This document shows, piece by piece, positions 1-64,000 of a stretch of 64,000 nucleotides of DNA (within the stretch, counting starts at the first letter, position 1; each line of letters begins with the position of its first letter). Source of the stretch: Chloroflexota bacterium (GTDB taxonomy: Bacteria; Chloroflexota; Anaerolineae; Anaerolineales; Anaerolineaceae); the NCBI GenBank assembly GCA_016887485.1, contig CP069394.1, positions 62,001 to 126,000 of the forward strand, given 5' to 3'. The notes below the pieces were generated by a model. It did not search any database. It was not told the DNA's origin and saw nothing but the letters and a program-made list of their open reading frames with translations. The position numbers were made by a program, and so were the translations under genes.

Positions 1-1
1 G

Positions 2-133
2 TCCACCCCCGCCAACTTTCCATCTGGTGAAATTGAGACCGGTGCAAACCTCACGTTGCGTTGTTTTTCGGGAACAAATCCAGTCTGCTACTCACCAGGT
101 TTCCAGTTCGCCTCACCCCATCCCTGCAGGTGA
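2..133 (+). CDS. Possible 3' end of a secreted-protein gene (partial)
   Basis: A reading frame is open from the left edge of the window to a TGA at 131-133 and encodes about 43 residues. The peptide has two cysteines and a Gly/Ser/Thr-rich pattern (SGEIETGANLTLRC) that loosely resembles the end of a chitobiase-type C-terminal (CHB_HEX_C) or other beta-sandwich module. The family guess is weak because only the tail is visible. It would converge with the MFS gene on the opposite strand. It could also be a chance open frame. Confidence 0.3.
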   Translation, partial: STPANFPSGEIETGANLTLRCFSGTNPVCYSPGFQFASPHPCR

Positions 134-154
134 ATATGCTTAGTGGTTGTTTAT

Positions 155-1447
155 TTAATCGCCATCTGGTGTGTCACCGTTGGCTGCTGCTACTCTTTCC
201 AGGTCCCGTTTATCCAGCTTGAATTTCAGGAAAGCCGGAATCACGGTGACCAAGGCGAAGATCGCAGTGATATAGAAGGGGGCCTGCGGTGAGATGGACT
301 TCCAAAGGAAGGACCCAATCGCAGGGGCGGGCAATGAGAAAATACCCAGGCTGGCATGGATCAGGCCGAAGCCTGTTCCCCGCAGTCTTTCCGGCAATGC
401 CTTGCTCAGGAGTGATTGATAGGCGGGTGACATAAGGCCCACTGCCACACCAAACACGGCCCAAACCATGGCATAACCAACAAAACCATCGACTTTGATC
501 AGCAGCAGCATGGCCACAAATTCAAGGAAGAAGCCCAACGCAATGGCGATCCGTTCGCCTACCTTGTCGGAGAACCAACCGGCCGGGATGGTGGTTATCA
601 TTGACGCAATGCCAAAGAAGGAAGCCAGCCAGCCAATTTGCTGCAGACTCATCCCACCGATATCTTCCAGATAAAGCGGCATCAGGTTGAAGGACAATGA
701 AAAAGCGATGTCCCGGACGCCATCGGTCAGCAGCAGCCAGGTGAGCAGGCCACCGGCAATTGCCAGACCAAAAATGGTCTTGGAATTGATCTTCAAGGAT
801 TCGAAGGATAATTTCTCGCCCTTCTCAACCTTGCGGCGTTTCCCGGCCACTTTTGCCAGGATCAGGCGGATGGTTGTGGCGCAGACATAAATGCTAGCAG
901 CCACTGTGAGCATCAGCCTGAACCCGTAGGTATCCGCCAGCCAGCCGGCTAGCGGTGGGCCAATGACGGTAACGACGGTATAGATTGTGTCGGTGATGCC
1001 ATAGACCTTGCCGCGGTTTTCCTCCGCGGTCTCCTCAGCGATGAATGCGCCGAAACTCGGGCCGATCAGTGAGCGGGTGAGGGCGTTGAGCGTCTCTGAA
1101 AGATAGAGCCACTGCCAGGTCGGCACAAAGATGGGGCTGATGAAAGCACCGAGGCCGATCACACTGCCGATGGCGACGCTGCGGAGCCTGCCGATGGTAT
1201 CGGAGACCCAGCCACCCAACACTTGCAGCACCAGCGGGACAATCTGTGAAAGTGTGAAGAAGAGCCCGATCTGGACCACATCCGCCCCAAGGTGTTTCAA
1301 GTAGAGTGGCAGCATGGTCACATACATTTCCGAGGCGATGTTCGCGAAGACCATAGCGATCATAAACACGATCAATGTGTTGGATAGTATCCGCGGGCGT
1401 TTTTTGATAGCCTGCGGGATTGTGTTTGTTTGTTCTGTGATTTCCAT
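155..1447 (-). CDS. MFS transporter, drug-efflux type
   Basis: A 12-helix major facilitator permease of about 430 residues that probably exports a small toxic compound using the proton gradient. The cytoplasmic loop motif GGWVSDTIGRLR after helix 2 and its half-repeat AGWFSDKVGERI after helix 8 mark the two six-helix halves. I chose the ATG at 1447 (MEITEQ) because GAGAG lies about 8 bases upstream; a longer frame starts at 1489 but its purine run touches the ATG. The gene follows the GNAT acetyltransferase by a short gap and probably shares its mRNA, so the leader at 2.8-3.0 kb would control both. Substrate is not predictable from sequence. Confidence 0.85.
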   Translation of the reverse strand: MEITEQTNTIPQAIKKRPRILSNTLIVFMIAMVFANIASEMYVTMLPLYLKHLGADVVQIGLFFTLSQIVPLVLQVLGGWVSDTIGRLRSVAIGSVIGLGAFISPIFVPTWQWLYLSETLNALTRSLIGPSFGAFIAEETAEENRGKVYGITDTIYTVVTVIGPPLAGWLADTYGFRLMLTVAASIYVCATTIRLILAKVAGKRRKVEKGEKLSFESLKINSKTIFGLAIAGGLLTWLLLTDGVRDIAFSLSFNLMPLYLEDIGGMSLQQIGWLASFFGIASMITTIPAGWFSDKVGERIAIALGFFLEFVAMLLLIKVDGFVGYAMVWAVFGVAVGLMSPAYQSLLSKALPERLRGTGFGLIHASLGIFSLPAPAIGSFLWKSISPQAPFYITAIFALVTVIPAFLKFKLDKRDLERVAAANGDTPDGD

Positions 1448-1492
1448 TTCTTTTTCTCTCAATTTTTTCGTGCAATGTTCTGAACCCATCCC

Positions 1493-2491
1493 TCAGGAAG
1501 TTGTTATGTCCTTTCCGGGACGGAGTTCAAAGGTGTAAGTATCGAATTGGCGGTTCACATGCATGCCGGCCTTTTCATAAAGGCGGGTGGCATTCGTCAG
1601 ACTGGTGGCATCCACAGCGAGGCCGACTCGCTGCTTTCCTCGGCGATAGAACTCACCGAAGGCATGTTGGAGCATTGCCATGCCCAGACCCCGACGCCGC
1701 CAGGACCTGAGGACACAAAGCTGGTTCACCCAGGCCATGTCCGGATCTTCCGTGGTCTTGTTGGAGCAGCGGCAGACACCGGCGATCTCGTCACCGTCTT
1801 TGACCAGGAACCAGACCGATGGATCAAAGTCCTTGGACTGTTCGATATGGTGCTGCCACTGTTCCATTTGTTCATCAATCGACCGCGGGACGTGGCCCCA
1901 GTGATCGGAGAAGCCTTCTTCCAAGGCCTCCACAGCTTGTCGGAGCTCATTATCCAGGTCGATCGGAACAATGGTCAGACCTTCCGGAATCTGGGGCTGA
2001 GGAGGCGTTTGGTCCAGCTCAATCACCATCCGGAAGAAATTGCGGACGTTTTCGTATCCGTAGGCTTCCAGAGCTCGTTTCTTGTTGATGTCGAGATTAG
2101 ACATGCCCTGACTCAGGATGACCCGGGTGCCTTCCGGCGCCAGATCAATCCGCTCACGGCCGCGTTTTTCAGCCCAACTCATCATGGCCCGGAAGACATC
2201 CTCATCCCAGGCATCAGGATGCAGGCAGCCCCAGGCATATTTGGTCACATGGGGTTTGGAGATATCCCAAACCTCTATGTAGCCAATGATTTCGCCTTGT
2301 TGGTTTTCAACCACCCGGGCCAAGTCATCCAAATTGACGCCCGGCCTGGTCCAATCGATCATCATTTCGTCAAAATCGGTGTCATCAGCGCCATATAGGA
2401 ACTGTGAATGGGCGTTAAAAAGATCTACAACGTCCTGGGCGTCATTAAGTGTAAAGGGACGGATTTTCGTCAATGTCATATTCTCCAGCAT
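1493..2491 (-). CDS. Tandem GNAT N-acetyltransferase
   Basis: Two GNAT folds in one chain. The N-terminal copy begins LTKIRPFTLNDAQDVVDLF. The C-terminal copy ends with the acetyl-CoA loop VLRSWRRRGLGMAM (the R/Q-x-x-G-x-G/A pattern) followed by NATRLYEKAGM, which is typical of GNATs. The N-terminal copy lacks an equally clear acetyl-CoA loop and may be structural. The frame stays open up to 2611, but the ATG at 2491 is followed at once by the family-like start and has AGAGAG purines upstream, so I prefer it (332 aa). Being co-directional with an MFS pump suggests a resistance or detoxification pair. The acceptor substrate is unknown. Confidence 0.8.
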   Translation of the reverse strand: MLENMTLTKIRPFTLNDAQDVVDLFNAHSQFLYGADDTDFDEMMIDWTRPGVNLDDLARVVENQQGEIIGYIEVWDISKPHVTKYAWGCLHPDAWDEDVFRAMMSWAEKRGRERIDLAPEGTRVILSQGMSNLDINKKRALEAYGYENVRNFFRMVIELDQTPPQPQIPEGLTIVPIDLDNELRQAVEALEEGFSDHWGHVPRSIDEQMEQWQHHIEQSKDFDPSVWFLVKDGDEIAGVCRCSNKTTEDPDMAWVNQLCVLRSWRRRGLGMAMLQHAFGEFYRRGKQRVGLAVDATSLTNATRLYEKAGMHVNRQFDTYTFELRPGKDITTS

Positions 2492-2784
2492 TTTTCTTCT
2501 TCTCTCTCTTCGTGCTTCATCAATAAGTACAGATGATGAGTTAGATACGATTTGGGGATAATAAATCCCTGCAGGATACTGTTTTTCTTTGTTTACTGCG
2601 TTCATGATCATTCTCTTAGGTCATTCTTCCCAGTGTTTAGCAGACTGGGCTTCTTCTTCCGAGGTTTGACGATTTGAAAGGGTCAAACCGTGTTGCGGCT
2701 GGTTACTTGTTGCTTTGCCGCTGACATCAGGTAATAATTTTTTTGTCTGCTCATCATCTCTCCATCATCAATAAAATTAATTAT

Positions 2785-2824
2785 CAAAAATAAAAACCAC
2801 GGGCTTCCGCTGATCCCGTGGTTT
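2785..2824 (-). terminator. Second hairpin of the GNAT/MFS leader
   Basis: On the minus strand AAACCACGGG (2824-2815) pairs with CCCGTGGTTT (2803-2794), followed by TTTTTATTTTT. It reads as an intrinsic terminator between the leader ORF and the acetyltransferase gene. Its arms share the seven-base core CCACGGG/CCCGTGG with the hairpin at 2869-2903, so the 3' arm of that hairpin can also pair with the 5' arm of this one. Confidence 0.7.
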
Positions 2825-2868
2825 GTTTATTGTTTGTAAACCTTGTGAGGGTTTTTGGCGATAAACAC

Positions 2869-2903
2869 AAAAAAAGCCACGGGGGTTGGAGTTCGCCCGT
2901 GGC
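2869..2903 (-). terminator. First hairpin of the GNAT/MFS leader
   Basis: On the minus strand GCCACGGG (2903-2896) pairs with CCCGTGGC (2883-2876) and is followed by seven T residues: a strong intrinsic terminator. It starts about 25 bases after the stop codon of the 32-codon leader ORF. A smaller perfect inverted repeat TTTACC/GGTAAA lies just upstream at 2907-2926. Confidence 0.75.
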
Positions 2904-2927
2904 CAGTTTACCGAGTTTTAGGTAAAG

Positions 2928-3026
2928 CTAAATATTGGCAGGCGCACTCCGCGTAGGTCCAGATCCACCGGCAACAGCGGCAGATTTGAGACGGTTTACG
3001 AAAATTGCAGAAATAACCATGCTCAT
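2928..3026 (-). CDS. Putative 32-aa leader peptide
   Basis: ATG at 3026 has AAAGGA nine bases upstream, a better ribosome site than many real genes here. The peptide begins MSMVISAIFVNRLKSAAVAG and ends SAPANI before TAG at 2930-2928. The peptide is not recognised. It has no run of one scarce amino-acid codon, so a classical biosynthetic attenuator is not evident. Its place directly before two terminators and a GNAT-MFS operon suggests a translated leader that senses ribosome stalling, for example by an antibiotic. Function is inferred only from layout. Confidence 0.5.
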   Translation of the reverse strand: MSMVISAIFVNRLKSAAVAGGSGPTRSAPANI

Positions 3027-3144
3027 GCGGGTGCGTCCTTTCTTGTAAGATTCTTATCTAATAAGCCTGAAAGTCAGGCGGGTTTCTCAACATAACGAGT
3101 TTATCATAAAGATTTCTACTATGTCAAGTAAAATTTCATCATTT

Positions 3145-3789
3145 TCAAGACTTTTTAAGAAATCCGAAATAGAGCAATGCGCCCAAACCCACGACACAGA
3201 CCGCCACCAGGCCAATTCCGAAACTTTTACCATTGCTCAGGGCCTGGGTGATGATGGAAGGCCCGCGGGTCGGCTCTTGGGTAGGCGCTGGAGTTTGTGT
3301 GGGATAGGGGGTCATTGTGGCCCGCGGCTGGGTGGGTGTCGGGGTGCCAGGGTCCTCAGTTGGGGTGGGGGTTGCCGTGGCGGTGGGGACTGTGGCTTTT
3401 TGGATAATCAGCGTCTGCCCTTCATACACGGCAGTCGTTTCAAGGCTGATGTTGCTGTTGGCCAGGATGGTCTCAATTGGAACCCCATAAGCCTGCGAAA
3501 TGTCCCAGAGCGTCTCGCCGTATTTCACTTTGTGGATGATGATCCCATCTTCATTGGGTGTAGCGGTTGTCACAGGATAGATCACAGGTTCAGTCTCCTG
3601 AGCGATAATCGTCGTATCTTCCTCGTTATTGGGGTCATCTGAAACGGCGTTATCGGAGAGGATGGCTTTCAGGTTGAAAGGGGTGAACATACCCGCACCG
3701 GACTGAGCCTGCACCATGCGAGAAGGCGCTACAAGGAGCAGGATGAGGGCCAATAGGGGAATGAGAGTTCGTTTTAGCGCTTTTTGCAT
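3145..3789 (-). CDS. Secreted LysM protein with C-terminal membrane anchor
   Basis: A 214-residue envelope protein. Residues 1-29 form a signal peptide (MQKALKR then a Leu-rich core ending VQAQ). One LysM domain spans about 84-131 (HKVKYGETLWDISQAYGV ... EGQTLIIQK). A Thr/Pro-rich stalk follows (about 133-175), then a terminal hydrophobic helix (GLVAVCVVGLGALLYFGF) with a KKS tail. LysM domains bind N-acetylglucosamine polymers, so it probably sits on the membrane and touches peptidoglycan or surface glycan; no catalytic domain is visible. A TATAAT at 3804-3799 lies only nine bases before the ATG, so the mRNA may have almost no 5' leader. It is divergent from serS. Confidence 0.75.
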   Translation of the reverse strand: MQKALKRTLIPLLALILLLVAPSRMVQAQSGAGMFTPFNLKAILSDNAVSDDPNNEEDTTIIAQETEPVIYPVTTATPNEDGIIIHKVKYGETLWDISQAYGVPIETILANSNISLETTAVYEGQTLIIQKATVPTATATPTPTEDPGTPTPTQPRATMTPYPTQTPAPTQEPTRGPSIITQALSNGKSFGIGLVAVCVVGLGALLYFGFLKKS

Positions 3790-3934
3790 AATGGCATTAT
3801 TATAGCGTGTAATTTGGATTAACGGAAATCACTAAAAAAGCTGTTTTGTGACATAAAAGCTGTATAGACAGATATTGTGAACAGGCAATTAAGGTAAAAT
3901 CAATGGATGAACTTTACACGGAGGTATGTTGAAG

Positions 3935-5209
3935 ATGCTTGATTTAAACCTGATCCGGGAAGAACCGGAAATCGTCCGAGAAGCAATGGTGAAGCGCCAG
4001 ATGGATCCAGGGGTAGTTGATGAGGTCCTCTCATTGGACACCAAACGACGCGATCTGATCCTGCAGGTTGAAACCATGCGCTCTGAGAGGAATGTCGTCT
4101 CTAAAGAGATCGGCAGGATGAAGGACAAAAACTCGCGTCAGGTCAAAATCGATGAAATGCGCCAATTAGGTGACAAGATCGATGCTTTGGATGCTGAGCT
4201 GAGTCAGGTGGATTCTGAGCTGTCTTCAATCATGGCCGTGCTGCCCAATATTCCCGATCCCGAAGTGCCAATGGGCGTGGATGATAAGGATAATATCGTC
4301 CTGCGGGTTGTGGGTGAGAAGCCGGAATATGATTTTGAACCCAAACCGCATTGGGACCTGGGCACAGACCTGGGGATCATTGATTTTGATCGCGGGGTCC
4401 GGCTAGCCGGTTCACGGTTTTATGTGCTCAGCGGCAAAGGGGCTATGCTCCAGCGGGCGCTGATCTACTGGATGGTGGGTTTGCATATTGAACAGGGCTA
4501 TTTGGAAAAATATCCGCCTTTCATGGTGCGTGAGGAAGTGCTCTATAGCGCCGGTCAGCTGCCGAAATTTAAGGACAATCTCTATCACGATGTCGAAGAA
4601 GACCTCTGGATGGTGCCCACGGCCGAAGTCCCACTGACGGGGCTGCATATGGGCGAGATCCTTGAAGAAGATCAATTACCGATGCACTACACGGCCTATA
4701 CCGCCTGCTTCCGCCGGGAAAAGATGAGTGCTGGGCGGGATGTGCGCGGCATCAAACGCGGTCACCAGTTCGATAAAGTGGAAATGTATACCTACTGCAA
4801 ACCGGAAAATTCCGCCGAAGAGCATGAGAAAATGCTCAAGGATGCCGAAGAAACACTCGTCAGGTTGGGATTAACCTACCGGGTGCTGCTCCAATCCACG
4901 GGCGATCTCAGTTTCGGCTCGCATAAGACCTATGACCTTGAAGTTTGGGCACCGGGCTGCCGGGAATGGCTGGAAGTGTCGTCCATCTCCAATATAGGTT
5001 CGTTCCAGGCCCGCCGGGCTGGGATTCGCTATAGGCCCACGGAGGGGAAGGGCACCGAGTTTGTTCACACCCTCAACGGCTCCGGTTTGGGAATGCCCCG
5101 TACGCTGATTGCCGTCCTCGAAAACTACCAACAGGCCGATGGCTCTGTTGTGGTGCCCGAGGTGCTGCAGCCGCTGATGGGTGGGCTGAAGGTCATCCAG
5201 GCTGATTAA
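3935..5209 (+). CDS. serS: Seryl-tRNA synthetase
   Basis: Class II aminoacyl-tRNA synthetase that charges tRNA-Ser (and tRNA-Sec where present) in the cytoplasm. An N-terminal antiparallel coiled-coil arm occupies about residues 25-100. The catalytic core shows TAEVPLTGLHMGE, motif 2 CFRREKMSAGRDVRGIKRGHQFDKVEM, and motif 3 NGSGLGMPRTLIAVLENYQ. Motif 3 carries GMPR where many SerS have AVGR. Length (424 aa) is normal. GGAGG at 3920-3924 sits about 10 bases before the ATG at 3935 and only one base before the upstream ATG at 3926, so 3935 is preferred. The stop codon overlaps the start of the DUF456 gene (TAATG). Confidence 0.95.
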   Translation: MLDLNLIREEPEIVREAMVKRQMDPGVVDEVLSLDTKRRDLILQVETMRSERNVVSKEIGRMKDKNSRQVKIDEMRQLGDKIDALDAELSQVDSELSSIMAVLPNIPDPEVPMGVDDKDNIVLRVVGEKPEYDFEPKPHWDLGTDLGIIDFDRGVRLAGSRFYVLSGKGAMLQRALIYWMVGLHIEQGYLEKYPPFMVREEVLYSAGQLPKFKDNLYHDVEEDLWMVPTAEVPLTGLHMGEILEEDQLPMHYTAYTACFRREKMSAGRDVRGIKRGHQFDKVEMYTYCKPENSAEEHEKMLKDAEETLVRLGLTYRVLLQSTGDLSFGSHKTYDLEVWAPGCREWLEVSSISNIGSFQARRAGIRYRPTEGKGTEFVHTLNGSGLGMPRTLIAVLENYQQADGSVVVPEVLQPLMGGLKVIQAD

Positions 5210-5736
5210 TGTCCCTTTGGGCTGAAATACCCTTATTAACCATCGTTATCCTGGGGATGCTGATCGGTTTCTTCGGTCTCCTCCTGGTATTTTTCCCCGG
5301 GTTGACGGTTATCTGGGCGTCGATCCTTGTATGGGGAATATTTACCCTGTTCAATTTCAGCGCCGGCCCGTGGACCTTTGCGCTGACGATCGCCACATTT
5401 GTGGTCATCACGATGTTGATGGTTTTGGGAAACATCCTCGATAACATATTCATGGCAGGCGGCGCCAGAAGCAAGGGCGCTTCCTGGTGGGCGATTGGAT
5501 TAAGCTGGGTGGCGATGATTTTGGGCGGCATCTGGCTGACGCCGATCGGCGGCCTGGCCGCTGCCCTGGTGGTGCTCTTTGTGGTGGAATGGATCAGGAT
5601 CAAGGATCATAAGAAAGCCTTCGATTCTACGTCGCACATGGCGATGGGCTGCGGGTGGGCAGTGCTCTCCCGACTAGCCATTGCTCTGGTGATGATCGGC
5701 CTGGCGGTGATGTGGTATTTCGCACTTTATAGATGA
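5209..5736 (+). CDS. DUF456 family membrane protein
   Basis: A 175-residue integral membrane protein with about four to five hydrophobic helices. The first half contains the family-like segment GMLIGFFGLLLVFFPG and a Gly-rich stretch GGIWLTPIGGLAAAL. This matches the DUF456 family, whose biochemical function is unknown. Its ATG overlaps the serS stop by one base, so it is probably translationally coupled to serS. A bidirectional terminator follows within 15 bases. There is no signal peptide cleavage site or catalytic motif. Confidence 0.75.
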   Translation: MSLWAEIPLLTIVILGMLIGFFGLLLVFFPGLTVIWASILVWGIFTLFNFSAGPWTFALTIATFVVITMLMVLGNILDNIFMAGGARSKGASWWAIGLSWVAMILGGIWLTPIGGLAAALVVLFVVEWIRIKDHKKAFDSTSHMAMGCGWAVLSRLAIALVMIGLAVMWYFALYR

Positions 5737-5749
5737 TTAAACTAGAATC

Positions 5750-5778
5750 AAAAAGACGCCCCCAAGGGGCGTCTTTTT
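5750..5778. terminator. Bidirectional intrinsic terminator
   Basis: AAAAAGACGCCCC (5750-5762) pairs perfectly with GGGGCGTCTTTTT (5766-5778). The poly-A and poly-T flanks make it usable in both directions, ending serS-DUF456 on the plus strand and the ferritin gene on the minus strand. Confidence 0.9.
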
Positions 5779-5800
5779 GTATGTTAGGTACTAGTGGGGT

Positions 5801-6283
5801 TTACTCGCTGGGGAGAAAGCTTTCCAGCATGAATACGGACCGGTCGCCGAGGCCTTCAGCCAGCAGAACCAGGTGGCTCATGGTGGCTTCTTCCTCAACC
5901 TGTTCGGTGACGAACCAGCGCAGGAAGTCCTGTGAGGCGTAGTCATTTTCCTTGATGGCAATGGACATCAAGTTATTGATATTGCGGCTGACTTCTTTTT
6001 CCCATTCGAGGGCCTTTTCAAAAGCTTGTTTCACACTGTCATATTTGGTCCTGGGTTCATCGAGAGCAGGGACAGCTACGTCACCTTCAACATCCAGCAG
6101 GTAATGGATGAACTTGAGGGCATGTTCGCGTTCTTCCTCAGATTGCTTGAAGAACATATCCGAAAGTCTCAGAAGTCCCAATCCATTAAAATAGGCAGCC
6201 ATGTTGATGTAGATGTTTGAAGCCAGCAATTCGTGGCCAATTTGTGCATTGATTGCGAAATTAAGTTCTTTACTGATTTTCAT
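5801..6283 (-). CDS. Ferritin (bacterial non-haem type)
   Basis: A 160-residue four-helix ferritin that oxidises Fe(II) and stores iron in a 24-subunit cage. Visible ferroxidase ligands are Glu in IGHELLASNIY (about 18), EEEREHA (about 51-55, the paired Glu and the His) and the later helices (EWEKEV about 94, VTEQVEEEA about 127-131). Length fits the FtnA group. A minus-strand TATAAT lies about 40 bases upstream (6326-6321) in an AT-rich promoter region; I see no obvious Fur box. In an anaerobe it may also act in oxygen or peroxide protection. Confidence 0.9.
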   Translation of the reverse strand: MKISKELNFAINAQIGHELLASNIYINMAAYFNGLGLLRLSDMFFKQSEEEREHALKFIHYLLDVEGDVAVPALDEPRTKYDSVKQAFEKALEWEKEVSRNINNLMSIAIKENDYASQDFLRWFVTEQVEEEATMSHLVLLAEGLGDRSVFMLESFLPSE

Positions 6284-6385
6284 AATATTTAGTCTCCATT
6301 TCCTTGTTTATAATGATTACATTATAGCACATTGATTGTATAAATAATATAAACAATATCAAAATAAACCTTAAAATATTCAGTT

Positions 6386-7069
6386 TTATTTATTGGATAA
6401 TTCACCCCGATGGGGGGTGCCGGAGACGAGTTGGGCAGCTTTGCCTGTGAGGTGATCGGTGTTTGCCCAGCTGATCAGATGCCCGATGAGTTGATCCCCT
6501 TGGATTTCAACATCAACCTCAGTCAATGATGCATTATGGTTTTCGTGTTTGAATAGATCACGGATATGGATGCCAGGGCAGAGGGTGGGCAGGGTTGAAG
6601 TAAAAATGCCGCCATGTCCGGCGATCAGCACGGTTCGGTCTGGGTGAGCCTGAATAACCTTACGCAGACCTTTTTGATACCGGTACCAGAGGTGAGTGCG
6701 ATTTTCTCCGCCAGGAAAGCTCACTTCTGCCCGGCCTTCCATCCAGGCATGGATCACGCGGTGATATTGGTCCCAGGTTTCATCACTGGGAGGGACATCT
6801 TCAAGCGTGCCGACATTGAATTCACGAAAGGCCTCTTCCACAAATGGGGTGAGTCCCAGCACTTCTCCCACGATGGCAGCGGTCTGTTGGGCGCGGATCA
6901 GCGGCGAGGTGTAGATGGCCTGAATACCCCGGCCGACCAGGGCCGCGGCTGTCTGTTGGGCCTGGATAACACCCTTTTCGGTCAGAGGATAATCAATTTT
7001 CTTGTAGGAGAATTCTTTGGTGATGTTTGCCGGGTTTTCGCCATGACGGAGGAGGATGATCCGGTTCAT
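6386..7069 (-). CDS. Histidine phosphatase superfamily (phosphoglycerate-mutase-like)
   Basis: About 227 residues, starting at the ATG at 7069 (MNRIILLRHGEN) because the RHG motif must lie near the N-terminus; the frame extends upstream to 7132 inside rlmB but without family character. The catalytic signature is RHGE at residues 8-11, then SPLIRAQQTA, an acid in EFNVGTLED, and the second histidine in AGHGGIF. Members are broad-specificity phosphatases or mutases, so the substrate cannot be read from the sequence. It is the last gene of the PIN/TRAM-cysS-rlmB run. GGAG lies about 12 bases before the start. Confidence 0.8.
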   Translation of the reverse strand: MNRIILLRHGENPANITKEFSYKKIDYPLTEKGVIQAQQTAAALVGRGIQAIYTSPLIRAQQTAAIVGEVLGLTPFVEEAFREFNVGTLEDVPPSDETWDQYHRVIHAWMEGRAEVSFPGGENRTHLWYRYQKGLRKVIQAHPDRTVLIAGHGGIFTSTLPTLCPGIHIRDLFKHENHNASLTEVDVEIQGDQLIGHLISWANTDHLTGKAAQLVSGTPHRGELSNK

Positions 7070-7076
7070 AAATGGA

Positions 7077-7808
7077 TCAGCTCCTGGCTTGACGGGCGAG
7101 GAACAGTGCAATGGACCCGGCGACCGCCGCATTGAGCGAATCGATCTGCCCCTGCATGGGGAGTTTCATCAGCAGGTCGCATTTCTCGCGAACCAAACGC
7201 CTTAGGCCCTGGCCTTCATTGCCGATCACCAGACCAATCCCGCCATCCAGTTTGAGCCTTTGGGGAGGCTGAGCTTCAGGGCTGCCTTCCAGGCCCACCA
7301 TCCAGCCGCCAGCTTCCTTCAGGCGGTCCATGGCTTGTGCGATGTTATGTTGGGCGATTAGCAGCATCTCTGTGGCTCCTGAGGAGGCGTTGACCACCGC
7401 AGGGGTGACAGAGGCCGCGCGGGCGGTTGGCAGGATCACACCATGCACGCCAAAGGCTTCTGCGCTGCGCAAAAGGGTTCCCAGGTTCTGGGGGTCCTGG
7501 ATCAGATCCAGGATCAGAACGAAGATGGGTTGATAACGTGATTCGGCACGGTGGATAATTGCTTCCAGGTCTGAATAGGGATAGCCGCCGACTTCCAGAG
7601 CCAGGCCCTGGTGATGCGGGTCAATCCCATCCAGATTATTGCGTTTGACGACTTCAATCGGAATTTTACGGCTGCGGGCCAGGTTGACGATATCTTCCAG
7701 ATGCCCCTGGGGTTTGATCCCCTGAGCCAGCCAGAGACGGTTAACCTGACGCCTTTTGGAACGCAGGACTTCGAAGGCCGGGTTGCGGCCGGTGATCCAT
7801 TCACTCAT
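7077..7808 (-). CDS. rlmB: 23S rRNA (guanosine-2'-O-)-methyltransferase RlmB, TrmH family
   Basis: SPOUT-class RNA 2'-O-methyltransferase of 243 residues. An L30e-like substrate-binding domain (ITGRNPAFEVLRSKRRQVNRLW) precedes the knotted SAM-binding domain. The three TrmH motifs are visible: DLIQDPQNLGTLLRSAEAFG, VIGNEGQGLRRL, and LPMQGQIDSLNAAVAGSIALF. The order PIN/TRAM (yacL) - cysS - rlmB resembles the Bacillus yacL-cysS-yacO neighbourhood, supporting the RlmB assignment over tRNA-specific TrmH. It starts nine bases after the cysS stop. Confidence 0.88.
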   Translation of the reverse strand: MSEWITGRNPAFEVLRSKRRQVNRLWLAQGIKPQGHLEDIVNLARSRKIPIEVVKRNNLDGIDPHHQGLALEVGGYPYSDLEAIIHRAESRYQPIFVLILDLIQDPQNLGTLLRSAEAFGVHGVILPTARAASVTPAVVNASSGATEMLLIAQHNIAQAMDRLKEAGGWMVGLEGSPEAQPPQRLKLDGGIGLVIGNEGQGLRRLVREKCDLLMKLPMQGQIDSLNAAVAGSIALFLARQARS

Positions 7809-7817
7809 GGTTAGCGC

Positions 7818-9218
7818 CTATTCCCAATGCCAGGATGAGCCCTGGGCGGTATCTTCGATCACCACACCAAGTTCAGCCAGTTCGAGCCGGACCTTGTCCG
7901 CCAGGTCATAGTTCTTGTTCTTGCGCAGGTCCTGACGAAGAGAAACCAAGAGGTCAATGAACGAGTCGGCATGGGTTGAAGCGGCTTCGGGTGTTTTTAG
8001 CTGCAAACCGAGGACGCCGGTTAGTTTCTTGAAGGTATCCTGGGCGGGGGCTAATGCCTCATCGGTGGCATTTTCAGCACGGGTCTGGTTAATGGCCCGG
8101 ACGAGGTCAAAGAGCTGGCCCAGCGCACCGGCGCTGTTGAAATCATCATCCATTGACTCGGTGAAACCCTTCTCTGTGGCCGCCACCTGCTCTGTAAGGG
8201 TCTCAAGGACCTCGGGAGATGTTCCGGAGGCATTGGGCAGGGCGGGTTTGAGTGCTGAGAGTAGCCTATCCAGTGCTTTCTGATTGGCTTCAATTACCTC
8301 ATCAGTGAAGGTGAGGGGGCTTCGGTAATTGGAACTGAGGACGATCAATCGCATGACGTCGCCCGGATGGTCACTCAGGAAGTCATTAATCGAGATCAAA
8401 TTGCCTAGGGATTTGGACATTTTCTCGCCCTTGAGCTGGAGCATACCGTTATGCATCCAGTAACGGGCGAAGGGTTTGCCAGTGATTGCTTCGGTTTGGG
8501 CAATTTCATTTTCATGGTGGGGGAAGATCAGGTCGTTCCCACCGCCGTGGATGTCGATCTGCGGGCCGAGGTGTTCCAGGTTCATGGCAGAGCACTCAAT
8601 ATGCCAGCCGGGACGTCCTTTACCCCAGGGGCTGTCCCAGGCGGGTTCGCCGGGTTTGGCGGATTTCCAAATGGCGAAATCCATGGGATTTTCCTTGCGG
8701 TCATCCACCCGGATGCGGGCACCGGCATTCATCTCGTCCAGCTTGCGGCCGGAGAGCTTGCCATAGTCCTTGTCGCTTTCAACTCGGAAATACACATCGC
8801 CATCGGCAACATAAGCAGAATCATTTTCCAATAGACGGGCTACCATGTCGATGATCTGTTTGATCTCATTGGTCGCCCGGGGGGTCTCGGTTGGGGGGAG
8901 GATGTTCAGGTCAGCAAGGTTCTGCTGGTATTCGGTGATGTACTTTTCAGCCAGGTCATGGGGATCAATGCCAAGCTGGTTAGCGCGGTTGATGATTTTA
9001 TCGTCCACATCGGTGAAATTCATCACGTAATGGACATCATAGCCTTTGTAGGTTAGATAGCGCCGAACGATATCAAAAACCAGGGCGGACATGGCATGCC
9101 CGACATGGGCGCTGTCATAGACAGTGACGCCGCAGACATACATGCGGACTTTGCGAGGTTCAATGGTCTCAAACGCGGACTTGTCCCGGGTCAGGGTGTT
9201 ATATACTCGTAAAGACAT
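7818..9218 (-). CDS. cysS: Cysteinyl-tRNA synthetase
   Basis: Class I synthetase (466 aa). The N-terminus shows MYVCGVTVYDSAHVGHA, where the Cys is a zinc ligand and AHVGH is the HIGH motif. Further zinc-ligand residues lie in WHIECSAM and HHENEIAQ. The KMSKS loop is EKMSKSLGN. The C-terminal anticodon region ends in QGSSWHWE; the tail is complete. GGGAG about nine bases upstream supports the start. It follows the PIN/TRAM gene by 36 bases and is probably in one transcript with it. Confidence 0.95.
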   Translation of the reverse strand: MSLRVYNTLTRDKSAFETIEPRKVRMYVCGVTVYDSAHVGHAMSALVFDIVRRYLTYKGYDVHYVMNFTDVDDKIINRANQLGIDPHDLAEKYITEYQQNLADLNILPPTETPRATNEIKQIIDMVARLLENDSAYVADGDVYFRVESDKDYGKLSGRKLDEMNAGARIRVDDRKENPMDFAIWKSAKPGEPAWDSPWGKGRPGWHIECSAMNLEHLGPQIDIHGGGNDLIFPHHENEIAQTEAITGKPFARYWMHNGMLQLKGEKMSKSLGNLISINDFLSDHPGDVMRLIVLSSNYRSPLTFTDEVIEANQKALDRLLSALKPALPNASGTSPEVLETLTEQVAATEKGFTESMDDDFNSAGALGQLFDLVRAINQTRAENATDEALAPAQDTFKKLTGVLGLQLKTPEAASTHADSFIDLLVSLRQDLRKNKNYDLADKVRLELAELGVVIEDTAQGSSWHWE

Positions 9219-9254
9219 GGGGTTTTTCTCCCTGTGGGTGAAAATCTAGAAAAA

Positions 9255-10340
9255 TTATTCTTGTTCCGGCTTTGCAAAGATCATCCGACCGGCGGCAGTC
9301 TGGAGGACTTTGGTCACGGTGATTTGGATGCTCTTGCCGATGTACTTGTGGCCGTTTTCCACAACCACCATCGTACCATCTTCCATGTAACCAACGCCCT
9401 GACCATATTCCTTACCTTCCTGGATGATCTTCATTTCCAGGGATTCACCCGGCAGGAGGATCGCTTTTACAGCGTTGGCCAGTTCGTTGATGTTGAGGAT
9501 GGAGACGCCTTGCAGCTCAGCCACACGGTTGAGGTTATAGTCATTGGTCAGGATCGGACAGCTCATCTGGCGGGCCAGCACGATCAGGCGTTCATCTACT
9601 TCTCGGACGCCTTCGACATCAATATCTGTGATGGTCACGGGGATGGCGGGATCTTTTTGCAGCTCAGAGAGCACTTCCATGCCGCGGCGACCGCGTTGGC
9701 GGCGCAGGTTGTCGGCGGAGTCACTCACATATTGAAGTTCGTTCAGCACGAAACGGGGGATCAGCAGCCGTCCGGGGATGAACCCGGTGCGGGCGATGTC
9801 GGCGATCCGGCCGTCAATGATGGCGCTGGTATCAACGAGGATCCGCTGGCTATCTTTCAGGCCGCTTTCTTCAGATTTATCACCCCCACGGGCACCACCT
9901 TTACCCAGCGATTTGAAAATATTCTGGAGGTCTTTTTGGCGGGCAACGAAGATCACGATGCCCAGATAGCCAAATAGCAGCAGCGCTACGAAAGGCAGAA
10001 TGTTACCCAGTGGAGCCGGTAGGAGGGAGATCGGATAGGCCAGCAGGGCCGCTGTGATAGCGCCGACAATCAGGCCAATTAAACCGAAAACGAGTGTTTG
10101 AACGGAAACTTTGCTCAAATACTTATGAATTGCGGATATGGGCTTAATGGATATCCACGGAGCGATCAGAAAACCGAGAAGGCCAACAAGCAATGTAGTA
10201 ACGACTTGATAGACGGTGGTGGAAATCTGACTTGCGGTCCAAATTTCTTGAATAAGGCTCCCCAGAGGTTCCCCCAAAAAAACGCCAATGATACCAAAAA
10301 CAACGAGTCCGATAAGGCGGACAATAAGTTCTAACGACAT
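9255..10340 (-). CDS. Membrane-anchored PIN/TRAM-domain protein (YacL family)
   Basis: About 361 residues. Four hydrophobic helices occupy the first 140 residues, then a PIN nuclease domain begins ILVDTSAIIDGRIADI with acidic active-site residues (DTS, DGR, DERL, LTNDYN), followed by a C-terminal TRAM RNA-binding domain (GQGVGYMEDGTMVVVENG). The family is proposed to be a membrane-bound ribonuclease; its RNA target is not established. AAGGAG lies six bases before the ATG at 10340, so the eight-residue longer frame is rejected. It has its own promoter upstream and heads the run toward cysS. Confidence 0.85.
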   Translation of the reverse strand: MSLELIVRLIGLVVFGIIGVFLGEPLGSLIQEIWTASQISTTVYQVVTTLLVGLLGFLIAPWISIKPISAIHKYLSKVSVQTLVFGLIGLIVGAITAALLAYPISLLPAPLGNILPFVALLLFGYLGIVIFVARQKDLQNIFKSLGKGGARGGDKSEESGLKDSQRILVDTSAIIDGRIADIARTGFIPGRLLIPRFVLNELQYVSDSADNLRRQRGRRGMEVLSELQKDPAIPVTITDIDVEGVREVDERLIVLARQMSCPILTNDYNLNRVAELQGVSILNINELANAVKAILLPGESLEMKIIQEGKEYGQGVGYMEDGTMVVVENGHKYIGKSIQITVTKVLQTAAGRMIFAKPEQE

Positions 10341-10388
10341 GAATGACTCCTTTTTAAGGTGCAAAAAATTGAGATAATACCTATCAGA

Positions 10389-10417
10389 ATAATAACATGC
10401 TGACTTTGATAAGTCAA
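10389..10417 (-). promoter_or_regulatory. Sigma-70-type promoter of the PIN/TRAM operon
   Basis: Minus-strand TTGACT (10417-10412), 17-base spacer, TATTAT (10394-10389), about 50 bases before the PIN/TRAM start. The rest of the 10.37-10.72 kb gap is AT-rich and holds a plus-strand TATAAT at 10659-10664 that may serve the DUF2690 gene; nothing else is recognised there. Confidence 0.6.
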
Positions 10418-10723
10418 TTTTTTATTGTAAGAAATATATAAAATTTGCTTTGGGTTCAAAAGCCAGACGGGTTTGCAAATGGCTTTGGCTCTCTACTATA
10501 ATTGTATCCAGCACTCATTAAGATTTGCTTCATTAAGTCACGCTGAAAGCTTGTTTTCTTTCCCAATTCTGATACGACCCAATAATTGATCTAGGATAAG
10601 ATATCAATCCTCTCAAGGCTGTTTGATATCTTTCAACTTGTTTTTTTTTGACTTTATATATAATGTAAGTGAACGAAATAGTGGGTTTTGGTTCAATGGG
10701 TGGATTTTCGAAAGGATGGAAAC

Positions 10724-11197
10724 ATGTAAAAGAAAATTGTTGTTATGGTTGTATTGATGCTGCTCCTTGTAGGAAGCCCAGTATCAGGTGTTGATGCTTC
10801 AGACGAAGCCAAAGACCTGTACACATGTACGTATTCCGGTTGTACGGGGTGGTACGCACCAAGCCAGGGCTGTGATAGTGATGCAAGAAATGTCGCATCG
10901 ATTTATATTCGCATTCCCAGCACAGTTGCTCTAAATGAGTTAAGGTATTCACCGACCTGTCACTCATATTGGGCTAGGACAGTTTTATCCGCGTCCTACT
11001 ATTATGTGGGTACGACGGTAGATGGTCCTACTGATTATAGCGAAGCTTCACCAGCGCCATTGTCGTCTGGGCAATCAATTTACACAAGAATGGTGACTTC
11101 TGCGTCTTCCACAAGGGCTTGTGGGAATGTTGATGATGATAGCGTTGTTGGCATTCCTGTGTATAGTTGGTGCACAAACTACCACATCAATAATTAA
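10724..11197 (+). pseudogene. Secreted DUF2690-type protein, interrupted at codon 2
   Basis: AAAGGA (10711-10716) is placed seven bases before an ATG at 10724 that is followed directly by TAA (10727-10729). The same frame then continues as KKKIVVMVVLMLLLVGS, a typical Lys-rich signal peptide, through a 150-residue body. The body has the DUF2690 pattern: paired cysteines in CTYSGCTGWY, then QGCDSDA, then LRYSPTCHSYWAR. The likely ancestor was ATG-AAA-AAG, so one base change produced a start-stop. The next ATG (10745) has no ribosome site and removes the positive charges, so secretion would be impaired. Either the gene is decaying or an unusual re-initiation is used. The downstream gene is intact. 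Confidence 0.65.
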
Positions 11198-11210
11198 GGG
11201 GTGTACTCAC

Positions 11211-11996
11211 ATGAAAAAGAAGCGTTTGTTTCAGATCGTTATGTTGGCTGTGTTCGTTGTTGGAGCGGCGTATGTGTTATCAATCATGCTCCAATCTGTT
11301 AGGGCGGTTGGTGCTGGTGATAGTTCATCACCAGCTGATTCTGCCCTAGTTAAGGTAGCCACCGAAGCCGTTTCAGGCTTGGATCGATACTTGCCGATGA
11401 CCGTCACCAAGGAAGACCTGACCCTTGAAGTCTTAGATTATCGCTGGGTGGAAAATGAAGCCCGGTTCGACGTCAAAATCCCCCTGGTTGATGAGCGGGA
11501 TTGGCGGGTGGGGAATGTGTACCTGGAGATTGACGGGAAACAACACCCCCTCTGGGCAACTGCGCTGGTCGAGACAGTGCTACCAGCAGAAGATGGCGAG
11601 CAGGTTGTTTTGAGGTATGAGGACGGCATTGTTAAAGAAGAGGTTATTGCCGAGACCGGCGAGGCTTATCGGATTGACTCCCTGGCTTTTGGCGATGTGC
11701 CTTCGGACCTTGATCAGCTCACTTTTTCGCTGGTCATCACCGAGATCACATCCATGCCGAATGAGGGTGGCTATTGTACCCCGAATATGATCCAATCCAT
11801 TCAAGGTCCGATGACGGAAGCCTTCCCGGGCATTGAAATTGTGTGTATCTCGAAGCCCGGATTTGATGGCTTTGAGATCGCCTCCGATTCTCCCTATGCG
11901 AAGGATGCCGAAGCGTTAGCCCTGTTTGATACCGTTGTGAACCACGCGCTGAATGGCAGGATCATCGGCCTTTGGGAGTTTTCTTTCGGAGAATGA
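11211..11996 (+). CDS. Membrane-anchored extracytoplasmic protein of unknown function
   Basis: A 261-residue protein with an N-terminal anchor or signal (MKKKRLFQIVMLAVFVVGAA) and a soluble acidic domain. The body shows beta-rich segments (DLTLEVLDYRWVENEARFDV, GNVYLEIDGKQHPLWA) and one Cys pair (YCTPN, IVCIS). I do not recognise the family. AAGGGG lies about nine bases before the ATG at 11211; the frame extends upstream inside the DUF2690 gene but has no ribosome site. It lies 13 bases after the DUF2690 gene, so the two probably form one unit, closed by the terminator at 12035. Confidence 0.6.
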   Translation: MKKKRLFQIVMLAVFVVGAAYVLSIMLQSVRAVGAGDSSSPADSALVKVATEAVSGLDRYLPMTVTKEDLTLEVLDYRWVENEARFDVKIPLVDERDWRVGNVYLEIDGKQHPLWATALVETVLPAEDGEQVVLRYEDGIVKEEVIAETGEAYRIDSLAFGDVPSDLDQLTFSLVITEITSMPNEGGYCTPNMIQSIQGPMTEAFPGIEIVCISKPGFDGFEIASDSPYAKDAEALALFDTVVNHALNGRIIGLWEFSFGE

Positions 11997-12034
11997 GTTC
12001 GCTGACAAATGAAAGGACGAGTTAAATAAATCAA

Positions 12035-12073
12035 GGGCTGAATCAGGCTGGTCGGAATTCAGCCCTTTTTTTT
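12035..12073 (+). terminator. Intrinsic terminator after the DUF2690 unit
   Basis: GGGCTGAAT (12035-12043) pairs with ATTCAGCCC (12057-12065) and is followed by eight T residues. Confidence 0.85.
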
Positions 12074-12112
12074 GAGGGCAAAGGTGTAGGTCGCGTTTCC
12101 AGTGTTACTTTT

Positions 12113-12142
12113 TTGTAATGCGGGTTCGATTTCCACTATAAT
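12113..12142 (+). promoter_or_regulatory. Promoter of the kinase gene
   Basis: TTGTAA (12113-12118), 18-base spacer, TATAAT (12137-12142), about 42 bases before the ATG at 12184. GAGG at 12171-12174 then acts as the ribosome site. Confidence 0.6.
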
Positions 12143-12183
12143 GGAATGGTGATAACTCCCGGTTTCTATTGAGGCATTTCATT

Positions 12184-14298
12184 ATGGACCTTCAGCCTGA
12201 GACAATTTTGCATGAACGTTACCGAGTGATCGAAAAGCTGGGGCAGGGCGGCATGGGGGCCGTTTTCCTGGCCTGGGACCAGACGCTGGAAATGCAGGTG
12301 GCGATCAAGAGCAACTTCAACCCGGCACCGGAGAGTGTGGATCAATTCCTCAAGGAAGCCCGTTTACTGGCCGCACTGCGTCATCAAAACCTGCCAAGGG
12401 TGATCGATTATTTTGTGATTGATAACGAACAATTCCTGGTGATGGACTACATCCCCGGGGAAGATCTGGGAAAGCGGCTGAAGGCGGAGGGGGCTCAAAA
12501 ATTGGATGACGTCCTGCGTTGGTCAGCCCAACTTTCATCCGCCCTGGCCTATATGCATGTCCAGAACCCGCCGGTGATCCATCGTGATATCAAACCCGCC
12601 AATATCAAACTGACCCCGGATGGAGAGGTAATCCTGGTGGATTTTGGGATTGCCAAAGCCGCCGCTGCGCAGTCCCAGACAGCCACCGGCGCGGCGGGTT
12701 ACACGCCCGGCTATGCGCCGCCGGAACAGTATGGTCAGGGACATACCGGACCTTATTCTGACCAGTTTTCGCTCGCTGCCACCGTTTATGCCCTGCTGAC
12801 CCAGGCGAAACCGGCTGATAGCATTGCGCGGGTGCTGGGAAAGGAGACTCTCGTCCCAATCCGGCAGATGGACCCTGAAATTCCTCAAAATATTGCCGAT
12901 GCGATCCTTAAAGCCCTGGCGCTCAAGCCGGAGGACCGTTTTGAATCAGTCACAGCCTTCCAGAATGCGCTGAAAGACCCAAATTTTAGCCTTTTGGATG
13001 CTGAGCGCCAACAGATCAGTTCGGTGATTGCGCCTACTGCGGTTTCAGAGCCCACCCGGGTGGTGAGCAAGCCCACCGATCCGACTGTGATGAAGGGGCC
13101 GGAGAAGAGTAAGCAGAAAAAAGGCAAGAAAATTGGCTGGATCATTGGCATTGTTGGCGGATTGGGGGTGATCTGCCTGGCTGCGGCTGCTTTACTGCTG
13201 TTTGTCATTCCGCAGAGCCCGATCTATCTACTGGACGGGGGAGCTGCGCCCACAGCGACTGAAACTGTACAGGTTGCGGTGTCCACAGAGATAATGGAGG
13301 CACTTGAGACGGAGGTCGTCTTAGCACCCACTGAGGCGGCGACTGAAGAACCGACCGCGACGGTCACCGTTACGCCAACGGCTACTGAAGCCCTGGAAGC
13401 GGTTGGTGGGAGCGGGTTGATCGTGTTTGCCTCGGACCGTGGGGAGGGTGATACCATCCAGATTTGGACGATGGAAGTCCTGCGCAACCCGGAGGGCGAT
13501 GTCGTCACCGGTGTTCTGACCCAACTGACATTTGATGAAGGGGACAAGGACCAGCCGGTGTGGTCACCGGATGGAACACAGATTGCCTATGTCGCGCCGG
13601 GTGGATTAAATTACGGTCTTGATATCTGGGTGATGGATTCGGATGGAAGCAACCCTATGAACATCACACAGCATGCCGGGGATGAATTAGACCCGGTCTG
13701 GCTGCCGGATGGCTCCCGGATTGCCTTTACCCACCACCTGCGAGATGCCGGTAACACGCCTATCTATGCGCTGACCTGGATCAGACCGGATGGCAGCGGT
13801 CGGGAGCGTCTCAGCACCGACTTTGTGGAATGGGACCCGACCTTTACGCCGGATGGACGCTTCATGATCTATGTGATCTCCGCTTCATCTCATGATTACC
13901 TATATTTTCGCTCTGCTGTGGATGATTTCGACTCGCCAAGGGGGCTGGACTTACGGGCGTTATTTGGTGAATTTGGAGAAGTCTCCGACCCGGTTTGGGC
14001 GCCGCAGGGTAGTCAGTTTGCCTATGTGCGGCATAATGGGCCGAATGAGGTGATCGTGCTGGTGACCTATACTCAACTGGAAGTGAATGGACTGCACCAG
14101 CCGAAGGAATATGTGCTGACCGACACCAATGTGGATACAGATCCGGTCTGGTCAGCAGATGCCCATTGGCTGGCATTTACATCTGAACGGGATGGCAACC
14201 TGGAAATATACCTGATGCCCACTACCGGGCGACCGCAAATCAACTTGTCGCGGAGCCCAGGGGTGGATCGCTCGCCGGATTGGCTACCGTTGCCCTGA
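12184..14298 (+). CDS. Transmembrane Ser/Thr protein kinase with extracellular TolB/PD40 propeller
   Basis: A 704-residue receptor-like Hanks kinase. The kinase domain (about 10-265) has the Gly loop GQGGMGAVF, VAIKSN lysine, HRDIKPANI catalytic loop, DFGIAKA, and APPEQYGQG; all catalytic residues are present. A single membrane helix (about 325-343, WIIGIVGGLGVICLAAAALLLF) is followed by a Thr/Glu-rich linker and a C-terminal beta-propeller (about 415-700) with repeated WSPDGTQIAYV, WLPDGSRIAF, FTPDGRFMIY, WSADAHWLAFTSERDG blades of the WD40-like PD40 type. The propeller is probably outside the cell and senses a ligand. The ATG at 12184 has GAGG nine bases upstream; a TTG at 12169 is less likely. 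Confidence 0.9.
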   Translation: MDLQPETILHERYRVIEKLGQGGMGAVFLAWDQTLEMQVAIKSNFNPAPESVDQFLKEARLLAALRHQNLPRVIDYFVIDNEQFLVMDYIPGEDLGKRLKAEGAQKLDDVLRWSAQLSSALAYMHVQNPPVIHRDIKPANIKLTPDGEVILVDFGIAKAAAAQSQTATGAAGYTPGYAPPEQYGQGHTGPYSDQFSLAATVYALLTQAKPADSIARVLGKETLVPIRQMDPEIPQNIADAILKALALKPEDRFESVTAFQNALKDPNFSLLDAERQQISSVIAPTAVSEPTRVVSKPTDPTVMKGPEKSKQKKGKKIGWIIGIVGGLGVICLAAAALLLFVIPQSPIYLLDGGAAPTATETVQVAVSTEIMEALETEVVLAPTEAATEEPTATVTVTPTATEALEAVGGSGLIVFASDRGEGDTIQIWTMEVLRNPEGDVVTGVLTQLTFDEGDKDQPVWSPDGTQIAYVAPGGLNYGLDIWVMDSDGSNPMNITQHAGDELDPVWLPDGSRIAFTHHLRDAGNTPIYALTWIRPDGSGRERLSTDFVEWDPTFTPDGRFMIYVISASSHDYLYFRSAVDDFDSPRGLDLRALFGEFGEVSDPVWAPQGSQFAYVRHNGPNEVIVLVTYTQLEVNGLHQPKEYVLTDTNVDTDPVWSADAHWLAFTSERDGNLEIYLMPTTGRPQINLSRSPGVDRSPDWLPLP

Positions 14299-14321
14299 GT
14301 TTTACCTTATGAATTAAACAG

Positions 14322-14346
14322 AAAATCCCCGAACCGGGGATTTTTT
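14322..14346. terminator. Terminator between kinase gene and microcompartment operon
   Basis: AAAATCCCC (14322-14330) with CCGGGGATTTTTT (14334-14346), a GC-rich stem with A and T flanks. It ends the kinase gene on the plus strand and, by its A flank, can end the microcompartment operon on the minus strand. Confidence 0.8.
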
Positions 14347-14372
14347 GTCAAGAGTATAGGATGATCCGTTGA

Positions 14373-14642
14373 TCAAGCGATTTCAACGGAGTCGATGATA
14401 CCGATAATCACTGAGATAATACAGGCATCCGGATTATTGAGCACCTGTCGGGCGCCACCCCCTTCACGGTTGATCAGGACGGTGTCGCCGATCCCTGCAT
14501 GGGTATTATCCAGGGCGATGAAATCACCGTTGGCTTCCTGATCTTCCGCCACCAGGGGCTGGACGACCAAAAGGCGTCTGTTTTTGTAATGGGGGTGACT
14601 GATTGTCGTCACCACTGTACCTACAACTTTAGCAATGATCAT
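14373..14642 (-). CDS. Microcompartment pentamer shell protein (BMC-P, EutN/CcmL family), copy 3
   Basis: An 89-residue EutN/CcmL protein. The family pattern is clear: MIIAKVVGTVVTT at the start, RRLLVVQPL, then ALDNTHAGIGDTVLINREGGGARQ, and a C-terminal IIGIIDSVEI. Such proteins form pentamers that close the vertices of the polyhedral shell. It is the last gene of the operon, 15 bases after the second copy. No strong ribosome site is seen, so it may be coupled to the gene before it. Three divergent pentamer genes in one operon suggest vertices of different type. Confidence 0.9.
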   Translation of the reverse strand: MIIAKVVGTVVTTISHPHYKNRRLLVVQPLVAEDQEANGDFIALDNTHAGIGDTVLINREGGGARQVLNNPDACIISVIIGIIDSVEIA

Positions 14643-14657
14643 ATTTTCGACAATCTG

Positions 14658-14978
14658 CTAGGTAAACTTTGTATCGCCGGAGGGGAGGTTGAAGACGAAA
14701 TCCTCATCAGATTTGACTTCCAGCTCATCCACAATGCCGACCAGGGACAGGTCAACGGGGACGAACTTGACATCCCGCATGGAGAGGGCAGCCTCGCGGG
14801 AACGTACCATCACACACAAATCGCCTATACCGGCCTGGACCACATCGGCAGCAACCTGCAAGCCGCCTATGGGCTTGAGATGCTTATCCAGGGGCTGGAC
14901 AACCAGCAGCTTGACGCCTTCTGTGCCGGGATATTTGATGGTGCAGACGGCTGTGCCGTGGACACGACCGAAGAGCAT
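14658..14978 (-). CDS. Microcompartment pentamer shell protein (BMC-P), copy 2
   Basis: A 106-residue EutN/CcmL protein: MLFGRVHGTAVCTI, GVKLLVVQPLD, VQAGIGDLCVMVRSREAA and the C-terminal LVGIVDELEV. It is longer than the other two copies, with an acidic tail (KSDEDFVFNLPSGD) after the core fold, which could face the outside or inside of the vertex. Its ATG overlaps the stop of the upstream small protein gene by one base (TAATG), so the two are translationally coupled. Confidence 0.9.
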   Translation of the reverse strand: MLFGRVHGTAVCTIKYPGTEGVKLLVVQPLDKHLKPIGGLQVAADVVQAGIGDLCVMVRSREAALSMRDVKFVPVDLSLVGIVDELEVKSDEDFVFNLPSGDTKFT

Positions 14979-15346
14979 TATTCCGCAACTCCCACATTGT
15001 TCAGGACGCGGGTGATGATCGTTTCCAACAGGGGACCATCGACCTTGTTGCCCAGTTTGGCTTTGACAGCGTCACGAATCCGCTGACGAAGGTCTGAGGT
15101 TTGGGTGACTGGGCTTGAATCGCTGCAGGTCTTGCAATCTGAGGCGGGTTTGACCGGCTCAGAAAGATAAGGCCGTACAGGTGAGGCAGGGGGGAGGACG
15201 TGCGGCTGAACCAGCTTGACGCCCAATTTCTCTGCTTTTTCAAAAGCCAGTTCTGTCAGAACAACATCATCACTCATGGTGAGCGAGAATTGGCCACGAG
15301 CAGCCATATCCTCAATGTCGTGTTCTGTAAAGAATTGTTTGGCCAT
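14978..15346 (-). CDS. Small microcompartment-associated protein with targeting-like C-terminus
   Basis: A 122-residue protein not recognised with certainty. Residues about 1-50 (FFTEHDIEDMAARGQFSLTM ... FEKAEKLGVKLV) look like the short N-terminal segment found in some ethanolamine-utilisation proteins such as EutQ/EutT. A linker with a Cys pair (CKTCSDS) and Pro/Ser residues leads to an amphipathic C-terminal helix pair (RQRIRDAVKAKLG, LLETIITRVLNNVG). The last helix resembles the cargo-targeting helices on the enzymes of this operon, so it may be a scaffold or adaptor. CAGGAG lies five bases before the ATG at 15346; a 5-codon longer frame is less likely. Confidence 0.6.
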   Translation of the reverse strand: MAKQFFTEHDIEDMAARGQFSLTMSDDVVLTELAFEKAEKLGVKLVQPHVLPPASPVRPYLSEPVKPASDCKTCSDSSPVTQTSDLRQRIRDAVKAKLGNKVDGPLLETIITRVLNNVGVAE

Positions 15347-15375
15347 AGAAACTCCTGACAATATCTGACGAACGA

Positions 15376-16002
15376 TTAACCGGCAACGCCTTCCAAGGCT
15401 TCGAGGGCGCTGGTTGCAGCATTTTTGGCGGTGAGGATTTCAGCCTCAGTGCCGGAAAGCCACATCCGGCCGAAACGACCGACGGATGAAACGTGAATGA
15501 TCTTGATATTGGCTTTCTTTTCGGCTTCGTTGCATGCGTAGTTGATGTATGCAGCCGGGGCACATTCCAAAACCAAGAGGGTTTCACCGGGGACGAGGAT
15601 GCTGCCGCGCCGGAAGCGGTTGAGCAGTTGAGCCTGGTAGGAATCCACACGGGTGATGACCTGGGTGGAAACGACTTTGGGTTTGATCCGGTCCTCTTTC
15701 TTGAGGCCGAGACGGTCCAAAACGACCTGACCTGCTTCCTTGACGGCAGCCTGGTTCAGAGAATGGACTTCGAACATACCAAATTCGCGTTCGACGATCT
15801 GTGCGCCGGGTTTAGCTTCAGTTGCCTTGACGGCAATATCTACCACGCGGAAGACTTCGTTGCCGGGGGCCATTTCCACATAGAGAGAGGCCATCCCTTC
15901 GACGGGGAGGTCACCCTGGGTGACGGTCCCGACGAATGCGGAATACTGAGCCTGCATTCTGTCGATAAAACAATAACAACGTAAAGAGAAATCTCCTGCC
16001 AT
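15376..16002 (-). CDS. Microcompartment trimer shell protein (BMC-T, tandem BMC domains)
   Basis: About 208 residues made of two BMC folds, as in EutL/PduB-like pseudohexamer-forming trimers. The first begins near FSLRCYCFIDRMQAQYSAFV, the second near VITRVDSYQAQLLNRFRRGS, and the chain ends TAKNAATSALEALEGVAG, typical of the last helix of a BMC fold. Such trimers often form a larger, gated pore for cofactors or bulky substrates. AAGGAG lies five bases before the ATG at 16002; a TTG at 16017 is less likely. It is the only trimer gene in the operon. Confidence 0.82.
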   Translation of the reverse strand: MAGDFSLRCYCFIDRMQAQYSAFVGTVTQGDLPVEGMASLYVEMAPGNEVFRVVDIAVKATEAKPGAQIVEREFGMFEVHSLNQAAVKEAGQVVLDRLGLKKEDRIKPKVVSTQVITRVDSYQAQLLNRFRRGSILVPGETLLVLECAPAAYINYACNEAEKKANIKIIHVSSVGRFGRMWLSGTEAEILTAKNAATSALEALEGVAG

Positions 16003-16017
16003 GTTGTCTCCTTCCAA

Positions 16018-16896
16018 TTAGTAATCCTGTAACCCTTGCTGGTCATGCATTGCAATGCCTACCGGGGTTACAAATAACGGACTGGGGGTTATCTGAGTGG
16101 GGAGGCCGGTGACGTCCTCGATGACCCTGGCGATGCCTGGGAAGAGGGTAGTCCCGCCCACTAATGTGATGGACTTAGCGTTGGTGCCGCGGATATGCCT
16201 GGCGACGATGGTCCCCATCTTTTCCATGACCGGACGGACCATTGGGAAAAGTCTGCTTTGTTGGGCGGGGTCCTTTTTTAGTTCCTCCGCATCTTCAAAG
16301 CTGATATTAGATGCCCCGGCGATCACCAAAGAGAGGTGCGTTCCGCCTGTGGGCTCATCGGCTGTAAAAGCCACTTTTCCGTCTTCGATCAGCGCTACAC
16401 CGGTAGTGCCACCGCCGACATCAACAATAACGCCGTCCTGAATTCCGAGGACGTGGTTGGCAGCCGAAGGTTCATCTATCAGTTCCGGGCAATCCATCCC
16501 GGCTGCTTGCACGACATTGGCGGTGGCTCGCACTTCTGCGAGGGGAACGCCTGGGGGGTAACCGCTGGCGGCATGGGTGAGTTCAACACCCAATCGTGCC
16601 TCCACCCTTCTTTTCATTGCTCGAAGGATATCGACAGCACCTATGAAATCTACCACCAGCCCATCCCGAACCACCTGTGCGAATTGGTATTCCCCGGCAA
16701 GGGGAACGCCATTTTCATCCAGAACGGCTAGGACGGTATAGGCTGTCCCGAGGTCCACACCTACCCGAAGCGGGCTTGCGAAAGAGATGGGTTCAGTGGG
16801 TGAATGCCCATTTGACCCGGCCCAGATCACCGCTTCTGCGCGTGAAAGAATGTCCTCCGGAGCCCAACCTGATTCAATGAGGTTTGGTCCGGTCAA
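16018..16896 (-). CDS. eutJ: EutJ-like actin/Hsp70-fold ATPase of the microcompartment
   Basis: A 292-residue protein of the EutJ family, related to the Hsp70/actin ATPase fold. Phosphate-1 motif is VGVDLGTAYTVLAVLDENG, phosphate-2 is VIVDVGGGTTGVALIEDG, and the adenosine motif is ITLVGGTTLFPGIARVIE, so ATP binding should be intact. EutJ is named as an ethanolamine-utilisation chaperone but its role is not proven; here it accompanies no ethanolamine lyase, so it probably helps shell or enzyme assembly in general. The start appears to be a TTG at 16896, 14 bases after the hexamer gene, without a clear ribosome site. Confidence 0.85.
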   Translation of the reverse strand: MTGPNLIESGWAPEDILSRAEAVIWAGSNGHSPTEPISFASPLRVGVDLGTAYTVLAVLDENGVPLAGEYQFAQVVRDGLVVDFIGAVDILRAMKRRVEARLGVELTHAASGYPPGVPLAEVRATANVVQAAGMDCPELIDEPSAANHVLGIQDGVIVDVGGGTTGVALIEDGKVAFTADEPTGGTHLSLVIAGASNISFEDAEELKKDPAQQSRLFPMVRPVMEKMGTIVARHIRGTNAKSITLVGGTTLFPGIARVIEDVTGLPTQITPSPLFVTPVGIAMHDQQGLQDY

Positions 16897-16910
16897 CGAT
16901 CAGGCCAGTC

Positions 16911-17240
16911 TTATTTCTTCTCTGCTGTGGCACGGCCGCCGATACTACCCTTGGTGTTCTGGGGCAGAATCATTTCGACATCTTCATGCGGTCTGGGGAT
17001 GACATGGACGGAAACCAGTTCACCAACACGCTTGGCAGCAGCGGCGCCGGAATCGGTGGCAGCCTTGACAGCGCCAACATCACCGCGCACCATAACGGTC
17101 ACAAAACCGCCGCCAACGTATTCGGACCCGATCAGGACCACGTTAGCTGATTTAACCATAGCATCGGCGGCTTCGATAGCGCCAACCAGACCCTTGGTCT
17201 CAACCATACCCAGTGCAATTAATTTTGAATCTAAAGCCAT
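16911..17240 (-). CDS. Microcompartment hexamer shell protein (BMC-H)
   Basis: A 109-residue single BMC-domain protein that tiles the shell facets. The pattern is canonical: [56 protein letters not shown], then [27 protein letters not shown]. The pore loop would be around GGGF. The Lys/Ala-rich C-terminal tail ([11 protein letters not shown]) is an extension. AAAGGA lies nine bases before the ATG at 17240; a TTG at 17249 is less likely. It is the only hexamer gene in the locus, so facets would be built from one protein plus the trimer. Confidence 0.95.
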
Positions 17241-17275
17241 TGTTTTCAATCCTTTCTAGAGATAAAAAATGTGAT

Positions 17276-18736
17276 TTATCTGAGGTTTAGGATCTCCTCG
17301 ACCACACTCCGAACAGTTTGTTCAATTTCCTTAGGGGAAGGTCCGGGGTCAGGTTGACCGGGGACCATAGCAGCCGCCGGAGGGGCTGATAATTCATAAG
17401 CAAGGCGTTTTATATTGTAGAGATGTCGGGTGGTTACGTTATCACCCGTGATGGAGCCGCCAACGCCGCCTGCGCCCAGGGTGAGCGAAGGCATCACGCC
17501 GGTGGTCAGTCCGATGGCACCCAGGGTGCCCATGGCGTTGACCACGATGCGGAAGACTGGCTTTTCCAACCCAAAGGCCATGATGACATCCGGGTTGGTG
17601 GCATGGATGATCAGAGAGTGGCCGCGGCCGCCAAACATAATGAGTTCAATGCAGCGATCGCAGCCCGCTTCCCAGCCATCTTCTTCATACCAGGCCAGGG
17701 TCGTTGTTAGTTTTTCACGGGAAAGAGGTTCTTCTTTGCCGGTTTTCTTTAGCCGGGTCACCAGGACTCGGGTTCCCTGGGGGACGTCAAATCCGGCCAG
17801 GGCGGCCACATAAGTGGCAGGTTTACCGACGGTAGCGGTGTTCATGCTGCCATCGGGATGGAATAACAGGTTTCGCAGAAGATGGGTCTCATGTTCGTTG
17901 GTGAAATAAGCCCCTTCCTGCTGCATTAACTGCGCCAGTTGGCCGGCGATGGGCTTATCGGCAACCACAGCCTGCTCAGAAGCGCAGATGGTGGAACAAT
18001 CGAAGGATTTGCTTGAAACGATATATTTCGCTGCTTTTTGAATGTCCGCTGAGCGGTCCACATAGGCAGGGACATTTCCGGGGCCGACGCCATAGGCCGG
18101 CTTCCCGGTGGAATGAGCGGCCTTGACCATTGGTGTACCGCCGGTGGCCAGGATCAGTGCGACATATTTGTGCCGCATCAATTCCTGAGTGCCCTGCAAG
18201 CTGATATTCTGCATGCAGGCGATCAACCCGGGAGGGGCCCCGTTGGCTTCGGCTGCCTGGGCCATAATTCTGGCCGCTTCGTAAGAACATTTGGCCGCAG
18301 AAGGGTGGGGTGCGATGATGATTGCATCCCGCGCCTTGACTGCGACCAGTATTTTATAAATAACGGTGGAAGTGGGGTTGGTGCTGGGGGTCAGCCCGGC
18401 AACGACGCCGACCGGCCAGGCGATATCGTAGATCCGCATGGCGGGGTCGTGATGGATGACGCCAACAGTCTTTTCATCTTTGATGCTTTCCCAGACGTTG
18501 CGCGCAGCAAATTCGTTCTTCAGCTTTTTGTGCTCAGAAAAGCCATAGCCTGTTTCTTCATGCGCCATGGTTCCTAACCGCTCAGCGGCGGCCAGGGCAG
18601 CGGCTGACATTGCCGCGCAGACTCGATCAACCTGCTCTTGTGAGGCGTGTGACCAGATCTTCCAGGCTGCAAAAGCCTGGGTCGAAAGGTCACGGGCTTC
18701 TTGAATTGATCGTAAATCCTTGTCGAACTCTGGCAT
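17276..18736 (-). CDS. CoA-acylating aldehyde dehydrogenase of the microcompartment (PduP/EutE type)
   Basis: A 486-residue NAD-dependent enzyme that should oxidise acetaldehyde with CoA to acetyl-CoA. The core shows the NAD-binding segments VGVVAGLTPSTNPTS and AIIIAPHPSA, then KPAYGVGPGNVPAYVD and the catalytic cysteine region FDCSTICASEQ (about residue 255). The last 20 residues after a Pro-rich linker (GQPDPGPSPKE) form an amphipathic helix IEQTVRSVVEEILNLR, the usual form of an encapsulation peptide; in many PduP proteins this is N-terminal. It ends three bases before the next gene in the operon's reading order. GAGAAAGG lies seven bases before the ATG. In this operon its substrate is most likely acetaldehyde from the DeoC aldolase. 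Confidence 0.9.
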   Translation of the reverse strand: MPEFDKDLRSIQEARDLSTQAFAAWKIWSHASQEQVDRVCAAMSAAALAAAERLGTMAHEETGYGFSEHKKLKNEFAARNVWESIKDEKTVGVIHHDPAMRIYDIAWPVGVVAGLTPSTNPTSTVIYKILVAVKARDAIIIAPHPSAAKCSYEAARIMAQAAEANGAPPGLIACMQNISLQGTQELMRHKYVALILATGGTPMVKAAHSTGKPAYGVGPGNVPAYVDRSADIQKAAKYIVSSKSFDCSTICASEQAVVADKPIAGQLAQLMQQEGAYFTNEHETHLLRNLLFHPDGSMNTATVGKPATYVAALAGFDVPQGTRVLVTRLKKTGKEEPLSREKLTTTLAWYEEDGWEAGCDRCIELIMFGGRGHSLIIHATNPDVIMAFGLEKPVFRIVVNAMGTLGAIGLTTGVMPSLTLGAGGVGGSITGDNVTTRHLYNIKRLAYELSAPPAAAMVPGQPDPGPSPKEIEQTVRSVVEEILNLR

Positions 18737-18739
18737 GGA

Positions 18740-19030
18740 TTAGCCTTTCTCGAAGGTCACTTTTCCATCAACTTCCAATGAATCAATCATTGCCATAATG
18801 ACAGCATCAACCGGTCGATCTTTGGTGATGGTGGTCTGACGGGCGCTGGAGCCAGCAGCAGTCAGAACGAGATCGCCGACACCGGCATTGACCGTATCCA
18901 TGGCAACGTAGGGCTTTCCAAACGGTTCGCCATTTTCGTCAGCCTGGCGGACTATCAGCAGCTTGAGTCCGACGATCTTCTCATCTTTGATGGTCGAAAC
19001 GGTTGTACCAATCACTTTGGCAATCAACAT
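18740..19030 (-). CDS. Microcompartment pentamer shell protein (BMC-P), copy 1
   Basis: A 96-residue EutN/CcmL protein: MLIAKVIGTTVSTIKDEKIVG, LKLLIVRQADENGEP, VAMDTVNAGVGDLVLTAAGSSARQ and IMAMIDSLEV, ending in VTFEKG. This is the most typical of the three pentamer proteins of the locus. GGAG sits eight bases before the ATG. It lies between the aldolase and aldehyde dehydrogenase genes, separated from the dehydrogenase by three bases, so shell and enzyme synthesis are closely linked. Confidence 0.92.
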   Translation of the reverse strand: MLIAKVIGTTVSTIKDEKIVGLKLLIVRQADENGEPFGKPYVAMDTVNAGVGDLVLTAAGSSARQTTITKDRPVDAVIMAMIDSLEVDGKVTFEKG

Positions 19031-19043
19031 GGTTTATTCTCCA

Positions 19044-19973
19044 TTAATAGGACTTGGCAGGGGCAGGGGATTTCTTGCTCTTCTTGGGTTCAGCATCATC
19101 CGCTTGGATGATCTTGATCCCAGCACTGGCACCAATCCGGGTTGCGCCTGCAGCAATCATTTGTTCGGCTTCTTCGTGGGTGTGAATCCCACCGGCAGCC
19201 TTAACGCCGAGGTCCGGGCCAACGGTTTTACGCATCAGAGCGACATCATGCAAAGTCGCGCCGCCGCTGGAAAAACCGGTGGAGGTCTTGACGAAATCAG
19301 CACCAGCTTCCTTGGCCAGGAGGCAGACGATGACCTTTTCTTCATCGGACAGCAGGGCTGCTTCGATGATGACTTTGAGGATCGCGCCATTGTCATGGCA
19401 GGTCTTGGCGATTTCGTTGATATCTTTCGCAACGGTTTCGTTGTCGCCGGCTTTCAGTGCGCCAATGTTGATCACCATATCAATTTCAGTAGCGCCGTTT
19501 TGGATAGCATTCCGAGTTTCGAAGACCTTCACTTCAGTGGAGGTCGCACCGAGGGGGAAGCCGATCACGGAGCAGACTTTGACATTGGTGTTGTGGAGTA
19601 ACTCTGCGCACAACTTGACGTTGGAGGGGTTCACGCAGACGGAAGCGAATTGATATTTCTTGGCTTCGAAGCACAGTTGGGCAATTTTGTCCGCGGTGGC
19701 GTCCGGTTTGAGCATGGTATGGTCAATCATACCTGCCAGGGACTTATCCTCGGGGATTACGCCAACGGTGGAAGTCAGGCGTTCCGCGCCTGCACTAATG
19801 ACACGCCCTGCGCCATCAAAACAGGTCTTGACGCGCACGCCATCTGCTTCTTCCAAAACGCAGCTTGGGCCGGTGGTGAATTTCTTGTTTTCTTCTTGAT
19901 CGATCATTGCCAAAAGGACTTCTCTGGTAATGACCTCAACCAATTTCTCGACAGTTTCTTTTTCTGGGGTCAT
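19044..19973 (-). CDS. deoC: Deoxyribose-phosphate aldolase with microcompartment extensions
   Basis: A 309-residue DERA; free DeoC is usually about 220-260, so both ends are extended. The (beta/alpha)8 core starts near [14 protein letters not shown] and has the catalytic Asp in [10 protein letters not shown], the Schiff-base Lys in [13 protein letters not shown], and the proton-relay Lys in [10 protein letters not shown]. It splits 2-deoxyribose-5-phosphate into acetaldehyde and glyceraldehyde-3-phosphate. The N-terminal helix ([20 protein letters not shown]) and about 50 linker residues before the core look like an encapsulation peptide; the C-terminus adds a Lys/Pro/Ala tail. AAAGG lies upstream of the ATG. 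Acetaldehyde release explains the need for a shell and the adjacent dehydrogenase. Confidence 0.93.
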
Positions 19974-19988
19974 GATGCCTTTCCATCT

Positions 19989-20546
19989 TTAAAAATTATT
20001 TTCAATTGCCATAATTTTATCTACCCGGCGAGCATGACGGCCTCCGCCGAATTCAGTTTTCAACCAGGTATCGACAATTAAATTAGCTAGATTTACGCCA
20101 ACGAGACCCGCACCGAGTGTCAATACATTTGCATTGTTGTGTTCGCGACTGTTTACAGCCGTTGCATAATCGTAACAAAGGGCTGCTCGGATACCACGGA
20201 CCTTATTGGCCGCCATGCAGGAGCCTATGCCCGCACCATCAATGATGATGCCGCGCCAGGCTTTCCCGTTGGCAACAAGTTTCGCAACCGATAGAGCAAT
20301 ATCGGGGTAATCCACCGAGTCTTTTGTGTTTGTACCGCAATCAATGACGGTGAAACCTTTTTCTGTGAGATGCTTTTTCAGGATCTCTTTCAGGTCTACA
20401 CCACCATGGTCCGTTCCCAGGGCGACGGTTTTCTGTGAAGAAGTATTTGACGACGATGTTGGGGATGTGATTGGGTAATCCATAGTTTTTTGGACGACTC
20501 GCTGGACGATTTCGTGGATTTCGGTATCTGAAATACTATTTTTCAT
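19989..20546 (-). CDS. rpiB: RpiB/LacAB-family sugar-phosphate isomerase with N-terminal targeting helix
   Basis: A 185-residue protein: a 150-residue RpiB core preceded by an amphipathic helix (DTEIHEIVQRVVQKTMDY) and a Ser/Thr-rich linker. The core shows ALGTDHGGVDLKEILKKHL, DCGTNTKDSVDYPD, and GIIIDGAGIGSCMAANKVRGIRAA, where RpiB proteins carry a catalytic Cys or Ser-type pocket (GTGIG/GSGIG). Its likely reaction is aldose-ketose isomerisation of ribose-5-phosphate, or a deoxy or related pentose phosphate; the exact substrate in this shell is not clear. First gene of the operon; GGAG eight bases before the ATG. The helix suggests that it is lumenal cargo. Confidence 0.88.
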   Translation of the reverse strand: MKNSISDTEIHEIVQRVVQKTMDYPITSPTSSSNTSSQKTVALGTDHGGVDLKEILKKHLTEKGFTVIDCGTNTKDSVDYPDIALSVAKLVANGKAWRGIIIDGAGIGSCMAANKVRGIRAALCYDYATAVNSREHNNANVLTLGAGLVGVNLANLIVDTWLKTEFGGGRHARRVDKIMAIENNF

Positions 20547-20616
20547 CCAATTTGCTCCAGGTTTACGATCGAGGGCTCCGAAAAGAGGGGTAACTCATAT
20601 AACTTATGCACATATT

Positions 20617-20622
20617 ATTATA
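20617..20622 (-). promoter_or_regulatory. Candidate -10 element of the microcompartment operon
   Basis: Minus-strand TATAAT (20622-20617) about 70 bases before the first gene. No good -35 is visible at 16-18 bases, but the palindromes ACTTAAGT (20638-20645) and TGTACA (20645-20650) lie there, so an activator or repressor site is possible. No regulator gene adjoins the operon. Confidence 0.4.
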
Positions 20623-20693
20623 ACATTATTTCTTTTAACTTAAGTGTACACCATAAATCAAAAGTCTTATAGATTATATCGTGATTATTCTAG

Positions 20694-20733
20694 GAAAAAA
20701 AGACAAACATCCATTTGTTTTGAGATGTTTGTC
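20694..20733 (-). terminator. Terminator of the lepB/zinc-finger unit
   Basis: Minus-strand GACAAACATC (20733-20724) pairs with GATGTTTGTC (20711-20702), followed by a T run. It isolates the microcompartment operon from the genes upstream. Confidence 0.85.
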
Positions 20734-20817
20734 ATTGATGCAAAATTTATTTAAAAAGTTCGCTATTAAGGATCGGCTTGCAATGATTGTTGACTTATCG
20801 AATCCGTGGAGAATGGC

Positions 20818-21087
20818 TTAGGCCATTGGCGGGGGATTGACCGGCGGATTCTGCGTTGGGGGCATTATCGGTTGGATGGGCGTGCCCGCTTCGGGGTTGA
20901 GCAGGAGGCTCAGCTGGGCCAGCGCGTGATTGTCAAATGTCCGATGACCACACATATCACAAACCCAAGCTGGGAAGTTTGGGACTGTGATCAGTTCATT
21001 GCCCAGCCAGGTCATCAATGTGGCAGCGCGCAACTTTTTGATTCCACCCTGGCAATTCATGCATGGTTTAGTGATGAGATCGGTCAT
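20818..21087 (-). CDS. Small zinc-ribbon protein (YgiT-like)
   Basis: An 89-residue protein with two CxxC pairs (CMNCQGG near residue 9 and CDMCGHRTF near 44) separated by about 32 residues, the arrangement of YgiT-type zinc fingers. No helix-turn-helix domain follows, unlike the MqsA antitoxin, and no toxin gene adjoins it. The C-terminus is a Pro/Asn-rich tail (PTQNPPVNPPPMA). Start at 21087 is chosen so that the CxxC lies near the N-terminus; a longer frame would overlap lepB. Function unknown. Confidence 0.6.
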   Translation of the reverse strand: MTDLITKPCMNCQGGIKKLRAATLMTWLGNELITVPNFPAWVCDMCGHRTFDNHALAQLSLLLNPEAGTPIQPIMPPTQNPPVNPPPMA

Positions 21088-21097
21088 TTTGGTCTTT

Positions 21098-21703
21098 CTA
21101 CTGGGCGGCTTGGACAGGGGTTGCGCCAGTGAGTAGGGAGACCGCATCCAGCGGCCAATAGATCAGTAGAGCTTTTCCGACTACGGAGTCTTCTGAGATG
21201 AAACCCCAAAGATGGGAATCGCTAGAATTATTCCGGTTATCACCGAGGACAAATAATTGGCCTTCTGGTACCTCCCAGGTGCCGGTGTAACTCGGTGCTT
21301 CCAAAATATAGCTCTCATAAAGGGCTTGATCGTTGACATAGACAACACCGCCCTCAATGTGAACGGTATCGCCTGGACGCCCGATCAGCCGCTTGATGTA
21401 ATCCAGATCATCAGTGCCAGGGGCATGGAAGATAATGATGTCGCCGATTTTGGGGGTTCCAATTTTATAAGCCACACGATTGACTAATAAAAATTCGTTT
21501 GGCATCAGAGTGGGTTCCATGCTGACATTTTCAACCCGTACTCTGGCGGAAACAGCATTGATCCCTAAAAACAGAATCAGAGCCAACAGGATGGTTTCAA
21601 CGGTATCTATGATGAATCCCATGCAGGAAGATTTTTTCGATCCCTTTTTGGGTTCAGATTCGTTATTATCGGTGAGTGGTTCTGAATATTGGTTTTTCAA
21701 CAT
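21098..21703 (-). CDS. lepB: Signal peptidase I
   Basis: A 201-residue membrane serine/lysine protease that removes signal peptides from exported proteins. One N-terminal helix (IDTVETILLALILFLGI), then the catalytic Ser in VENVSMEPTLMPNEFLLVNR, the Lys in DLDYIKRLIGRPGDTV, and the box GDNRNNSSDSHLWG. Length fits the short Gram-positive-like type. It ends 10 bases before the small zinc-ribbon gene. Substrates in this window would include the LysM, DUF2690 and YkuD proteins if cleaved, whereas the lipoproteins need a different peptidase. Confidence 0.93.
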   Translation of the reverse strand: MLKNQYSEPLTDNNESEPKKGSKKSSCMGFIIDTVETILLALILFLGINAVSARVRVENVSMEPTLMPNEFLLVNRVAYKIGTPKIGDIIIFHAPGTDDLDYIKRLIGRPGDTVHIEGGVVYVNDQALYESYILEAPSYTGTWEVPEGQLFVLGDNRNNSSDSHLWGFISEDSVVGKALLIYWPLDAVSLLTGATPVQAAQ

Positions 21704-21780
21704 TAATCTCTTATTTGCTATCGCTCAGTATGTTAATGAGCTTGTGAATTTTATTATATCCCAACTTGATATCAGGTTTT

Positions 21781-23151
21781 TTAATCATTCCGACGCTTGA
21801 GGACCAATCGAATGGGCGTTCCGACGAAGGGGTATTCCTGTCGGATTTGGTTCTCGAGATAGCGGAGATAGCTGAAATGGGCCAGTTGAGGATCATTGAC
21901 GTAGAGCATGAAGGTCGGTGGGTCGCTGCGCACCTGAGTGCCGTAATAGATCCTGAGCGAACGGCCAGTCTTGGAGGGTGCGGCATGCACGTCCTGGGCT
22001 CTTTGGAGGATTCTGTTGATCTGCGAGGTCGAAAGCCGGACCAGACGTTCTTCCTGCACCTGAAGCGCGAGGGGGAGTACCTGATCTACACGTTTTCCGG
22101 TCAGGGCGCTGATGAATACTAAGGGCACATAATCCATGAAGTTCAATTCCTGGCGAATATGCGCGGAATAGTCATTGATCGTGTAGGTGTCTTTTTCGAT
22201 CAGGTCCCACTTGTTGACCACAACGATGGCGCTTTTCCAAGCGTCTTTGATATAGCCGGCAATGTGCGTGTCCTGGGCGGTGATGCTGGTCGAAGCGTCA
22301 ATTACCAGGATGGCAACATCGGCCCGTTCGATGGCTTTCATACTGCGTACAACGGAGTATTTCTCCACCCCAGGCTCAACCTTGCCCCGGCGGCGGATCC
22401 CGGCAGTGTCAATCAGTGTGACCGGCAAGCCGCCAAAGTCAATTTTGGTATCAATTGCATCCCGGGTTGTGCCGGGGATGTCGCTGACTATGGCCCGTTC
22501 TTTACCCACCATCTTATTTAAAAGGCTGGATTTACCTGCATTGGGTTTACCCACAATGGCAATTTTGACCGAATCGTCTTCATCCTCGTCATCATCGCCC
22601 TCAGGGAAATTGTCAATCATAGCATCCAGCAGATCACCGGAGCCTGTCCCGTGAAGCGCGGAGACGGCATATGGCTCGCCCATGCCAAGCTCATAGAATT
22701 CCGCAACGATTTGACGGATCTTGGCGCTTTCCGCTTTATTGACCACCAAAAGAATGGGGGGCATTAGTTTGCCATCTACTTTGCGCTGTTTTCGGCGCAG
22801 AATGTTGGCTATTTCATGATCCGCAGGTGTGACGCCAACCTGGCCATCGACGATGAACAGGATCAGGTCTGATTCCTGCATCGCCAGTTCGGCCTGGTCT
22901 TTGATCTGGGTGATGAAATCTTTGGAGCCAATGGAAAGGGGGGCCTGGTTGCGGTTCTTGGAGGGGTCAATCCCACCGGTATCCATGACATAGAAGTAAT
23001 GGCCGGTCCACTCCGCTTCCGATAGGAGCCGGTCACGGGTTGTACCAGGTACGTCATCAACAATCGCCAGCCGTTCGCCGGTCAGGCGGTTGAAGAGTGT
23101 GCTCTTGCCAACATTGGGACGGCCCACCAGGGCCACAACAGGTTTTGCCAT
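21781..23151 (-). CDS. der: GTPase Der (EngA), ribosome assembly
   Basis: A 456-residue protein with two tandem GTPase domains and a KH-like C-terminal domain; it assists 50S subunit maturation. First G domain: GRPNVGKSTLFN, DTGG, VNKAE. Second: GKPNAGKSSLLN, DIPGTTRDAIDT, DTAGIRRRGK, VNKWDL. The C-terminus contains the KH fold, YGTQVRSDPPTFMLYVN, and ends RLVLKRRND. All nucleotide-binding motifs are intact. An acidic linker (EGDDDEDEDDS) joins the two G domains. Confidence 0.95.
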   Translation of the reverse strand: MAKPVVALVGRPNVGKSTLFNRLTGERLAIVDDVPGTTRDRLLSEAEWTGHYFYVMDTGGIDPSKNRNQAPLSIGSKDFITQIKDQAELAMQESDLILFIVDGQVGVTPADHEIANILRRKQRKVDGKLMPPILLVVNKAESAKIRQIVAEFYELGMGEPYAVSALHGTGSGDLLDAMIDNFPEGDDDEDEDDSVKIAIVGKPNAGKSSLLNKMVGKERAIVSDIPGTTRDAIDTKIDFGGLPVTLIDTAGIRRRGKVEPGVEKYSVVRSMKAIERADVAILVIDASTSITAQDTHIAGYIKDAWKSAIVVVNKWDLIEKDTYTINDYSAHIRQELNFMDYVPLVFISALTGKRVDQVLPLALQVQEERLVRLSTSQINRILQRAQDVHAAPSKTGRSLRIYYGTQVRSDPPTFMLYVNDPQLAHFSYLRYLENQIRQEYPFVGTPIRLVLKRRND

Positions 23152-23224
23152 AGGCTGAGATTATACCTTATTACCCCATGAGAATCATCAATGAATATTA
23201 ATTGGTCTTAAATTGTAATTTTGA

Positions 23225-23255
23225 TAAAAAACTCCCTGATAAATTTCCAGGGAGT
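23225..23255 (-). terminator. Terminator after cdaR
   Basis: Minus-strand ACTCCCTG (23255-23248) pairs with CAGGGAGT (23238-23231), followed by TTTTTT. It separates the coaE-cdaA-cdaR unit from der. Confidence 0.85.
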
Positions 23256-23281
23256 CAAGAAGCTGTATTTTACCGATTGAA

Positions 23282-24505
23282 TTAGTTAGTGATGGTCACT
23301 TCCAATGTGTTGGGAGAAATGGCATCCACACTGATATCGGTACCCTCCAGTTGAACCTCAGGAGTCAACTGATAGGTTCCGACGCCCAGGTCTGTCAAGT
23401 CAATGATAATCACCAGTTCTGCGGGGTCCAGGCTTTCAAGCAGGTAGAGCGGACCGGATAGGTAGACATCGACAAAATCAGGGGATGTCGTAGCTTGCAG
23501 TCCGGGGGCCAGTCCCTGAATTTGGACCGGGATATCGGCGAAGGAGATGCTGCTTTCGATGGGTGAAATGCCGATCTGCACGGTGATGTTTTGGTTGCCG
23601 ACGACAATGACTCCTTCCGGCAGGTCCAGGTCCGCTTCAATTTCCAAATCACCATTAGCACCATCGAGGCTGATTGGGGTGGTTTCCACATACCCCGAGA
23701 TGCTATCGATCAGGTCGGGATTGGAGGAGAAAATCATCACGGTGGCCGGCAGGGCGACGATGTCCGTAAGTTTGTAACCACTGGCGATCTGGCCGCTGGT
23801 GACGATCTTGACCACGACGGACTTATAGCCGCCGCGCTGACTTACCGGGATATTCACCTGGATCGTGCTGGGGCTGATGGAAACGGTGCTGATCTCGTTA
23901 TCCTCAACATCATAGGCTTTGACGGTGACCAGGCGGTTGATATCCTCGGAGACGTCCTCAATGTCAATCTCCGCTGCTACCGTATCCACTGCATCCACCA
24001 GGGATTGCGGGCCGGTCACGATCACTGAGTTCATCGCTAATTCCGGTTCTTGTAATTCATAACCGATGGCGGCATTACCCAGGGTCTTGATTTCAACCGG
24101 GAAAGATTTCGAGATGACCGATTCCAGCTTGACGAAGATCGAAGAGGGATTGATGCGAACGACTTCGGAGGGTGACAGCCCAACGCTGACCTGAGGGGTC
24201 AGGGTATGGACACCGGCCTCCAGGCCTGAGAGGTCCAGGGTGACATTGATCAGGTTGCTTTCGTTGTCCAATTCATCCAGGATGGTCGAAGGTGCTCTAA
24301 GGGTCAGCGCTACCTGTTCGTCAATGTCGTTCACGATCATCAGGCTGGAATCCAGGCCGACGATTTCCATGTTGATGGCCTGAGGATAAACCCGTGTTTC
24401 GGTCGGGTCAGCCTGACTGACAGCAAAAATCCAGACAGCCGTCGCAAGGACGAGCGCCGTGGCCAGGGTTGGCAGGTTCTTAAATAGTCTGCGGAAGGTT
24501 TTCAC
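23282..24505 (-). CDS. cdaR: CdaR, YbbR-domain regulator of diadenylate cyclase
   Basis: A 407-residue membrane-anchored extracytoplasmic protein. One helix (LPTLATALVLATAVWIFAV) is followed by four YbbR-like repeats, each with a conserved turn such as VSQADPTETRVYPQAINMEIVGL, EVVRINPSSIFVKLE and SAISPNTLEVTI. YbbR proteins bind and modulate the c-di-AMP synthase encoded by the gene before it. The start overlaps the cdaA stop by four bases (ATGA), so the two proteins are coupled. No enzymatic motif is present. Confidence 0.88.
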   Translation of the reverse strand: MKTFRRLFKNLPTLATALVLATAVWIFAVSQADPTETRVYPQAINMEIVGLDSSLMIVNDIDEQVALTLRAPSTILDELDNESNLINVTLDLSGLEAGVHTLTPQVSVGLSPSEVVRINPSSIFVKLESVISKSFPVEIKTLGNAAIGYELQEPELAMNSVIVTGPQSLVDAVDTVAAEIDIEDVSEDINRLVTVKAYDVEDNEISTVSISPSTIQVNIPVSQRGGYKSVVVKIVTSGQIASGYKLTDIVALPATVMIFSSNPDLIDSISGYVETTPISLDGANGDLEIEADLDLPEGVIVVGNQNITVQIGISPIESSISFADIPVQIQGLAPGLQATTSPDFVDVYLSGPLYLLESLDPAELVIIIDLTDLGVGTYQLTPEVQLEGTDISVDAISPNTLEVTITN

Positions 24506-25398
24506 AGGTCACCTCCCTCATTGGGTCCCTGTCCTTTGGGCTTGAAGAAACCGAGGAAACGGCTAAGGACGCCGTCCTCGCCGGTCAGTTCAGTAGATTG
24601 GAAGAAAGCATAGAGGGCATTTTTGAGCCGTTCCATGTTCAGGCGGCGGATCATCCGACCGCTGTGTGCGATGGAGATGCTGCCGGTTTCCTCAGAAACG
24701 ACAACCGCAATGGCATCGCTGACCTCGGAAATACCGAGAGCGGCCCTGTGCCGCAGTCCCATCGTCCGGTCAGGGGTCTTGTTGAGGACACCGCTGGCTG
24801 AGAGAGGCATCACGCAGGAGGCGGCCACGATCTGGTCATCAACGATGATCACGGCGCCGTCATGCAGGGGGGTGTTGGGATAAAAAACCTGCAGTAATAA
24901 CTCGGGGGTCACTTTTGCGTTCAGGGTCACACCGGTCTCGATATATTCACCCAGGCCTTGCATGCGCTGTAGAATGATGAGCGCGCCGTGGTGGCGTTCG
25001 GAGAGGCGGGTGCAAGCCTGAATGACGCTGTCCAGCGTATCTTTGATCTGCTGTTCGGAGATGGAGCGAGAGCGATTGAGGAACGAGACATTCCCAGCCC
25101 GGCCCACACGTTCCAGCGCGCGCCGGATCTCGGGTGCAAAGATGACTGGAATGGCAAATACCAATGCCGGCAGGACCGTGCTGATCAGCCAGGAAAAAGC
25201 CGGCAGGTCCACCAGGGATGTGAGCAAGCCCAGGAAAATGATGATGAATAGCGCACCACGCAACAGAACCAACGCTTCCGTATCGCGCAGCAGGATAAGG
25301 ACCGCGTAGAAGATGGCTGAGACCAGGATGATATCCAGCAGGTCTGCCCAGCCAAAACGTTGGATTAGGAAGAAAATCTCATTTAAGAAATTAGTCAT
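24502..25398 (-). CDS. cdaA: Diadenylate cyclase CdaA (c-di-AMP synthase)
   Basis: A 298-residue enzyme that makes c-di-AMP from two ATP at the inner membrane. Three N-terminal helices (about 15-95) precede the DAC domain, which carries the DGA motif in PNTPLHDGAVIIVDD and the RHR motif in GLRHRAALGISE, plus VSEETGSISIAHSG. All catalytic signatures are present. Together with cdaR it forms the standard c-di-AMP module that controls potassium and wall homeostasis in many bacteria. The C-terminal tail (GFFKPKGQGPNEGG) is extra and probably unstructured. Confidence 0.93.
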   Translation of the reverse strand: MTNFLNEIFFLIQRFGWADLLDIILVSAIFYAVLILLRDTEALVLLRGALFIIIFLGLLTSLVDLPAFSWLISTVLPALVFAIPVIFAPEIRRALERVGRAGNVSFLNRSRSISEQQIKDTLDSVIQACTRLSERHHGALIILQRMQGLGEYIETGVTLNAKVTPELLLQVFYPNTPLHDGAVIIVDDQIVAASCVMPLSASGVLNKTPDRTMGLRHRAALGISEVSDAIAVVVSEETGSISIAHSGRMIRRLNMERLKNALYAFFQSTELTGEDGVLSRFLGFFKPKGQGPNEGGDL

Positions 25399-25419
25399 AC
25401 GTTTTTATAAAAAGTTTTG

Positions 25420-26514
25420 TTACTCTGAATCTCGGGTGAGAACATTCACCCAAAGTTGTTCCGCTTGCGAATCGCTCTGGCGCAGGATCGCCTGCTGCCA
25501 GGCGGGAAAGCTTAGGTTATGAACCGCTTGCTGGGCATATCCGGCTGACTTGAGGGATACTTCCGCTGATAAATGAGCGGCAACCTGGTTTGAAAGGATC
25601 AGAAATTCAGACTGGCGTTCGATGGCTGAGATCCGAAATGCCTCTAAGATAATCTCAGTTGCAATTGCGGCATCCCTGGCGAGGAGGATTTCTTTCAAAG
25701 TGCTGGTGAAATTCCAATCCTCACAAATGAGCATCCCGGCGATATGATCCTGAACCATGAGGACCTGAACGACGTTGAATGCCAACTGTTCATAAAGGTT
25801 ATCCAATGCTTTACCGGAGTTGCTTTGCCAAAAGGCTTCCATTGCCACCGGAGGGACGGCACCCGCCGGATAAACGTTGATTTTCTGATCGATATTAATG
25901 TACGGAGTGGGTTGAACGCCTTCTGATTGAATTGTATCATTAAGCGCCTGATGGACCTGCTGCCAGGTCTGCTTAAATTCACCTTCTGTGTTAATAACAA
26001 CGTTTGCCCTCTGGCGTTTCTCTGCCTGGGGCGGTTGGGCTTCAATCCGTTGGCGGGCCAGCTCTTCTGGCATATGTCTGGCGTGCAAGAGCCGTTCCAT
26101 TTGATGTTCGGGGGAAGCCTGACTGATCCAGATGGATTGACATAGCCCGGCCAGGGGTGATTCGAATAGCTTGATCGCTTCGATCACCACGATCGGGAGG
26201 GTTGCTCGTTCAATCTGTTCCTCGATATCGGCTGTGACGGCTGGGTGCACAAGGGCTTCCAGCGCGGCGAGTCGATCAGGATTCGCGAAGACAATTTCCC
26301 CGAGTTTAGCGCGTGAGATTTCTTTTTCAGGTGTGAGGATTTCAGGACCGAAAGTGCTGATAATACCTTGATAAGCTTTCCCGCCAGGGTATTGCGTCCG
26401 GTGGGCGATCAGGTCGGCATCCAGGCCCAGAGCGCCATGATTGACCAGCATGCGCCGAACGACGCTCTTACCGGTGGCGATGTTCCCTGTCAAACCAATC
26501 AATAACCTGTTCAT
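25420..26514 (-). CDS. coaE: Dephospho-CoA kinase with unrecognised C-terminal domain
   Basis: Residues 1-195 are a standard CoaE, the last step of CoA synthesis: P-loop GLTGNIATGKS, GALGLDADLIAHR, and the lid LLHARHMPEELARQRIEAQ. Usual CoaE length is about 200, but this chain has 364 residues. The extra 165 residues (from about KINVYPAGAVPP) are mostly helical and I do not recognise them; they include a stretch NLYEQLAFNVVQVLMVQD and a C-terminal SAEVSLKSAGYAQQAV. Fusion of CoaE to a second domain occurs in some bacteria (for example actinobacterial CoaE-UPF0157), but this one looks different. Start at the ATG 26514 (purine-rich upstream); a TTG at 26532 is less likely. Confidence 0.85.
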   Translation of the reverse strand: MNRLLIGLTGNIATGKSVVRRMLVNHGALGLDADLIAHRTQYPGGKAYQGIISTFGPEILTPEKEISRAKLGEIVFANPDRLAALEALVHPAVTADIEEQIERATLPIVVIEAIKLFESPLAGLCQSIWISQASPEHQMERLLHARHMPEELARQRIEAQPPQAEKRQRANVVINTEGEFKQTWQQVHQALNDTIQSEGVQPTPYINIDQKINVYPAGAVPPVAMEAFWQSNSGKALDNLYEQLAFNVVQVLMVQDHIAGMLICEDWNFTSTLKEILLARDAAIATEIILEAFRISAIERQSEFLILSNQVAAHLSAEVSLKSAGYAQQAVHNLSFPAWQQAILRQSDSQAEQLWVNVLTRDSE

Positions 26515-26577
26515 CCCATCTCTTTCTGCCAACGATGGAAGTATACCGCATTTGAGGTCCCGCTAAATAGGGAGTGC

Positions 26578-26583
26578 TATAAT
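26578..26583 (+). promoter_or_regulatory. -10 element for a possibly leaderless tilS mRNA
   Basis: TATAAT at 26578-26583 lies only six bases before the tilS ATG at 26590, so transcription would begin at or next to the start codon. No Shine-Dalgarno sequence can fit. A TTGAGG 20 bases upstream is a poor -35. Confidence 0.5.
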
Positions 26584-26589
26584 TTGGGT

Positions 26590-28032
26590 ATGTTCCTCTC
26601 AATCATCAAACAAACCGCGCGAGAAAAATGTCTGCTGGATCGAGATCGACCGATTGTGGTGGGTGTCTCCGGCGGTGCAGACAGTCTGGCATTGATGGAC
26701 GGCCTGCACCGCCTGGGTTATCTCATGGTAGTGGCCCATTTGGATCATGCCCTGCGCCTTGAATCGGCGGCGGATGCGGATTTTGTCCGGCATAAAGCGG
26801 CTGAGCTGGGTGTGCCCTTCGTCTCGGATCGGGTGGATGTTCGAGAAGTGTCGGCAAAGGAGAAGCTCTCTCTTGAGGAGGCTGCGCGCAATGTGCGTTA
26901 TCGCTTTTTGTTTGAGCAGGCCCGCTTATCCAATGCGCAGGCGGTGGCTGTAGCCCATCACGCGGATGACCAGGTGGAGACGGTGCTGATGCATTTCTTG
27001 CGTGGGGCGGCCCTATCCGGTCTTTCCGGGATGCCTTACCGGCGGGTTTTACCGATCTGGGATGCGAATATCCCATTAGTTCGGCCGCTATTGGATATTT
27101 GGCGGGAGGATATTGAAGTCTATATTAATGAGATTGATTGGGTGCCGCGGGAGGATTTGAGCAATACGGATACGACCTATTTCCGCAACCAACTTCGGCA
27201 TGAACTGATCCCGGAATTGACGGAAATCAACCCCCGCTTTAAGGAAGTGGTGCAGCGGATGGCGAATGTGTTGGGGGAGGAAGATCATCTGCTGACGAAT
27301 CTGGCGGATGAGGCCTGGGCTTCGTGCTACATGGAAAACACCCCGGATCGAGTTGTTCTGAATTTACGCACTTTCATCCGATTGGAAAAAGCCCTTCAAC
27401 GTCGTTTGCTGCGCCGTGCAGTGGCATTATTACGGCCGGACCTGCGCGATATTGGCTTTGAGGTGATTGAAAGGGGGCTGGCGTTTGTCAAGGACCCTTC
27501 AGCGAGCCGGCAGATGGACCTGGCTGCCAAGTTGAACCTGGTGGCGCTGGGTGAGCGACTGATCGTGACGACCTGGTCCGCGCCACTGCCCGATGATGAT
27601 CTGCCTTTGCTGCCGCAACCCGATTTCGAGGTGCAACTTATACAGGGTGAGGCAGTGGAACTCTCCAATGGCTGGACCATAACGCTGACGGATCGAGCGC
27701 TTGATTCTGAGGTTGATTTCGATGCATTGCGAAACCTGCCTGCGGATGACACCTGGCTGGATGCCGAGGCGGTTGTCCTGCCGTTAATCGTTCGGGGAAA
27801 GCAGCCCGGTGAAACCTGGCAGCCTTTGGGAATGGAAGATCACTCACAAAAATTGACTGACTTCTTTACTAACGAGAAGGTGCCCAAGCACCTGCGGGAC
27901 AGGTGGCCGCTGGTCTGCACCGAATGGGGGGTGGCCTGGGTGGCGGGGCTGCGGCCAGCTGAACCCTATAAGGTTAGATCGGACACCAAACGGATCATGT
28001 GTTTGCAGTTGACCCGAACAGAATTGAAATAA
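26590..28032 (+). CDS. tilS: tRNA(Ile)-lysidine synthase
   Basis: A 480-residue N-type ATP-pyrophosphatase that converts C34 of the AUA-reading tRNA-Ile into lysidine. The PP-loop is VVGVSGGADSLALMDGL, followed by VVAHLDHALR and the substrate motif AVAHHADDQVETVLMHFLRG. The central region has LSNTDTTYFRNQLRHELIPEL, diagnostic of TilS, and the C-terminal domain ends near GKQPGETWQPLGMEDHSQKLTDFFTNEKVP. The ATG at 26590 is preferred over the TTG at 26584. It is essential in bacteria that decode AUA in this way, and appears complete. Confidence 0.93.
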   Translation: MFLSIIKQTAREKCLLDRDRPIVVGVSGGADSLALMDGLHRLGYLMVVAHLDHALRLESAADADFVRHKAAELGVPFVSDRVDVREVSAKEKLSLEEAARNVRYRFLFEQARLSNAQAVAVAHHADDQVETVLMHFLRGAALSGLSGMPYRRVLPIWDANIPLVRPLLDIWREDIEVYINEIDWVPREDLSNTDTTYFRNQLRHELIPELTEINPRFKEVVQRMANVLGEEDHLLTNLADEAWASCYMENTPDRVVLNLRTFIRLEKALQRRLLRRAVALLRPDLRDIGFEVIERGLAFVKDPSASRQMDLAAKLNLVALGERLIVTTWSAPLPDDDLPLLPQPDFEVQLIQGEAVELSNGWTITLTDRALDSEVDFDALRNLPADDTWLDAEAVVLPLIVRGKQPGETWQPLGMEDHSQKLTDFFTNEKVPKHLRDRWPLVCTEWGVAWVAGLRPAEPYKVRSDTKRIMCLQLTRTELK

Positions 28033-28040
28033 AGGCAATA

Positions 28041-28078
28041 AAAACCCCGACATCAAGATGAGCCGGGGTTTCTGTTTT
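28041..28078. terminator. Terminator after tilS
   Basis: AAAACCCCG (28041-28049) pairs with CGGGGTTT (28064-28071), with CTGTTTT following. It probably also ends the convergent recombinase-like gene on the minus strand. Confidence 0.75.
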
Positions 28079-28093
28079 AAGGTTTTTGGGGGT

Positions 28094-29041
28094 CTAATCT
28101 GAGTCTTCGTCAGGGTCAGGTACATTGAAGCCCTGCTGTTTGGCCAGTTGGCGCAATTTGCGGCGTACCTCACGGAACTGGATCTTGGAGACGCCCAGTT
28201 TCTGGCGGATCTTGTCTGGTTCAACGCCATCCACCAGATCCATCAGGGCTGAAGTCCAGCGTAGCATATCAAAGGAAATCCGATTTTCGAAAGCACCGGC
28301 TTCGGTGATGTCTTCCAGGATGTATTCAAGCCGCCGGGAAGTCCAGGGGAAGAGGCGTTCTTCCGGCTGGTATTGATCGGTATATTCCTCAAAGGCCTCA
28401 AGCCATTCCTTGGAAAGGTCCAGCTTGCGTTCCTTATAGCGATAGCGCGGGTTGGTATAGCGGATGAACACGAAGGGTTTTTCCGGGTCTTCCACGGAGA
28501 GGTGATTCAAGCCGATGGCCTGGCATTCACCCTTCTTCACAGCGGTTTCCAGCAATAACTTCAATAGAACATAAGGCCGGGCATCCGGTTCTTCCGCTTC
28601 ACGGAAGGATTGGGCGGTTTCCAACGCCTTAGCCACTTCCTCGCGGGTCATGACCAAGGGGAGGGGGCTGGATACGGAGTGCTGCACGAGCCTGTCGGCT
28701 GGGTCCATAATGACCACGCCGCTGTGCTGCAGCCAGCGGAAGAAACTTTTAAGGGAGGTGATCCGCCGGGCAAGGCTCTTGGGGCTGCAGGGCACGCCGC
28801 GTTCATTTTCTAACCAGTTGGTGAATTCCTGCAGGTCCTTGAGGGTGATGTCGCCCAGGGATTTGTCAGGTGGGAGGAATGAATCCAGCAGATTTAGGTC
28901 GGCGATGAATGCCTTGACAGTGTACGGTGAACGCCCCTGGTCATTCAGATAGAACTTCCAGGCCTGGATGGCAGGCTGGAGCATGGATTTTTCGGTCAGA
29001 TGGGCTGGTGTGCCCTTGGGTTCTGCTGGCTGTTGGGACAT
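28094..29041 (-). CDS. Degenerate tyrosine-recombinase (XerC/D-like) protein, probably non-catalytic
   Basis: A 315-residue protein with the two-domain layout of Xer recombinases: a SAM-like core-binding domain (about 25-115; AWKFYLNDQGRSPYTVKAFIADL) and a catalytic-like domain (about 130-290). The active site is lost at most positions. Where Xer has the first Arg (LRISEL) this has VKKGECQ; the H-x-x-R box reads DMLRW, keeping only Arg; the following His/Trp site reads LGVSKI; and no nucleophilic Tyr is found near the end (IQFREVRRKL). It may bind DNA without cutting. The tail is acidic (DPDEDSD). No attachment site or phage gene is seen nearby. Confidence 0.7.
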   Translation of the reverse strand: MSQQPAEPKGTPAHLTEKSMLQPAIQAWKFYLNDQGRSPYTVKAFIADLNLLDSFLPPDKSLGDITLKDLQEFTNWLENERGVPCSPKSLARRITSLKSFFRWLQHSGVVIMDPADRLVQHSVSSPLPLVMTREEVAKALETAQSFREAEEPDARPYVLLKLLLETAVKKGECQAIGLNHLSVEDPEKPFVFIRYTNPRYRYKERKLDLSKEWLEAFEEYTDQYQPEERLFPWTSRRLEYILEDITEAGAFENRISFDMLRWTSALMDLVDGVEPDKIRQKLGVSKIQFREVRRKLRQLAKQQGFNVPDPDEDSD

Positions 29042-29160
29042 AGGACCTCCCGGTTAAGTAGGTTCGTGTAGTCGAATTTCTGCTCTTAGTTTAAATCAAA
29101 CCCCAATCAATGTCAAACATTTCCTCCATCATAATCTCAGTTGGTAGCCGGACAGGCTTT

Positions 29161-29195
29161 AAAAGAAAAATCCCCAACCTCAGAGGCTGGGGATT
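29161..29195 (-). terminator. Terminator of the LCP gene
   Basis: Minus-strand AATCCCCA (29195-29188) pairs with TGGGGATT (29176-29169), followed by TTTCTTTT. Confidence 0.8.
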
Positions 29196-29219
29196 GGTTT
29201 AAAAGAATGTTTGTGGGGG

Positions 29220-30356
29220 TTACCGCAGACTGAGCGCTTCAATCAGCAGGGACTCAATTGCGTAATAATCCGGGACCAGCACCTGCGCACCGGCAGTGGT
29301 CGTCCAGTCATAGGCATAGTTGTAATTCACAACGTAATTGCGGATGTCGCCGTTCTCGTTGATCTTGCTGGCAAATGGCAGCAGGGAGACGACTTCACTC
29401 AGGCCGATATCCGTCTGGACATAATTGATATAAGAGTTGAAGAGTTCCGGTGCCCGCACCAGGGCGTCCAGGCTGACCATTCGGCTGAAGATCGCTTCGC
29501 CCACTTCCTGTGCCCGGCGGGCGCGGTCGATATCACTGGTGGTGTGACGGGAACGAGCATACCAGAGAGCGACCTCGCCGTTCATATGGACCAAGCCGGG
29601 TCCAACACTGCAATAGCCGCTGGCATTGATCCAAGTGGCGCAGGTGTCGGAGAGGTTATAGGCCGCATAGACATCAATGCCGCCCAGATCGTTGATCACC
29701 GCTTTGAAGCCATTGAAATCGACCATCACGTAATAATCCGGCCGGATGCCAAAATTGACTTCGAAGGTGTCGGCCAGCAGTTCAAAGCCGCCATATTGGA
29801 AGGCGGTGTTGATCCGGTTGCTGCCCCAGCCAGGAATGCTCACGAACAGGTCCCGGGGGAAGGAGATAATGCTGACATATTCATCTGCGGGGTTCAACGA
29901 AACCCACATGATGACATCGGTGCGGAAGCCGCCATCATCCGGGCGGATATCCGAGCCAAGGAGCAGGATATTGATCTGCCCTTCAGGTTTTTCGAGGATA
30001 TCTTCCGTGGGGGTGGGCGACGGGAGGACTTCGCCCGTCTGATCGCCTTCGCTGGGAAGGTTCGCCTGTTCGCCACCCTCACCAGGTTGGAAAGGTGTGG
30101 CAGTCGGCAGGGCTGCGACGGGGTTCTGAGTTGGGCTTGATGAAGCTGCAACCGAGGAGGGGTTCAGGCTGGCAATGAAGCCGCTAATCAGAATAAAGCC
30201 CAGGACGCAGATCAGGGACAATAAAATAACAACGGCCACGACTTCTAATGGTTTGGGCGGCTGCCTTCTGTGGCGGCGGGGATCAGCCTTCTGTTTTGGG
30301 TTGGACCGCGAATTTGTCCGGGATACTCGATTTGCTTGTGTCTGTTGTGAGCGCAT
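29220..30356 (-). CDS. LytR-CpsA-Psr (LCP) family glycopolymer transferase
   Basis: A 378-residue type II membrane protein. A basic N-terminus (RTNSRSNPKQKADPRRHRR) precedes one helix (LEVVAVVILLSLICVLGFILI), a Pro/Thr linker, and the LCP domain. Key positions are LLLGSDIR, FRTDVIMWVSL, SIISFPRDLFVSIP, RINTAFQYGG and the Arg pair in ARSRHTTSDIDRARR, which bind the polyprenyl pyrophosphate head group. LCP enzymes attach glycopolymers to the wall or to proteins. Chloroflexota walls vary, so the acceptor is uncertain. It stands alone, between two other envelope genes. Confidence 0.88.
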   Translation of the reverse strand: MRSQQTQANRVSRTNSRSNPKQKADPRRHRRQPPKPLEVVAVVILLSLICVLGFILISGFIASLNPSSVAASSSPTQNPVAALPTATPFQPGEGGEQANLPSEGDQTGEVLPSPTPTEDILEKPEGQINILLLGSDIRPDDGGFRTDVIMWVSLNPADEYVSIISFPRDLFVSIPGWGSNRINTAFQYGGFELLADTFEVNFGIRPDYYVMVDFNGFKAVINDLGGIDVYAAYNLSDTCATWINASGYCSVGPGLVHMNGEVALWYARSRHTTSDIDRARRAQEVGEAIFSRMVSLDALVRAPELFNSYINYVQTDIGLSEVVSLLPFASKINENGDIRNYVVNYNYAYDWTTTAGAQVLVPDYYAIESLLIEALSLR

Positions 30357-30434
30357 GATATTTATCCAAATGATTGGTTTTTATAGGAAGGCATCTAAAT
30401 TCCTCCTACAAATTATAGCCGATGGTGATTCGGT

Positions 30435-32519
30435 TTAATCAATGATCCGAATCGGCAGTTGTATGCGGAATGTTGTATGGTCATTTTTCTTGCTGCTCAA
30501 CCAAATCTTGCCATTAAGGATTCGGATCGCCCGGATCGCGGTGCGAATGGCTGCCAGGTCACCAATGCCTGGGATGAGCATTTGGCCGGCGCTGAAAAGG
30601 GCGGACTGTTCCTCGGGTGTGAGCCCCTCGCCGTGATCGGTCACCTCTGCAATCAGCATCCCAGTTTCGAGTGAAAGGGATTGGCTGAGTTCGATCACGC
30701 TTCCGACCGGTGAGGCGGCGATGGCGTTGTCGATCAGACCTTTGAGGATCGTCCCCACTAGTTCGGGGTCGGTCTTGACCATTTGGCGGCCGTCGGGATT
30801 GTTAATCACCAGATTGACACCGGTCTGAGCCAACCGAATGGAGGTCTGCAGACGGGCGTTGGCGGCCACGGAATCCAGGCTGATGATCTGGTTATCGGTT
30901 GAGAGCCGGATCGGGCCGGTCTGCCCGGCCTGGTTCTCGAGGTGCTGGATGCGGGCGTTGGCCCGGGACAGGGACGTGCGAAGTTCTTCCCTCTCCTGGG
31001 AGAATTGACGGATTTCCGCCTGGATTTGTTCCAACTGTTGTTTGCCGTCCCATTGCTGGGAGGATTTCCCTTTCAGCGTTTCCAGTTCGCTCAGCATGGC
31101 GTCCATTTGCTGAACGGTTTCGTATTTTTCCAGTTGGTAGCGGGCTTTTAGCTGCTGCATGGTTGATTGAAGTGTTTCCAGGGTCTTTTCCTTTCCCTGA
31201 AGTTCGAGAGTCATCTGATCACTGGTTTGTCTGAGTTCAACGATCAGACCCTGTTGGTGTTCATTTTCCAGGCGTAACTCCTCAAGCGGGTCAGGCCCAA
31301 AGAGGACTTCCGTCAGAGTTGAGCGAACTTTTTCCAAGAGTTGGATCGTTTCCTCCCCCCAGCGTTTGCTGGTGTAGGGGGAGAGCAGGACCAGACCGCC
31401 CAAGGTAGGCTGGTCAGCAAAAAAGAGGGGAAAGGCCAACAGGCTGCCGATGCGGTGATATTTCAACAGCAAGGTCAGTGTATCAGCATCCCGCAGGTCA
31501 CCTTTGGTGTCGGTAAGGTTCAGGGTGAGTTTTTCCGTCCAGGCATCCATGATGTGCAGGATCTGTTGGGGTTGCAGGATGGCGCCGGGGAGGGTGATCT
31601 CGCGGATTAAGTCATAGCCTGTCAGCAGTTCAACGGTCTCATTATCGGGGGTTAGACGAACCAGGTAGCAGATATCGGAGACAACACTCAGGCTGAGGGC
31701 CCGGATGATGGCTTTGATTTTCTCTTCATAAGAGGCGCTTAGGTTGATCTCGAGCAGCTGCTTGATGAGCTCCGGTTTGGTATCCACCGGTTTGGATTCA
31801 TCCACTTCATCACTGGTTGTGGACTCAGGGGTCATTGGCTGTTTATCCGATTTTGCGGCAAGGACTAATAACCAGGGCAGGCTGGTCGCCTGGGCAAGGC
31901 GGATCAACCCCATCACACCGAATTGATTGCCAACAGTCACAATCTGCAATCCCAGACAGAGGGTGAGGGCTGCAAGGATCAGGATACCGATTCCCCAGTT
32001 GGCAGGGCGGCGGACAGCGAGCAGGACCAGGGCCGTTACAAGGATCAAAAAGTTGCCCAGATACCAGAGCAGATTTAGAATATTACCGGTTTCAGCCTGC
32101 AAGCCGGGTAGGAGCAAGGTGAGCAGAATTGACAGAGTGGTCATAAACAGGGCTGCCAGACTCAACAGGGCGGTGGTGCGGTTGGCTTTGCGGGATTGTT
32201 GCCTGCCCAGCAGCAGCCAGGCCACCCAGATCGCTGTCAGGGTGATCACCAGGTGATCTACCAGCCCAATGGAGGCGGCGGAGAGGGCGATCTTTTTCAG
32301 ATAGAACGCCGTGAAAGCCATCTGGACGATCTGCAGCATTAATAAAAGCCCAGCGCCAACCGCCATCCGGCGGTGTTGGTTGGGTTGAGCCGTTTTATTG
32401 AACTGGAGGAGCATCAGGCAGGCGAGCAACGCCAAAGAAAGCCCCGCGATCAGATGGCTGATCATCGCAGCGGGGGCGTTGGCGAAAAGTTCGGCTATTC
32501 CTGCAAGGTAAATTCTCAT
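30435..32519 (-). CDS. Histidine-kinase-like sensor lacking a recognisable H-box
   Basis: A 694-residue protein: about seven or eight N-terminal helices (residues 10-230), a GAF-like cytosolic region (about 260-410; LLAFPLFFADQPTLGGLVLLSP), a long coiled coil (about 415-545, rich in Glu/Gln/Leu) and a C-terminal HATPase_c domain (about 570-690). The ATPase has the N box GLIDNAIAAS, G1 TDHGEGL and a G2-like PGIGDLAAI. The usual dimerisation/phosphoacceptor helix with His-Glu-x-x-Thr-Pro is not seen between coiled coil and ATPase domain, so it may not autophosphorylate in the standard way. No response regulator gene adjoins it. Confidence 0.75.
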   Translation of the reverse strand: MRIYLAGIAELFANAPAAMISHLIAGLSLALLACLMLLQFNKTAQPNQHRRMAVGAGLLLMLQIVQMAFTAFYLKKIALSAASIGLVDHLVITLTAIWVAWLLLGRQQSRKANRTTALLSLAALFMTTLSILLTLLLPGLQAETGNILNLLWYLGNFLILVTALVLLAVRRPANWGIGILILAALTLCLGLQIVTVGNQFGVMGLIRLAQATSLPWLLVLAAKSDKQPMTPESTTSDEVDESKPVDTKPELIKQLLEINLSASYEEKIKAIIRALSLSVVSDICYLVRLTPDNETVELLTGYDLIREITLPGAILQPQQILHIMDAWTEKLTLNLTDTKGDLRDADTLTLLLKYHRIGSLLAFPLFFADQPTLGGLVLLSPYTSKRWGEETIQLLEKVRSTLTEVLFGPDPLEELRLENEHQQGLIVELRQTSDQMTLELQGKEKTLETLQSTMQQLKARYQLEKYETVQQMDAMLSELETLKGKSSQQWDGKQQLEQIQAEIRQFSQEREELRTSLSRANARIQHLENQAGQTGPIRLSTDNQIISLDSVAANARLQTSIRLAQTGVNLVINNPDGRQMVKTDPELVGTILKGLIDNAIAASPVGSVIELSQSLSLETGMLIAEVTDHGEGLTPEEQSALFSAGQMLIPGIGDLAAIRTAIRAIRILNGKIWLSSKKNDHTTFRIQLPIRIID

Positions 32520-32610
32520 GATCGACTTTTTTCCACATTAAAACAGAACAAAATCTATGAGAATCTAGTGCAAGTTGTATTCCAATCCTATGAAAAAAGG
32601 AATTTTGAGA

Positions 32611-34176
32611 TTAAGGTGTAATTTCGATGACCACGCCATCCTCAGCCCAATCATAGAGGTCTTCGGCAGCACCCAGGTCTAGGATGATGCAGCCATAGGA
32701 GGCCGGGGAGCCCAGGGAGCTGGCCCAGAGGCGGGTGCCGCTGGAGAGCAGGGGCAGGCCATGGATACCGTTCATAAAGCCCGGCCAGGCTTCATAGATG
32801 CCCATAAAATGCGGCATATAGAGGTCCCAATTGGAGGCGTAAGCATTAATCTCGTGGGTTTGCACCTGGAAGACCCCCGCCATGGTGGGGGAGCTGGCAA
32901 TGCCGGTGCTGACGACATAGATATTGCGAACTTCGCCATCTTCATAGACCGTCATCCGCTGGCTGCTGATAACCACGACGATGCGTTTATTAGGGATCAC
33001 CGGCAGCGGGAGCAGGTCATTCTTGGAGGGGATGGTTAGCAGCATGCCGGCCTCGATGTTGGAGGTGGTCAGGCCTTCGTTGGCATCCATGATGCGCCAC
33101 ATCGGCATACCCAGCTTGAGGGAGATCGCCCAGAGGCTTTCTCCGGCACTCACACGGTAGGTGGTGGGGGCATGCTGGACGATCACGATCGGGTCCAGAC
33201 CGTTTTGCCAATCTTCGACGATTTCGCTGGGGTTCACATCAAAAGAAAGCGAGGCATCCTCGCTGAGGGATTCTTTCCAATTATCCAAAAGGGCCGGCAA
33301 GTCATCCGGGTCAATATCCAGAGAGATTGCATAGCTGACCGGATCGACCGCAACCCAGTTGCGCTTGATTTCGGCTGGCACGGACCAAACCGTACGGTCA
33401 TCGGTGATCGGGTCATAAGCTGTCAGGGTCAGGTCCTGTGATATGAGGGCTTCAATCTCACCAATGACAGGTGTGAGGTCGCTGATCGCGGGAGGTGTCT
33501 CCTGCATGGTCAGCGCAACGGATTGTGTGAGCAGGATGGGAAAGGCGTTGACATAGACGTTTTGAAGCGTGGCATCCAGATCCAGTCCCTGTCCGGTGGC
33601 GCCGCCCACTGCAACCCATTCGCCATCCTGGTAGGCGACGGAGGCTTCTGTGGCTGGGATGGTCAGATCGGTGGAGAGGGTTTCCAGGGTTTGGCGGGCC
33701 AGAGACTCATCAAAATACATCACCGGCAGGACGGTCTGGGGCTGACCCCAGAGCGCAGCGGTGATTTCTTCAAAAGGCGTTGAATCCCGGCCAATGGCAT
33801 AGGCGGCATCGGCAGTGGCCGTTGGATCCACCCAATAGCCCAGGTCAGCGGGGATGACGATATAGCTGAAATCCGGATCGTCAGGGTTTTGAAGGGTGAT
33901 CAGACGGGCCTGGTTCCAGTAGCTGTCAATCCATTCCACGGTGTCATCATAGGACATCATCCCGACTGACTGGTCAAAGATCGTCACACCGGGGAGGTTC
34001 CACTGCATGACCTGGAAGGTGATGATCGCGCAGCAGATCAGCACAAGCGGGATCAAGACTACCAGCGCGCCCAGAACAACCCAAAGTGCCGGCCCGGGTC
34101 GTTGGTGCGACCGGCGTCGGCTGCCGGTGGGAATATTTGATTTGGCGCGGCTCTGGGCCGGTTGGGCAGTCTGCAT
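32611..34176 (-). CDS. LysM-YkuD L,D-transpeptidase
   Basis: A 521-residue envelope enzyme. One helix (about 30-55, ALWVVLGALVVLIPLVLICC) anchors it, followed by two VanW/peptidoglycan-binding-4-like modules (about 60-320), a LysM domain (about 333-378; YRVSAGESLWAISLKLGM) and a YkuD domain (about 390-521). The catalytic region reads IHGLP and then SPASYGCIILDLG: the Cys nucleophile is there, but the usual SHGCIRL has Tyr for His and Ile for Arg. It should form 3-3 cross-links or attach proteins to peptidoglycan, if those changes are tolerated. GAGG precedes the ATG by about eight bases. Confidence 0.82.
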   Translation of the reverse strand: MQTAQPAQSRAKSNIPTGSRRRSHQRPGPALWVVLGALVVLIPLVLICCAIITFQVMQWNLPGVTIFDQSVGMMSYDDTVEWIDSYWNQARLITLQNPDDPDFSYIVIPADLGYWVDPTATADAAYAIGRDSTPFEEITAALWGQPQTVLPVMYFDESLARQTLETLSTDLTIPATEASVAYQDGEWVAVGGATGQGLDLDATLQNVYVNAFPILLTQSVALTMQETPPAISDLTPVIGEIEALISQDLTLTAYDPITDDRTVWSVPAEIKRNWVAVDPVSYAISLDIDPDDLPALLDNWKESLSEDASLSFDVNPSEIVEDWQNGLDPIVIVQHAPTTYRVSAGESLWAISLKLGMPMWRIMDANEGLTTSNIEAGMLLTIPSKNDLLPLPVIPNKRIVVVISSQRMTVYEDGEVRNIYVVSTGIASSPTMAGVFQVQTHEINAYASNWDLYMPHFMGIYEAWPGFMNGIHGLPLLSSGTRLWASSLGSPASYGCIILDLGAAEDLYDWAEDGVVIEITP

Positions 34177-34373
34177 AATTTATCCTCAGTTAGATTATAT
34201 TCTACTGGCATTAACGTCCAGAATGCTTCGGGAGTTCCCGGAAATAATTAATGGTGCATCCTGCATGCCAAAAGGGATAGAATTAGGGGGATCTTGTTAT
34301 AATGAAACCACTCTTCAGGTGGGTGCCTGTTTTGAGGTAATTATAAACAAACACACCGATCAAGGATATGGGC

Positions 34374-36815
34374 ATGATTTGGCAAATCATCTTTTGGTAT
34401 CTTTTGCTGGTCGTCCTCGGCTGGCTGACCTTTCCCCTCACATTTCGGCTGTTCCGCAAGGTGGCGGACCGCGGCTATGCCATTAGCCGCATTCTGGGGC
34501 TGATCCTCTGGGGATTCGCTTTCTGGCTGCTGGCAAGTTTGGGCCTCCTGCAGAATCAATCCGGCGCCATTTTGTTGGTGTTGGCGCTGCTGGTGGGCAT
34601 CTCGGTCAGGTCCGGGTGGGGGCGATGGACGGAGATCTGGGCCTGGGTTAAGGGCCATTGGCGGCTGATCCTGGTGACGGAACTGGTCTTCCTGCTGGCT
34701 TTCGGTTTCATGGTGGTCGTTCGGGCCGCCAACCCGGCGGCTTCCGGCACAGAGAAGCCAATGGAACTGGCTTTCATTAATGCCATCCTCCATTCTGAGA
34801 CCTTCCCGCCGCATGACCCCTGGCTTTCCGGCTATGCCATCTCTTATTATCATTTTGGCTATATCATCGCCGCCATGCTCGCCAAGGTCACGGCCACCAG
34901 TGGGGGCGTTGCCTTCAACCTGATGTTAAGTGCCGTTTTCGCCCTGAGCTCTGTGGGGGCCTATGGCGTGCTTTATGACCTGCTTTCCGCACTCCAAAAG
35001 ACGGATAAAGGGTTTAAAAATGTGATCGGTTGGGCTCTACTCGGACCGATCTTTCTGCTGCTGGTGGGTAACCTGGAAGTGGTCCTGGAAATGCTGCACC
35101 AAATGGGTGTGGGTTGGGACCTGGCCACGGGGACCTCACGTTTCTGGCAGTGGATCAACATTGAAGCCCTGCTGAACCCACCCAGTGAACCGCTGCAATT
35201 AATCCCGCATCGGTTTTGGTGGTGGTGGCAGTCCTCCCGAGTGTTGCAGGATATTGATTTGATGGGCGTGGTCAGCCCGTTATCACCCATTGATGAATTC
35301 CCGGCTTTTTCTTATGTGCTGGGTGACCTGCACCCACATGTGCTGGTGATGCCCTTTGTGATGCTGGTCATCAACCTGGCTTTGAATATTTACCAGGGTG
35401 CAATGGATGAGGATAAACCAATTAGCCTATTTGGGCTGCCCATTCCCTTTAAATGGGATCTGTTCTTTGTTAGTGCCATTCTGGTCGGCGGGATCATCTT
35501 CATGAATACCTGGGACCTGCCGGTGTATTTCAGCTTGCTGGTCGGGGCATTCCTGCTCCGCCAGGTGAAAGTTAAGGGCTGGGCAGGCGAACGGATCGGG
35601 GAAGTGTTGACCCTGACGATTCCGCTGGGCGTATTGTCCTTCATTCTTAATCTGCCCTTCCTGGTTAGTTTCCAATCCCAGGCAGGCGGTATCCTGCCAA
35701 ATGTGTATAATCCAACCCGCGGCCTGTATCTCTGGGTGATGTTCGGAACGCTATTAATCCCGATATTCCTCTTCATCGGTCGGATTTGGCGTAAAGGCGC
35801 GCGAGCTAACTGGCTCTGGAGCGTGTTCTTGGTTGGGGTACTGAGCCTGCTATTGTCAGTGCTCGTGGTGACCATAGCTTTAGGGATTTATTGGACAGAC
35901 TTTGGCCAGCAGTTGATCGTACAGCAGGGTCAGTCCTCCGTTTTGGGCTTGTTTACGGCGGCACTGGTTCATCGCCTGAAATATGGGTTCGGTCTGCTCA
36001 CTATTGTGACATTGCTGGTGATTGGCCTGGCTTTCTTGATCGGGAGAATGCAGAAAAACGATTCGGAAGAGGAACAGCAGGAACAGGGACCGATCGGGTT
36101 CGTGCTTCTGATGGTTGTTTTAGGCGGTCTGATGGTGCTGGCGCCTGAATTTATTTACCTCCGGGATAATTTTGGGACCCGGATGAACACCATCTTCAAG
36201 TTCTATTATCAGGCCTGGATGTTGTGGTCGTTGGCAGCGGCTTATGCTTCGGTGGTGCTTCTCAGGAAGGGTTCCTGGGTGTCGAGAATCGTGATTGTGC
36301 TGTTAATCGCGATGGGATTGTCCTTCTCTGTTTTCGCATATCCGGATAAGACGGATAATTTCAACTTTGGCACAGGATTCACACTGGATGCCAGCGCCTA
36401 TTGGGCGCTCTATCAGCCGGACGAGGCGGCTGCGATTGATTGGCTTGAAGAGGCAGAACAGGGCGCTGTGGCCGAGGCGGTAGGCGGGCAGTATTCCTCC
36501 TATGCGCGGGTGGCAACTTTCTCCGGTCAGCCGACCGTGCTGGGATGGCCGGGGCATGAGGGCCAATGGCGCGGTAGTTATGATGAAGTGGGTAACCGGG
36601 AAGCGGATATCCGTACCCTTTATGAAACCGCGGATTGGGAAACGGCTTTGAGCATTATCCGGCTTTATGACATCCGCTATATCTTTGTTGGCTCGCTGGA
36701 AAACAGTGCCTATGCCATCAATCCGGCTAAATTTGAACAGAATCTTGATCTTGGGTTCGCCCAAGGTAATGTCAAGATCTACATAATTCCACAAACCTTG
36801 CTGGAGCAATGGTAG
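34374..36815 (+). CDS. DUF2298 (Chlor_Arch_YYY) polytopic membrane protein
   Basis: An 813-residue integral membrane protein with roughly 15 or more helices, matching a family known mainly from Chloroflexota and archaea. The diagnostic region is SGYAISYYHFGYIIAAML, with further family-like loops such as EFPAFSYVLGDLHPHVLVMP and NTWDLPVYFSLL. The C-terminal soluble part contains APEFIYLRDNFGTRMNTIFKFYYQAW and an ER-like VLGWPGHEGQWRG. The fold resembles GT-C glycosyltransferases, so a role in polyprenyl-sugar transfer is plausible but unproven. AAGGA lies eight bases before the ATG at 34374, so the ATG at 34368 is less likely. A TATAAT is present at about 34.30 kb. Confidence 0.85.
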   Translation: MIWQIIFWYLLLVVLGWLTFPLTFRLFRKVADRGYAISRILGLILWGFAFWLLASLGLLQNQSGAILLVLALLVGISVRSGWGRWTEIWAWVKGHWRLILVTELVFLLAFGFMVVVRAANPAASGTEKPMELAFINAILHSETFPPHDPWLSGYAISYYHFGYIIAAMLAKVTATSGGVAFNLMLSAVFALSSVGAYGVLYDLLSALQKTDKGFKNVIGWALLGPIFLLLVGNLEVVLEMLHQMGVGWDLATGTSRFWQWINIEALLNPPSEPLQLIPHRFWWWWQSSRVLQDIDLMGVVSPLSPIDEFPAFSYVLGDLHPHVLVMPFVMLVINLALNIYQGAMDEDKPISLFGLPIPFKWDLFFVSAILVGGIIFMNTWDLPVYFSLLVGAFLLRQVKVKGWAGERIGEVLTLTIPLGVLSFILNLPFLVSFQSQAGGILPNVYNPTRGLYLWVMFGTLLIPIFLFIGRIWRKGARANWLWSVFLVGVLSLLLSVLVVTIALGIYWTDFGQQLIVQQGQSSVLGLFTAALVHRLKYGFGLLTIVTLLVIGLAFLIGRMQKNDSEEEQQEQGPIGFVLLMVVLGGLMVLAPEFIYLRDNFGTRMNTIFKFYYQAWMLWSLAAAYASVVLLRKGSWVSRIVIVLLIAMGLSFSVFAYPDKTDNFNFGTGFTLDASAYWALYQPDEAAAIDWLEEAEQGAVAEAVGGQYSSYARVATFSGQPTVLGWPGHEGQWRGSYDEVGNREADIRTLYETADWETALSIIRLYDIRYIFVGSLENSAYAINPAKFEQNLDLGFAQGNVKIYIIPQTLLEQW

Positions 36816-36893
36816 GTCTCCTCTGTTTGTGGTACGATTTTGCTACTGAAGATACGTTTGAATATTAATATGTAGGAAAGGTATTTTATTTCT

Positions 36894-38321
36894 ATGGTAC
36901 GAACACGATTTGCGCCCAGCCCAACGGGTTATATGCACATCGGCAATTTGCGAACGGCACTTTATGCCTATCTGACCGCGCGTCGTAATGGCGGCGTTTT
37001 TATTTTACGAATTGAAGACACCGATCAGGTTCGCAACATCCCTGAGGCTGTTGCCGCAATCTATAAAGGTCTGGCTTTGGCTGGCTTGGACTACGATGAA
37101 GGCCCCGATAAGGATGGTGGTTATGGCCCCTATATCCAATCGGACCGTCTGCCGCTCTATAAGCAATATGCCCAGGAACTGTTGGACATGGGTGCGGCTT
37201 ACCGCTGTTTCTGCAAGAAGGAAGATCAGCCTGAGGGCGAGGATAAACTTGCCCGTCGGGACCCCTGCCGGCTGCTGACCCCTGAGCAAATCGAAGAGAA
37301 GACGGCCGCAGGTGAATCCTACGTGATCCGCCAGCGTATCCCGGATGAGGGCAGCACCACTTTTGTGGACCATGTCTATGGTGAGATCACCATCGAGAAT
37401 GCCCAACTGGACGATCAGGTCCTGTTGAAATCGGACGGCTTCCCGACTTATAACTTCGCCAATGTGGTGGATGACCACCTGATGGCGATCTCGCATGTGA
37501 TGCGCGGGCAGGAATATCTTTCCTCCACACCGAAGTACAACCTGCTCTATCAGAATTTCGGCTGGGAAATCCCTGAGTATGTCCATTTGCCCTTGATCAT
37601 CAAGGAAGATGGCACTAAGTTCAGCAAGCGGCTGGGCGATCCTTCCTTTGAGGATTTGGTCAAGATGGGTTATCTGCCTGAAGCGATTGTCAATTACATC
37701 GCGCTGCTGGGTTGGAGCCCGGGGAATGATCAGGAATTCTTCACCCTGGCAGAACTGGAAGAGGTCTTCTCCATTGACCGGATCAATAAGTCCAGCGCCG
37801 CATTCTCATTTGATAAGCTGACCTGGCTGAATGGTGAGCATGTCCGTGCGCTTTCGTTGGAAGCCTTTCACGAGTTAGTCTCCACCTATTATCCACCGGA
37901 GCTTTCCGCTTATGATAGGCTGAAGATCAGCGGATTATTGCAGGTGCGAACGGAGAAGTTGACCGATATCCCCGAGATGGTGGCCTTCTTCGTTGAGGTG
38001 CCGGAATATGACGTGGACCTTTATACCCACGACAAATCCAAATCCGACCAGACGAGCAGTCTGTCGGTGCTCAAAGGCGTGCTGCCTTTGCTGGCGGATA
38101 TCAAGACTTTTGATAATGACAACCTGTTCCAGATGTTGAAGCAGTTCGGCAAGGAAAACGGCTTCAAGACCGGGACGGTGATGTGGCCGATCCGGACCGC
38201 ACTTTCGGGCGTGCCCACCACACCGGGTGGCGCAACAGCTTTGGCTGAGATCCTTGGTCGAAAAGAGACTCTCAAGCGGGTGGAAGCCGGGATCGCCAAG
38301 CTGGAAGCCGCAGCCGGGTAA
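36894..38321 (+). CDS. gltX: Glutamyl-tRNA synthetase
   Basis: A 475-residue class I synthetase that charges tRNA-Glu (and often tRNA-Gln for amidation). HIGH region is FAPSPTGYMHIGNLRTALYAYL; the KMSKS-like loop is EDGTKFSKRLGDPSF. Substrate residues RIEDTDQ and the segment GYGPYIQSDRLPLYKQYA are typical. A Cys pair (YRCFCKKEDQ ... RRDPCR) could hold zinc, as in the bacterial GluRS zinc-binding loop. The C-terminal helical anticodon domain is complete. The start follows AGGAAAGG by a long spacer. A terminator follows immediately. Confidence 0.95.
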   Translation: MVRTRFAPSPTGYMHIGNLRTALYAYLTARRNGGVFILRIEDTDQVRNIPEAVAAIYKGLALAGLDYDEGPDKDGGYGPYIQSDRLPLYKQYAQELLDMGAAYRCFCKKEDQPEGEDKLARRDPCRLLTPEQIEEKTAAGESYVIRQRIPDEGSTTFVDHVYGEITIENAQLDDQVLLKSDGFPTYNFANVVDDHLMAISHVMRGQEYLSSTPKYNLLYQNFGWEIPEYVHLPLIIKEDGTKFSKRLGDPSFEDLVKMGYLPEAIVNYIALLGWSPGNDQEFFTLAELEEVFSIDRINKSSAAFSFDKLTWLNGEHVRALSLEAFHELVSTYYPPELSAYDRLKISGLLQVRTEKLTDIPEMVAFFVEVPEYDVDLYTHDKSKSDQTSSLSVLKGVLPLLADIKTFDNDNLFQMLKQFGKENGFKTGTVMWPIRTALSGVPTTPGGATALAEILGRKETLKRVEAGIAKLEAAAG

Positions 38322-38340
38322 CATAAAGAAAATGAAGATA

Positions 38341-38372
38341 AAACGCCAGAGGTTTTCTCCGGCGTTTTTTTG
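38341..38372 (+). terminator. Terminator after gltX
   Basis: AAACGCC (38341-38347) pairs with GGCGTTT (38361-38367), followed by TTTT; the loop itself contains AGAGG/CTCC complementarity. Confidence 0.8.
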
Positions 38373-38400
38373 TTGTCACGTGGGCTTCGCTCCACATGAC

Positions 38401-39233
38401 CTACATTTTGTCATTGCGAGCTTCGCGAAGCAATCCTTGATGAAGATCCTACCATTCAGGAGATTGCTTCGTTCCTCGCAATGACAAGATAATGAGCGTT
38501 TTTATTCTTCCGGCATGTTATCAGCATAAATAACCCTGGCCTGGCCGAGGAAGTCCGCCAACCCCAGAACGACCTTATTGTGTTTTCTACATTTTGTCAT
38601 TGCGAGCTTCGCGAAGCAATCCTTGATGAAGATCCTACCATTCAGGAGATTGCTTCGTTCCTCGCAATGACAAGATAATGAGGGTTTTTATTCTTCCGGC
38701 ATGTTATCAGCGATAATAACCATGGCCTGGCCGAGGAAGCCCACCAACCCCAGAACGACCTTATTGTGTTTTCTACATTTTGTCATTGCGAGCTTCGCGA
38801 AGCAATCCTGGATAAAGATCGAAACATTACGGAGATTGCTTCGTTCCTCGCAATGACAAACAAATGAGGGTTTTTATTCTTCCGGCATGTTATCAGCATA
38901 AATAACCATGGCCTGGCCGAGGAAGTCCGCCAACCCCAGAACGACCTTATTGTGTTTTCTACATTTTGTCATTGCGAGCTTCGCGAAGCAATCCTTGATG
39001 AAGATCCTACCATTCAGGAGATTGCTTCGTTCCTCGCAATGACAAACGAATGAGTGTTTTTATTCTTCCGGCATGTTATCAGCGATAATAACCATGGCCT
39101 GGCCGAGGAAGCCCACCAACCTCAGAACGACCTTATTGTGTTTTCTACATTTTGTCATTGCGAGCTTCGCGAAGCAATCCTTGATGAAGATCCTAACATT
39201 CAGGAGATTGCTTCGTTCCTCGCAATGACAAAC
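38401..39233. repeat. 186-bp tandem repeat, five palindromic units
   Basis: Units start at 38401, 38587, 38773, 38959 and 39145, an exact period of 186 bases; the fifth stops after its palindrome. Each unit opens with a palindrome of about 80 bases built from TCATTGCGAG/CTCGCAATGA outside and GAAGCAATC/GATTGCTTC inside, followed by about 110 bases of spacer. The spacer exists in two versions that alternate: B (copies 1 and 3, CAGCATAAATAACC) and A (copies 2 and 4, CAGCGATAATAACC). On the minus strand both versions keep an open frame ending ADNMPEE-stop. No other gene is seen from 38322 to 39513. Confidence 0.9.
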
Positions 39234-39265
39234 CGATTCGTATCGTAATATTTTAGAATTTGTAG

Positions 39266-39303
39266 GTCATGCATGGTGAGACCGAAGGTCGAACCTGCAT
39301 GAC
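39266..39303. repeat. Isolated palindrome after the tandem repeat
   Basis: GTCATGCA (39266-39273) pairs with TGCATGAC (39296-39303), with an inner GACC/GGTC pair. A further inverted repeat TCACGCT/AGCGTGA lies near 39371-39387. These look like REP or MITE remnants. The rest of 39234-39513 holds nothing recognised. Confidence 0.55.
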
Positions 39304-39513
39304 GATTCTTTGATATTGGAATGCTTTATGTTTGCTGTGAAACACGGCGTGAGTGGTACAAATTAAATTGTCACGCTGGAAGCGTGACCTACAATGTGCA
39401 TTGTTACTGCGGGGAGCATCCGAAGCGATGGCAAAATTATTCTTGACTGTCAGTATTGGACGAATAAAACATATCATTGACTTCGCGATATATAAACTCG
39501 GTTAGTGAGAAGG

Positions 39514-40554
39514 TTAGGAATGTAAATACGGATCAAAGATGCTTCGCACGAATTCTAAATTTGTATAAAGATCCAATTTACGGAAGGTGTCCGCATTTTT
39601 TACCAGGTGCTCATCCCGCTGGTACTGCACCCAGGCCATTGCGCTCCAGGTGATGGCGCGCAGACAGTTGAAAGGGTCCCGTAGGCGGGTGCGCTCTTCA
39701 ATCGTATTCCGCAGGTGGGGGTCAGCGATGGCATCCTTGTAGGCGGTCATCAACTGCTTGATGTCCTCGGGTGAAAGGCGGTAATCCGTTTTCCAAAGCG
39801 TGGTGGTGGGCACGCGGAAATGCGACAGGTCATGAGAGGGATCGCCCCACATCGGCTTGTCCCAATCTACCAGATGGATGGCGCCGTTTGTGCGGTCCAC
39901 GATCCAGTTGGTGTTGTTCACTTCGGTGTTGATCAGGCACTGCCAGGGGGCGTGTAAAAAATAGTCCTCGCGGTGGCGGGCTTCCTCGGCCCAATCCAGC
40001 ACCTCTCGCAAATAGATGCTCAGCTCCAGGTTTGCCAGTTCCGACTCAAGGTAGACTTGCGCCATTTGCCGGCAGTGGTTGTAGGTTTGGGTTAGGGGGT
40101 ATTCCTCCCGGCGGAGGTGGTTCTGCGCTTCGGGAACTGCGAGTTGGTGATAGCGCGCCATCAACCGGGCGGCGGGCACCAGGTCGCGTTGATAAACCAG
40201 AAAGTCACCGGAGCAGTAGGCCATTCCCAGCACGCCGTGGGGGAGATGGGTTAGGCTGGCATCCACAAAATAGGGTTGGGGGGCGACGTTTATCGGTGCC
40301 AGCAGCTTGAGGGTCTGATATTCATAGCTTATCTGCTCAGCGTTGGAAAGCCCGATCTCAGAGCGGGAATTTACCCGCAGTACCCATTGAGTTTTACCCT
40401 GCCGCACCAGGAAATTGAGGTTGTATTCCCCTTGCGCCAGGGGGCTGACCTCAAAGGGTTGGTCCGCGCCCCAATCTGGGATGCCCTCTGGCTGGGCTTC
40501 CTGCAGATAACGGATCGCTTGGGGAAGGAATTCCTGGATGGAGAGATTGGGCAT
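39514..40554 (-). CDS. Phosphotransferase of the aminoglycoside/choline kinase superfamily, altered catalytic loop
   Basis: A 346-residue kinase-fold protein. The ATP-binding half has QGEYNLNFLVRQGKTQWVLRVN. The Brenner motif expected as HGD-x-x-x-x-N reads INTEVNNTN, so the catalytic Asp is replaced by Glu or lies in a rearranged loop, while the metal-binding DWD is kept in LVDWDKPMWGDPSHDLSHF. It may therefore be active on an unusual substrate, or a pseudokinase. GAGGAG lies six bases before the ATG at 40554; the frame extends to 40641 without family character. It is divergent from the nucleotidyltransferase gene, which may act in the same process. Confidence 0.75.
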   Translation of the reverse strand: MPNLSIQEFLPQAIRYLQEAQPEGIPDWGADQPFEVSPLAQGEYNLNFLVRQGKTQWVLRVNSRSEIGLSNAEQISYEYQTLKLLAPINVAPQPYFVDASLTHLPHGVLGMAYCSGDFLVYQRDLVPAARLMARYHQLAVPEAQNHLRREEYPLTQTYNHCRQMAQVYLESELANLELSIYLREVLDWAEEARHREDYFLHAPWQCLINTEVNNTNWIVDRTNGAIHLVDWDKPMWGDPSHDLSHFRVPTTTLWKTDYRLSPEDIKQLMTAYKDAIADPHLRNTIEERTRLRDPFNCLRAITWSAMAWVQYQRDEHLVKNADTFRKLDLYTNLEFVRSIFDPYLHS

Positions 40555-40684
40555 GGCGGGCTCCTCAATTCGATTATAGCAGGGAAGGAAGGGATGCGTA
40601 GATTGAGCGTATAATGAAGGTATAGACCGAGGGGTTAACAAACAAATTTGGGTGTTGCCTGTCGCTTGGATTAAGGAGGCTTAT

Positions 40685-41542
40685 ATGTCTCAGACAACTG
40701 CATTCAAGAAATATCCGGTCTTTATGATGTGTGGGCGGGATGCCACCCGTCGAAAAATGATGATCGAGCTGGACCCGGAGGGGAAATACAAGTCCAAAGC
40801 CATGCTGCCATTTCTGGGCAAGCGGCTGATCGAATGGCAGCTGGAAGCCCTGGCTCAATCCCCCTATGTTGAAAAGATCTACCTGCTTGGCCTCGCCGAG
40901 GAGGATATCACGCCGGATGTACCGGTTTCCTTTATACCGGTTAAATCAACAGCCAACGTGTCTGAGAAATTTGTTCAGGGCTTGTCTTATCTGGAAGCGC
41001 AGGGTGAAAGCCCGGAGATGATTGCGATCAGTTCCTGTGATGCGCCGGGCGTGAAAAAGGAACAGGTGGACCTGTTCATGCAGGGGCTGACTTATCATCC
41101 TGGGATGGATTTCGTGGTCGGGTTGGTGCCGGAGGACGTGATGGAGGCAGCTTTCCCTGGCTCGGGGCGGGTAGTTGCCCGTTTCCGGGATCATCAGGTG
41201 ATCGCCGGTGAACTCTATGCGCTCAGTCCGCACATGATCCGGGTGCAGGAGACCTTAATTGGCAACTTGAACCAGCGCCGCCGCAAGATCAACCGCCAAA
41301 AGAAAAATATCAGTCTGGGGCCTATGCTGAAATTAATCGGCCGGAAACCTAACTCCTGGGGATTGTTGGCAAAATACAGCCTGGGGCTGGCAACCCTTGC
41401 GGATGGTGAACGAGCCCTTGGGACTGCCTTTGGCATCCGAATCAAGAGTGTGATCATCCCCGAGGCAGGATTTGGAATGGATATGGACCTGCCGGGGGAC
41501 TATGATCGATTGAAAACCTTCATGGAGAAGGCCAAGGTTTGA
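40685..41542 (+). CDS. Nucleotidyltransferase (MobA/GlmU-like NTP transferase fold)
   Basis: A 285-residue protein with an N-terminal nucleotide-sugar-transferase fold: PVFMMCGRDATRRKMM replaces the usual GGxGxR loop, then KAMLPFLGKRLIEWQLEAL (K-P-L motif), and SSCDAPGVKKEQVDLF gives the metal-binding Asp. It probably transfers a nucleotide to a phosphorylated sugar or cofactor; the acceptor is unknown. AAGGAGG lies five bases before the ATG at 40685. A TATAAT near 40.61 kb could be its promoter. It ends three bases before the convergent acnA stop. Confidence 0.65.
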   Translation: MSQTTAFKKYPVFMMCGRDATRRKMMIELDPEGKYKSKAMLPFLGKRLIEWQLEALAQSPYVEKIYLLGLAEEDITPDVPVSFIPVKSTANVSEKFVQGLSYLEAQGESPEMIAISSCDAPGVKKEQVDLFMQGLTYHPGMDFVVGLVPEDVMEAAFPGSGRVVARFRDHQVIAGELYALSPHMIRVQETLIGNLNQRRRKINRQKKNISLGPMLKLIGRKPNSWGLLAKYSLGLATLADGERALGTAFGIRIKSVIIPEAGFGMDMDLPGDYDRLKTFMEKAKV

Positions 41543-41544
41543 AT

Positions 41545-44205
41545 TTAGGCTTCGTTAAGGGCTTCCTGCATGATCCCACCGGTGCGGATCCGGTCAACCT
41601 CTGCGGGGGTGTCCACGCGGGCGATCACGGTGAACTCGATCACCTTGCCATCTGACCTTTCCGCCTGGACTGTACAAACGGCATGAGGGGCTAATTCCGA
41701 CAAGCCACTAATTGTGTATTTTTCCTCACCGGTCAAGCCCAGGGTAACAGCGTTTTGGCCTGCTTCGAATTGCAGCGGCAGAATTCCCATCCCGACCAGG
41801 TTGGAGCGGTGGATCCGCTCATAGGATTCGGCGATCACTGCCCGCACGCCCAAGAGCAGCGGCCCCTTCGCGGCCCAATCCCGGCTGGAGCCGGTGCCAT
41901 ACTCCTTTCCGGCAATCACGATCAGGGGCGTCTGCCTTTGCTGGTAGGCCTGGGAAGCCTCAAAGATCGTCATGATCTTGCCATCCGGCAGTAAGCGGGT
42001 GTAACCGCCTTCTTTTTCAGGGGTCAGTCGGTTGCGCAGGCGGATGTTGGCAAAAGTACCGCGTACCATCACCTGGTCATTGCCGCGTCGAGCCCCAAAA
42101 GAATTGAAATCCTTATCTGCAATTCGCAAGTCATAGAGATACCATCCTGCAGCACTATCGGCAGGGATCGCCCCGGCGGGGGAGATGTGGTCAGTGGTGA
42201 CCGAATCGCCCAACAGGGCCAGTACCCGCGCCCCCAGGATGTCGTCTAGCGGGGGAAGGGTCTCGGTGAGCGTGAAATTTTCAAAATAAGGTGGCTCTTT
42301 GATGTAGCTTGATTGTGGATCCCAGGGGAACAGGGCGGAAGGCTCACCTGGTGTAACCGATTGCCATTTGGCGTCACCGGTGAATAAGTCGGCATAGATC
42401 TGCTGGTAGAGTTCCGGCTGGATGGCTTTCATTAAGGCCTTGATTTCGGATTCCTCCGGCAGCAGCTCTTTCAGGAAAACCGGCTGCCCGTTCTGATCCG
42501 TTCCCAGAGGTTCGGTTTCAAGGTCAATATCCACCGTGCCGGCCAGAGCATAAGCCACCACCAATGGTGGTGAAGCCAGATAATTGGCGCGGGTCAGAGG
42601 ATGGATGCGGCCTTCAAAGTTACGATTACCGGAGGAGATGCTGGTTGTCACTAGATTGGAATCTCGCACGGCTCGGGTAACCCGGGGGTGCAGCGGACCA
42701 GAATTGCCGATGCAGCTGCCGCAGCCATAGCCTGCCAGGGTGAACCCCAATTTATCAAGCGAATCAAGCAGACCCGCTTTTTGCAGATAAGCAGTCACTA
42801 CACGGGATCCCGGCATCAATGAACATTTAACAATAGGGCTAACGGTTAATCCACGTTCGAGTGCCCTTTTTGCCATGACCCCTGCGCTGAGCATTACGGT
42901 GGGGTTGGATGTATTGGTACAGGAGGTGATCGCGGCGATCAGCAGTGAGCCATGATTTATTGTGTATGTTTCATCTCCGATTTTAACTGGCACTTCCGCT
43001 TTATCGGTCCCAGGATGCAGGCCAAAACCTTTGTCCATCTTTGCGCGGGCAAGATGGGCTTCAAAGTCCGCCTTGAGGTTGGGAATCGTGACTCGTTCAT
43101 TGGGGCGGAATGGCCCGGCGACACTGGGCTGTACATCGGTCAGGTTGACTTGGATGACCTTAGTGAAGCGCGGCGCCGGGTCACCGGTTTGGCGGAACAA
43201 GCCCTGAGTTTGGCAATAGCTTTCCACCCGTGCCACGTTCTCCGGGCTTCGTCCAGTCAGTCGAAGATAATCCAGAGTCCACCGATCCACCGGGAAGAGG
43301 GTCACTGTGGCGCCGCTCTCGGGGGACATGTTGGCGATCATGGCCCGGTCGGGGATGGAGATGGTATCCAATCCATCTCCAAAACATTCGATGAATTTGC
43401 CGACCACACCCTCCTGCCGCAGGCGTTCCACGATGGTCAGGGTCAGATCGGTAGGTGTTGCTCCGGTGGGGAGTGCGCCTATCAGTTCAAGGCCGATCAC
43501 ATCCGGCAGAACCACTTCAAGGGACTTCCCCAGCAAAGCGGCGATGGCTTCAATGCCGCCTACACCCCAGCCCAGCACGCCCAGTCCGTTGATCATGGGC
43601 GTATGCGAATCGGTGCCGACGAGGGTGTCGGGGAAAACGGATTCGACTCCATCCACCTCACGGGAGGTCACCACGCTGGCCAGGCTTTCAAGGTTGATCT
43701 GGTGGATGATGCCTTTACCGGGTGGAACCACCCGGAAATTGTCGAAGGCTTCCTGCGCCCAGCGCAGAAGCTGGTAGCGTTCACGGTTACGTTCGTATTC
43801 CCGTTCCATGTTGCGGGAAAAAGCATCTGAGCTGCCGGTGAAATCCACCTGAACCGAGTGATCAATCACCAGGTCCACCGGGATTTTTGGCGCGATCTCG
43901 GCCGGGTCGCCTCCCAGCCGGGCATAGGCGCTGCGCATGGCGGCCAGATCCACCACCAATGGCACGCCGGTCAGGTCCTGCAGCAGGACACGGGCGGGAT
44001 AGAAGGGAACCGCCGGTCGGTCTTTTGCCTGAGGCTGCCAGTTCAGGATGGCATCCACGGCCTGCGAGGCGGATTGATCATGGGCGCTGTGACGCAGGGC
44101 GTTTTCCAGCAGGATTCGCAGGGAAAAGGGTAATTGGGTCAGCCGTTCACCGGCAAAATCCAGCAAGTTGAAAGCGGGGGTGTGATTGGCGGGTGTGCTT
44201 ACCAT
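41545..44205 (-). CDS. acnA: Aconitate hydratase
   Basis: An 886-residue AcnA/IRP1-type aconitase interconverting citrate and isocitrate through a [4Fe-4S] cluster. Cluster cysteines lie in AITSCTNTSNP and AGYGCGSCIGNSGPL. The N-terminal region has VDLVIDHSVQVDF and GTDSHTPMINGLGVLGWGVGGIEA; the C-terminal swivel has EYGTGSSRDWAAKGP. GGAG sits six bases before the ATG at 44205; upstream ATGs at 44217 and a longer frame to 44262 lack ribosome sites. It lies 19 bases after icd, so the pair is one operon for the oxidative branch to 2-oxoglutarate. Confidence 0.95.
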   Translation of the reverse strand: MVSTPANHTPAFNLLDFAGERLTQLPFSLRILLENALRHSAHDQSASQAVDAILNWQPQAKDRPAVPFYPARVLLQDLTGVPLVVDLAAMRSAYARLGGDPAEIAPKIPVDLVIDHSVQVDFTGSSDAFSRNMEREYERNRERYQLLRWAQEAFDNFRVVPPGKGIIHQINLESLASVVTSREVDGVESVFPDTLVGTDSHTPMINGLGVLGWGVGGIEAIAALLGKSLEVVLPDVIGLELIGALPTGATPTDLTLTIVERLRQEGVVGKFIECFGDGLDTISIPDRAMIANMSPESGATVTLFPVDRWTLDYLRLTGRSPENVARVESYCQTQGLFRQTGDPAPRFTKVIQVNLTDVQPSVAGPFRPNERVTIPNLKADFEAHLARAKMDKGFGLHPGTDKAEVPVKIGDETYTINHGSLLIAAITSCTNTSNPTVMLSAGVMAKRALERGLTVSPIVKCSLMPGSRVVTAYLQKAGLLDSLDKLGFTLAGYGCGSCIGNSGPLHPRVTRAVRDSNLVTTSISSGNRNFEGRIHPLTRANYLASPPLVVAYALAGTVDIDLETEPLGTDQNGQPVFLKELLPEESEIKALMKAIQPELYQQIYADLFTGDAKWQSVTPGEPSALFPWDPQSSYIKEPPYFENFTLTETLPPLDDILGARVLALLGDSVTTDHISPAGAIPADSAAGWYLYDLRIADKDFNSFGARRGNDQVMVRGTFANIRLRNRLTPEKEGGYTRLLPDGKIMTIFEASQAYQQRQTPLIVIAGKEYGTGSSRDWAAKGPLLLGVRAVIAESYERIHRSNLVGMGILPLQFEAGQNAVTLGLTGEEKYTISGLSELAPHAVCTVQAERSDGKVIEFTVIARVDTPAEVDRIRTGGIMQEALNEA

Positions 44206-44224
44206 AGGGGTCTCCATGAAAAGT

Positions 44225-45532
44225 CTATAACGATTGCATTTGATTGATGACAGCCTGCCCAAAGGCGCTGGTGGATAGCGTTTCTGCTTCAGGCATCAGG
44301 CGCTGGAGGTCAGCAGTGACGGTCTTGGCAGCGATGGCTGCCGTGAGCCCTTTTTCAACCAGGTTTGCAGCTTTATGCCAGCCGAGATAGCGGAGCATCA
44401 GTTGGCCGGAAAGGATCAATGAACTGGGGTTGGCCTGATTTTTGCCGGCCAGCGTCGGTGCGGTGCCATGGGTGGCCTCGAAAAGGGCGGTTTGGGTGTC
44501 ATAGTTAAGGTTTGCCCCGGGAGCCATCCCCAACCCGCCCACCTGGGCAGTGAGCGCATCGGAAAGATAGTCGCCGTTGAGGTTCATCGTTGCGATCACA
44601 TCAAAGCTCGCGGGTCGGGTGAGGGCCTGCTCGAAGGCGGCGTCGGTGATCACATCATTGACGTGGATCTTACCGGCTGCCAGGGTAGCCTGCAGCTCAG
44701 CTTCGGCTGCTTCCTCTCCCAGGCTGGACTGGGTTTGATTGAATTGGCGCTGGGTATAGACCTGATCGCCGAATTCACGCTCTGCCAGGTCATAGCCCCA
44801 GCTGGCGAAAGCCCCTTCGGTGAACTTCATGATATTGCCTTTATGCACCAGGGTGACACGCTTCCGGCCGTGTTCCAGAGCATAGTTTATTGCGGCGCGG
44901 ATCAGGCGCTCACTGCCCTGGCGGGAAATGGGCTTGATGCTGAAGGCGGAACTCTCCGGGAAACGGATCTTGGCAAATTCCTCAGGTTGATTGTTCGCCA
45001 GCCAGGCTTGAAAGGCTGCATTGACTTCGCTGCCTGCCTGGAATTCAATCCCGGCATAGATATCCTCAGTGTTTTCACGGAAGATCACCATATTGACCAG
45101 TTCCGGCTGCCGCACGGGGGTGGGGACGCCGGGAATCCAGCGGACTGGGCGGACACAGGCGAAGAGGTCCAATCCCCGACGGAGGGCGACATTCAGCGAG
45201 CGGAATCCCTGACCGACAGGCGTGGTCAAAGGACCTTTAATGGCGACATGATACCTGGCGATGGCCTTAACTGTCTCAGGGGGGAGCGGGGTGCCAAGCT
45301 GGGCTAGCGCTTTGCCACCGGCGGGGATTTCCATCCAGGCCAGGCTGCGTTTGCCGGCATAGGCCAGCCGAACTGCTTCATCCAGCACAGGGCGGGCTGC
45401 CTGCCAGATATCCGGTCCAACGCCGTCACCCTCAATAAAGGGGATGATGGGGTGATCCGGGATTTGTAACTTGCCGTTTTCCAGAATGATGGATTCTCCG
45501 TTAGGCGGGAGGGTAAAGAAAGGTGATGCCAT
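44225..45532 (-). CDS. icd: NADP-type isocitrate dehydrogenase
   Basis: A 435-residue homodimeric decarboxylating enzyme that makes 2-oxoglutarate. It shows PIIPFIEGDGVGPDIW, the regulatory-serine region GFRSLNVALRRGLDLFACVRPVRW (as in E. coli Icd), NLNGDYLSDALTAQVGGLGMAPGAN, and EATHGTAP. The cofactor loop after EATHGTAP (near AGKNQANP) fits NADP usage, by comparison with known Icd; this should be tested. CAGGAG lies about five bases before the ATG at 45532; the longer frame (to 45655) crosses the promoter/operator region and is rejected. Divergent from iclR. Confidence 0.92.
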   Translation of the reverse strand: MASPFFTLPPNGESIILENGKLQIPDHPIIPFIEGDGVGPDIWQAARPVLDEAVRLAYAGKRSLAWMEIPAGGKALAQLGTPLPPETVKAIARYHVAIKGPLTTPVGQGFRSLNVALRRGLDLFACVRPVRWIPGVPTPVRQPELVNMVIFRENTEDIYAGIEFQAGSEVNAAFQAWLANNQPEEFAKIRFPESSAFSIKPISRQGSERLIRAAINYALEHGRKRVTLVHKGNIMKFTEGAFASWGYDLAEREFGDQVYTQRQFNQTQSSLGEEAAEAELQATLAAGKIHVNDVITDAAFEQALTRPASFDVIATMNLNGDYLSDALTAQVGGLGMAPGANLNYDTQTALFEATHGTAPTLAGKNQANPSSLILSGQLMLRYLGWHKAANLVEKGLTAAIAAKTVTADLQRLMPEAETLSTSAFGQAVINQMQSL

Positions 45533-45591
45533 GATTGCTCCTGAGGGTGATAATCCTAATGATAACAGTGGGTTAACGCTTGTTTTAGTTA

Positions 45592-45621
45592 TTGACAGAT
45601 GTTTGTGTCCAACTTTATAAT
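45592..45621 (+). promoter_or_regulatory. Promoter of the iclR-citrate synthase unit
   Basis: TTGACA (45592-45597), 18-base spacer, TATAAT (45616-45621). It is the best sigma-70-like match in the window. The palindrome at 45646-45668 lies about 25 to 47 bases downstream of the -10. Confidence 0.65.
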
Positions 45622-45645
45622 CATGATAACACCTAATTATGAGAC

Positions 45646-45668
45646 ACTGTCCCATATAAAGGGACAGT
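45646..45668. promoter_or_regulatory. Candidate IclR operator
   Basis: Perfect inverted repeat ACTGTCCC (45646-45653) and GGGACAGT (45661-45668) with a seven-base AT-rich centre, placed between the promoter and the iclR ribosome site (AGGAG at 45670-45674). It is well placed for autorepression of iclR and, from its location in the divergent gap, control of icd-acnA. Confidence 0.6.
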
Positions 45669-45678
45669 TAGGAGATCA

Positions 45679-46479
45679 ATGACAAAACCCTCCAGCACGC
45701 TGTCTAATGCTATCCGATTGATAGATTGCTTTTCCAAGGACGAACCTTATTTGGGCGTCCGGGAAGCAGCGCGTATGACGGGGATTTCTTCCAGCACCAC
45801 CGGGCGGGTCCTGGCTTCATTGAAAGAGCTGGGGCTATTGGTTCAGGATATGGAAACCCGCCAATATGCCCTCGCGGGGAAGGTGCTGGCCTGGGCGGAA
45901 ATCTATACCGCCACGGTGGATGTTCGACGGGTAGCCCTACCATTCATCTATGACCTCCAGCGCCTCACTGGCGAGACCATCAGCCTGTATATTTTGGAAG
46001 GTATGGAGCGCGTCTGCGTGGAACGGTTGGAGAGTGAACAAAACGTGCGGATGGTTGCCCGGGTGGGCCGCTATCTGCCGCTGCATGCCGGTTCGGCTGG
46101 CAAGCTATTTCTCGCCTACATGAGCGAGGAACAGCGCGACCTTATTTTTGAGACCAAGGAGCGCAAGGTCTTCACGCCAATGACGATCACTGACCCGGAC
46201 AAGCTGCGAGAGGAATGTGCCTTGATCCTCGAACGCGGCTATGCCCTCAGCCACGGTGAATGGACGGTGGATGCCTCCGGTGTGGCTGCCCCGATCTTCA
46301 ATCAGCGCGGCCAAATGGTCGCGGCATTGACAATCTCCGGCCCAACCCAGCGCTTCACTCAGGATAAGATCGAAAAATTTTCCACTAACTGCATCCGAAC
46401 CGGATTGCAGGTCTCCCGATTGCTTGGTTATAACCCTCAGCAACATCGAAAGGGTGTTCAGCCTGGGCGGCCTCGGTAG
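45679..46479 (+). CDS. IclR-family transcriptional regulator
   Basis: A 266-residue regulator. An N-terminal winged helix-turn-helix (about 8-65; LSNAIRLIDCFSKDEPYLGVREAARMTGISSSTTGRVLASL) is followed by the IclR effector domain (about 80-250; LHAGSAGKLFLAYM, ERGYALSHGEWTVDASGVAAPIFN). The effector is probably a small carboxylate, judged from the family and from the neighbours, but is not proven. AGGAG lies four bases before the ATG. A perfect palindrome directly upstream is its likely own site. It stands at the head of a citrate synthase-DUF4914 unit and divergent from icd-acnA, so it likely controls the whole block. Confidence 0.9.
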   Translation: MTKPSSTLSNAIRLIDCFSKDEPYLGVREAARMTGISSSTTGRVLASLKELGLLVQDMETRQYALAGKVLAWAEIYTATVDVRRVALPFIYDLQRLTGETISLYILEGMERVCVERLESEQNVRMVARVGRYLPLHAGSAGKLFLAYMSEEQRDLIFETKERKVFTPMTITDPDKLREECALILERGYALSHGEWTVDASGVAAPIFNQRGQMVAALTISGPTQRFTQDKIEKFSTNCIRTGLQVSRLLGYNPQQHRKGVQPGRPR

Positions 46480-46529
46480 CCGCCACCTTTTACCGGTTGA
46501 ACCCTGTATAAAAAATATTGCGAGGTGTT

Positions 46530-47939
46530 ATGATGAATAGTCGTAAAAATAAAGTTAGTTCAGCGTATCCAGATCTAAAATCCAGATCAAAACTCACCAT
46601 AGAAGATAGGATCGCCGCTCAATTGCCTGGTTGGCATGACCGCTTGACACGGTTATTGCGCCAATATGGCGATAAGCCCATCGGCGAGATCACGGTTGCT
46701 TCCGTTTATGGCGGCATGCGCGGTCTCTTTGCCCTGGTGACCGAAATCTCCCATGTTGATCCGTCCCTTGGGCTATTGATCAGAGGTTATTCAGTGGATG
46801 AACTGCTGCAGAAACTGCCCAAGGTGGAAGGGTCGGATTTTCCCCTGCTGGGTGGTTTATATCATTTGCTGCTGGTGGGTGAGTTTCCAACCCATGACGA
46901 TGCGATGACAGTGGAAGACCTCTGGCGGCAGGAGCAGGGACTGCCCGGTTACGTGGTGGATATGCTGAAGGCGATGCCTGCCAGTACGCACCCGATGACG
47001 CTGTTCTCCCAGGCGATCATTGCGATGCAGCCGGAATCGGTGGCAGCCAAGGCCTATCACGAAGGGATTGACCGCAATGAATATTGGCGGCCGATGCTGG
47101 CGGATGCACTGAAGATCACGGCCAACCTGCCGACCCTGGCCGCGACGATTTACAACCTGAAATATCGGGACGGCGCGGAAGCCATCCCTGACCCTGACCT
47201 GGATTGGAGCGCGAACTTCGCGCACATGATCGGCAAAGGGGATGACCCGGATTATAAAGACCTCTGCCGGCTCTTTATGACCTTGCATTCCGACCAGGAA
47301 AGCGGCAACGCCAGTGCCCACACCTCGCATCTGGTCAGTTCGACGCTTTCGGACCTGTATTTATCCTCTTCCGCCGGGCTGAATGCGCTTGCTGGGCCGT
47401 TGCACGGGCTGGCCAGCCAGGAAACCCTGCGCTGGCTGCAGGCTCTACGAGAACAATATGGCGGCTTGCCCAGCCAGGAGGAACTGAAGGATTTCGCCCT
47501 GGAGACACTCGAGCAGGGTATGGTGATCCCCGGTTACGGTCACGGTGTGCTGCGGCGGACGGATACCCGCTTCACTGCGCAATACCGTTTTGCGGAAGTA
47601 TATATGCCGGAGGACCCACTGTTCCAATTGGTGAAACGGGTCTATGAGGTGCTACCGGAGGTGCTGGGCGAACTGGGTAAGGTGAATAACCCCTGGCCAA
47701 ATGTGGACGCCATCAGCGGCACGTTGCAGCATCATTATGGGATCGAACCGGAATTCTGCACGGTGCTGTTTGGTGCCAGCCGCTTGTTGGGCTTAACGGC
47801 GCATGCCGTTTGGGCCCGGGCCTTGGGGCAGCCGATTGAAAGGCCGCGTTCATTCACCACGGATCGCATCGAAGAGATTATCACACCGCTGATGAGCGTG
47901 AACTCCCCGGAGATCAACACGTTTGCCTCGGAAGTCTGA
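46530..47939 (+). CDS. gltA: Citrate synthase, eukaryotic/mitochondrial-like (Si) type
   Basis: A 469-residue enzyme condensing oxaloacetate and acetyl-CoA. The catalytic His of the first motif is in NALAGPLHGLASQETLRWL, the second in GYGHGVLRRTDTRF, and the catalytic Asp lies in the PNVDAISG segment. The spacing, the large size and the lines GLLYHLLLVGEFP-like and YHPDPLF-like segments resemble mitochondrial citrate synthase more than the usual bacterial 430-residue GltA. GAGGT lies about seven bases before the ATG pair at 46530/46533. With acnA and icd it completes acetyl-CoA to 2-oxoglutarate. Confidence 0.88.
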   Translation: MMNSRKNKVSSAYPDLKSRSKLTIEDRIAAQLPGWHDRLTRLLRQYGDKPIGEITVASVYGGMRGLFALVTEISHVDPSLGLLIRGYSVDELLQKLPKVEGSDFPLLGGLYHLLLVGEFPTHDDAMTVEDLWRQEQGLPGYVVDMLKAMPASTHPMTLFSQAIIAMQPESVAAKAYHEGIDRNEYWRPMLADALKITANLPTLAATIYNLKYRDGAEAIPDPDLDWSANFAHMIGKGDDPDYKDLCRLFMTLHSDQESGNASAHTSHLVSSTLSDLYLSSSAGLNALAGPLHGLASQETLRWLQALREQYGGLPSQEELKDFALETLEQGMVIPGYGHGVLRRTDTRFTAQYRFAEVYMPEDPLFQLVKRVYEVLPEVLGELGKVNNPWPNVDAISGTLQHHYGIEPEFCTVLFGASRLLGLTAHAVWARALGQPIERPRSFTTDRIEEIITPLMSVNSPEINTFASEV

Positions 47940-48010
47940 CCTACTGAAATGATTGATTAGAGGAAAATGAACACCTTCAAGATAAACACACTGGATATAC
48001 AAAGGATATT

Positions 48011-49891
48011 ATGAAACATCGAGACTGGAAACGCTATAACCCGCCCAAAGAACTTGCTGCCATCCTCAAAGCTAATCCGGATGTGACCATTGTGGGCACT
48101 TCGGATGAGCTGTTGGAACTCTCCTGTGGTGAGAACGGCAAGACCTTTGATGTGGCCTACCAAATTCCTAATCTTGGGAAGGTGGTGGATGCCACGGTGG
48201 TGCGGGTGCGCAATGGGATCGCAGCGAACTACCCTTCGCCCTATATGCGCCGGCGGGACCCAAACGCGATGTTGATCGGTGATGACGGCCCCACAGACCA
48301 TACGCGTTTCGAGGAAGTATATGGCTATCCTTTCACGGATTTGCGCACGCGGACATTTGAGTGGCTGACCAAGAATCCATTGATCCTCTATGCTTATGTG
48401 ACGGGGAAGAAAGGCCTGGGCAAGGATGCTCTGGTGGTGGCTCCGGCCAATGCCGGTTTCTTTGGCTTCGGGCTGGCTTTGCTGCAGGGGATCACGCCCT
48501 ATGAGGAGGTTGACAAGGACTTCAACCCGGCCTCGGTGATCTATGTGGCACCGACTTTCCGCTATACCGATTTGAACAATAAACAGGTGGTGGTGCATTA
48601 CCGCCAACCCGGCATGCACGAGGTCTTTTCCTACTGCCTTTACCCCGGCCCCAGCGCCAAGAAAGCCGCCTACAGCATTTTGCTGAACCAGGGTGAGCAG
48701 GAAGGCTGGGTGACTGCACACTGTTCCACTGTCCGGGTTGTGACGCCTTATGACAACGAAGTGACCTTCATGCACGAGGGTGCCAGCGGGGCGGGCAAGA
48801 GTGAGATGTTGGAGTATCCCCACCGCGAGGACGACGGACGGATGCTCTATGGCGAGAACATCGTGACCGGTGAGAAACGGCTGCATGAACAGCCCCGCAC
48901 CTGCGCGCTGCACCCGGTGACAGATGATATGGCGCTTTGCCACCCTTCCCTGCAGCATAACGGCAAGCTGGCCGTGGTGGACGCGGAAGACGCCTGGTTT
49001 GTGCGCACCAATCACATCCATCATTACGGCACTGACCTGAACTTTGAACGGCTGACGGCGGAACCCGATGAGCCGCTGCTTTTCCTGAATATCAACGCCG
49101 CCCCGAATGGGATCGCGATGATCTGGGACCATGTGCTGGATGCACCTGGTAAGCCCTGCCCGAACCCGCGGGTGGTGGTCCCCAGAAAGATTATCCCGCA
49201 TGTGGTGAACGAGCCGGTGGATGTGGATATCCGTTCCTTCGGCATGCGTACGCCCCCCTGTACCCGTGAGAACCCAAGCTATGGGATTGTGGGCTTTTTC
49301 CATATTTTGCCCCCGGCGCTGGCCTGGCTTTGGCGGCTGGTGGCCCCGCGCGGCTATGACAACCCCAGCATCACGGACAGCAAGGGTCTTTCGACCGAGG
49401 GCGTGGGCTCCTATTGGGCCTTTGCCACCGGAAAGCGCACCGTGCACGCCAACTACCTGCTGGAACAGTTCACCAGCAGCCCCGATACCAGCTATGTTCT
49501 GACGCCTAACCAGCATGTCGGCGCCTGGAAGGTTGGTTTCATGCCTCAGTGGCTGATGCGGGAATATCTGGCCCGGCGCGGCCATGCCCGCTTCCTGCCG
49601 GAAAACGTACGCCCGGCGCGCTGTTCGCTGTTGGGTGAATATCCGCACCAGATCCAGATCGAAGGGCGGCAGCTCTCCCGCTGGTTCTTCGCGGTGGATA
49701 CGCAGCCCGAAGTGGGTCCCGAGGCCTATGACCAGGGTGCTGAAATGCTCTACACATTCTTCCACGAGATCTTGCGTCAATATGACCAGGAGGCGCTGAC
49801 GCCCCTGGGACGCGAGATCATCCAATGCTGCCTGGATCGTGGCAGCCTGGCGGAGTATAAGTCGCTGATCGCTTTTGAGGAGAAGGGATAA
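48011..49891 (+). CDS. DUF4914 protein with PEPCK-like P-loop
   Basis: A 626-residue protein of a family with no assigned function (DUF4914). The middle has a kinase-type P-loop FMHEGASGAGKSEMLEYP, close to the GxSGxGKT loop of ATP-dependent phosphoenolpyruvate carboxykinase and HPr kinase. The flanks carry HPVTDDMALCHPS and several His/Asp-rich segments that could bind metal. A PEPCK-like phosphotransfer reaction is plausible but not shown. It lies 71 bases after citrate synthase in the same direction, so a role around oxaloacetate is attractive. A 660-codon frame on the other strand is only a shadow. Confidence 0.7.
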   Translation: MKHRDWKRYNPPKELAAILKANPDVTIVGTSDELLELSCGENGKTFDVAYQIPNLGKVVDATVVRVRNGIAANYPSPYMRRRDPNAMLIGDDGPTDHTRFEEVYGYPFTDLRTRTFEWLTKNPLILYAYVTGKKGLGKDALVVAPANAGFFGFGLALLQGITPYEEVDKDFNPASVIYVAPTFRYTDLNNKQVVVHYRQPGMHEVFSYCLYPGPSAKKAAYSILLNQGEQEGWVTAHCSTVRVVTPYDNEVTFMHEGASGAGKSEMLEYPHREDDGRMLYGENIVTGEKRLHEQPRTCALHPVTDDMALCHPSLQHNGKLAVVDAEDAWFVRTNHIHHYGTDLNFERLTAEPDEPLLFLNINAAPNGIAMIWDHVLDAPGKPCPNPRVVVPRKIIPHVVNEPVDVDIRSFGMRTPPCTRENPSYGIVGFFHILPPALAWLWRLVAPRGYDNPSITDSKGLSTEGVGSYWAFATGKRTVHANYLLEQFTSSPDTSYVLTPNQHVGAWKVGFMPQWLMREYLARRGHARFLPENVRPARCSLLGEYPHQIQIEGRQLSRWFFAVDTQPEVGPEAYDQGAEMLYTFFHEILRQYDQEALTPLGREIIQCCLDRGSLAEYKSLIAFEEKG

Positions 49892-50220
49892 GCGTTCTTT
49901 TAGGTTTGAATAAGAGAAATGTCCGTAACACGCAGCCACCCAGTCGACCTTAGGTTAGCCGGGTGGTTGGGGGTTAAGGTGGGGTAATAATTTAGAAAAA
50001 AGAGTAAATAATAAATACATCGGGTAAGTTTTATTCACAAATGTTATTGCTTCCATTTTATGATTGATCATTAGAATTAAAAAGTTGAAAGAAAAAGGTG
50101 GATAAAGATAATTGAGTTTAAATTCTATTAGTAATATTACATAATGTATAATAATAAATGGGTGAAATTAAGAATTTAGAATAAATATTTCTTACATAAG
50201 AATCAATAGAGGAAAATGTA
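49892..50220. other. Gap and composition boundary before the helicase gene
   Basis: The first 80 bases are GC-rich and hold an imperfect CCACCCAG/CCGGGTGG stem near 49.94-49.97 kb. From about 49.98 kb the sequence is abruptly AT-rich. A TATAAT at 50147-50152 may be the helicase promoter; GAGGAAAA follows before the ATG. No repeat or attachment site was found at the boundary. Confidence 0.6.
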
Positions 50221-52305
50221 ATGCATTTAAATATTCTTCAGGAAGTATTGAAAAAGTATCCTATTGCAGAAGATCTATATAATTTCCTTTTTCAAATTGA
50301 AACTGATGTAGAACTAACGGATTGTGAGTTTTATTTAAATTTTCCAATTTATAATAACCTTGAGGGACAAGTTTTTACAACCGATATATTATTGATCTCT
50401 CCTAAGTATGGGGTGATTGTTGTGGGATTATTTAATGATTCGGTTGAAAATGATCATAATAATCTAAGTAAAGTTGAAATGAAATCGAATAAAATTTTTA
50501 GTTTCATTTATTCGAAATTATTAAGAAATGATTTGTTGCGCAGTTCACGGACAGATTTGATTTTTCCTACAGAAATCTTCTTGTTTGCTCCTTTAATTAA
50601 GAATTTGAATTTTCAATCCACGAGTGATATTGAGATTTATAATTCAATTGATGGCGTTCAATCTTTTTTTACAACAAGAAATGATAGTTCATCAAGGCTT
50701 TCTGAGAGTTTATTTTTAGAATTAAAATCAACGATTGAAGGTGCTAAAGGCATAATTAGATTAAAAGAGAGACAATTTTCTGATGGTAAAACGAATTATA
50801 AAGGTCGGTTAGCCAATCTTACTGAATCTCAAATTGCTAATTTTGACCAGAAACAAAAAGATGGATTCATGCCCATTCTTGATGGTTTACAGAGAATTCG
50901 GGGTTTGGCAGGATCAGGAAAGACAGTAGTACTTGCTATGAAAGCAGCCTTGATGCATCTTTTATATCCGGATGCTCGAATTCTTTACACTTTTTATACA
51001 CGAAGTTTATATCAGCATATAAAAAGAATGATTACCAGGTTCTATCGGCAATTTGATGATAGGGATCCGGATTGGGATAAATTAAAGATAATGCATGCCT
51101 GGGGAGGTAAGAGTCAAGAGGGCGTATATTATAATGCCTGTCAATTTCATAATATGGAATCTCTCACCTTTTCTTCGGTAAAATTTAAATCTAATCATGA
51201 TCCTTTTGATTTTGTCTGTAATGATTTACTTAGTAAAACAACAATATTACCTATGTATGATTATGTACTTGTTGATGAAGGACAGGATTTCCCCGATTCA
51301 TTTATTAGGTTATGTGTTAAATTGGCAAGAGATTCACGAGTAGTGTATGCATATGACGAGCTTCAGACTATTTTTCAGATAAAAGCACCATCTCCAAAGG
51401 ATGTAATTGGCCCTGATATTGAGCTAAGTAGTGATATTGTCCTCGATAAATGTTATCGAAACCCGAGAGAGATATTATTATGTGCACATGCACTGGGTTT
51501 TGGTATTTATGGTGAAATACGACAGATGCTTGAAAATAAAGAGCATTGGGAAGATATTGGATATAGAGTAATTCGGGGTAATTTTCAAGAGGGTGATGAA
51601 ATTATTATTGAGCGTCCATTAGAAAATTCATTACCAATTATTTCAAATGAACAATCAAAAGAAGATATTGTTCAATGCACGGTATTTAGCGAATTCTTAG
51701 ATGAGATTAATTCAATTTGTTTAGGAATAGAGAAAGATATTGATGATGGACTCCGTCCAGATGATATTCTTGTTATCGTTGTCGATGATCGAAATGCAAG
51801 AGACTATTTAAGTGCTATTTCAAATAAGTTAGCTGAAAAGGATATTGCTTCCAACAATATTCATATAGACAGTTATGGAATAAAAGATTTTCAACAAGAG
51901 GGACGAGTGACTTTATCAACTGTACATAAGGCTAAAGGCAATGAAGCTTTTATGGTTTATATTGTGGGTGTTGATTCATTATTTGCTGGTGAGGCAAATG
52001 TTAGAGAGAGAAATATTCTTTTTTCAGCTATGACAAGAGCAAAAGGGTGGGTTCGGGTTTCTGGCATCGGGCGGACGGCGGAGATATGTAGTCAAGAAAT
52101 AAATAAAGCTCTAGAAAACTTCCCTTATTTAAGATTTGAATATCCAAGTGGCGATGAGTTAAACAAGATCAAGCGTGATTTAGAGGAAAAAGCTATAAGA
52201 AAGCAAAACGCTGAGAGAGCTTTGGAAAAAGCGATGAAATATTTTTCAGTTGAAGAGATTCAAGAAATTTTAGCTCAAAGATCAATAAATAAGGGAGAAT
52301 CATGA
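50221..52305 (+). CDS. SF1 (UvrD/Rep-like) helicase with degenerate NERD-like N-terminus
   Basis: A 694-residue protein. Residues about 1-190 resemble a NERD nuclease domain: Asp55 in TTDILLISPKYG is kept, but the catalytic E-x-K is replaced by Gly-Leu-Phe (VVGLFN, 67-72), so it is probably inactive. The helicase core follows: Q-motif-like LTESQIANFDQ (200-210), P-loop GLAGSGKT (228-235), Walker B VDEGQDFP (351-358), the SF1 motif TLSTVHKAKGNEAF, and motif VI RNILFSAMTRAKGW. It should translocate on or unwind single-stranded nucleic acid using ATP. The C-terminus is a charged coil. The DNA is much more AT-rich than the flanking genes. The partner gene starts within about 25 bases. Confidence 0.8.
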   Translation: MHLNILQEVLKKYPIAEDLYNFLFQIETDVELTDCEFYLNFPIYNNLEGQVFTTDILLISPKYGVIVVGLFNDSVENDHNNLSKVEMKSNKIFSFIYSKLLRNDLLRSSRTDLIFPTEIFLFAPLIKNLNFQSTSDIEIYNSIDGVQSFFTTRNDSSSRLSESLFLELKSTIEGAKGIIRLKERQFSDGKTNYKGRLANLTESQIANFDQKQKDGFMPILDGLQRIRGLAGSGKTVVLAMKAALMHLLYPDARILYTFYTRSLYQHIKRMITRFYRQFDDRDPDWDKLKIMHAWGGKSQEGVYYNACQFHNMESLTFSSVKFKSNHDPFDFVCNDLLSKTTILPMYDYVLVDEGQDFPDSFIRLCVKLARDSRVVYAYDELQTIFQIKAPSPKDVIGPDIELSSDIVLDKCYRNPREILLCAHALGFGIYGEIRQMLENKEHWEDIGYRVIRGNFQEGDEIIIERPLENSLPIISNEQSKEDIVQCTVFSEFLDEINSICLGIEKDIDDGLRPDDILVIVVDDRNARDYLSAISNKLAEKDIASNNIHIDSYGIKDFQQEGRVTLSTVHKAKGNEAFMVYIVGVDSLFAGEANVRERNILFSAMTRAKGWVRVSGIGRTAEICSQEINKALENFPYLRFEYPSGDELNKIKRDLEEKAIRKQNAERALEKAMKYFSVEEIQEILAQRSINKGES

Positions 52306-52327
52306 AGAATTGTTGGAAAAGACAATA

Positions 52328-53011
52328 ATGAATCGTGGGCTTGTTGAAACAGAAATCAATGATGCATGGACATTATTAAAAAGATTAGGACTTGGTAAAG
52401 ATCGTGAATATCACCCTGGTACTCCTAGTAATCCAGCAGCACTCTTCAGACGATTAACCTATCAAGATTATTGGAGTACATCTTTCAATGAGCATTATTA
52501 TAATTTTCTTCTTTTCGATAATTCCATAATTGACTTTCGGTTTAATTCGTTTAGACCATTAAATTTCACTTATTCCTATATTGAGTGTCCCTATATTTTT
52601 GTGACATTTTTTGATTATGTGAAGAATTTAGATATTGAGATAGATTCGCAAGACTACCAAGAATTGGAGTGGGATCTGAAAAAAGCTTATGATATGGAGG
52701 GCCAAGACCAAGAATTAAAATTGACTGTCACACCGATTAGATATGATTTCGCCCCCGAAATATATACTTTAGATGTCCATCCCGCATCACATTTCCATTT
52801 GGGATTCAAAAATGAGATAAGAATTGGTACAAAGAGAATATTACATCCATTATCATTCATTCTCTTTGTACTTAGGCATTGTTATCCAAATAAGTGGATT
52901 GAGTTCATTTCAATTGATCAATATATTAAGTTTCTACCATTAATTAGAGATTCTTTAGATGAAATAGATGCCTCTATCTTTTTTAATGAAAAAGAAATGA
53001 TCCTCGAATAA
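52328..53011 (+). CDS. DUF2290-like protein paired with the SF1 helicase
   Basis: A 227-residue protein that looks like DUF2290, a family of unknown function often found beside an SF1 helicase in defence-like contexts. The match is from recollection of pattern (LFRRLTYQDYWSTSFNEHYYNFLLFDN, TPIRYDFAP, HPASHFHLGF, HPLSFILFVLRHCYPNKWI), not a search. No catalytic motif is obvious; the conserved His-rich and aromatic stretch HPASHFHLG is the best candidate site. It follows the helicase stop by 22 bases; the ATG at 52328 has a weak ribosome site, and TTG at 52310 (with GGGAG 12 bases upstream) is a fair alternative. Composition is as AT-rich as the helicase gene. Confidence 0.65.
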   Translation: MNRGLVETEINDAWTLLKRLGLGKDREYHPGTPSNPAALFRRLTYQDYWSTSFNEHYYNFLLFDNSIIDFRFNSFRPLNFTYSYIECPYIFVTFFDYVKNLDIEIDSQDYQELEWDLKKAYDMEGQDQELKLTVTPIRYDFAPEIYTLDVHPASHFHLGFKNEIRIGTKRILHPLSFILFVLRHCYPNKWIEFISIDQYIKFLPLIRDSLDEIDASIFFNEKEMILE

Positions 53012-53256
53012 ACATCTAATATGGAAGAATACGGTTTTTCTATTAATATTTTGTCTTTGGATTGTTGCAGGTTCTTTAACCGTTGTCTGTAATAATCGAC
53101 CGTAATATTCTAAGGCGTCTCATTTCATTGTATAATTTCTCCTAACCAAGCTAATCATGTTAGCCGCAGGAGAAGGAGGGAAATGGTCCATCACACACAG
53201 CACACGAAATCATTCTTACATTGAACAACATTTAGTGGGAAATCATGGGAGAAACG

Positions 53257-53844
53257 ATGCATAAAAAAGTTCTGATGGTTGGAATCCTGGTTACGATATT
53301 CTTGGTGACAACTGGATGCGGTTTGTTTGATCAGATCGGTCAAAGCATCGGCTAAAAAACGCCAACGAATACCGAAGTGCCCGAGGATACGGCTACGCCG
53401 ATCCCGACTTCGACCGCAACGGTAACTGTGACGCCGACAGTTACCAACACGTTACCACCGACGGAGACGAGCACGCCGACGGAGCCCCCGTTTATCAAAG
53501 CCAGTGATATCAGCCTTGATGACTTAGGAGAAAAAATCCAGGTTTGTGGTCAGGTCACAGATTACGAAGAAATCTACTGCCCGAGCTGCGTCTATGGGTT
53601 TTATTCCTATCTCACACTGGATGATAACTTCTACATCATTTCGTATGAGTGGACCTTTGGCGAGGGCTGGATTGGTTCGTATATCACCGTGAAAGACACC
53701 GTGGAACAAATGGGGAGCAATCCGATATTTGTCTTCGGTGGCACAGAGGGCTGGGATGAGACGGAATGTGAGCTCATGCCAGATGGGTCACTCTCCTGCG
53801 TGGGAGGGAACTACTTCTTGAATGTTCCCAACTGCTCTTATTAG
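53257..53844 (+). pseudogene. Lipoprotein gene interrupted by in-frame TAA
   Basis: ATG at 53257 with GGGAG upstream opens a lipoprotein signal peptide (HKKVLMVGILVTIFLVTTGC; lipobox Cys at residue 21). Twelve codons later TAA (53353-53355) interrupts, after SIG. The same frame then continues without further stops through a Thr/Pro-rich linker (TPTNTEVPEDTATPIP) and a globular end (about 110 residues, four or more Cys, GEKIQVCGQVTDYEE) to 53844. The whole is one gene of about 195 codons with a nonsense change, not two genes. A GTG at 53377 could start a fragment, but it has no export signal. The gap at 53012-53256 holds a TATAAT, a short hairpin, and a 13-codon ORF with a strong ribosome site. 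Confidence 0.7.
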
Positions 53845-53852
53845 AAAATGAA

Positions 53853-53874
53853 AGGTGGGCCTTGCGGCCCACCT
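53853..53874. terminator. Convergent terminator
   Basis: AGGTGGGCC (53853-53861) pairs with GGCCCACCT (53866-53874) around a TTGC loop, placed between the convergent lipoprotein and radical-SAM genes. The T flank is short. Confidence 0.6.
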
Positions 53875-53883
53875 TATTCATAC

Positions 53884-55617
53884 CTATTTTTTACCCTTCT
53901 TTTTTGGCCGCCGGTGCTCTTCCGGCAACTCACCGCGTCCGGTGATCACTTCTTTTTGGCGTTGTTTGGCGGCGGGGTTCTTTTCCACAAATAATGTCTC
54001 TCCGGTGAAGGGGTCCTTGCCGGTGTAATACATCACGCTGGCGTAGGTGGAGGGCGTGGGGGTGAAAACCTGGACCTGTTCGGGCAGGATCCCGAGTTGG
54101 CTGCTGGCGAATTTCTTCAATTCCTGCATATCCGTCATCGTGCAGCCTGGATAGGCGGCGATCAGGTAATAGCTGAGGTATTGTTTGCGTTTGACATCCG
54201 TTCCCAGTGCATCAAAGCGCTCTTTGAATGCCAGGAGGCTACCGGTGTCCGGTTTGCGCATCCGTTTGAGGATTTCAGGGTCGGTGTGCTCGGGGGCCAC
54301 TCGCAGCTGGCCGGAGACGTGATGGCGGACCAGCTCGCGCAGGTAGGCTTGCCCATGTTCCTCATCCGAGAGGATCAGGTCATAGCGTAATCCCGAACCG
54401 ACAAAGACCTTCTTAACGCCTTTGATCTGGCGAATTTTGCGCATCATGTCGGTCTGCTTGCTGTGATCCACGGGGAGAACCGGACAGACCTCGGGGTAGA
54501 TGCAGGATTTATCGAGACAGGGTCCCTTGCGCAGTTTGACCGGGCATTCGTAACCATACATGTTGGCGGTTGGGGCGGAGAGGTCGGTGATGAAACCGGT
54601 GAAGTCGGGCAGGTGGGTGATTGTCCTGGCTTCGTCGAGGATCGAGGCTTCGCTGCGCCACTGCACCGTGCGGCCTTCATGGACCGCTATGGCGCAGAAG
54701 TTACATTCGCCATAACAACCGCGATGGGTGGGAATGGAGTAGCGGATCGTCTCCAGGGCCTTGACCTTGCCCTGTTTGGCGTAGTAGGGGTGCTGGTCAC
54801 GCTCAAAATCGAGGCCGTAAACATGATCCAGTTCTTCCTGGGTCAGGTGCGGATAAGGTGGGTTTTGGATCAGGTAGCGGTTGCCGTGTGCTTGGGCCAG
54901 GCCATGGGCGTTGAGTGGGTCATTGTTGCGATAGAAGACGTGGAACATCTCGGTGAAGGCATCCTTATCCTTGCTCACTAATTCATAGGATGGCAGTTCC
55001 AGGTAGCCTTCGGGAATCTCGGTGCCGTTATAACAAAGGCCGCGGATTTTGGTCGGGTCGCTGCCCTCTTCGAGTGTTTTGGCAAATTCCAGGACGCTGC
55101 CTTCCGCCATGCCATAGAGCAGGTAGTCGGCTTTGGCATCAAAGAGGACAGACCGGCGGATTTTGTCGGTCCAGAAGTCGTAATGTGCCACCCGGCGCAG
55201 GCTGGCTTCAATCCCGCCCAACATGATCGGGACGGTGTTCTTGAAGTAGCGGCGGATCTGGTTGGCATAGACCAGGGTGGCCCGGTTGGGGCGTTTGGTG
55301 TTGCGGCCACCGGGGGTGTAGTCATCCGCGCGGCGGGGACGGCCGGTGGCGGTGTAGTTGGCAACCATCGAGTCGATGCTGCCGGCGGAGACGCCCCAGA
55401 AGAGCCGCGGCTCTCCCAGGCGGGTGATGTCATCGGGTGATTGGGTGTCGGGTTGAGCGATGATGCCAACTTTATAGCCTGCTTCCTGCAGGACCTTGCC
55501 GATCACGGCCACGCCAATGAAGGGTGAGTCGATGTAGGAATCACCGGTGATGAGAATGACATCCAGTTTATCCCAGCCAAGTTTGTCGAGTTCGGCTCGG
55601 GTAGTAGGTAAGAACAT
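53884..55617 (-). CDS. YgiQ-family radical SAM protein
   Basis: A 577-residue UPF0313/YgiQ protein. The N-terminal part (about 1-290) resembles a cobalamin-binding-like flavodoxin fold (VILITGDSYIDSPFIGVAVIGKVLQEAGYKVGII). The radical SAM cluster is in HRGCYGECNFCAIAVHEG (CxxxCxxC). The C-terminal domain ends with a Lys/Arg-rich tail (HRRPKKKGKK). Its substrate is not established. The enzyme is commonly found as a single gene, and that is so here. The protein appears complete. Confidence 0.88.
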   Translation of the reverse strand: MFLPTTRAELDKLGWDKLDVILITGDSYIDSPFIGVAVIGKVLQEAGYKVGIIAQPDTQSPDDITRLGEPRLFWGVSAGSIDSMVANYTATGRPRRADDYTPGGRNTKRPNRATLVYANQIRRYFKNTVPIMLGGIEASLRRVAHYDFWTDKIRRSVLFDAKADYLLYGMAEGSVLEFAKTLEEGSDPTKIRGLCYNGTEIPEGYLELPSYELVSKDKDAFTEMFHVFYRNNDPLNAHGLAQAHGNRYLIQNPPYPHLTQEELDHVYGLDFERDQHPYYAKQGKVKALETIRYSIPTHRGCYGECNFCAIAVHEGRTVQWRSEASILDEARTITHLPDFTGFITDLSAPTANMYGYECPVKLRKGPCLDKSCIYPEVCPVLPVDHSKQTDMMRKIRQIKGVKKVFVGSGLRYDLILSDEEHGQAYLRELVRHHVSGQLRVAPEHTDPEILKRMRKPDTGSLLAFKERFDALGTDVKRKQYLSYYLIAAYPGCTMTDMQELKKFASSQLGILPEQVQVFTPTPSTYASVMYYTGKDPFTGETLFVEKNPAAKQRQKEVITGRGELPEEHRRPKKKGKK

Positions 55618-55729
55618 AGCATGCCTTTGGTTAATTAGAGTATCTCGTGATTGTACCGCTAAGGTGGGGATTGGGGTATGGGGAGATCAGGTTGATAGGA
55701 AAGCCAGTCATAATGTGATTATTTTTAAC

Positions 55730-56256
55730 CCCTTCCACTCCTAAGGGGAAGGGTGCCGAAGGCGGAATGGGGTCACGTTCCTCGCAACATACAGGACTTC
55801 TTCGAGGATAAGGGAACCTGGTTCATCATTGCGAGCTTGCGACATCGTCCCCGAAGCGAAGCGGAGTGGGAAGCAATCTGATCTTTGTTGATATTGGATG
55901 ATCTGCAGATGTAAATAATAAAAGAAGATTGCTTCGTCAGCCTTCGGCTCCCTCGCAATGACAAGAAAAGGAATTGTAGATTGCCTCCACTTCGCCGTCC
56001 TTCGGGGACTGAGTCGGTCTTCGCAATGATAAGGTAATCTTGTTTGTCATTGCGAGCTTGCGACATCGTCCCCGAAGCGAAGCCGGGTAGGAAACAATCT
56101 GATCTTTGTTGATATTGGATGATCTGCAGATGTAAATAATAAAAGAAGATTGCTTCGTTCCTCGCAATGACAAAGAAGGAGAAATGATAGATTGCTCCCC
56201 ACTTCGCTGTGCTTCGGGGACCGTGTTATCTGCCTTCAGCTTCCTCGCAATGACAG
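55730..56256. repeat. Second cluster of the GCGAAGCAATC-type palindrome
   Basis: Two related copies start at 55826 and 56047, 221 bases apart. Each begins TCATTGCGAGCTTGCGACATCG and ends with GATTGCTTCG and CTCGCAATGACA. Their centres (GATCTTTGTTGATATTGG and following) are nearly identical to each other but differ from the centres at 38.4-39.2 kb. A third, partial copy follows to about 56.25 kb. Only the outer arms are shared with the 186-bp repeat, so this is a dispersed family. No gene is seen from 55618 to 56346. Confidence 0.75.
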
Positions 56257-56346
56257 AATTAAACGAATCCCCATGAAAATCTAAGGTCTGTCCAACTTGT
56301 TTTGCAATACACTAAGGACAATCAAATTACGAAACGGAGCAAAATA

Positions 56347-56547
56347 ATGAGACACATGCATCCCCATCATTTCCACCACATCCATCGTGGTTTTCGCCAT
56401 GGTTATCGGCGGATCTATCGGCGCCCCGGCCGGTTGCTGGGGTTGATTGGTCTGACTGCCCTGGGTTACAGTTTGTTGAACCGTAACCGGTACAATCAGG
56501 CGCCACAGAATGGGACGGTTTACAACGATCCCAATAATGAGTGGTAA
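56347..56547 (+). CDS. Small His/Arg-rich protein with a hydrophobic helix
   Basis: A 66-residue protein starting at the ATG 56347, with GGAG eight bases upstream. The N-terminus is unusually rich in His and Arg (RHMHPHHFHHIHRGFRHGYR), followed by a helix (LLGLIGLTALGYSLL) and a polar Asn-rich tail. It may bind metal or nucleic acid at the membrane; I do not recognise a family. The bases before it are a palindrome cluster, and a strong terminator follows. It is real by its ribosome site and terminator, but this is not certain. Confidence 0.5.
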   Translation: MRHMHPHHFHHIHRGFRHGYRRIYRRPGRLLGLIGLTALGYSLLNRNRYNQAPQNGTVYNDPNNEW

Positions 56548-56568
56548 ATTTGGGAAAATTTAATAAAA

Positions 56569-56597
56569 AATGCCCTCCGATTATACCGGAGGGCATT
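56569..56597. terminator. Terminator between small protein and yjbQ
   Basis: AATGCCCTCCG (56569-56579) pairs with CGGAGGGCATT (56587-56597) around an eight-base centre, with AT-rich flanks; usable by both convergent genes. Confidence 0.8.
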
Positions 56598-56618
56598 CTG
56601 ATTTAATTTTATTCGGTT

Positions 56619-57038
56619 TTATTCCCCGATGATCTTGATCAGGGCTCGTTTTTGACGACGGCCATCAAATTCATAGTAGAAAATCTGCTCCCAGGGGCCA
56701 AAATCAAGCCGTCCTTTGGTAATTGCCACCACAACCTCGCGGCCCATGACCTGGCGCTTGAGATGGGCATCGGCGTTATCCTCACCGGTGCGATTATGCC
56801 GGTATTGGCTCTCGGGGGCATGTGGGGCCAGCTCCTCCAGCCAGTCATCATAGTCCTGATGCAGGCCGGATTCGTCATCATTGATGAAAACCGATGCGGT
56901 GATGTGCATCGCGTTCACCAGGCAAAGCCCTTCGGTGATCTCACTTTCCAGCATGGCTTCCTGGACATATGGCGTGATGTTCACCAGACCCCTGCGGGCT
57001 GGGATTTCAAACCAGAGTTCTTTGCGGAAAGATTTCAT
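56619..57038 (-). CDS. YjbQ/UPF0047 family protein
   Basis: A 139-residue YjbQ protein. The family pattern is seen in [28 protein letters not shown], the His/Asn-rich [24 protein letters not shown], and [18 protein letters not shown]. Family members show thiamine-phosphate synthase side activity in vitro, but their true role is not known. The conserved His, Asn, Asp and Glu residues line the metal site. It is next to a lipoprotein gene on the same strand, but the gap gives no clear sign of an operon. Confidence 0.85.
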
Positions 57039-57066
57039 ATTGCTGCCTTTCTCAGGTTTGGATTGG

Positions 57067-57966
57067 TTATGGTTTAACTTTGAAAGAGGCCATCATCTCA
57101 TCCAGCAGGGCCAGGTTGGGTGTGAAATTTTCATCGCTCTGACCGTTGAGCGTCTGGAGCAGGCCAACAATGTAGTTGTCCCAATTCTGGTCAAAAGCCA
57201 TCCAGTCATCTACGGTGGTTGCACCATCGTCCGGCAGGATAGGATTGGTCACAGGCAGCACGGCTGAGATGTAATATTGGCCGTCGCTGGTGAGTCCCTG
57301 GTAGGTATAAAAGAGGTTCTGGTTATCGGCTGGATAGAGTGCTTGTCCATACATACTCAGATAACGCACGCCGCTGCCGTTCTGGAAATCAAAATAAGTG
57401 ACCTTGGCCGTGAAGATCTGGGCTGCATTCCAGATGGGCAGAAAGGGCAGATCACCTGAGGAACCGCCGGATGGGTGATTGGCTAAGGCCCATTCCAGGT
57501 CATCAATGATGTTGGAGGCCATGGTACTGATCGAACGGAATTCTGCCACCGGATAGACATTGATCACTGGGGTGTGGAAATGGTTGCTGACGGCATAACC
57601 ATTGATGCTAAATTCATAGTAGGTGGGGTAGGTATCTCCTGGCATATAATCCTCGCCGAGGTTCTGACCGGGAATAATGGCAGGAGAAAAAGCCGCTGCG
57701 ATGCTCGGATCAAAGGAGAAGCTGATCCCTTCATAGGAAACATCCGGAGCGGGAGGTGCTTCCGTTTCGATAGGAGTGTCCTGGGTGAGGTAATCGAGGG
57801 CGATTTGAGTCTGCTGTAATGCCACCCGGGTTTGTTCCAGTTGCACGCTTTCCTGATCGCTGGAGCCACCCAGGTTGATGCCGCAAGCCAAGGTGGAGAG
57901 TGCCAGAAATAACATGGCCAGGGTAGAAAGCAGGATTGGTTTTGGATGATTGCGTGTGTCGTTCAT
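57067..57966 (-). CDS. Lipoprotein of unknown function
   Basis: A 299-residue exported protein with a lipobox (LALSTLAC, Cys about residue 28), a short coiled stretch ([22 protein letters not shown]), an acidic Pro/Glu linker, and a beta-rich domain from about residue 80 ([17 protein letters not shown]) to the end. The domain has no family that I recognise. GGGAG lies nine bases before the ATG at 57966; the TTG at 57975 is less likely. It is probably on the cell surface. It is the partner of yjbQ in the same direction, but this may be chance. Confidence 0.65.
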
Positions 57967-58128
57967 AAGATTCAACTCCCGATGATTTTTTAGTCTGGAT
58001 ATAGATTATTGTATATGATTTTATCGTTACGACGAATAAGGAAGGGGCTAAATTGGATAATTACTCAACGCGTTTAGCGGCTGAACGGCTTTATTGAAAA
58101 TAAATAAGTTTGTGACATAATAAAGATA

Positions 58129-59112
58129 ATGATATTTGGTCGTGAACCAACTCCAATTTTTATCTGTGGTCATCCCAAAGCTGGTACAAGTCTATTAACA
58201 TCATTATTGGATGGTCATCCAGAAATGGTTGTCTATCCGGAGGAAACTTTATTCTTCCGGCGCTTTCTCCCTGCAATTGGGGGGAAGAGCATCAGTGAAA
58301 AACTGGCTTTGGCTGATGAACTACTTATCCATATCTTCCAGTGGAATCAGGAAGAACCTCCTGAGCACCAAAAAGACTACCCGGATCGAGATTACAGTGA
58401 CATTGATTTTGATAAGGTGCATCAGACATTGGCAGAACTGATCCCTTCTGGCGAGGCGTCGGATAAGGTTTTCCTGGAGGCTGCGCTTCAGGCTTTCGGG
58501 CAGGTATCAGGTTCATTAATTACGGAGACTCACTATTGGGTGGAGAAGACCCCTTATAACGAGTTCTATGCCGATAAAATCTTTGAGTGGTGGCCGGGAG
58601 CCAAGTGTGTGCATGTTATCCGAGATCCGCGAGACAATTTCATATCATATAAGCTAAAACAACCCGACTGGAATGCAAAGATTTTTGCCTGGAACTGGGT
58701 ACGTTCCACCCGAGCAGGTCTGGCCAACCAGGCGAAATATGGCGGTGACCGCTATTTCCTGATCCAATTTGAAGAGCTGTTGCGTAATCCGGAATATGAA
58801 ACCCGGCGTCTGGCTGAGTTTCTTGGCTTGGACTGGGATGAATCGTTGCTGCAGCCCACTCGCGTTGGGGATTCTTGGCGGGGTAATTCAATGTTCGATG
58901 ATAAATTCCAGGCAATCAGCATGGACCCGATTGATCGCTGGAAAGATCTGATCTCAACTTTCGATTTGGCCATCGTTCAGGCAATTGCCGATCGTGCAAT
59001 GACGGCGGTGGGTTATGAGCTGGCAGAAATCCCCATGGGTGACCTCAGCATTCAAGAGAAGGTTCGGGTTTTGAGGGAAAGAGCAGTTGCCAGGCTGAAA
59101 AACGCCTTATAA
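58129..59112 (+). CDS. PAPS-dependent sulfotransferase
   Basis: A 327-residue sulfotransferase-fold protein. The 5'-phosphosulfate loop is FICGHPKAGTSLLTSLLDGHPEM and the 3'-phosphate site is the VIRDPRDNFISYKL segment, followed by ALWNWVRST-like FAWNWVRSTRAG. It should move sulfate from PAPS onto a glycan, lipid or protein; the acceptor cannot be read. A TTGAAA (58094-58099) - 16 bases - CATAAT (58116-58121) promoter puts the transcript start at the ATG, so the mRNA may be leaderless. A gene for making PAPS follows 140 bases downstream. Confidence 0.85.
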   Translation: MIFGREPTPIFICGHPKAGTSLLTSLLDGHPEMVVYPEETLFFRRFLPAIGGKSISEKLALADELLIHIFQWNQEEPPEHQKDYPDRDYSDIDFDKVHQTLAELIPSGEASDKVFLEAALQAFGQVSGSLITETHYWVEKTPYNEFYADKIFEWWPGAKCVHVIRDPRDNFISYKLKQPDWNAKIFAWNWVRSTRAGLANQAKYGGDRYFLIQFEELLRNPEYETRRLAEFLGLDWDESLLQPTRVGDSWRGNSMFDDKFQAISMDPIDRWKDLISTFDLAIVQAIADRAMTAVGYELAEIPMGDLSIQEKVRVLRERAVARLKNAL

Positions 59113-59246
59113 GGTCTTCATCTGAGAAAAAATATATTTTGGGCAGGGTCTAATACATCCGCGCAAACAATGACAATCTTCAGATAGACCAATTGACTGG
59201 ATGTGTTAGAATTAATCGGTTTCACTCTCGAGAAAAGGAAATTTGA

Positions 59247-60986
<1,740 letters not shown>

Positions 60987-61011
60987 ATCCCAATATTTTA
61001 CATAAGAATAG

Positions 61012-61042
61012 AGGCTGCTCCCGAAAGAGAGCAGCCTTTTTC
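61012..61042 (+). terminator. Terminator after the PAPS synthase
   Basis: AGGCTGCTC (61012-61020) pairs with GAGCAGCCT (61029-61037), followed by TTTTC. Confidence 0.85.
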
Positions 61043-61071
61043 TTTTATTGGTGATTATTAGCTAGAGCGGA

Positions 61072-62376
61072 TTAATTCCCCAATAGGGCATCCAATGCGG
61101 TCTGCGCGTCCAGCGCTGCCTGGGTCATCAAAGCGCTGATGTCGGCGTTCTTTTCCAGAATGGCAGTCTGCAGGGCGGCGGCCAGGGCGGGGACACCGGC
61201 TTCATCCCAATAGGGGGTGAAGGTGTAGGCCCGGGGGACAACATAACTAAGTTCGTTGATCCAGACGCTTGCGATGGGGTCGGTGGAAAGACCGGAGGAT
61301 TCAGCCACGGATAGAACAGTGGGGAGACTGGTGTTCAGCCAGACTTCATTACCCTGTTCACCGGTGTAGAAGGTCAGGAAGTTGGCAGCGGTGCGGGGAT
61401 ACGCTGAGGTGCTGGCCACGCCGTAGCCTTCCCAGAAGAGGATATTGGCACGTTCTTCACCCTGCGGCAGGCCTACGACACCGAGTTCAATATTCCGGTT
61501 CGTTAACAGTTCGGCTTCAATTGAGCGGTCAAAGAGCAGCATGGCAGCGTTGCCATCCACGAACTCTGTGTTGCCGCCATAGGCAGCTTCCAGATCTGTG
61601 GGGGGCGGCGAGACGCGGTATTTATTGTAGAGATCAGCGTAGAAGGTCACGGCATTGATCACGGCTTCCGAATCCATGTAACCGACAAAGTCCTTGCCAT
61701 TGTCACTGACCAGCTGACCGCCTGCGGCAGCCACCCAATATTCAAAGCCGGTGGTCCAGGTGGCGGGCAGTTGGAGCCCCCAGATATCCGGGGCATTATC
61801 GCCATCAAGGTCCTGGGTCAGGTCCAGGGCGACATCCAGCAAGTCATCCCAGGTCCAGCCATCCTCGGGATAGGGGACGCCAGCCTCATCAAAGAGGGTT
61901 TTGTTGTAATAGATCGCCAGTGTGGAATAGGACTTGGGCAGCAGGTATTGATCGCCATCCACCTGACCGGGTGCCAGCAGGTTGGGCAGGTAGGCCGCGG
62001 AGTCGAATGAGGTCGGGAAGTAGTCATCCAGTGCAACCAGGTCACCTTGAGCGACAAATTCGGGGATGGATTCATCTGCTAATTGCATAATGTCCGGTGC
62101 AGCGCCAGCAGTGAACATGGTTTGCAGGCGGGTATCGTAATCTCGATCCGCGACAGCTTCCAATTGAACCAGAACATCCGGGTTGTCTGCTTCATAGAGG
62201 GCGATGGTCGATTGATGCAGGTCCAGCAAGGTGCTGCCGTCACGGGTGCCTAGCCGCAACACGGCTGTACCGCTGGTTTCAGGGGCTGCGGGTGTTTCAG
62301 CCGCCTTGGATTGGCAGGCTGTCAGCACGAAGATGGTGATGAATAGAAGAAGTATTAATTTAGATGTTTTTTTCAT
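61072..62376 (-). CDS. ABC transporter solute-binding lipoprotein (sugar type)
   Basis: A 434-residue family-1 extracellular solute-binding protein. The signal ends in a lipobox (FVLTACQS, Cys about 21). The core shows DIMQLADESIPEFVAQGDLVALDDY, LYLLPKSYSTLAIYYNKTLFDEAGVPYPEDGWTWDDLL-like pattern and FDRSIEAELLTNRNIELGVVGLPQGE, which are typical of sugar binders (CUT1). No matching permease (MalF/MalG type) or ATPase is in the window; the ABC-2 permeases upstream on the same strand belong to a different class. It thus probably uses transporter parts encoded elsewhere. Confidence 0.85.
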   Translation of the reverse strand: MKKTSKLILLLFITIFVLTACQSKAAETPAAPETSGTAVLRLGTRDGSTLLDLHQSTIALYEADNPDVLVQLEAVADRDYDTRLQTMFTAGAAPDIMQLADESIPEFVAQGDLVALDDYFPTSFDSAAYLPNLLAPGQVDGDQYLLPKSYSTLAIYYNKTLFDEAGVPYPEDGWTWDDLLDVALDLTQDLDGDNAPDIWGLQLPATWTTGFEYWVAAAGGQLVSDNGKDFVGYMDSEAVINAVTFYADLYNKYRVSPPPTDLEAAYGGNTEFVDGNAAMLLFDRSIEAELLTNRNIELGVVGLPQGEERANILFWEGYGVASTSAYPRTAANFLTFYTGEQGNEVWLNTSLPTVLSVAESSGLSTDPIASVWINELSYVVPRAYTFTPYWDEAGVPALAAALQTAILEKNADISALMTQAALDAQTALDALLGN

Positions 62377-62471
62377 TTTCTCCTCTTAGGTGACCCTTAT
62401 TTCTTCAATTTGTTAATTTGTTTTATTGTATTTATCATAGACCAAGCCCAATGGCTTGGCAAGGTATTGTT

Positions 62472-62508
62472 CAGCCGCCAGGAGGATATTGTGTAACCCT
62501 GGCGGCTG
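62472..62508 (-). terminator. Hairpin between ABC-2 permease and solute-binding protein
   Basis: CAGCCGCCAGG (62472-62482) pairs with CCTGGCGGCTG (62498-62508). It lies between two genes on the minus strand. The T run is weak, so it may stabilise mRNA rather than end it. Confidence 0.55.
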
Positions 62509-62539
62509 GTATATTACTATTATTCGTTAACTAAAGGGG

Positions 62540-63535
62540 TTATTTCAGGCGCAGCTTTTTCCTCAGGATCGGGGTGAGGATTGCCAGATAGACCATCGTG
62601 ACCGCCAGGGTCAGTCCACAAGCAGCCAAGAACCCAACCGGTGCGGACCTGGGTCTGACGAAGATGTTTTGAAAGATCACAAACATCCAATAGTTCGGGA
62701 AGGGGTAAAAGAGCAGCCGCCATGAATCGGGGACGAAGATGGACAGGATGGGCAATACGGAATAGAGCCCCATGATGAATTTCGTGGTCGCCATCATTTG
62801 CAATTGGGTGTTAGAGAGGCCACCGAGTAGGAAGCCGATCAACACAGCAATGCCAACGGAAGACAGATAGCCGATCAGGATTTGCCCCCAAGGGACGGAG
62901 ACACCAGCAATGATGATGATGGCGGTGACGGTCATCACCAGCCCGGCAAGCATTGCAAAAATTGCTCTGGCGATGGTCCATTCAGCCATCCGCAGGGGGG
63001 AAACGGCCCAGGCGCGGATCATGCCGCTTTCCTTATCCCGGACCATGTTGAAGGATTCCACAATGGCACCCAGCATGACCGCGGTGATCAGCACTAAGAT
63101 CAGGGCATACTCGGTGAAGAGGGATTCCTTTGGATGGGTTATCACCGTGAAATCAGCCGTCTCTTCAGGCGAGGTTGCGGCGGAGAGCAGGATTTGGGAA
63201 AGTTCTTCACCCTCCTGTTCGTTACCCTGTAGGATGATCTCATATTGACCGTCTTCCCAGTAAATGCCGGGGACATCATCGTTCTTTTCCACTCGTGTGA
63301 TGATGGAATTGCGGTCAGGGACCACAAAGACTTTGGCAAATTCGGTCAGATTCTCCTGAATGGCTTGGGGCATGGCTTCATTGACTGCCACGCGGACACT
63401 AACCGTTTCGATGGAGGGGGCTAAGAGGCGAACGGCTACCGCCATGATGACGGGGGCCAGGAAAATGTAGAACAGGAGGTTGTCACGCAGAACATTGGTC
63501 CAGTCCTGTTTGATGATCGTTAGTATTCGCTTCAT
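62540..63535 (-). CDS. ABC-2 type transporter permease
   Basis: A 331-residue membrane protein: one N-terminal helix (NLLFYIFLAPVIMAVAVRLL), a large extracytoplasmic loop (about 45-155), then five to six C-terminal helices (TAVMLGAIVESFNMVRDKESGMIRAWAVSPL is the ABC-2 membrane signature before a helix). It exports an unknown compound together with an ATPase that is not in this window. The start lies two bases from the stop of the adjacent permease, so the two are coupled. The Asp/Glu-Arg loop (RDKESG) is the usual contact with the ATPase. Confidence 0.82.
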   Translation of the reverse strand: MKRILTIIKQDWTNVLRDNLLFYIFLAPVIMAVAVRLLAPSIETVSVRVAVNEAMPQAIQENLTEFAKVFVVPDRNSIITRVEKNDDVPGIYWEDGQYEIILQGNEQEGEELSQILLSAATSPEETADFTVITHPKESLFTEYALILVLITAVMLGAIVESFNMVRDKESGMIRAWAVSPLRMAEWTIARAIFAMLAGLVMTVTAIIIIAGVSVPWGQILIGYLSSVGIAVLIGFLLGGLSNTQLQMMATTKFIMGLYSVLPILSIFVPDSWRLLFYPFPNYWMFVIFQNIFVRPRSAPVGFLAACGLTLAVTMVYLAILTPILRKKLRLK

Positions 63536-63536
63536 G

Positions 63537-64000
63537 TCATAACCCCGCTTTCATCAGGCGTTTATAAACAGCGAGGTAACAAACGGCGAAGCTGACCAAT
63601 ACGCTTATTCCCAGGATCAGGAAGGTCTGGTTGAGTGCAGCCGCGCTGCCCATCTCAAAGAGGACATTCCGGAAGCCGAAGATGATCTCATAGGTGGGGA
63701 TCCAGGTGATGAAGGCCGGGGAGAAAACCGGCATGGCATAGGACAACATCGGCAGCATGGCCCCGATCAGGAGCGTGGCCCCGGCAAAGAACCACTCGGA
63801 GATATTGGTAAAGAAAACCGCAATCGCTAGGCCCAGCAGCGTCATCAGGGTGCTGCTGCCAATGATCAGCAAGCTGAGCTGCATGTAATTGGGTGAAGTT
63901 CCGAAGGCAATCAGCGAAACCACCAGGCCATAGATCAGCGAGATCACGTCATAGAGCAGGACCTTGGATAGGATGAAAATCAATGTCCCACCAGGGCTGA
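63537..64000 (-). CDS. ABC-2 type permease, 5' part beyond the window
   Basis: The frame is open from the window edge to the stop at 63537, with no start codon required inside, so this is the C-terminal 154 residues of a longer permease. It contains SPGGTLIFILSKVL, resembling the TP-x-S-x-x-E-x-LLGK region of ABC-2 permeases, followed by about five helices (LIYGLVVSLIAFG, LSLLIIGSSTLMTLLGLAIAV, and others). It pairs with the permease gene just downstream; an ATPase gene is expected beyond the edge. Confidence 0.78.
   Translation of the reverse strand, partial: SPGGTLIFILSKVLLYDVISLIYGLVVSLIAFGTSPNYMQLSLLIIGSSTLMTLLGLAIAVFFTNISEWFFAGATLLIGAMLPMLSYAMPVFSPAFITWIPTYEIIFGFRNVLFEMGSAAALNQTFLILGISVLVSFAVCYLAVYKRLMKAGL

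Follow-up and report, generated by a model that had tools for sequence, protein, structure and literature searches.

A helicase–DUF2290 gene pair in an AT-rich island of a Chloroflexota genome: probable membership of the Helicase+DUF2290 system and a proposed mode of action

Introduction

The stretch of 64,000 nucleotides of Chloroflexota DNA analysed here, called the window, contains a short AT-rich island with two tightly spaced genes, one for a helicase and one for a DUF2290 protein, and the question raised by this locus is what the pair is, how it came to be there and what its products could do together. A first-pass annotation had favoured the transfer of a compact two-gene system that acts against phages or interferes with plasmids, and this proposal is supported by homology, by the pairing and distribution of the genes, by their composition and by what has been published on relatives. 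The window pair is almost certainly an intact member of the already described Helicase+DUF2290 system and, being AT-rich, sporadic and located in a variable spot, it was most likely acquired horizontally. The system is already known and the window pair adds one more member to it; the contribution of the present analysis is the comparison of the NERD domain across relatives.

Composition and boundaries of the island

The region 49981-53011 has a GC content of 0.318, against a mean of 0.529 (sd 0.025, minimum 0.475) in 549 equally long segments (3031 bp) from other parts of the 64 kb, in agreement with the annotated shift at about 49.98 kb and return after 53.0 kb. Codon usage, whose check along with GC the annotation had proposed, is foreign in both genes: they lie at a synonymous-codon distance of 1.05 from the remainder of the window, a measure that does not exceed 0.62 in any of 29 other long ORFs, and their GC3 values are 0.23 and 0.27, versus a mean of 0.64 and a minimum of 0.49 in that comparison set, which consists of the longest non-overlapping ORFs of at least 300 aa, some of them possibly not genes.

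The helicase gene is preceded by an unstranded AT-rich leader (49980..50220) with 17-25% GC in 100-bp steps from 50001, and the left junction lies at about 49980. The leader includes a promoter-like match at 50085-50112; neither promoter-like nor terminator-like sites are commoner in the region than in shuffled sequences. On the right, GC climbs back gradually from ~53.1 to ~53.4 kb, and the position of this junction is uncertain within 53.01-53.88 kb.

The island occupies an interval of variable content (49980..53884, unstranded) between a DUF4914 gene and a radical SAM gene, and different ORFs fill the same spot in a close relative, G009; the search for a strictly empty insertion site found only sites with other cargo, and no convincing direct repeats (target-site repeats) frame the island. 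The seven neighbouring ORFs scanned against Pfam comprise an IclR regulator, a citrate synthase, DUF4914, radical SAM and UPF0047 proteins and two ORFs without a match; none of the seven is an integrase, a relaxase or a replication gene and, as annotated, neither a Gabija nuclease nor a restriction gene is found among them. The radical SAM neighbour was judged by eye to be of the YgiQ type.

The helicase and its NERD-like domain

The first gene (50221..52305, + strand) is an intact ORF for a 694-aa SF1 helicase of the UvrD/PcrA-like type. Its N-terminal domain (residues ~1-130) is NERD-like and degenerate, and the helicase core spans residues ~205-640. The annotated SF1 identity is corroborated by a nearly full-length match to the PADLOC model PDLC03002 (492.7 bits; residues 3-680 on profile positions 2-687 of 707) and by the Pfam family UvrD_C_2 (E 2.1e-11). 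All canonical SF1 motifs looked for are kept: GLAGSGKT (residue 228), DEGQD (352), YDELQ (378), YRN (412), KAKGNEA (570) and SAMTRAK (602). Its AlphaFold2 model (pLDDT 84.5) matches D. radiodurans UvrD (Z 27.9, rmsd 3.5, 364 aligned), AddAB and RecB also being among the structural neighbours, and the GajB profiles give weak hits of up to 38.9 bits.

The N-terminus is kin to NERD (hhalign probability 95.3%), and the absence of E-x-K claimed for it was borne out: D55 of the NERD site is kept in the window helicase and the E-x-K is replaced, which at the sequence level suggests a NERD nuclease relative that lost its own nuclease site. Across relatives, none of the 29 DUF2290-paired helicases whose N-terminus could be read has E-x-K in register, and 22 of them keep the D of the site; of 12 plasmid helicases examined without DUF2290, 8 have the in-register E-x-K. 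Among the paired helicases, L039 carries an in-register D-L-K, and in L035 and L044 an E-x-K lies three residues downstream; L079, L084 and L085 have neither E-x-K nor a recognised DUF2290. The loss of E-x-K and the gain of DUF2290 may have been a single step in evolution, and the correlation therefore amounts to roughly one observation.

NERD-domain SF1 helicases of haloarchaeal, Deinococcus and cyanobacterial plasmids share the homologous core and have a NERD N-terminus, and those scanned match PDLC03002 by the core only, as seen for L029 (182-668, 386.8 bits); in the ~3 kb fetched for the 12 plasmid helicases, no DUF2290 was recognised on the helicase strand.

The DUF2290 partner

The second gene (52328..53011, + strand), an intact ORF for 227 aa, starts at ATG 52328, 22 bp past the helicase stop, and TTG 52310 (+ strand) is a possible alternative start giving 233 aa. 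A possible 8-codon relay ORF (52302..52328, + strand) can be read from the sequence, with its ATG overlapping the helicase stop (ATGA) and its stop overlapping the DUF2290 ATG (TAATG), an arrangement that may be due to chance. The DUF2290-like character attributed to the product is confirmed by PF10053 in Pfam (E 1e-9, 38.6 bits; cut-off 25) and by the PADLOC model PDLC02998 (E 1.7e-13), so that the HMM search advised for both proteins returned PADLOC models for each.

Six residues (D64, R138, H151, H155, R165 and F177) are invariant in 28 of 28 sequences, and position 140, near R138, is D or E. The AlphaFold2 model (pLDDT 81.0, pTM 0.77) finds nothing at E <= 0.001 in the PDB or in BFVD, and its best VIA-align match (Z 5.0, rmsd 3.4, 89 aligned) is at the level of common arrangements; these searches, made with a predicted structure, neither show a new fold nor exclude a known one. 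The search for a solved sequence relative gave only one chance-level match (E 0.24), and the literature passages on DUF2290 that were consulted assign it no function.

Kinship with TumE (DUF6516), prompted by the order of conserved residues, was considered as a candidate. The order put forward as shared comprises a D-G-S strand, an R-[YF]-D strand and H-P-x-x-H, and members of PF20126 show by eye an ordered R-x-D ... H-P ... H resemblance to DUF2290. The TumE alignment was built from ORFs of 18 of 20 loci, L055, L067 and L074 being dropped as not TumE by eye, which left 15 aligned, and hhalign comparison of this alignment with the 17- and the 28-row DUF2290 alignments gave a probability of about 1%. 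The TumE-HMM scored 25 of the 28 DUF2290 sequences (mean 0.04, maximum 4.6), placing them slightly higher than shuffles (mean -0.85, maximum 6.2; p 0.001) and no higher than unrelated fragments of helicases (mean 0.07, maximum 5.9). The reverse search leads to the same result (mean -0.34, maximum 5.8), with -1.48 (maximum 16.0, p 0.017) for shuffles and a mean of -0.74 (maximum 6.7) for the helicase fragments. Since the scores do not exceed those of the helicase-fragment controls, kinship with TumE is unsupported by sequence.

Pairing and distribution

DUF2290 adjoins the helicase in all 11 plasmid records examined (of 17 covering at least 80% of the query) and in all 15 viral-contig loci with room for it, while in the remaining 4 of 19 the contig breaks off within the helicase ORF or no more than 3 bp beyond it. 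The helicase alignment was used for the viral-contig pattern scan because the DUF2290 alignment A1 was too diverse. DUF2290 was found in 4 of 400 genomes of the phylum, and all four, the window's own included, carry the pair; relatives in the two E. coli chromosomes examined stand beside the conjugation genes trbJ/trbL, and a phage collection gave no match to the window helicase. With a foreign composition and no full-length helicase match in any of 15 genomes of the same genus, 7 of which are 90% complete or more, the pair is not a core set of normal composition in all relatives, which the annotation had named as the contrary outcome. Of 60 relatives overall, one, the same-family genome G018, has a full-length match.

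The window helicase is 28-41% identical to the aligned family members. In the helicase gene tree (43 rows; the G399 helicase, L042, L047, L048 and L078 left out), it groups with two viral-contig helicases with support 80/97, a grouping that is not starred, and no starred set includes the window. The G018 copy lies inside a separate 19-row clade (support 100/100), which fits independent acquisition. Long branches were flagged for L085 and L044, and the tree's figure of one change for the phylum label, counted only against the outgroup, is no evidence of one origin.

Relationship to described systems

The Helicase+DUF2290 system is described as active against phage T7 in E. coli (Rousset 2022, PMC9122126), its protection being narrow in that account, T7 only out of eight phages. 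Both families, their order, the tight spacing and the AT-rich mobile setting are shared with the window pair as far as the system is described there. The helicase of an E. coli plasmid pair scores 988 bits on PDLC03002, the same model matched by the window helicase; the window copy was placed through PADLOC models rather than against the experimentally tested Klebsiella/E. coli protein, and its activity is predicted.

A relative of this system, by a link drawn in PMC11637435, is PA1372/PA1371 of P. aeruginosa PAO1, for which PMC4208098 is a further reference and which is reported as required for plasmid pNUK73 to impose its fitness cost (PMC4410645). According to the latter report, loss of the helicase eases both the SOS response that the plasmid induces and the fitness cost, rep expression depends on PA1372 and is raised by it, plasmid copy number does not differ significantly in mutants, and the mutation makes no difference with four other plasmids. 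The PAO1 genes resemble the window pair in the UvrD-like helicase, the constant partner, the low-GC island (44% vs 67%) and the sporadic occurrence; this likeness is drawn from published descriptions, and the plasmid phenotype was measured only for the PAO1 genes.

Gabija (GajA/GajB) is similar in its UvrD-like helicase subunit, and differs in that no OLD/TOPRIM nuclease is present in the window partner or in the seven scanned neighbours. Hachiman differs in its families, HamB being an SF2 helicase and HamA a DUF1837 protein, whereas the window pair gives DUF2290 and UvrD-type matches and no DUF1837. As described, the HamA nuclease and HamB helicase (PMC12278908) offer a parallel in working, a sensor helicase with an effector.

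Proposed mechanism and alternatives

The best explanation overall, held with slightly better than even confidence, is an acquired Helicase+DUF2290 immune module whose two proteins act together. We infer, at about even odds, that the helicase is the sensor and DUF2290 the effector, since the nuclease site of the helicase is lost in DUF2290-paired copies and the partner should then carry the effector activity. The helicase would engage abnormal DNA from phage or plasmid replication, such as ends, gaps and Rep-nicked origins, the dead NERD domain may offer a surface for DNA binding or docking, and this engagement, driven by ATP, would free or activate DUF2290, probably a nucleic-acid-cleaving or otherwise toxic enzyme acting via its R/D/H set. 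Cleavage of nucleic acids in particular is proposed tentatively, somewhat short of an even chance. Points against this explanation are that DUF2290 does not clearly resemble a known nuclease or toxin in the searches made, that the published activity is narrow and that the authors of PMC4410645 recognised no function of the PAO1 gene. If DUF2290 is the effector, the six invariant residues point to its functional site, and the mechanism would explain the cost of the pair for at least one Pseudomonas plasmid, thus tying phage defence to plasmid fitness.

It is also conceivable, with perhaps one chance in four by our judgement, that the pair directly degrades or dismantles invading DNA in the style of RecBCD or Gabija and leaves the host unharmed, the helicase unwinding while DUF2290 cuts or loads a host nuclease. 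The UvrD/PcrA-type core, the AddAB and RecB neighbours and the weak GajB matches fit this reading, but the E-x-K site is gone from the helicase, the DUF2290 model gave no nuclease-fold match among solved structures in searches that do not exclude a known fold, and the reported PAO1 pattern of raised rep expression at a copy number not significantly changed is unlike degradation of plasmid DNA.

A selfish mobile-element module, hindering rival replicons or stabilising its own with little benefit to the host, is rather improbable. In PMC4410645 the PAO1 gene was argued to be parasitic, and relatives occur on plasmids, on viral contigs and beside trbJ/trbL; however, the related pair is reported to shield E. 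coli from T7, and the scanned neighbours of the window pair include no mobility or replication gene of the kinds named above.

Equally doubtful is that DUF2290 represents an unrecognised effector class, maybe far kin of TumE-type toxins, that took over from the NERD nuclease carried in cis by an ancestral NERD-helicase, with the helicase as a sensor that would restrain a translation-targeting toxin. The divergent partner in Acinetobacter towneri (L085) keeps little beyond RYDYD...HPKYH, a remnant that would mark the active site if the TumE-like reading were true. Finally, a housekeeping DNA-repair helicase of the lineage with odd composition is highly improbable: its core does resemble UvrD, but the full-length match is confined to G018 among the relatives, DUF2290 is rare in the phylum and the composition is foreign.

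The AT-rich block and its neighbours

An AT-rich block of 3 kb at 49980-53011 sits between a DUF4914 gene on the left (48011-49891) and a radical SAM gene on the minus strand on the right (53884-55617; assigned by Pfam, YgiQ-type by eye). The GC content of 49981-53011 is 0.318, against a mean of 0.529 (sd 0.025, minimum 0.475) in 549 windows of equal size elsewhere. The block encodes an SF1 helicase of 694 aa (50221-52305), followed by a DUF2290 ORF that scores above the Pfam cut-off, starts at 52328 or 52310 and ends at 53011. The codon distance between either gene and the remaining window is 1.05, against a maximum of 0.62 among the 29 other long ORFs, and their GC3 values are 0.23 and 0.27 versus 0.64 elsewhere. 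The sharp compositional change proposed from the first reading of the sequence holds for both GC and codon use.

At 52302-52330, ATGA ... TAATG overlaps form a candidate relay ORF of eight codons, an arrangement suggesting that translation of the helicase and DUF2290 would be coupled, or one possibly due to chance. A lipoprotein-like gene at 53245-53844 (signal peptide with lipobox by eye, Thr/Pro-rich linker, domain without a Pfam match) is broken by an in-frame stop near 53353 and is either a putative pseudogene or an apparent assembly error. A dispersed repeat occupies 55770-56180; at E <= 0.001 it has 75 matches within the genome, itself counted, mostly in pieces of about 30-60 bp.

Membership in the Helicase+DUF2290 system

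The pair belongs to the already published Helicase+DUF2290 system. The helicase matches the PADLOC model PDLC03002, named 'Helicase', with 492.7 bits over residues 3-680, and its partner hits two PADLOC DUF2290 models. That these models represent the system follows from their names, from an E. coli plasmid helicase with an adjacent DUF2290 that scores 988 bits against PDLC03002, and from the literature. The first-pass annotation had read the locus as an SF1 helicase and DUF2290 pair forming a transferred two-gene defence-type module; the profile searches assign both proteins to known defence models, and homology, the evidence of mobility and the literature on relatives indicate that this reading is correct.

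A helicase and DUF2290 pair from a P4-satellite hotspot is reported to inhibit one of eight coliphages, T7, in E. coli K-12 (Rousset et al., PMC9122126), and the role of its helicase domains is said to have been left unexplored (PMC10952713). In P. aeruginosa PAO1, the genes PA1372/PA1371 are assigned to Helicase+DUF2290 (PMC11637435). PA1372 lies in a low-GC island (44% vs 67%) and is accompanied by PA1371 where its matches occur; its loss relieves the cost, rep overexpression and transcriptional (SOS) response caused by plasmid pNUK73, but has no effect with four other plasmids (PMC4410645).

The two genes form a conserved pair. Helicase matches were found in 53 plasmid records, 17 of them covering at least 80% of the query, and in all 11 of these 17 that were opened (near-duplicates omitted) a DUF2290 ORF lies directly 3' of the helicase; the Proteus plasmid record is unannotated after the helicase, and its DUF2290 was found by ORF search. 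An Acinetobacter pittii plasmid (73% cover, one of four such records opened) has its DUF2290 split over two overlapping ORFs (2950-3619 of locus L086), probably broken or mis-assembled. DUF2290 also adjoins the helicase in 15 of 19 viral-contig loci, the other four contigs ending inside the helicase ORF or at most 3 bp past its end, as well as in the Catenovulum locus and in all four DUF2290-bearing genomes (own included) among 400 of the phylum. The DNA of the plasmid pair has matches in 5 of 5426 E. coli genomes, and in three of these at least 80% of its length is covered; in the two of the three that were opened, trbJ/trbL conjugation genes adjoin the pair.

Distribution and insertion spot

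Among 61 genomes searched (own, 15 of the same genus, 21 of the same family and 24 of the same order), nine gave any match, and a protein-spanning match occurs solely in the own genome and in G018, of the same family (34%), the other seven having partial helicase matches alone. This distribution speaks against a core gene set of normal composition in the relatives; some same-genus absences are weak, since only seven of the 15 genomes are at least 90% complete and eight are 66-81% complete. The gene tree separates the window helicase from the G018 copy.

In the close relative G009, the flanking radical SAM and DUF4914 proteins are 91% and 92% identical, and the DNA matches the window as far as ...GGGGGTTAAGGT at 49980 and then diverges, with other ORFs up to the radical SAM gene. 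Among these, at 1928-3164 of locus L049, a 251-aa ORF without match overlaps one with a PIN domain; this AT-rich pair may be a toxin-antitoxin or defence module. The DUF4914 gene is present in 6 of 16 genus genomes; it neighbours the radical SAM gene in three (G000, G009 and G001) and lies on a different contig from it in the other three. G001 has 4.7 kb of other ORFs between the two genes and no DNA match to window 46-58 kb. The differing contents between the same flanks in these three genomes therefore indicate a spot that holds variable cargo. GC is below that of the flanks in 33 of 35 loci of the family, some by a tiny margin and with the helicase alone used where a contig end cut the locus; Dietzia is tied, Proteus is reversed, and the window locus has the largest gap (0.20).

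Helicase, DUF2290 and a possible division of labour

All the SF1 core motifs sought are present in the helicase, whose AlphaFold2 model (pLDDT 84.5) matches, within residues 173-632, UvrD (Z 27.9, rmsd 3.5, 364 aligned) and SLFN11 (Z 25.0, rmsd 3.7, 321 aligned). In a single hhalign comparison (probability 95.3%, E 2e-8), its N-terminal domain aligns with NERD domains from related helicases, with the NERD D at residue 55 and no E-x-K, the catalytic pair of the nuclease, in register, in agreement with the NERD-like domain lacking this pair that had been proposed. None of the 29 DUF2290-paired helicases with a readable N-terminus (L047 was unreadable) has E-x-K in register, and neither do the four truncated at a contig end. 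At this position L039 shows D-L-K, while in L035 and L044 an E-x-K lies three residues downstream. The NERD D is retained in 22 of the 29. As for plasmid matches of lower cover (H22-H40), 12 of the 19 listed were opened, 13 further records lying beyond these; D...E-x-K occurs in 8 of the 12 helicases and is missing in L079, L084 and L085 (the N-terminus of L078 is unreadable), and no same-strand DUF2290 was recognised in the fetched stretch of any of the 12 loci.

In 28 different DUF2290 sequences, D64, R138, H151, H155, R165 and F177 are invariant; at position 140, 25 have D and three have E. Two findings are useful additions, that DUF2290-paired helicases have lost E-x-K and that DUF2290 has this set of invariants, and neither was met in the limited part of the system's literature that was searched. 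The DUF2290 model (pLDDT 81.0, pTM 0.77) has seven strands of at least three residues with flanking helices, and no clear match among solved or viral structures. Kinship with the DUF6516 toxin TumE, described as a translation-targeting protein with an antiparallel sheet of seven strands bearing two helices, and usually encoded downstream of its partner (PMC10584680), was a likeness by eye that failed sequence tests.

The invariant polar residues of DUF2290, the lost nuclease site and the intact motor of the helicase suggest a division of labour in which the helicase would find abnormal DNA and DUF2290 would carry out the action, which may be nucleic-acid cutting, cell poisoning or remodelling of the helicase. 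In PAO1, SOS induction and the effects on plasmid rep depend on the helicase, consistent with replication intermediates being sensed or processed.

Variants without a recognised DUF2290

In an Acinetobacter towneri plasmid (L085, 2395-5176), a divergent helicase without E-x-K is directly followed by a 237-aa partner that has no Pfam match yet retains RYDYD...HPKYH (hhalign probability 11.5%); it may be a much-diverged DUF2290, possibly of a second DUF2290-like family, and was scored as lacking DUF2290 in the counts. In two haloarchaeal plasmids (L079 and L084), helicases with neither E-x-K nor DUF2290 each have a 243-aa ORF directly upstream; these ORFs, without Pfam match, are alike by eye, and the arrangement is perhaps another two-gene variant.
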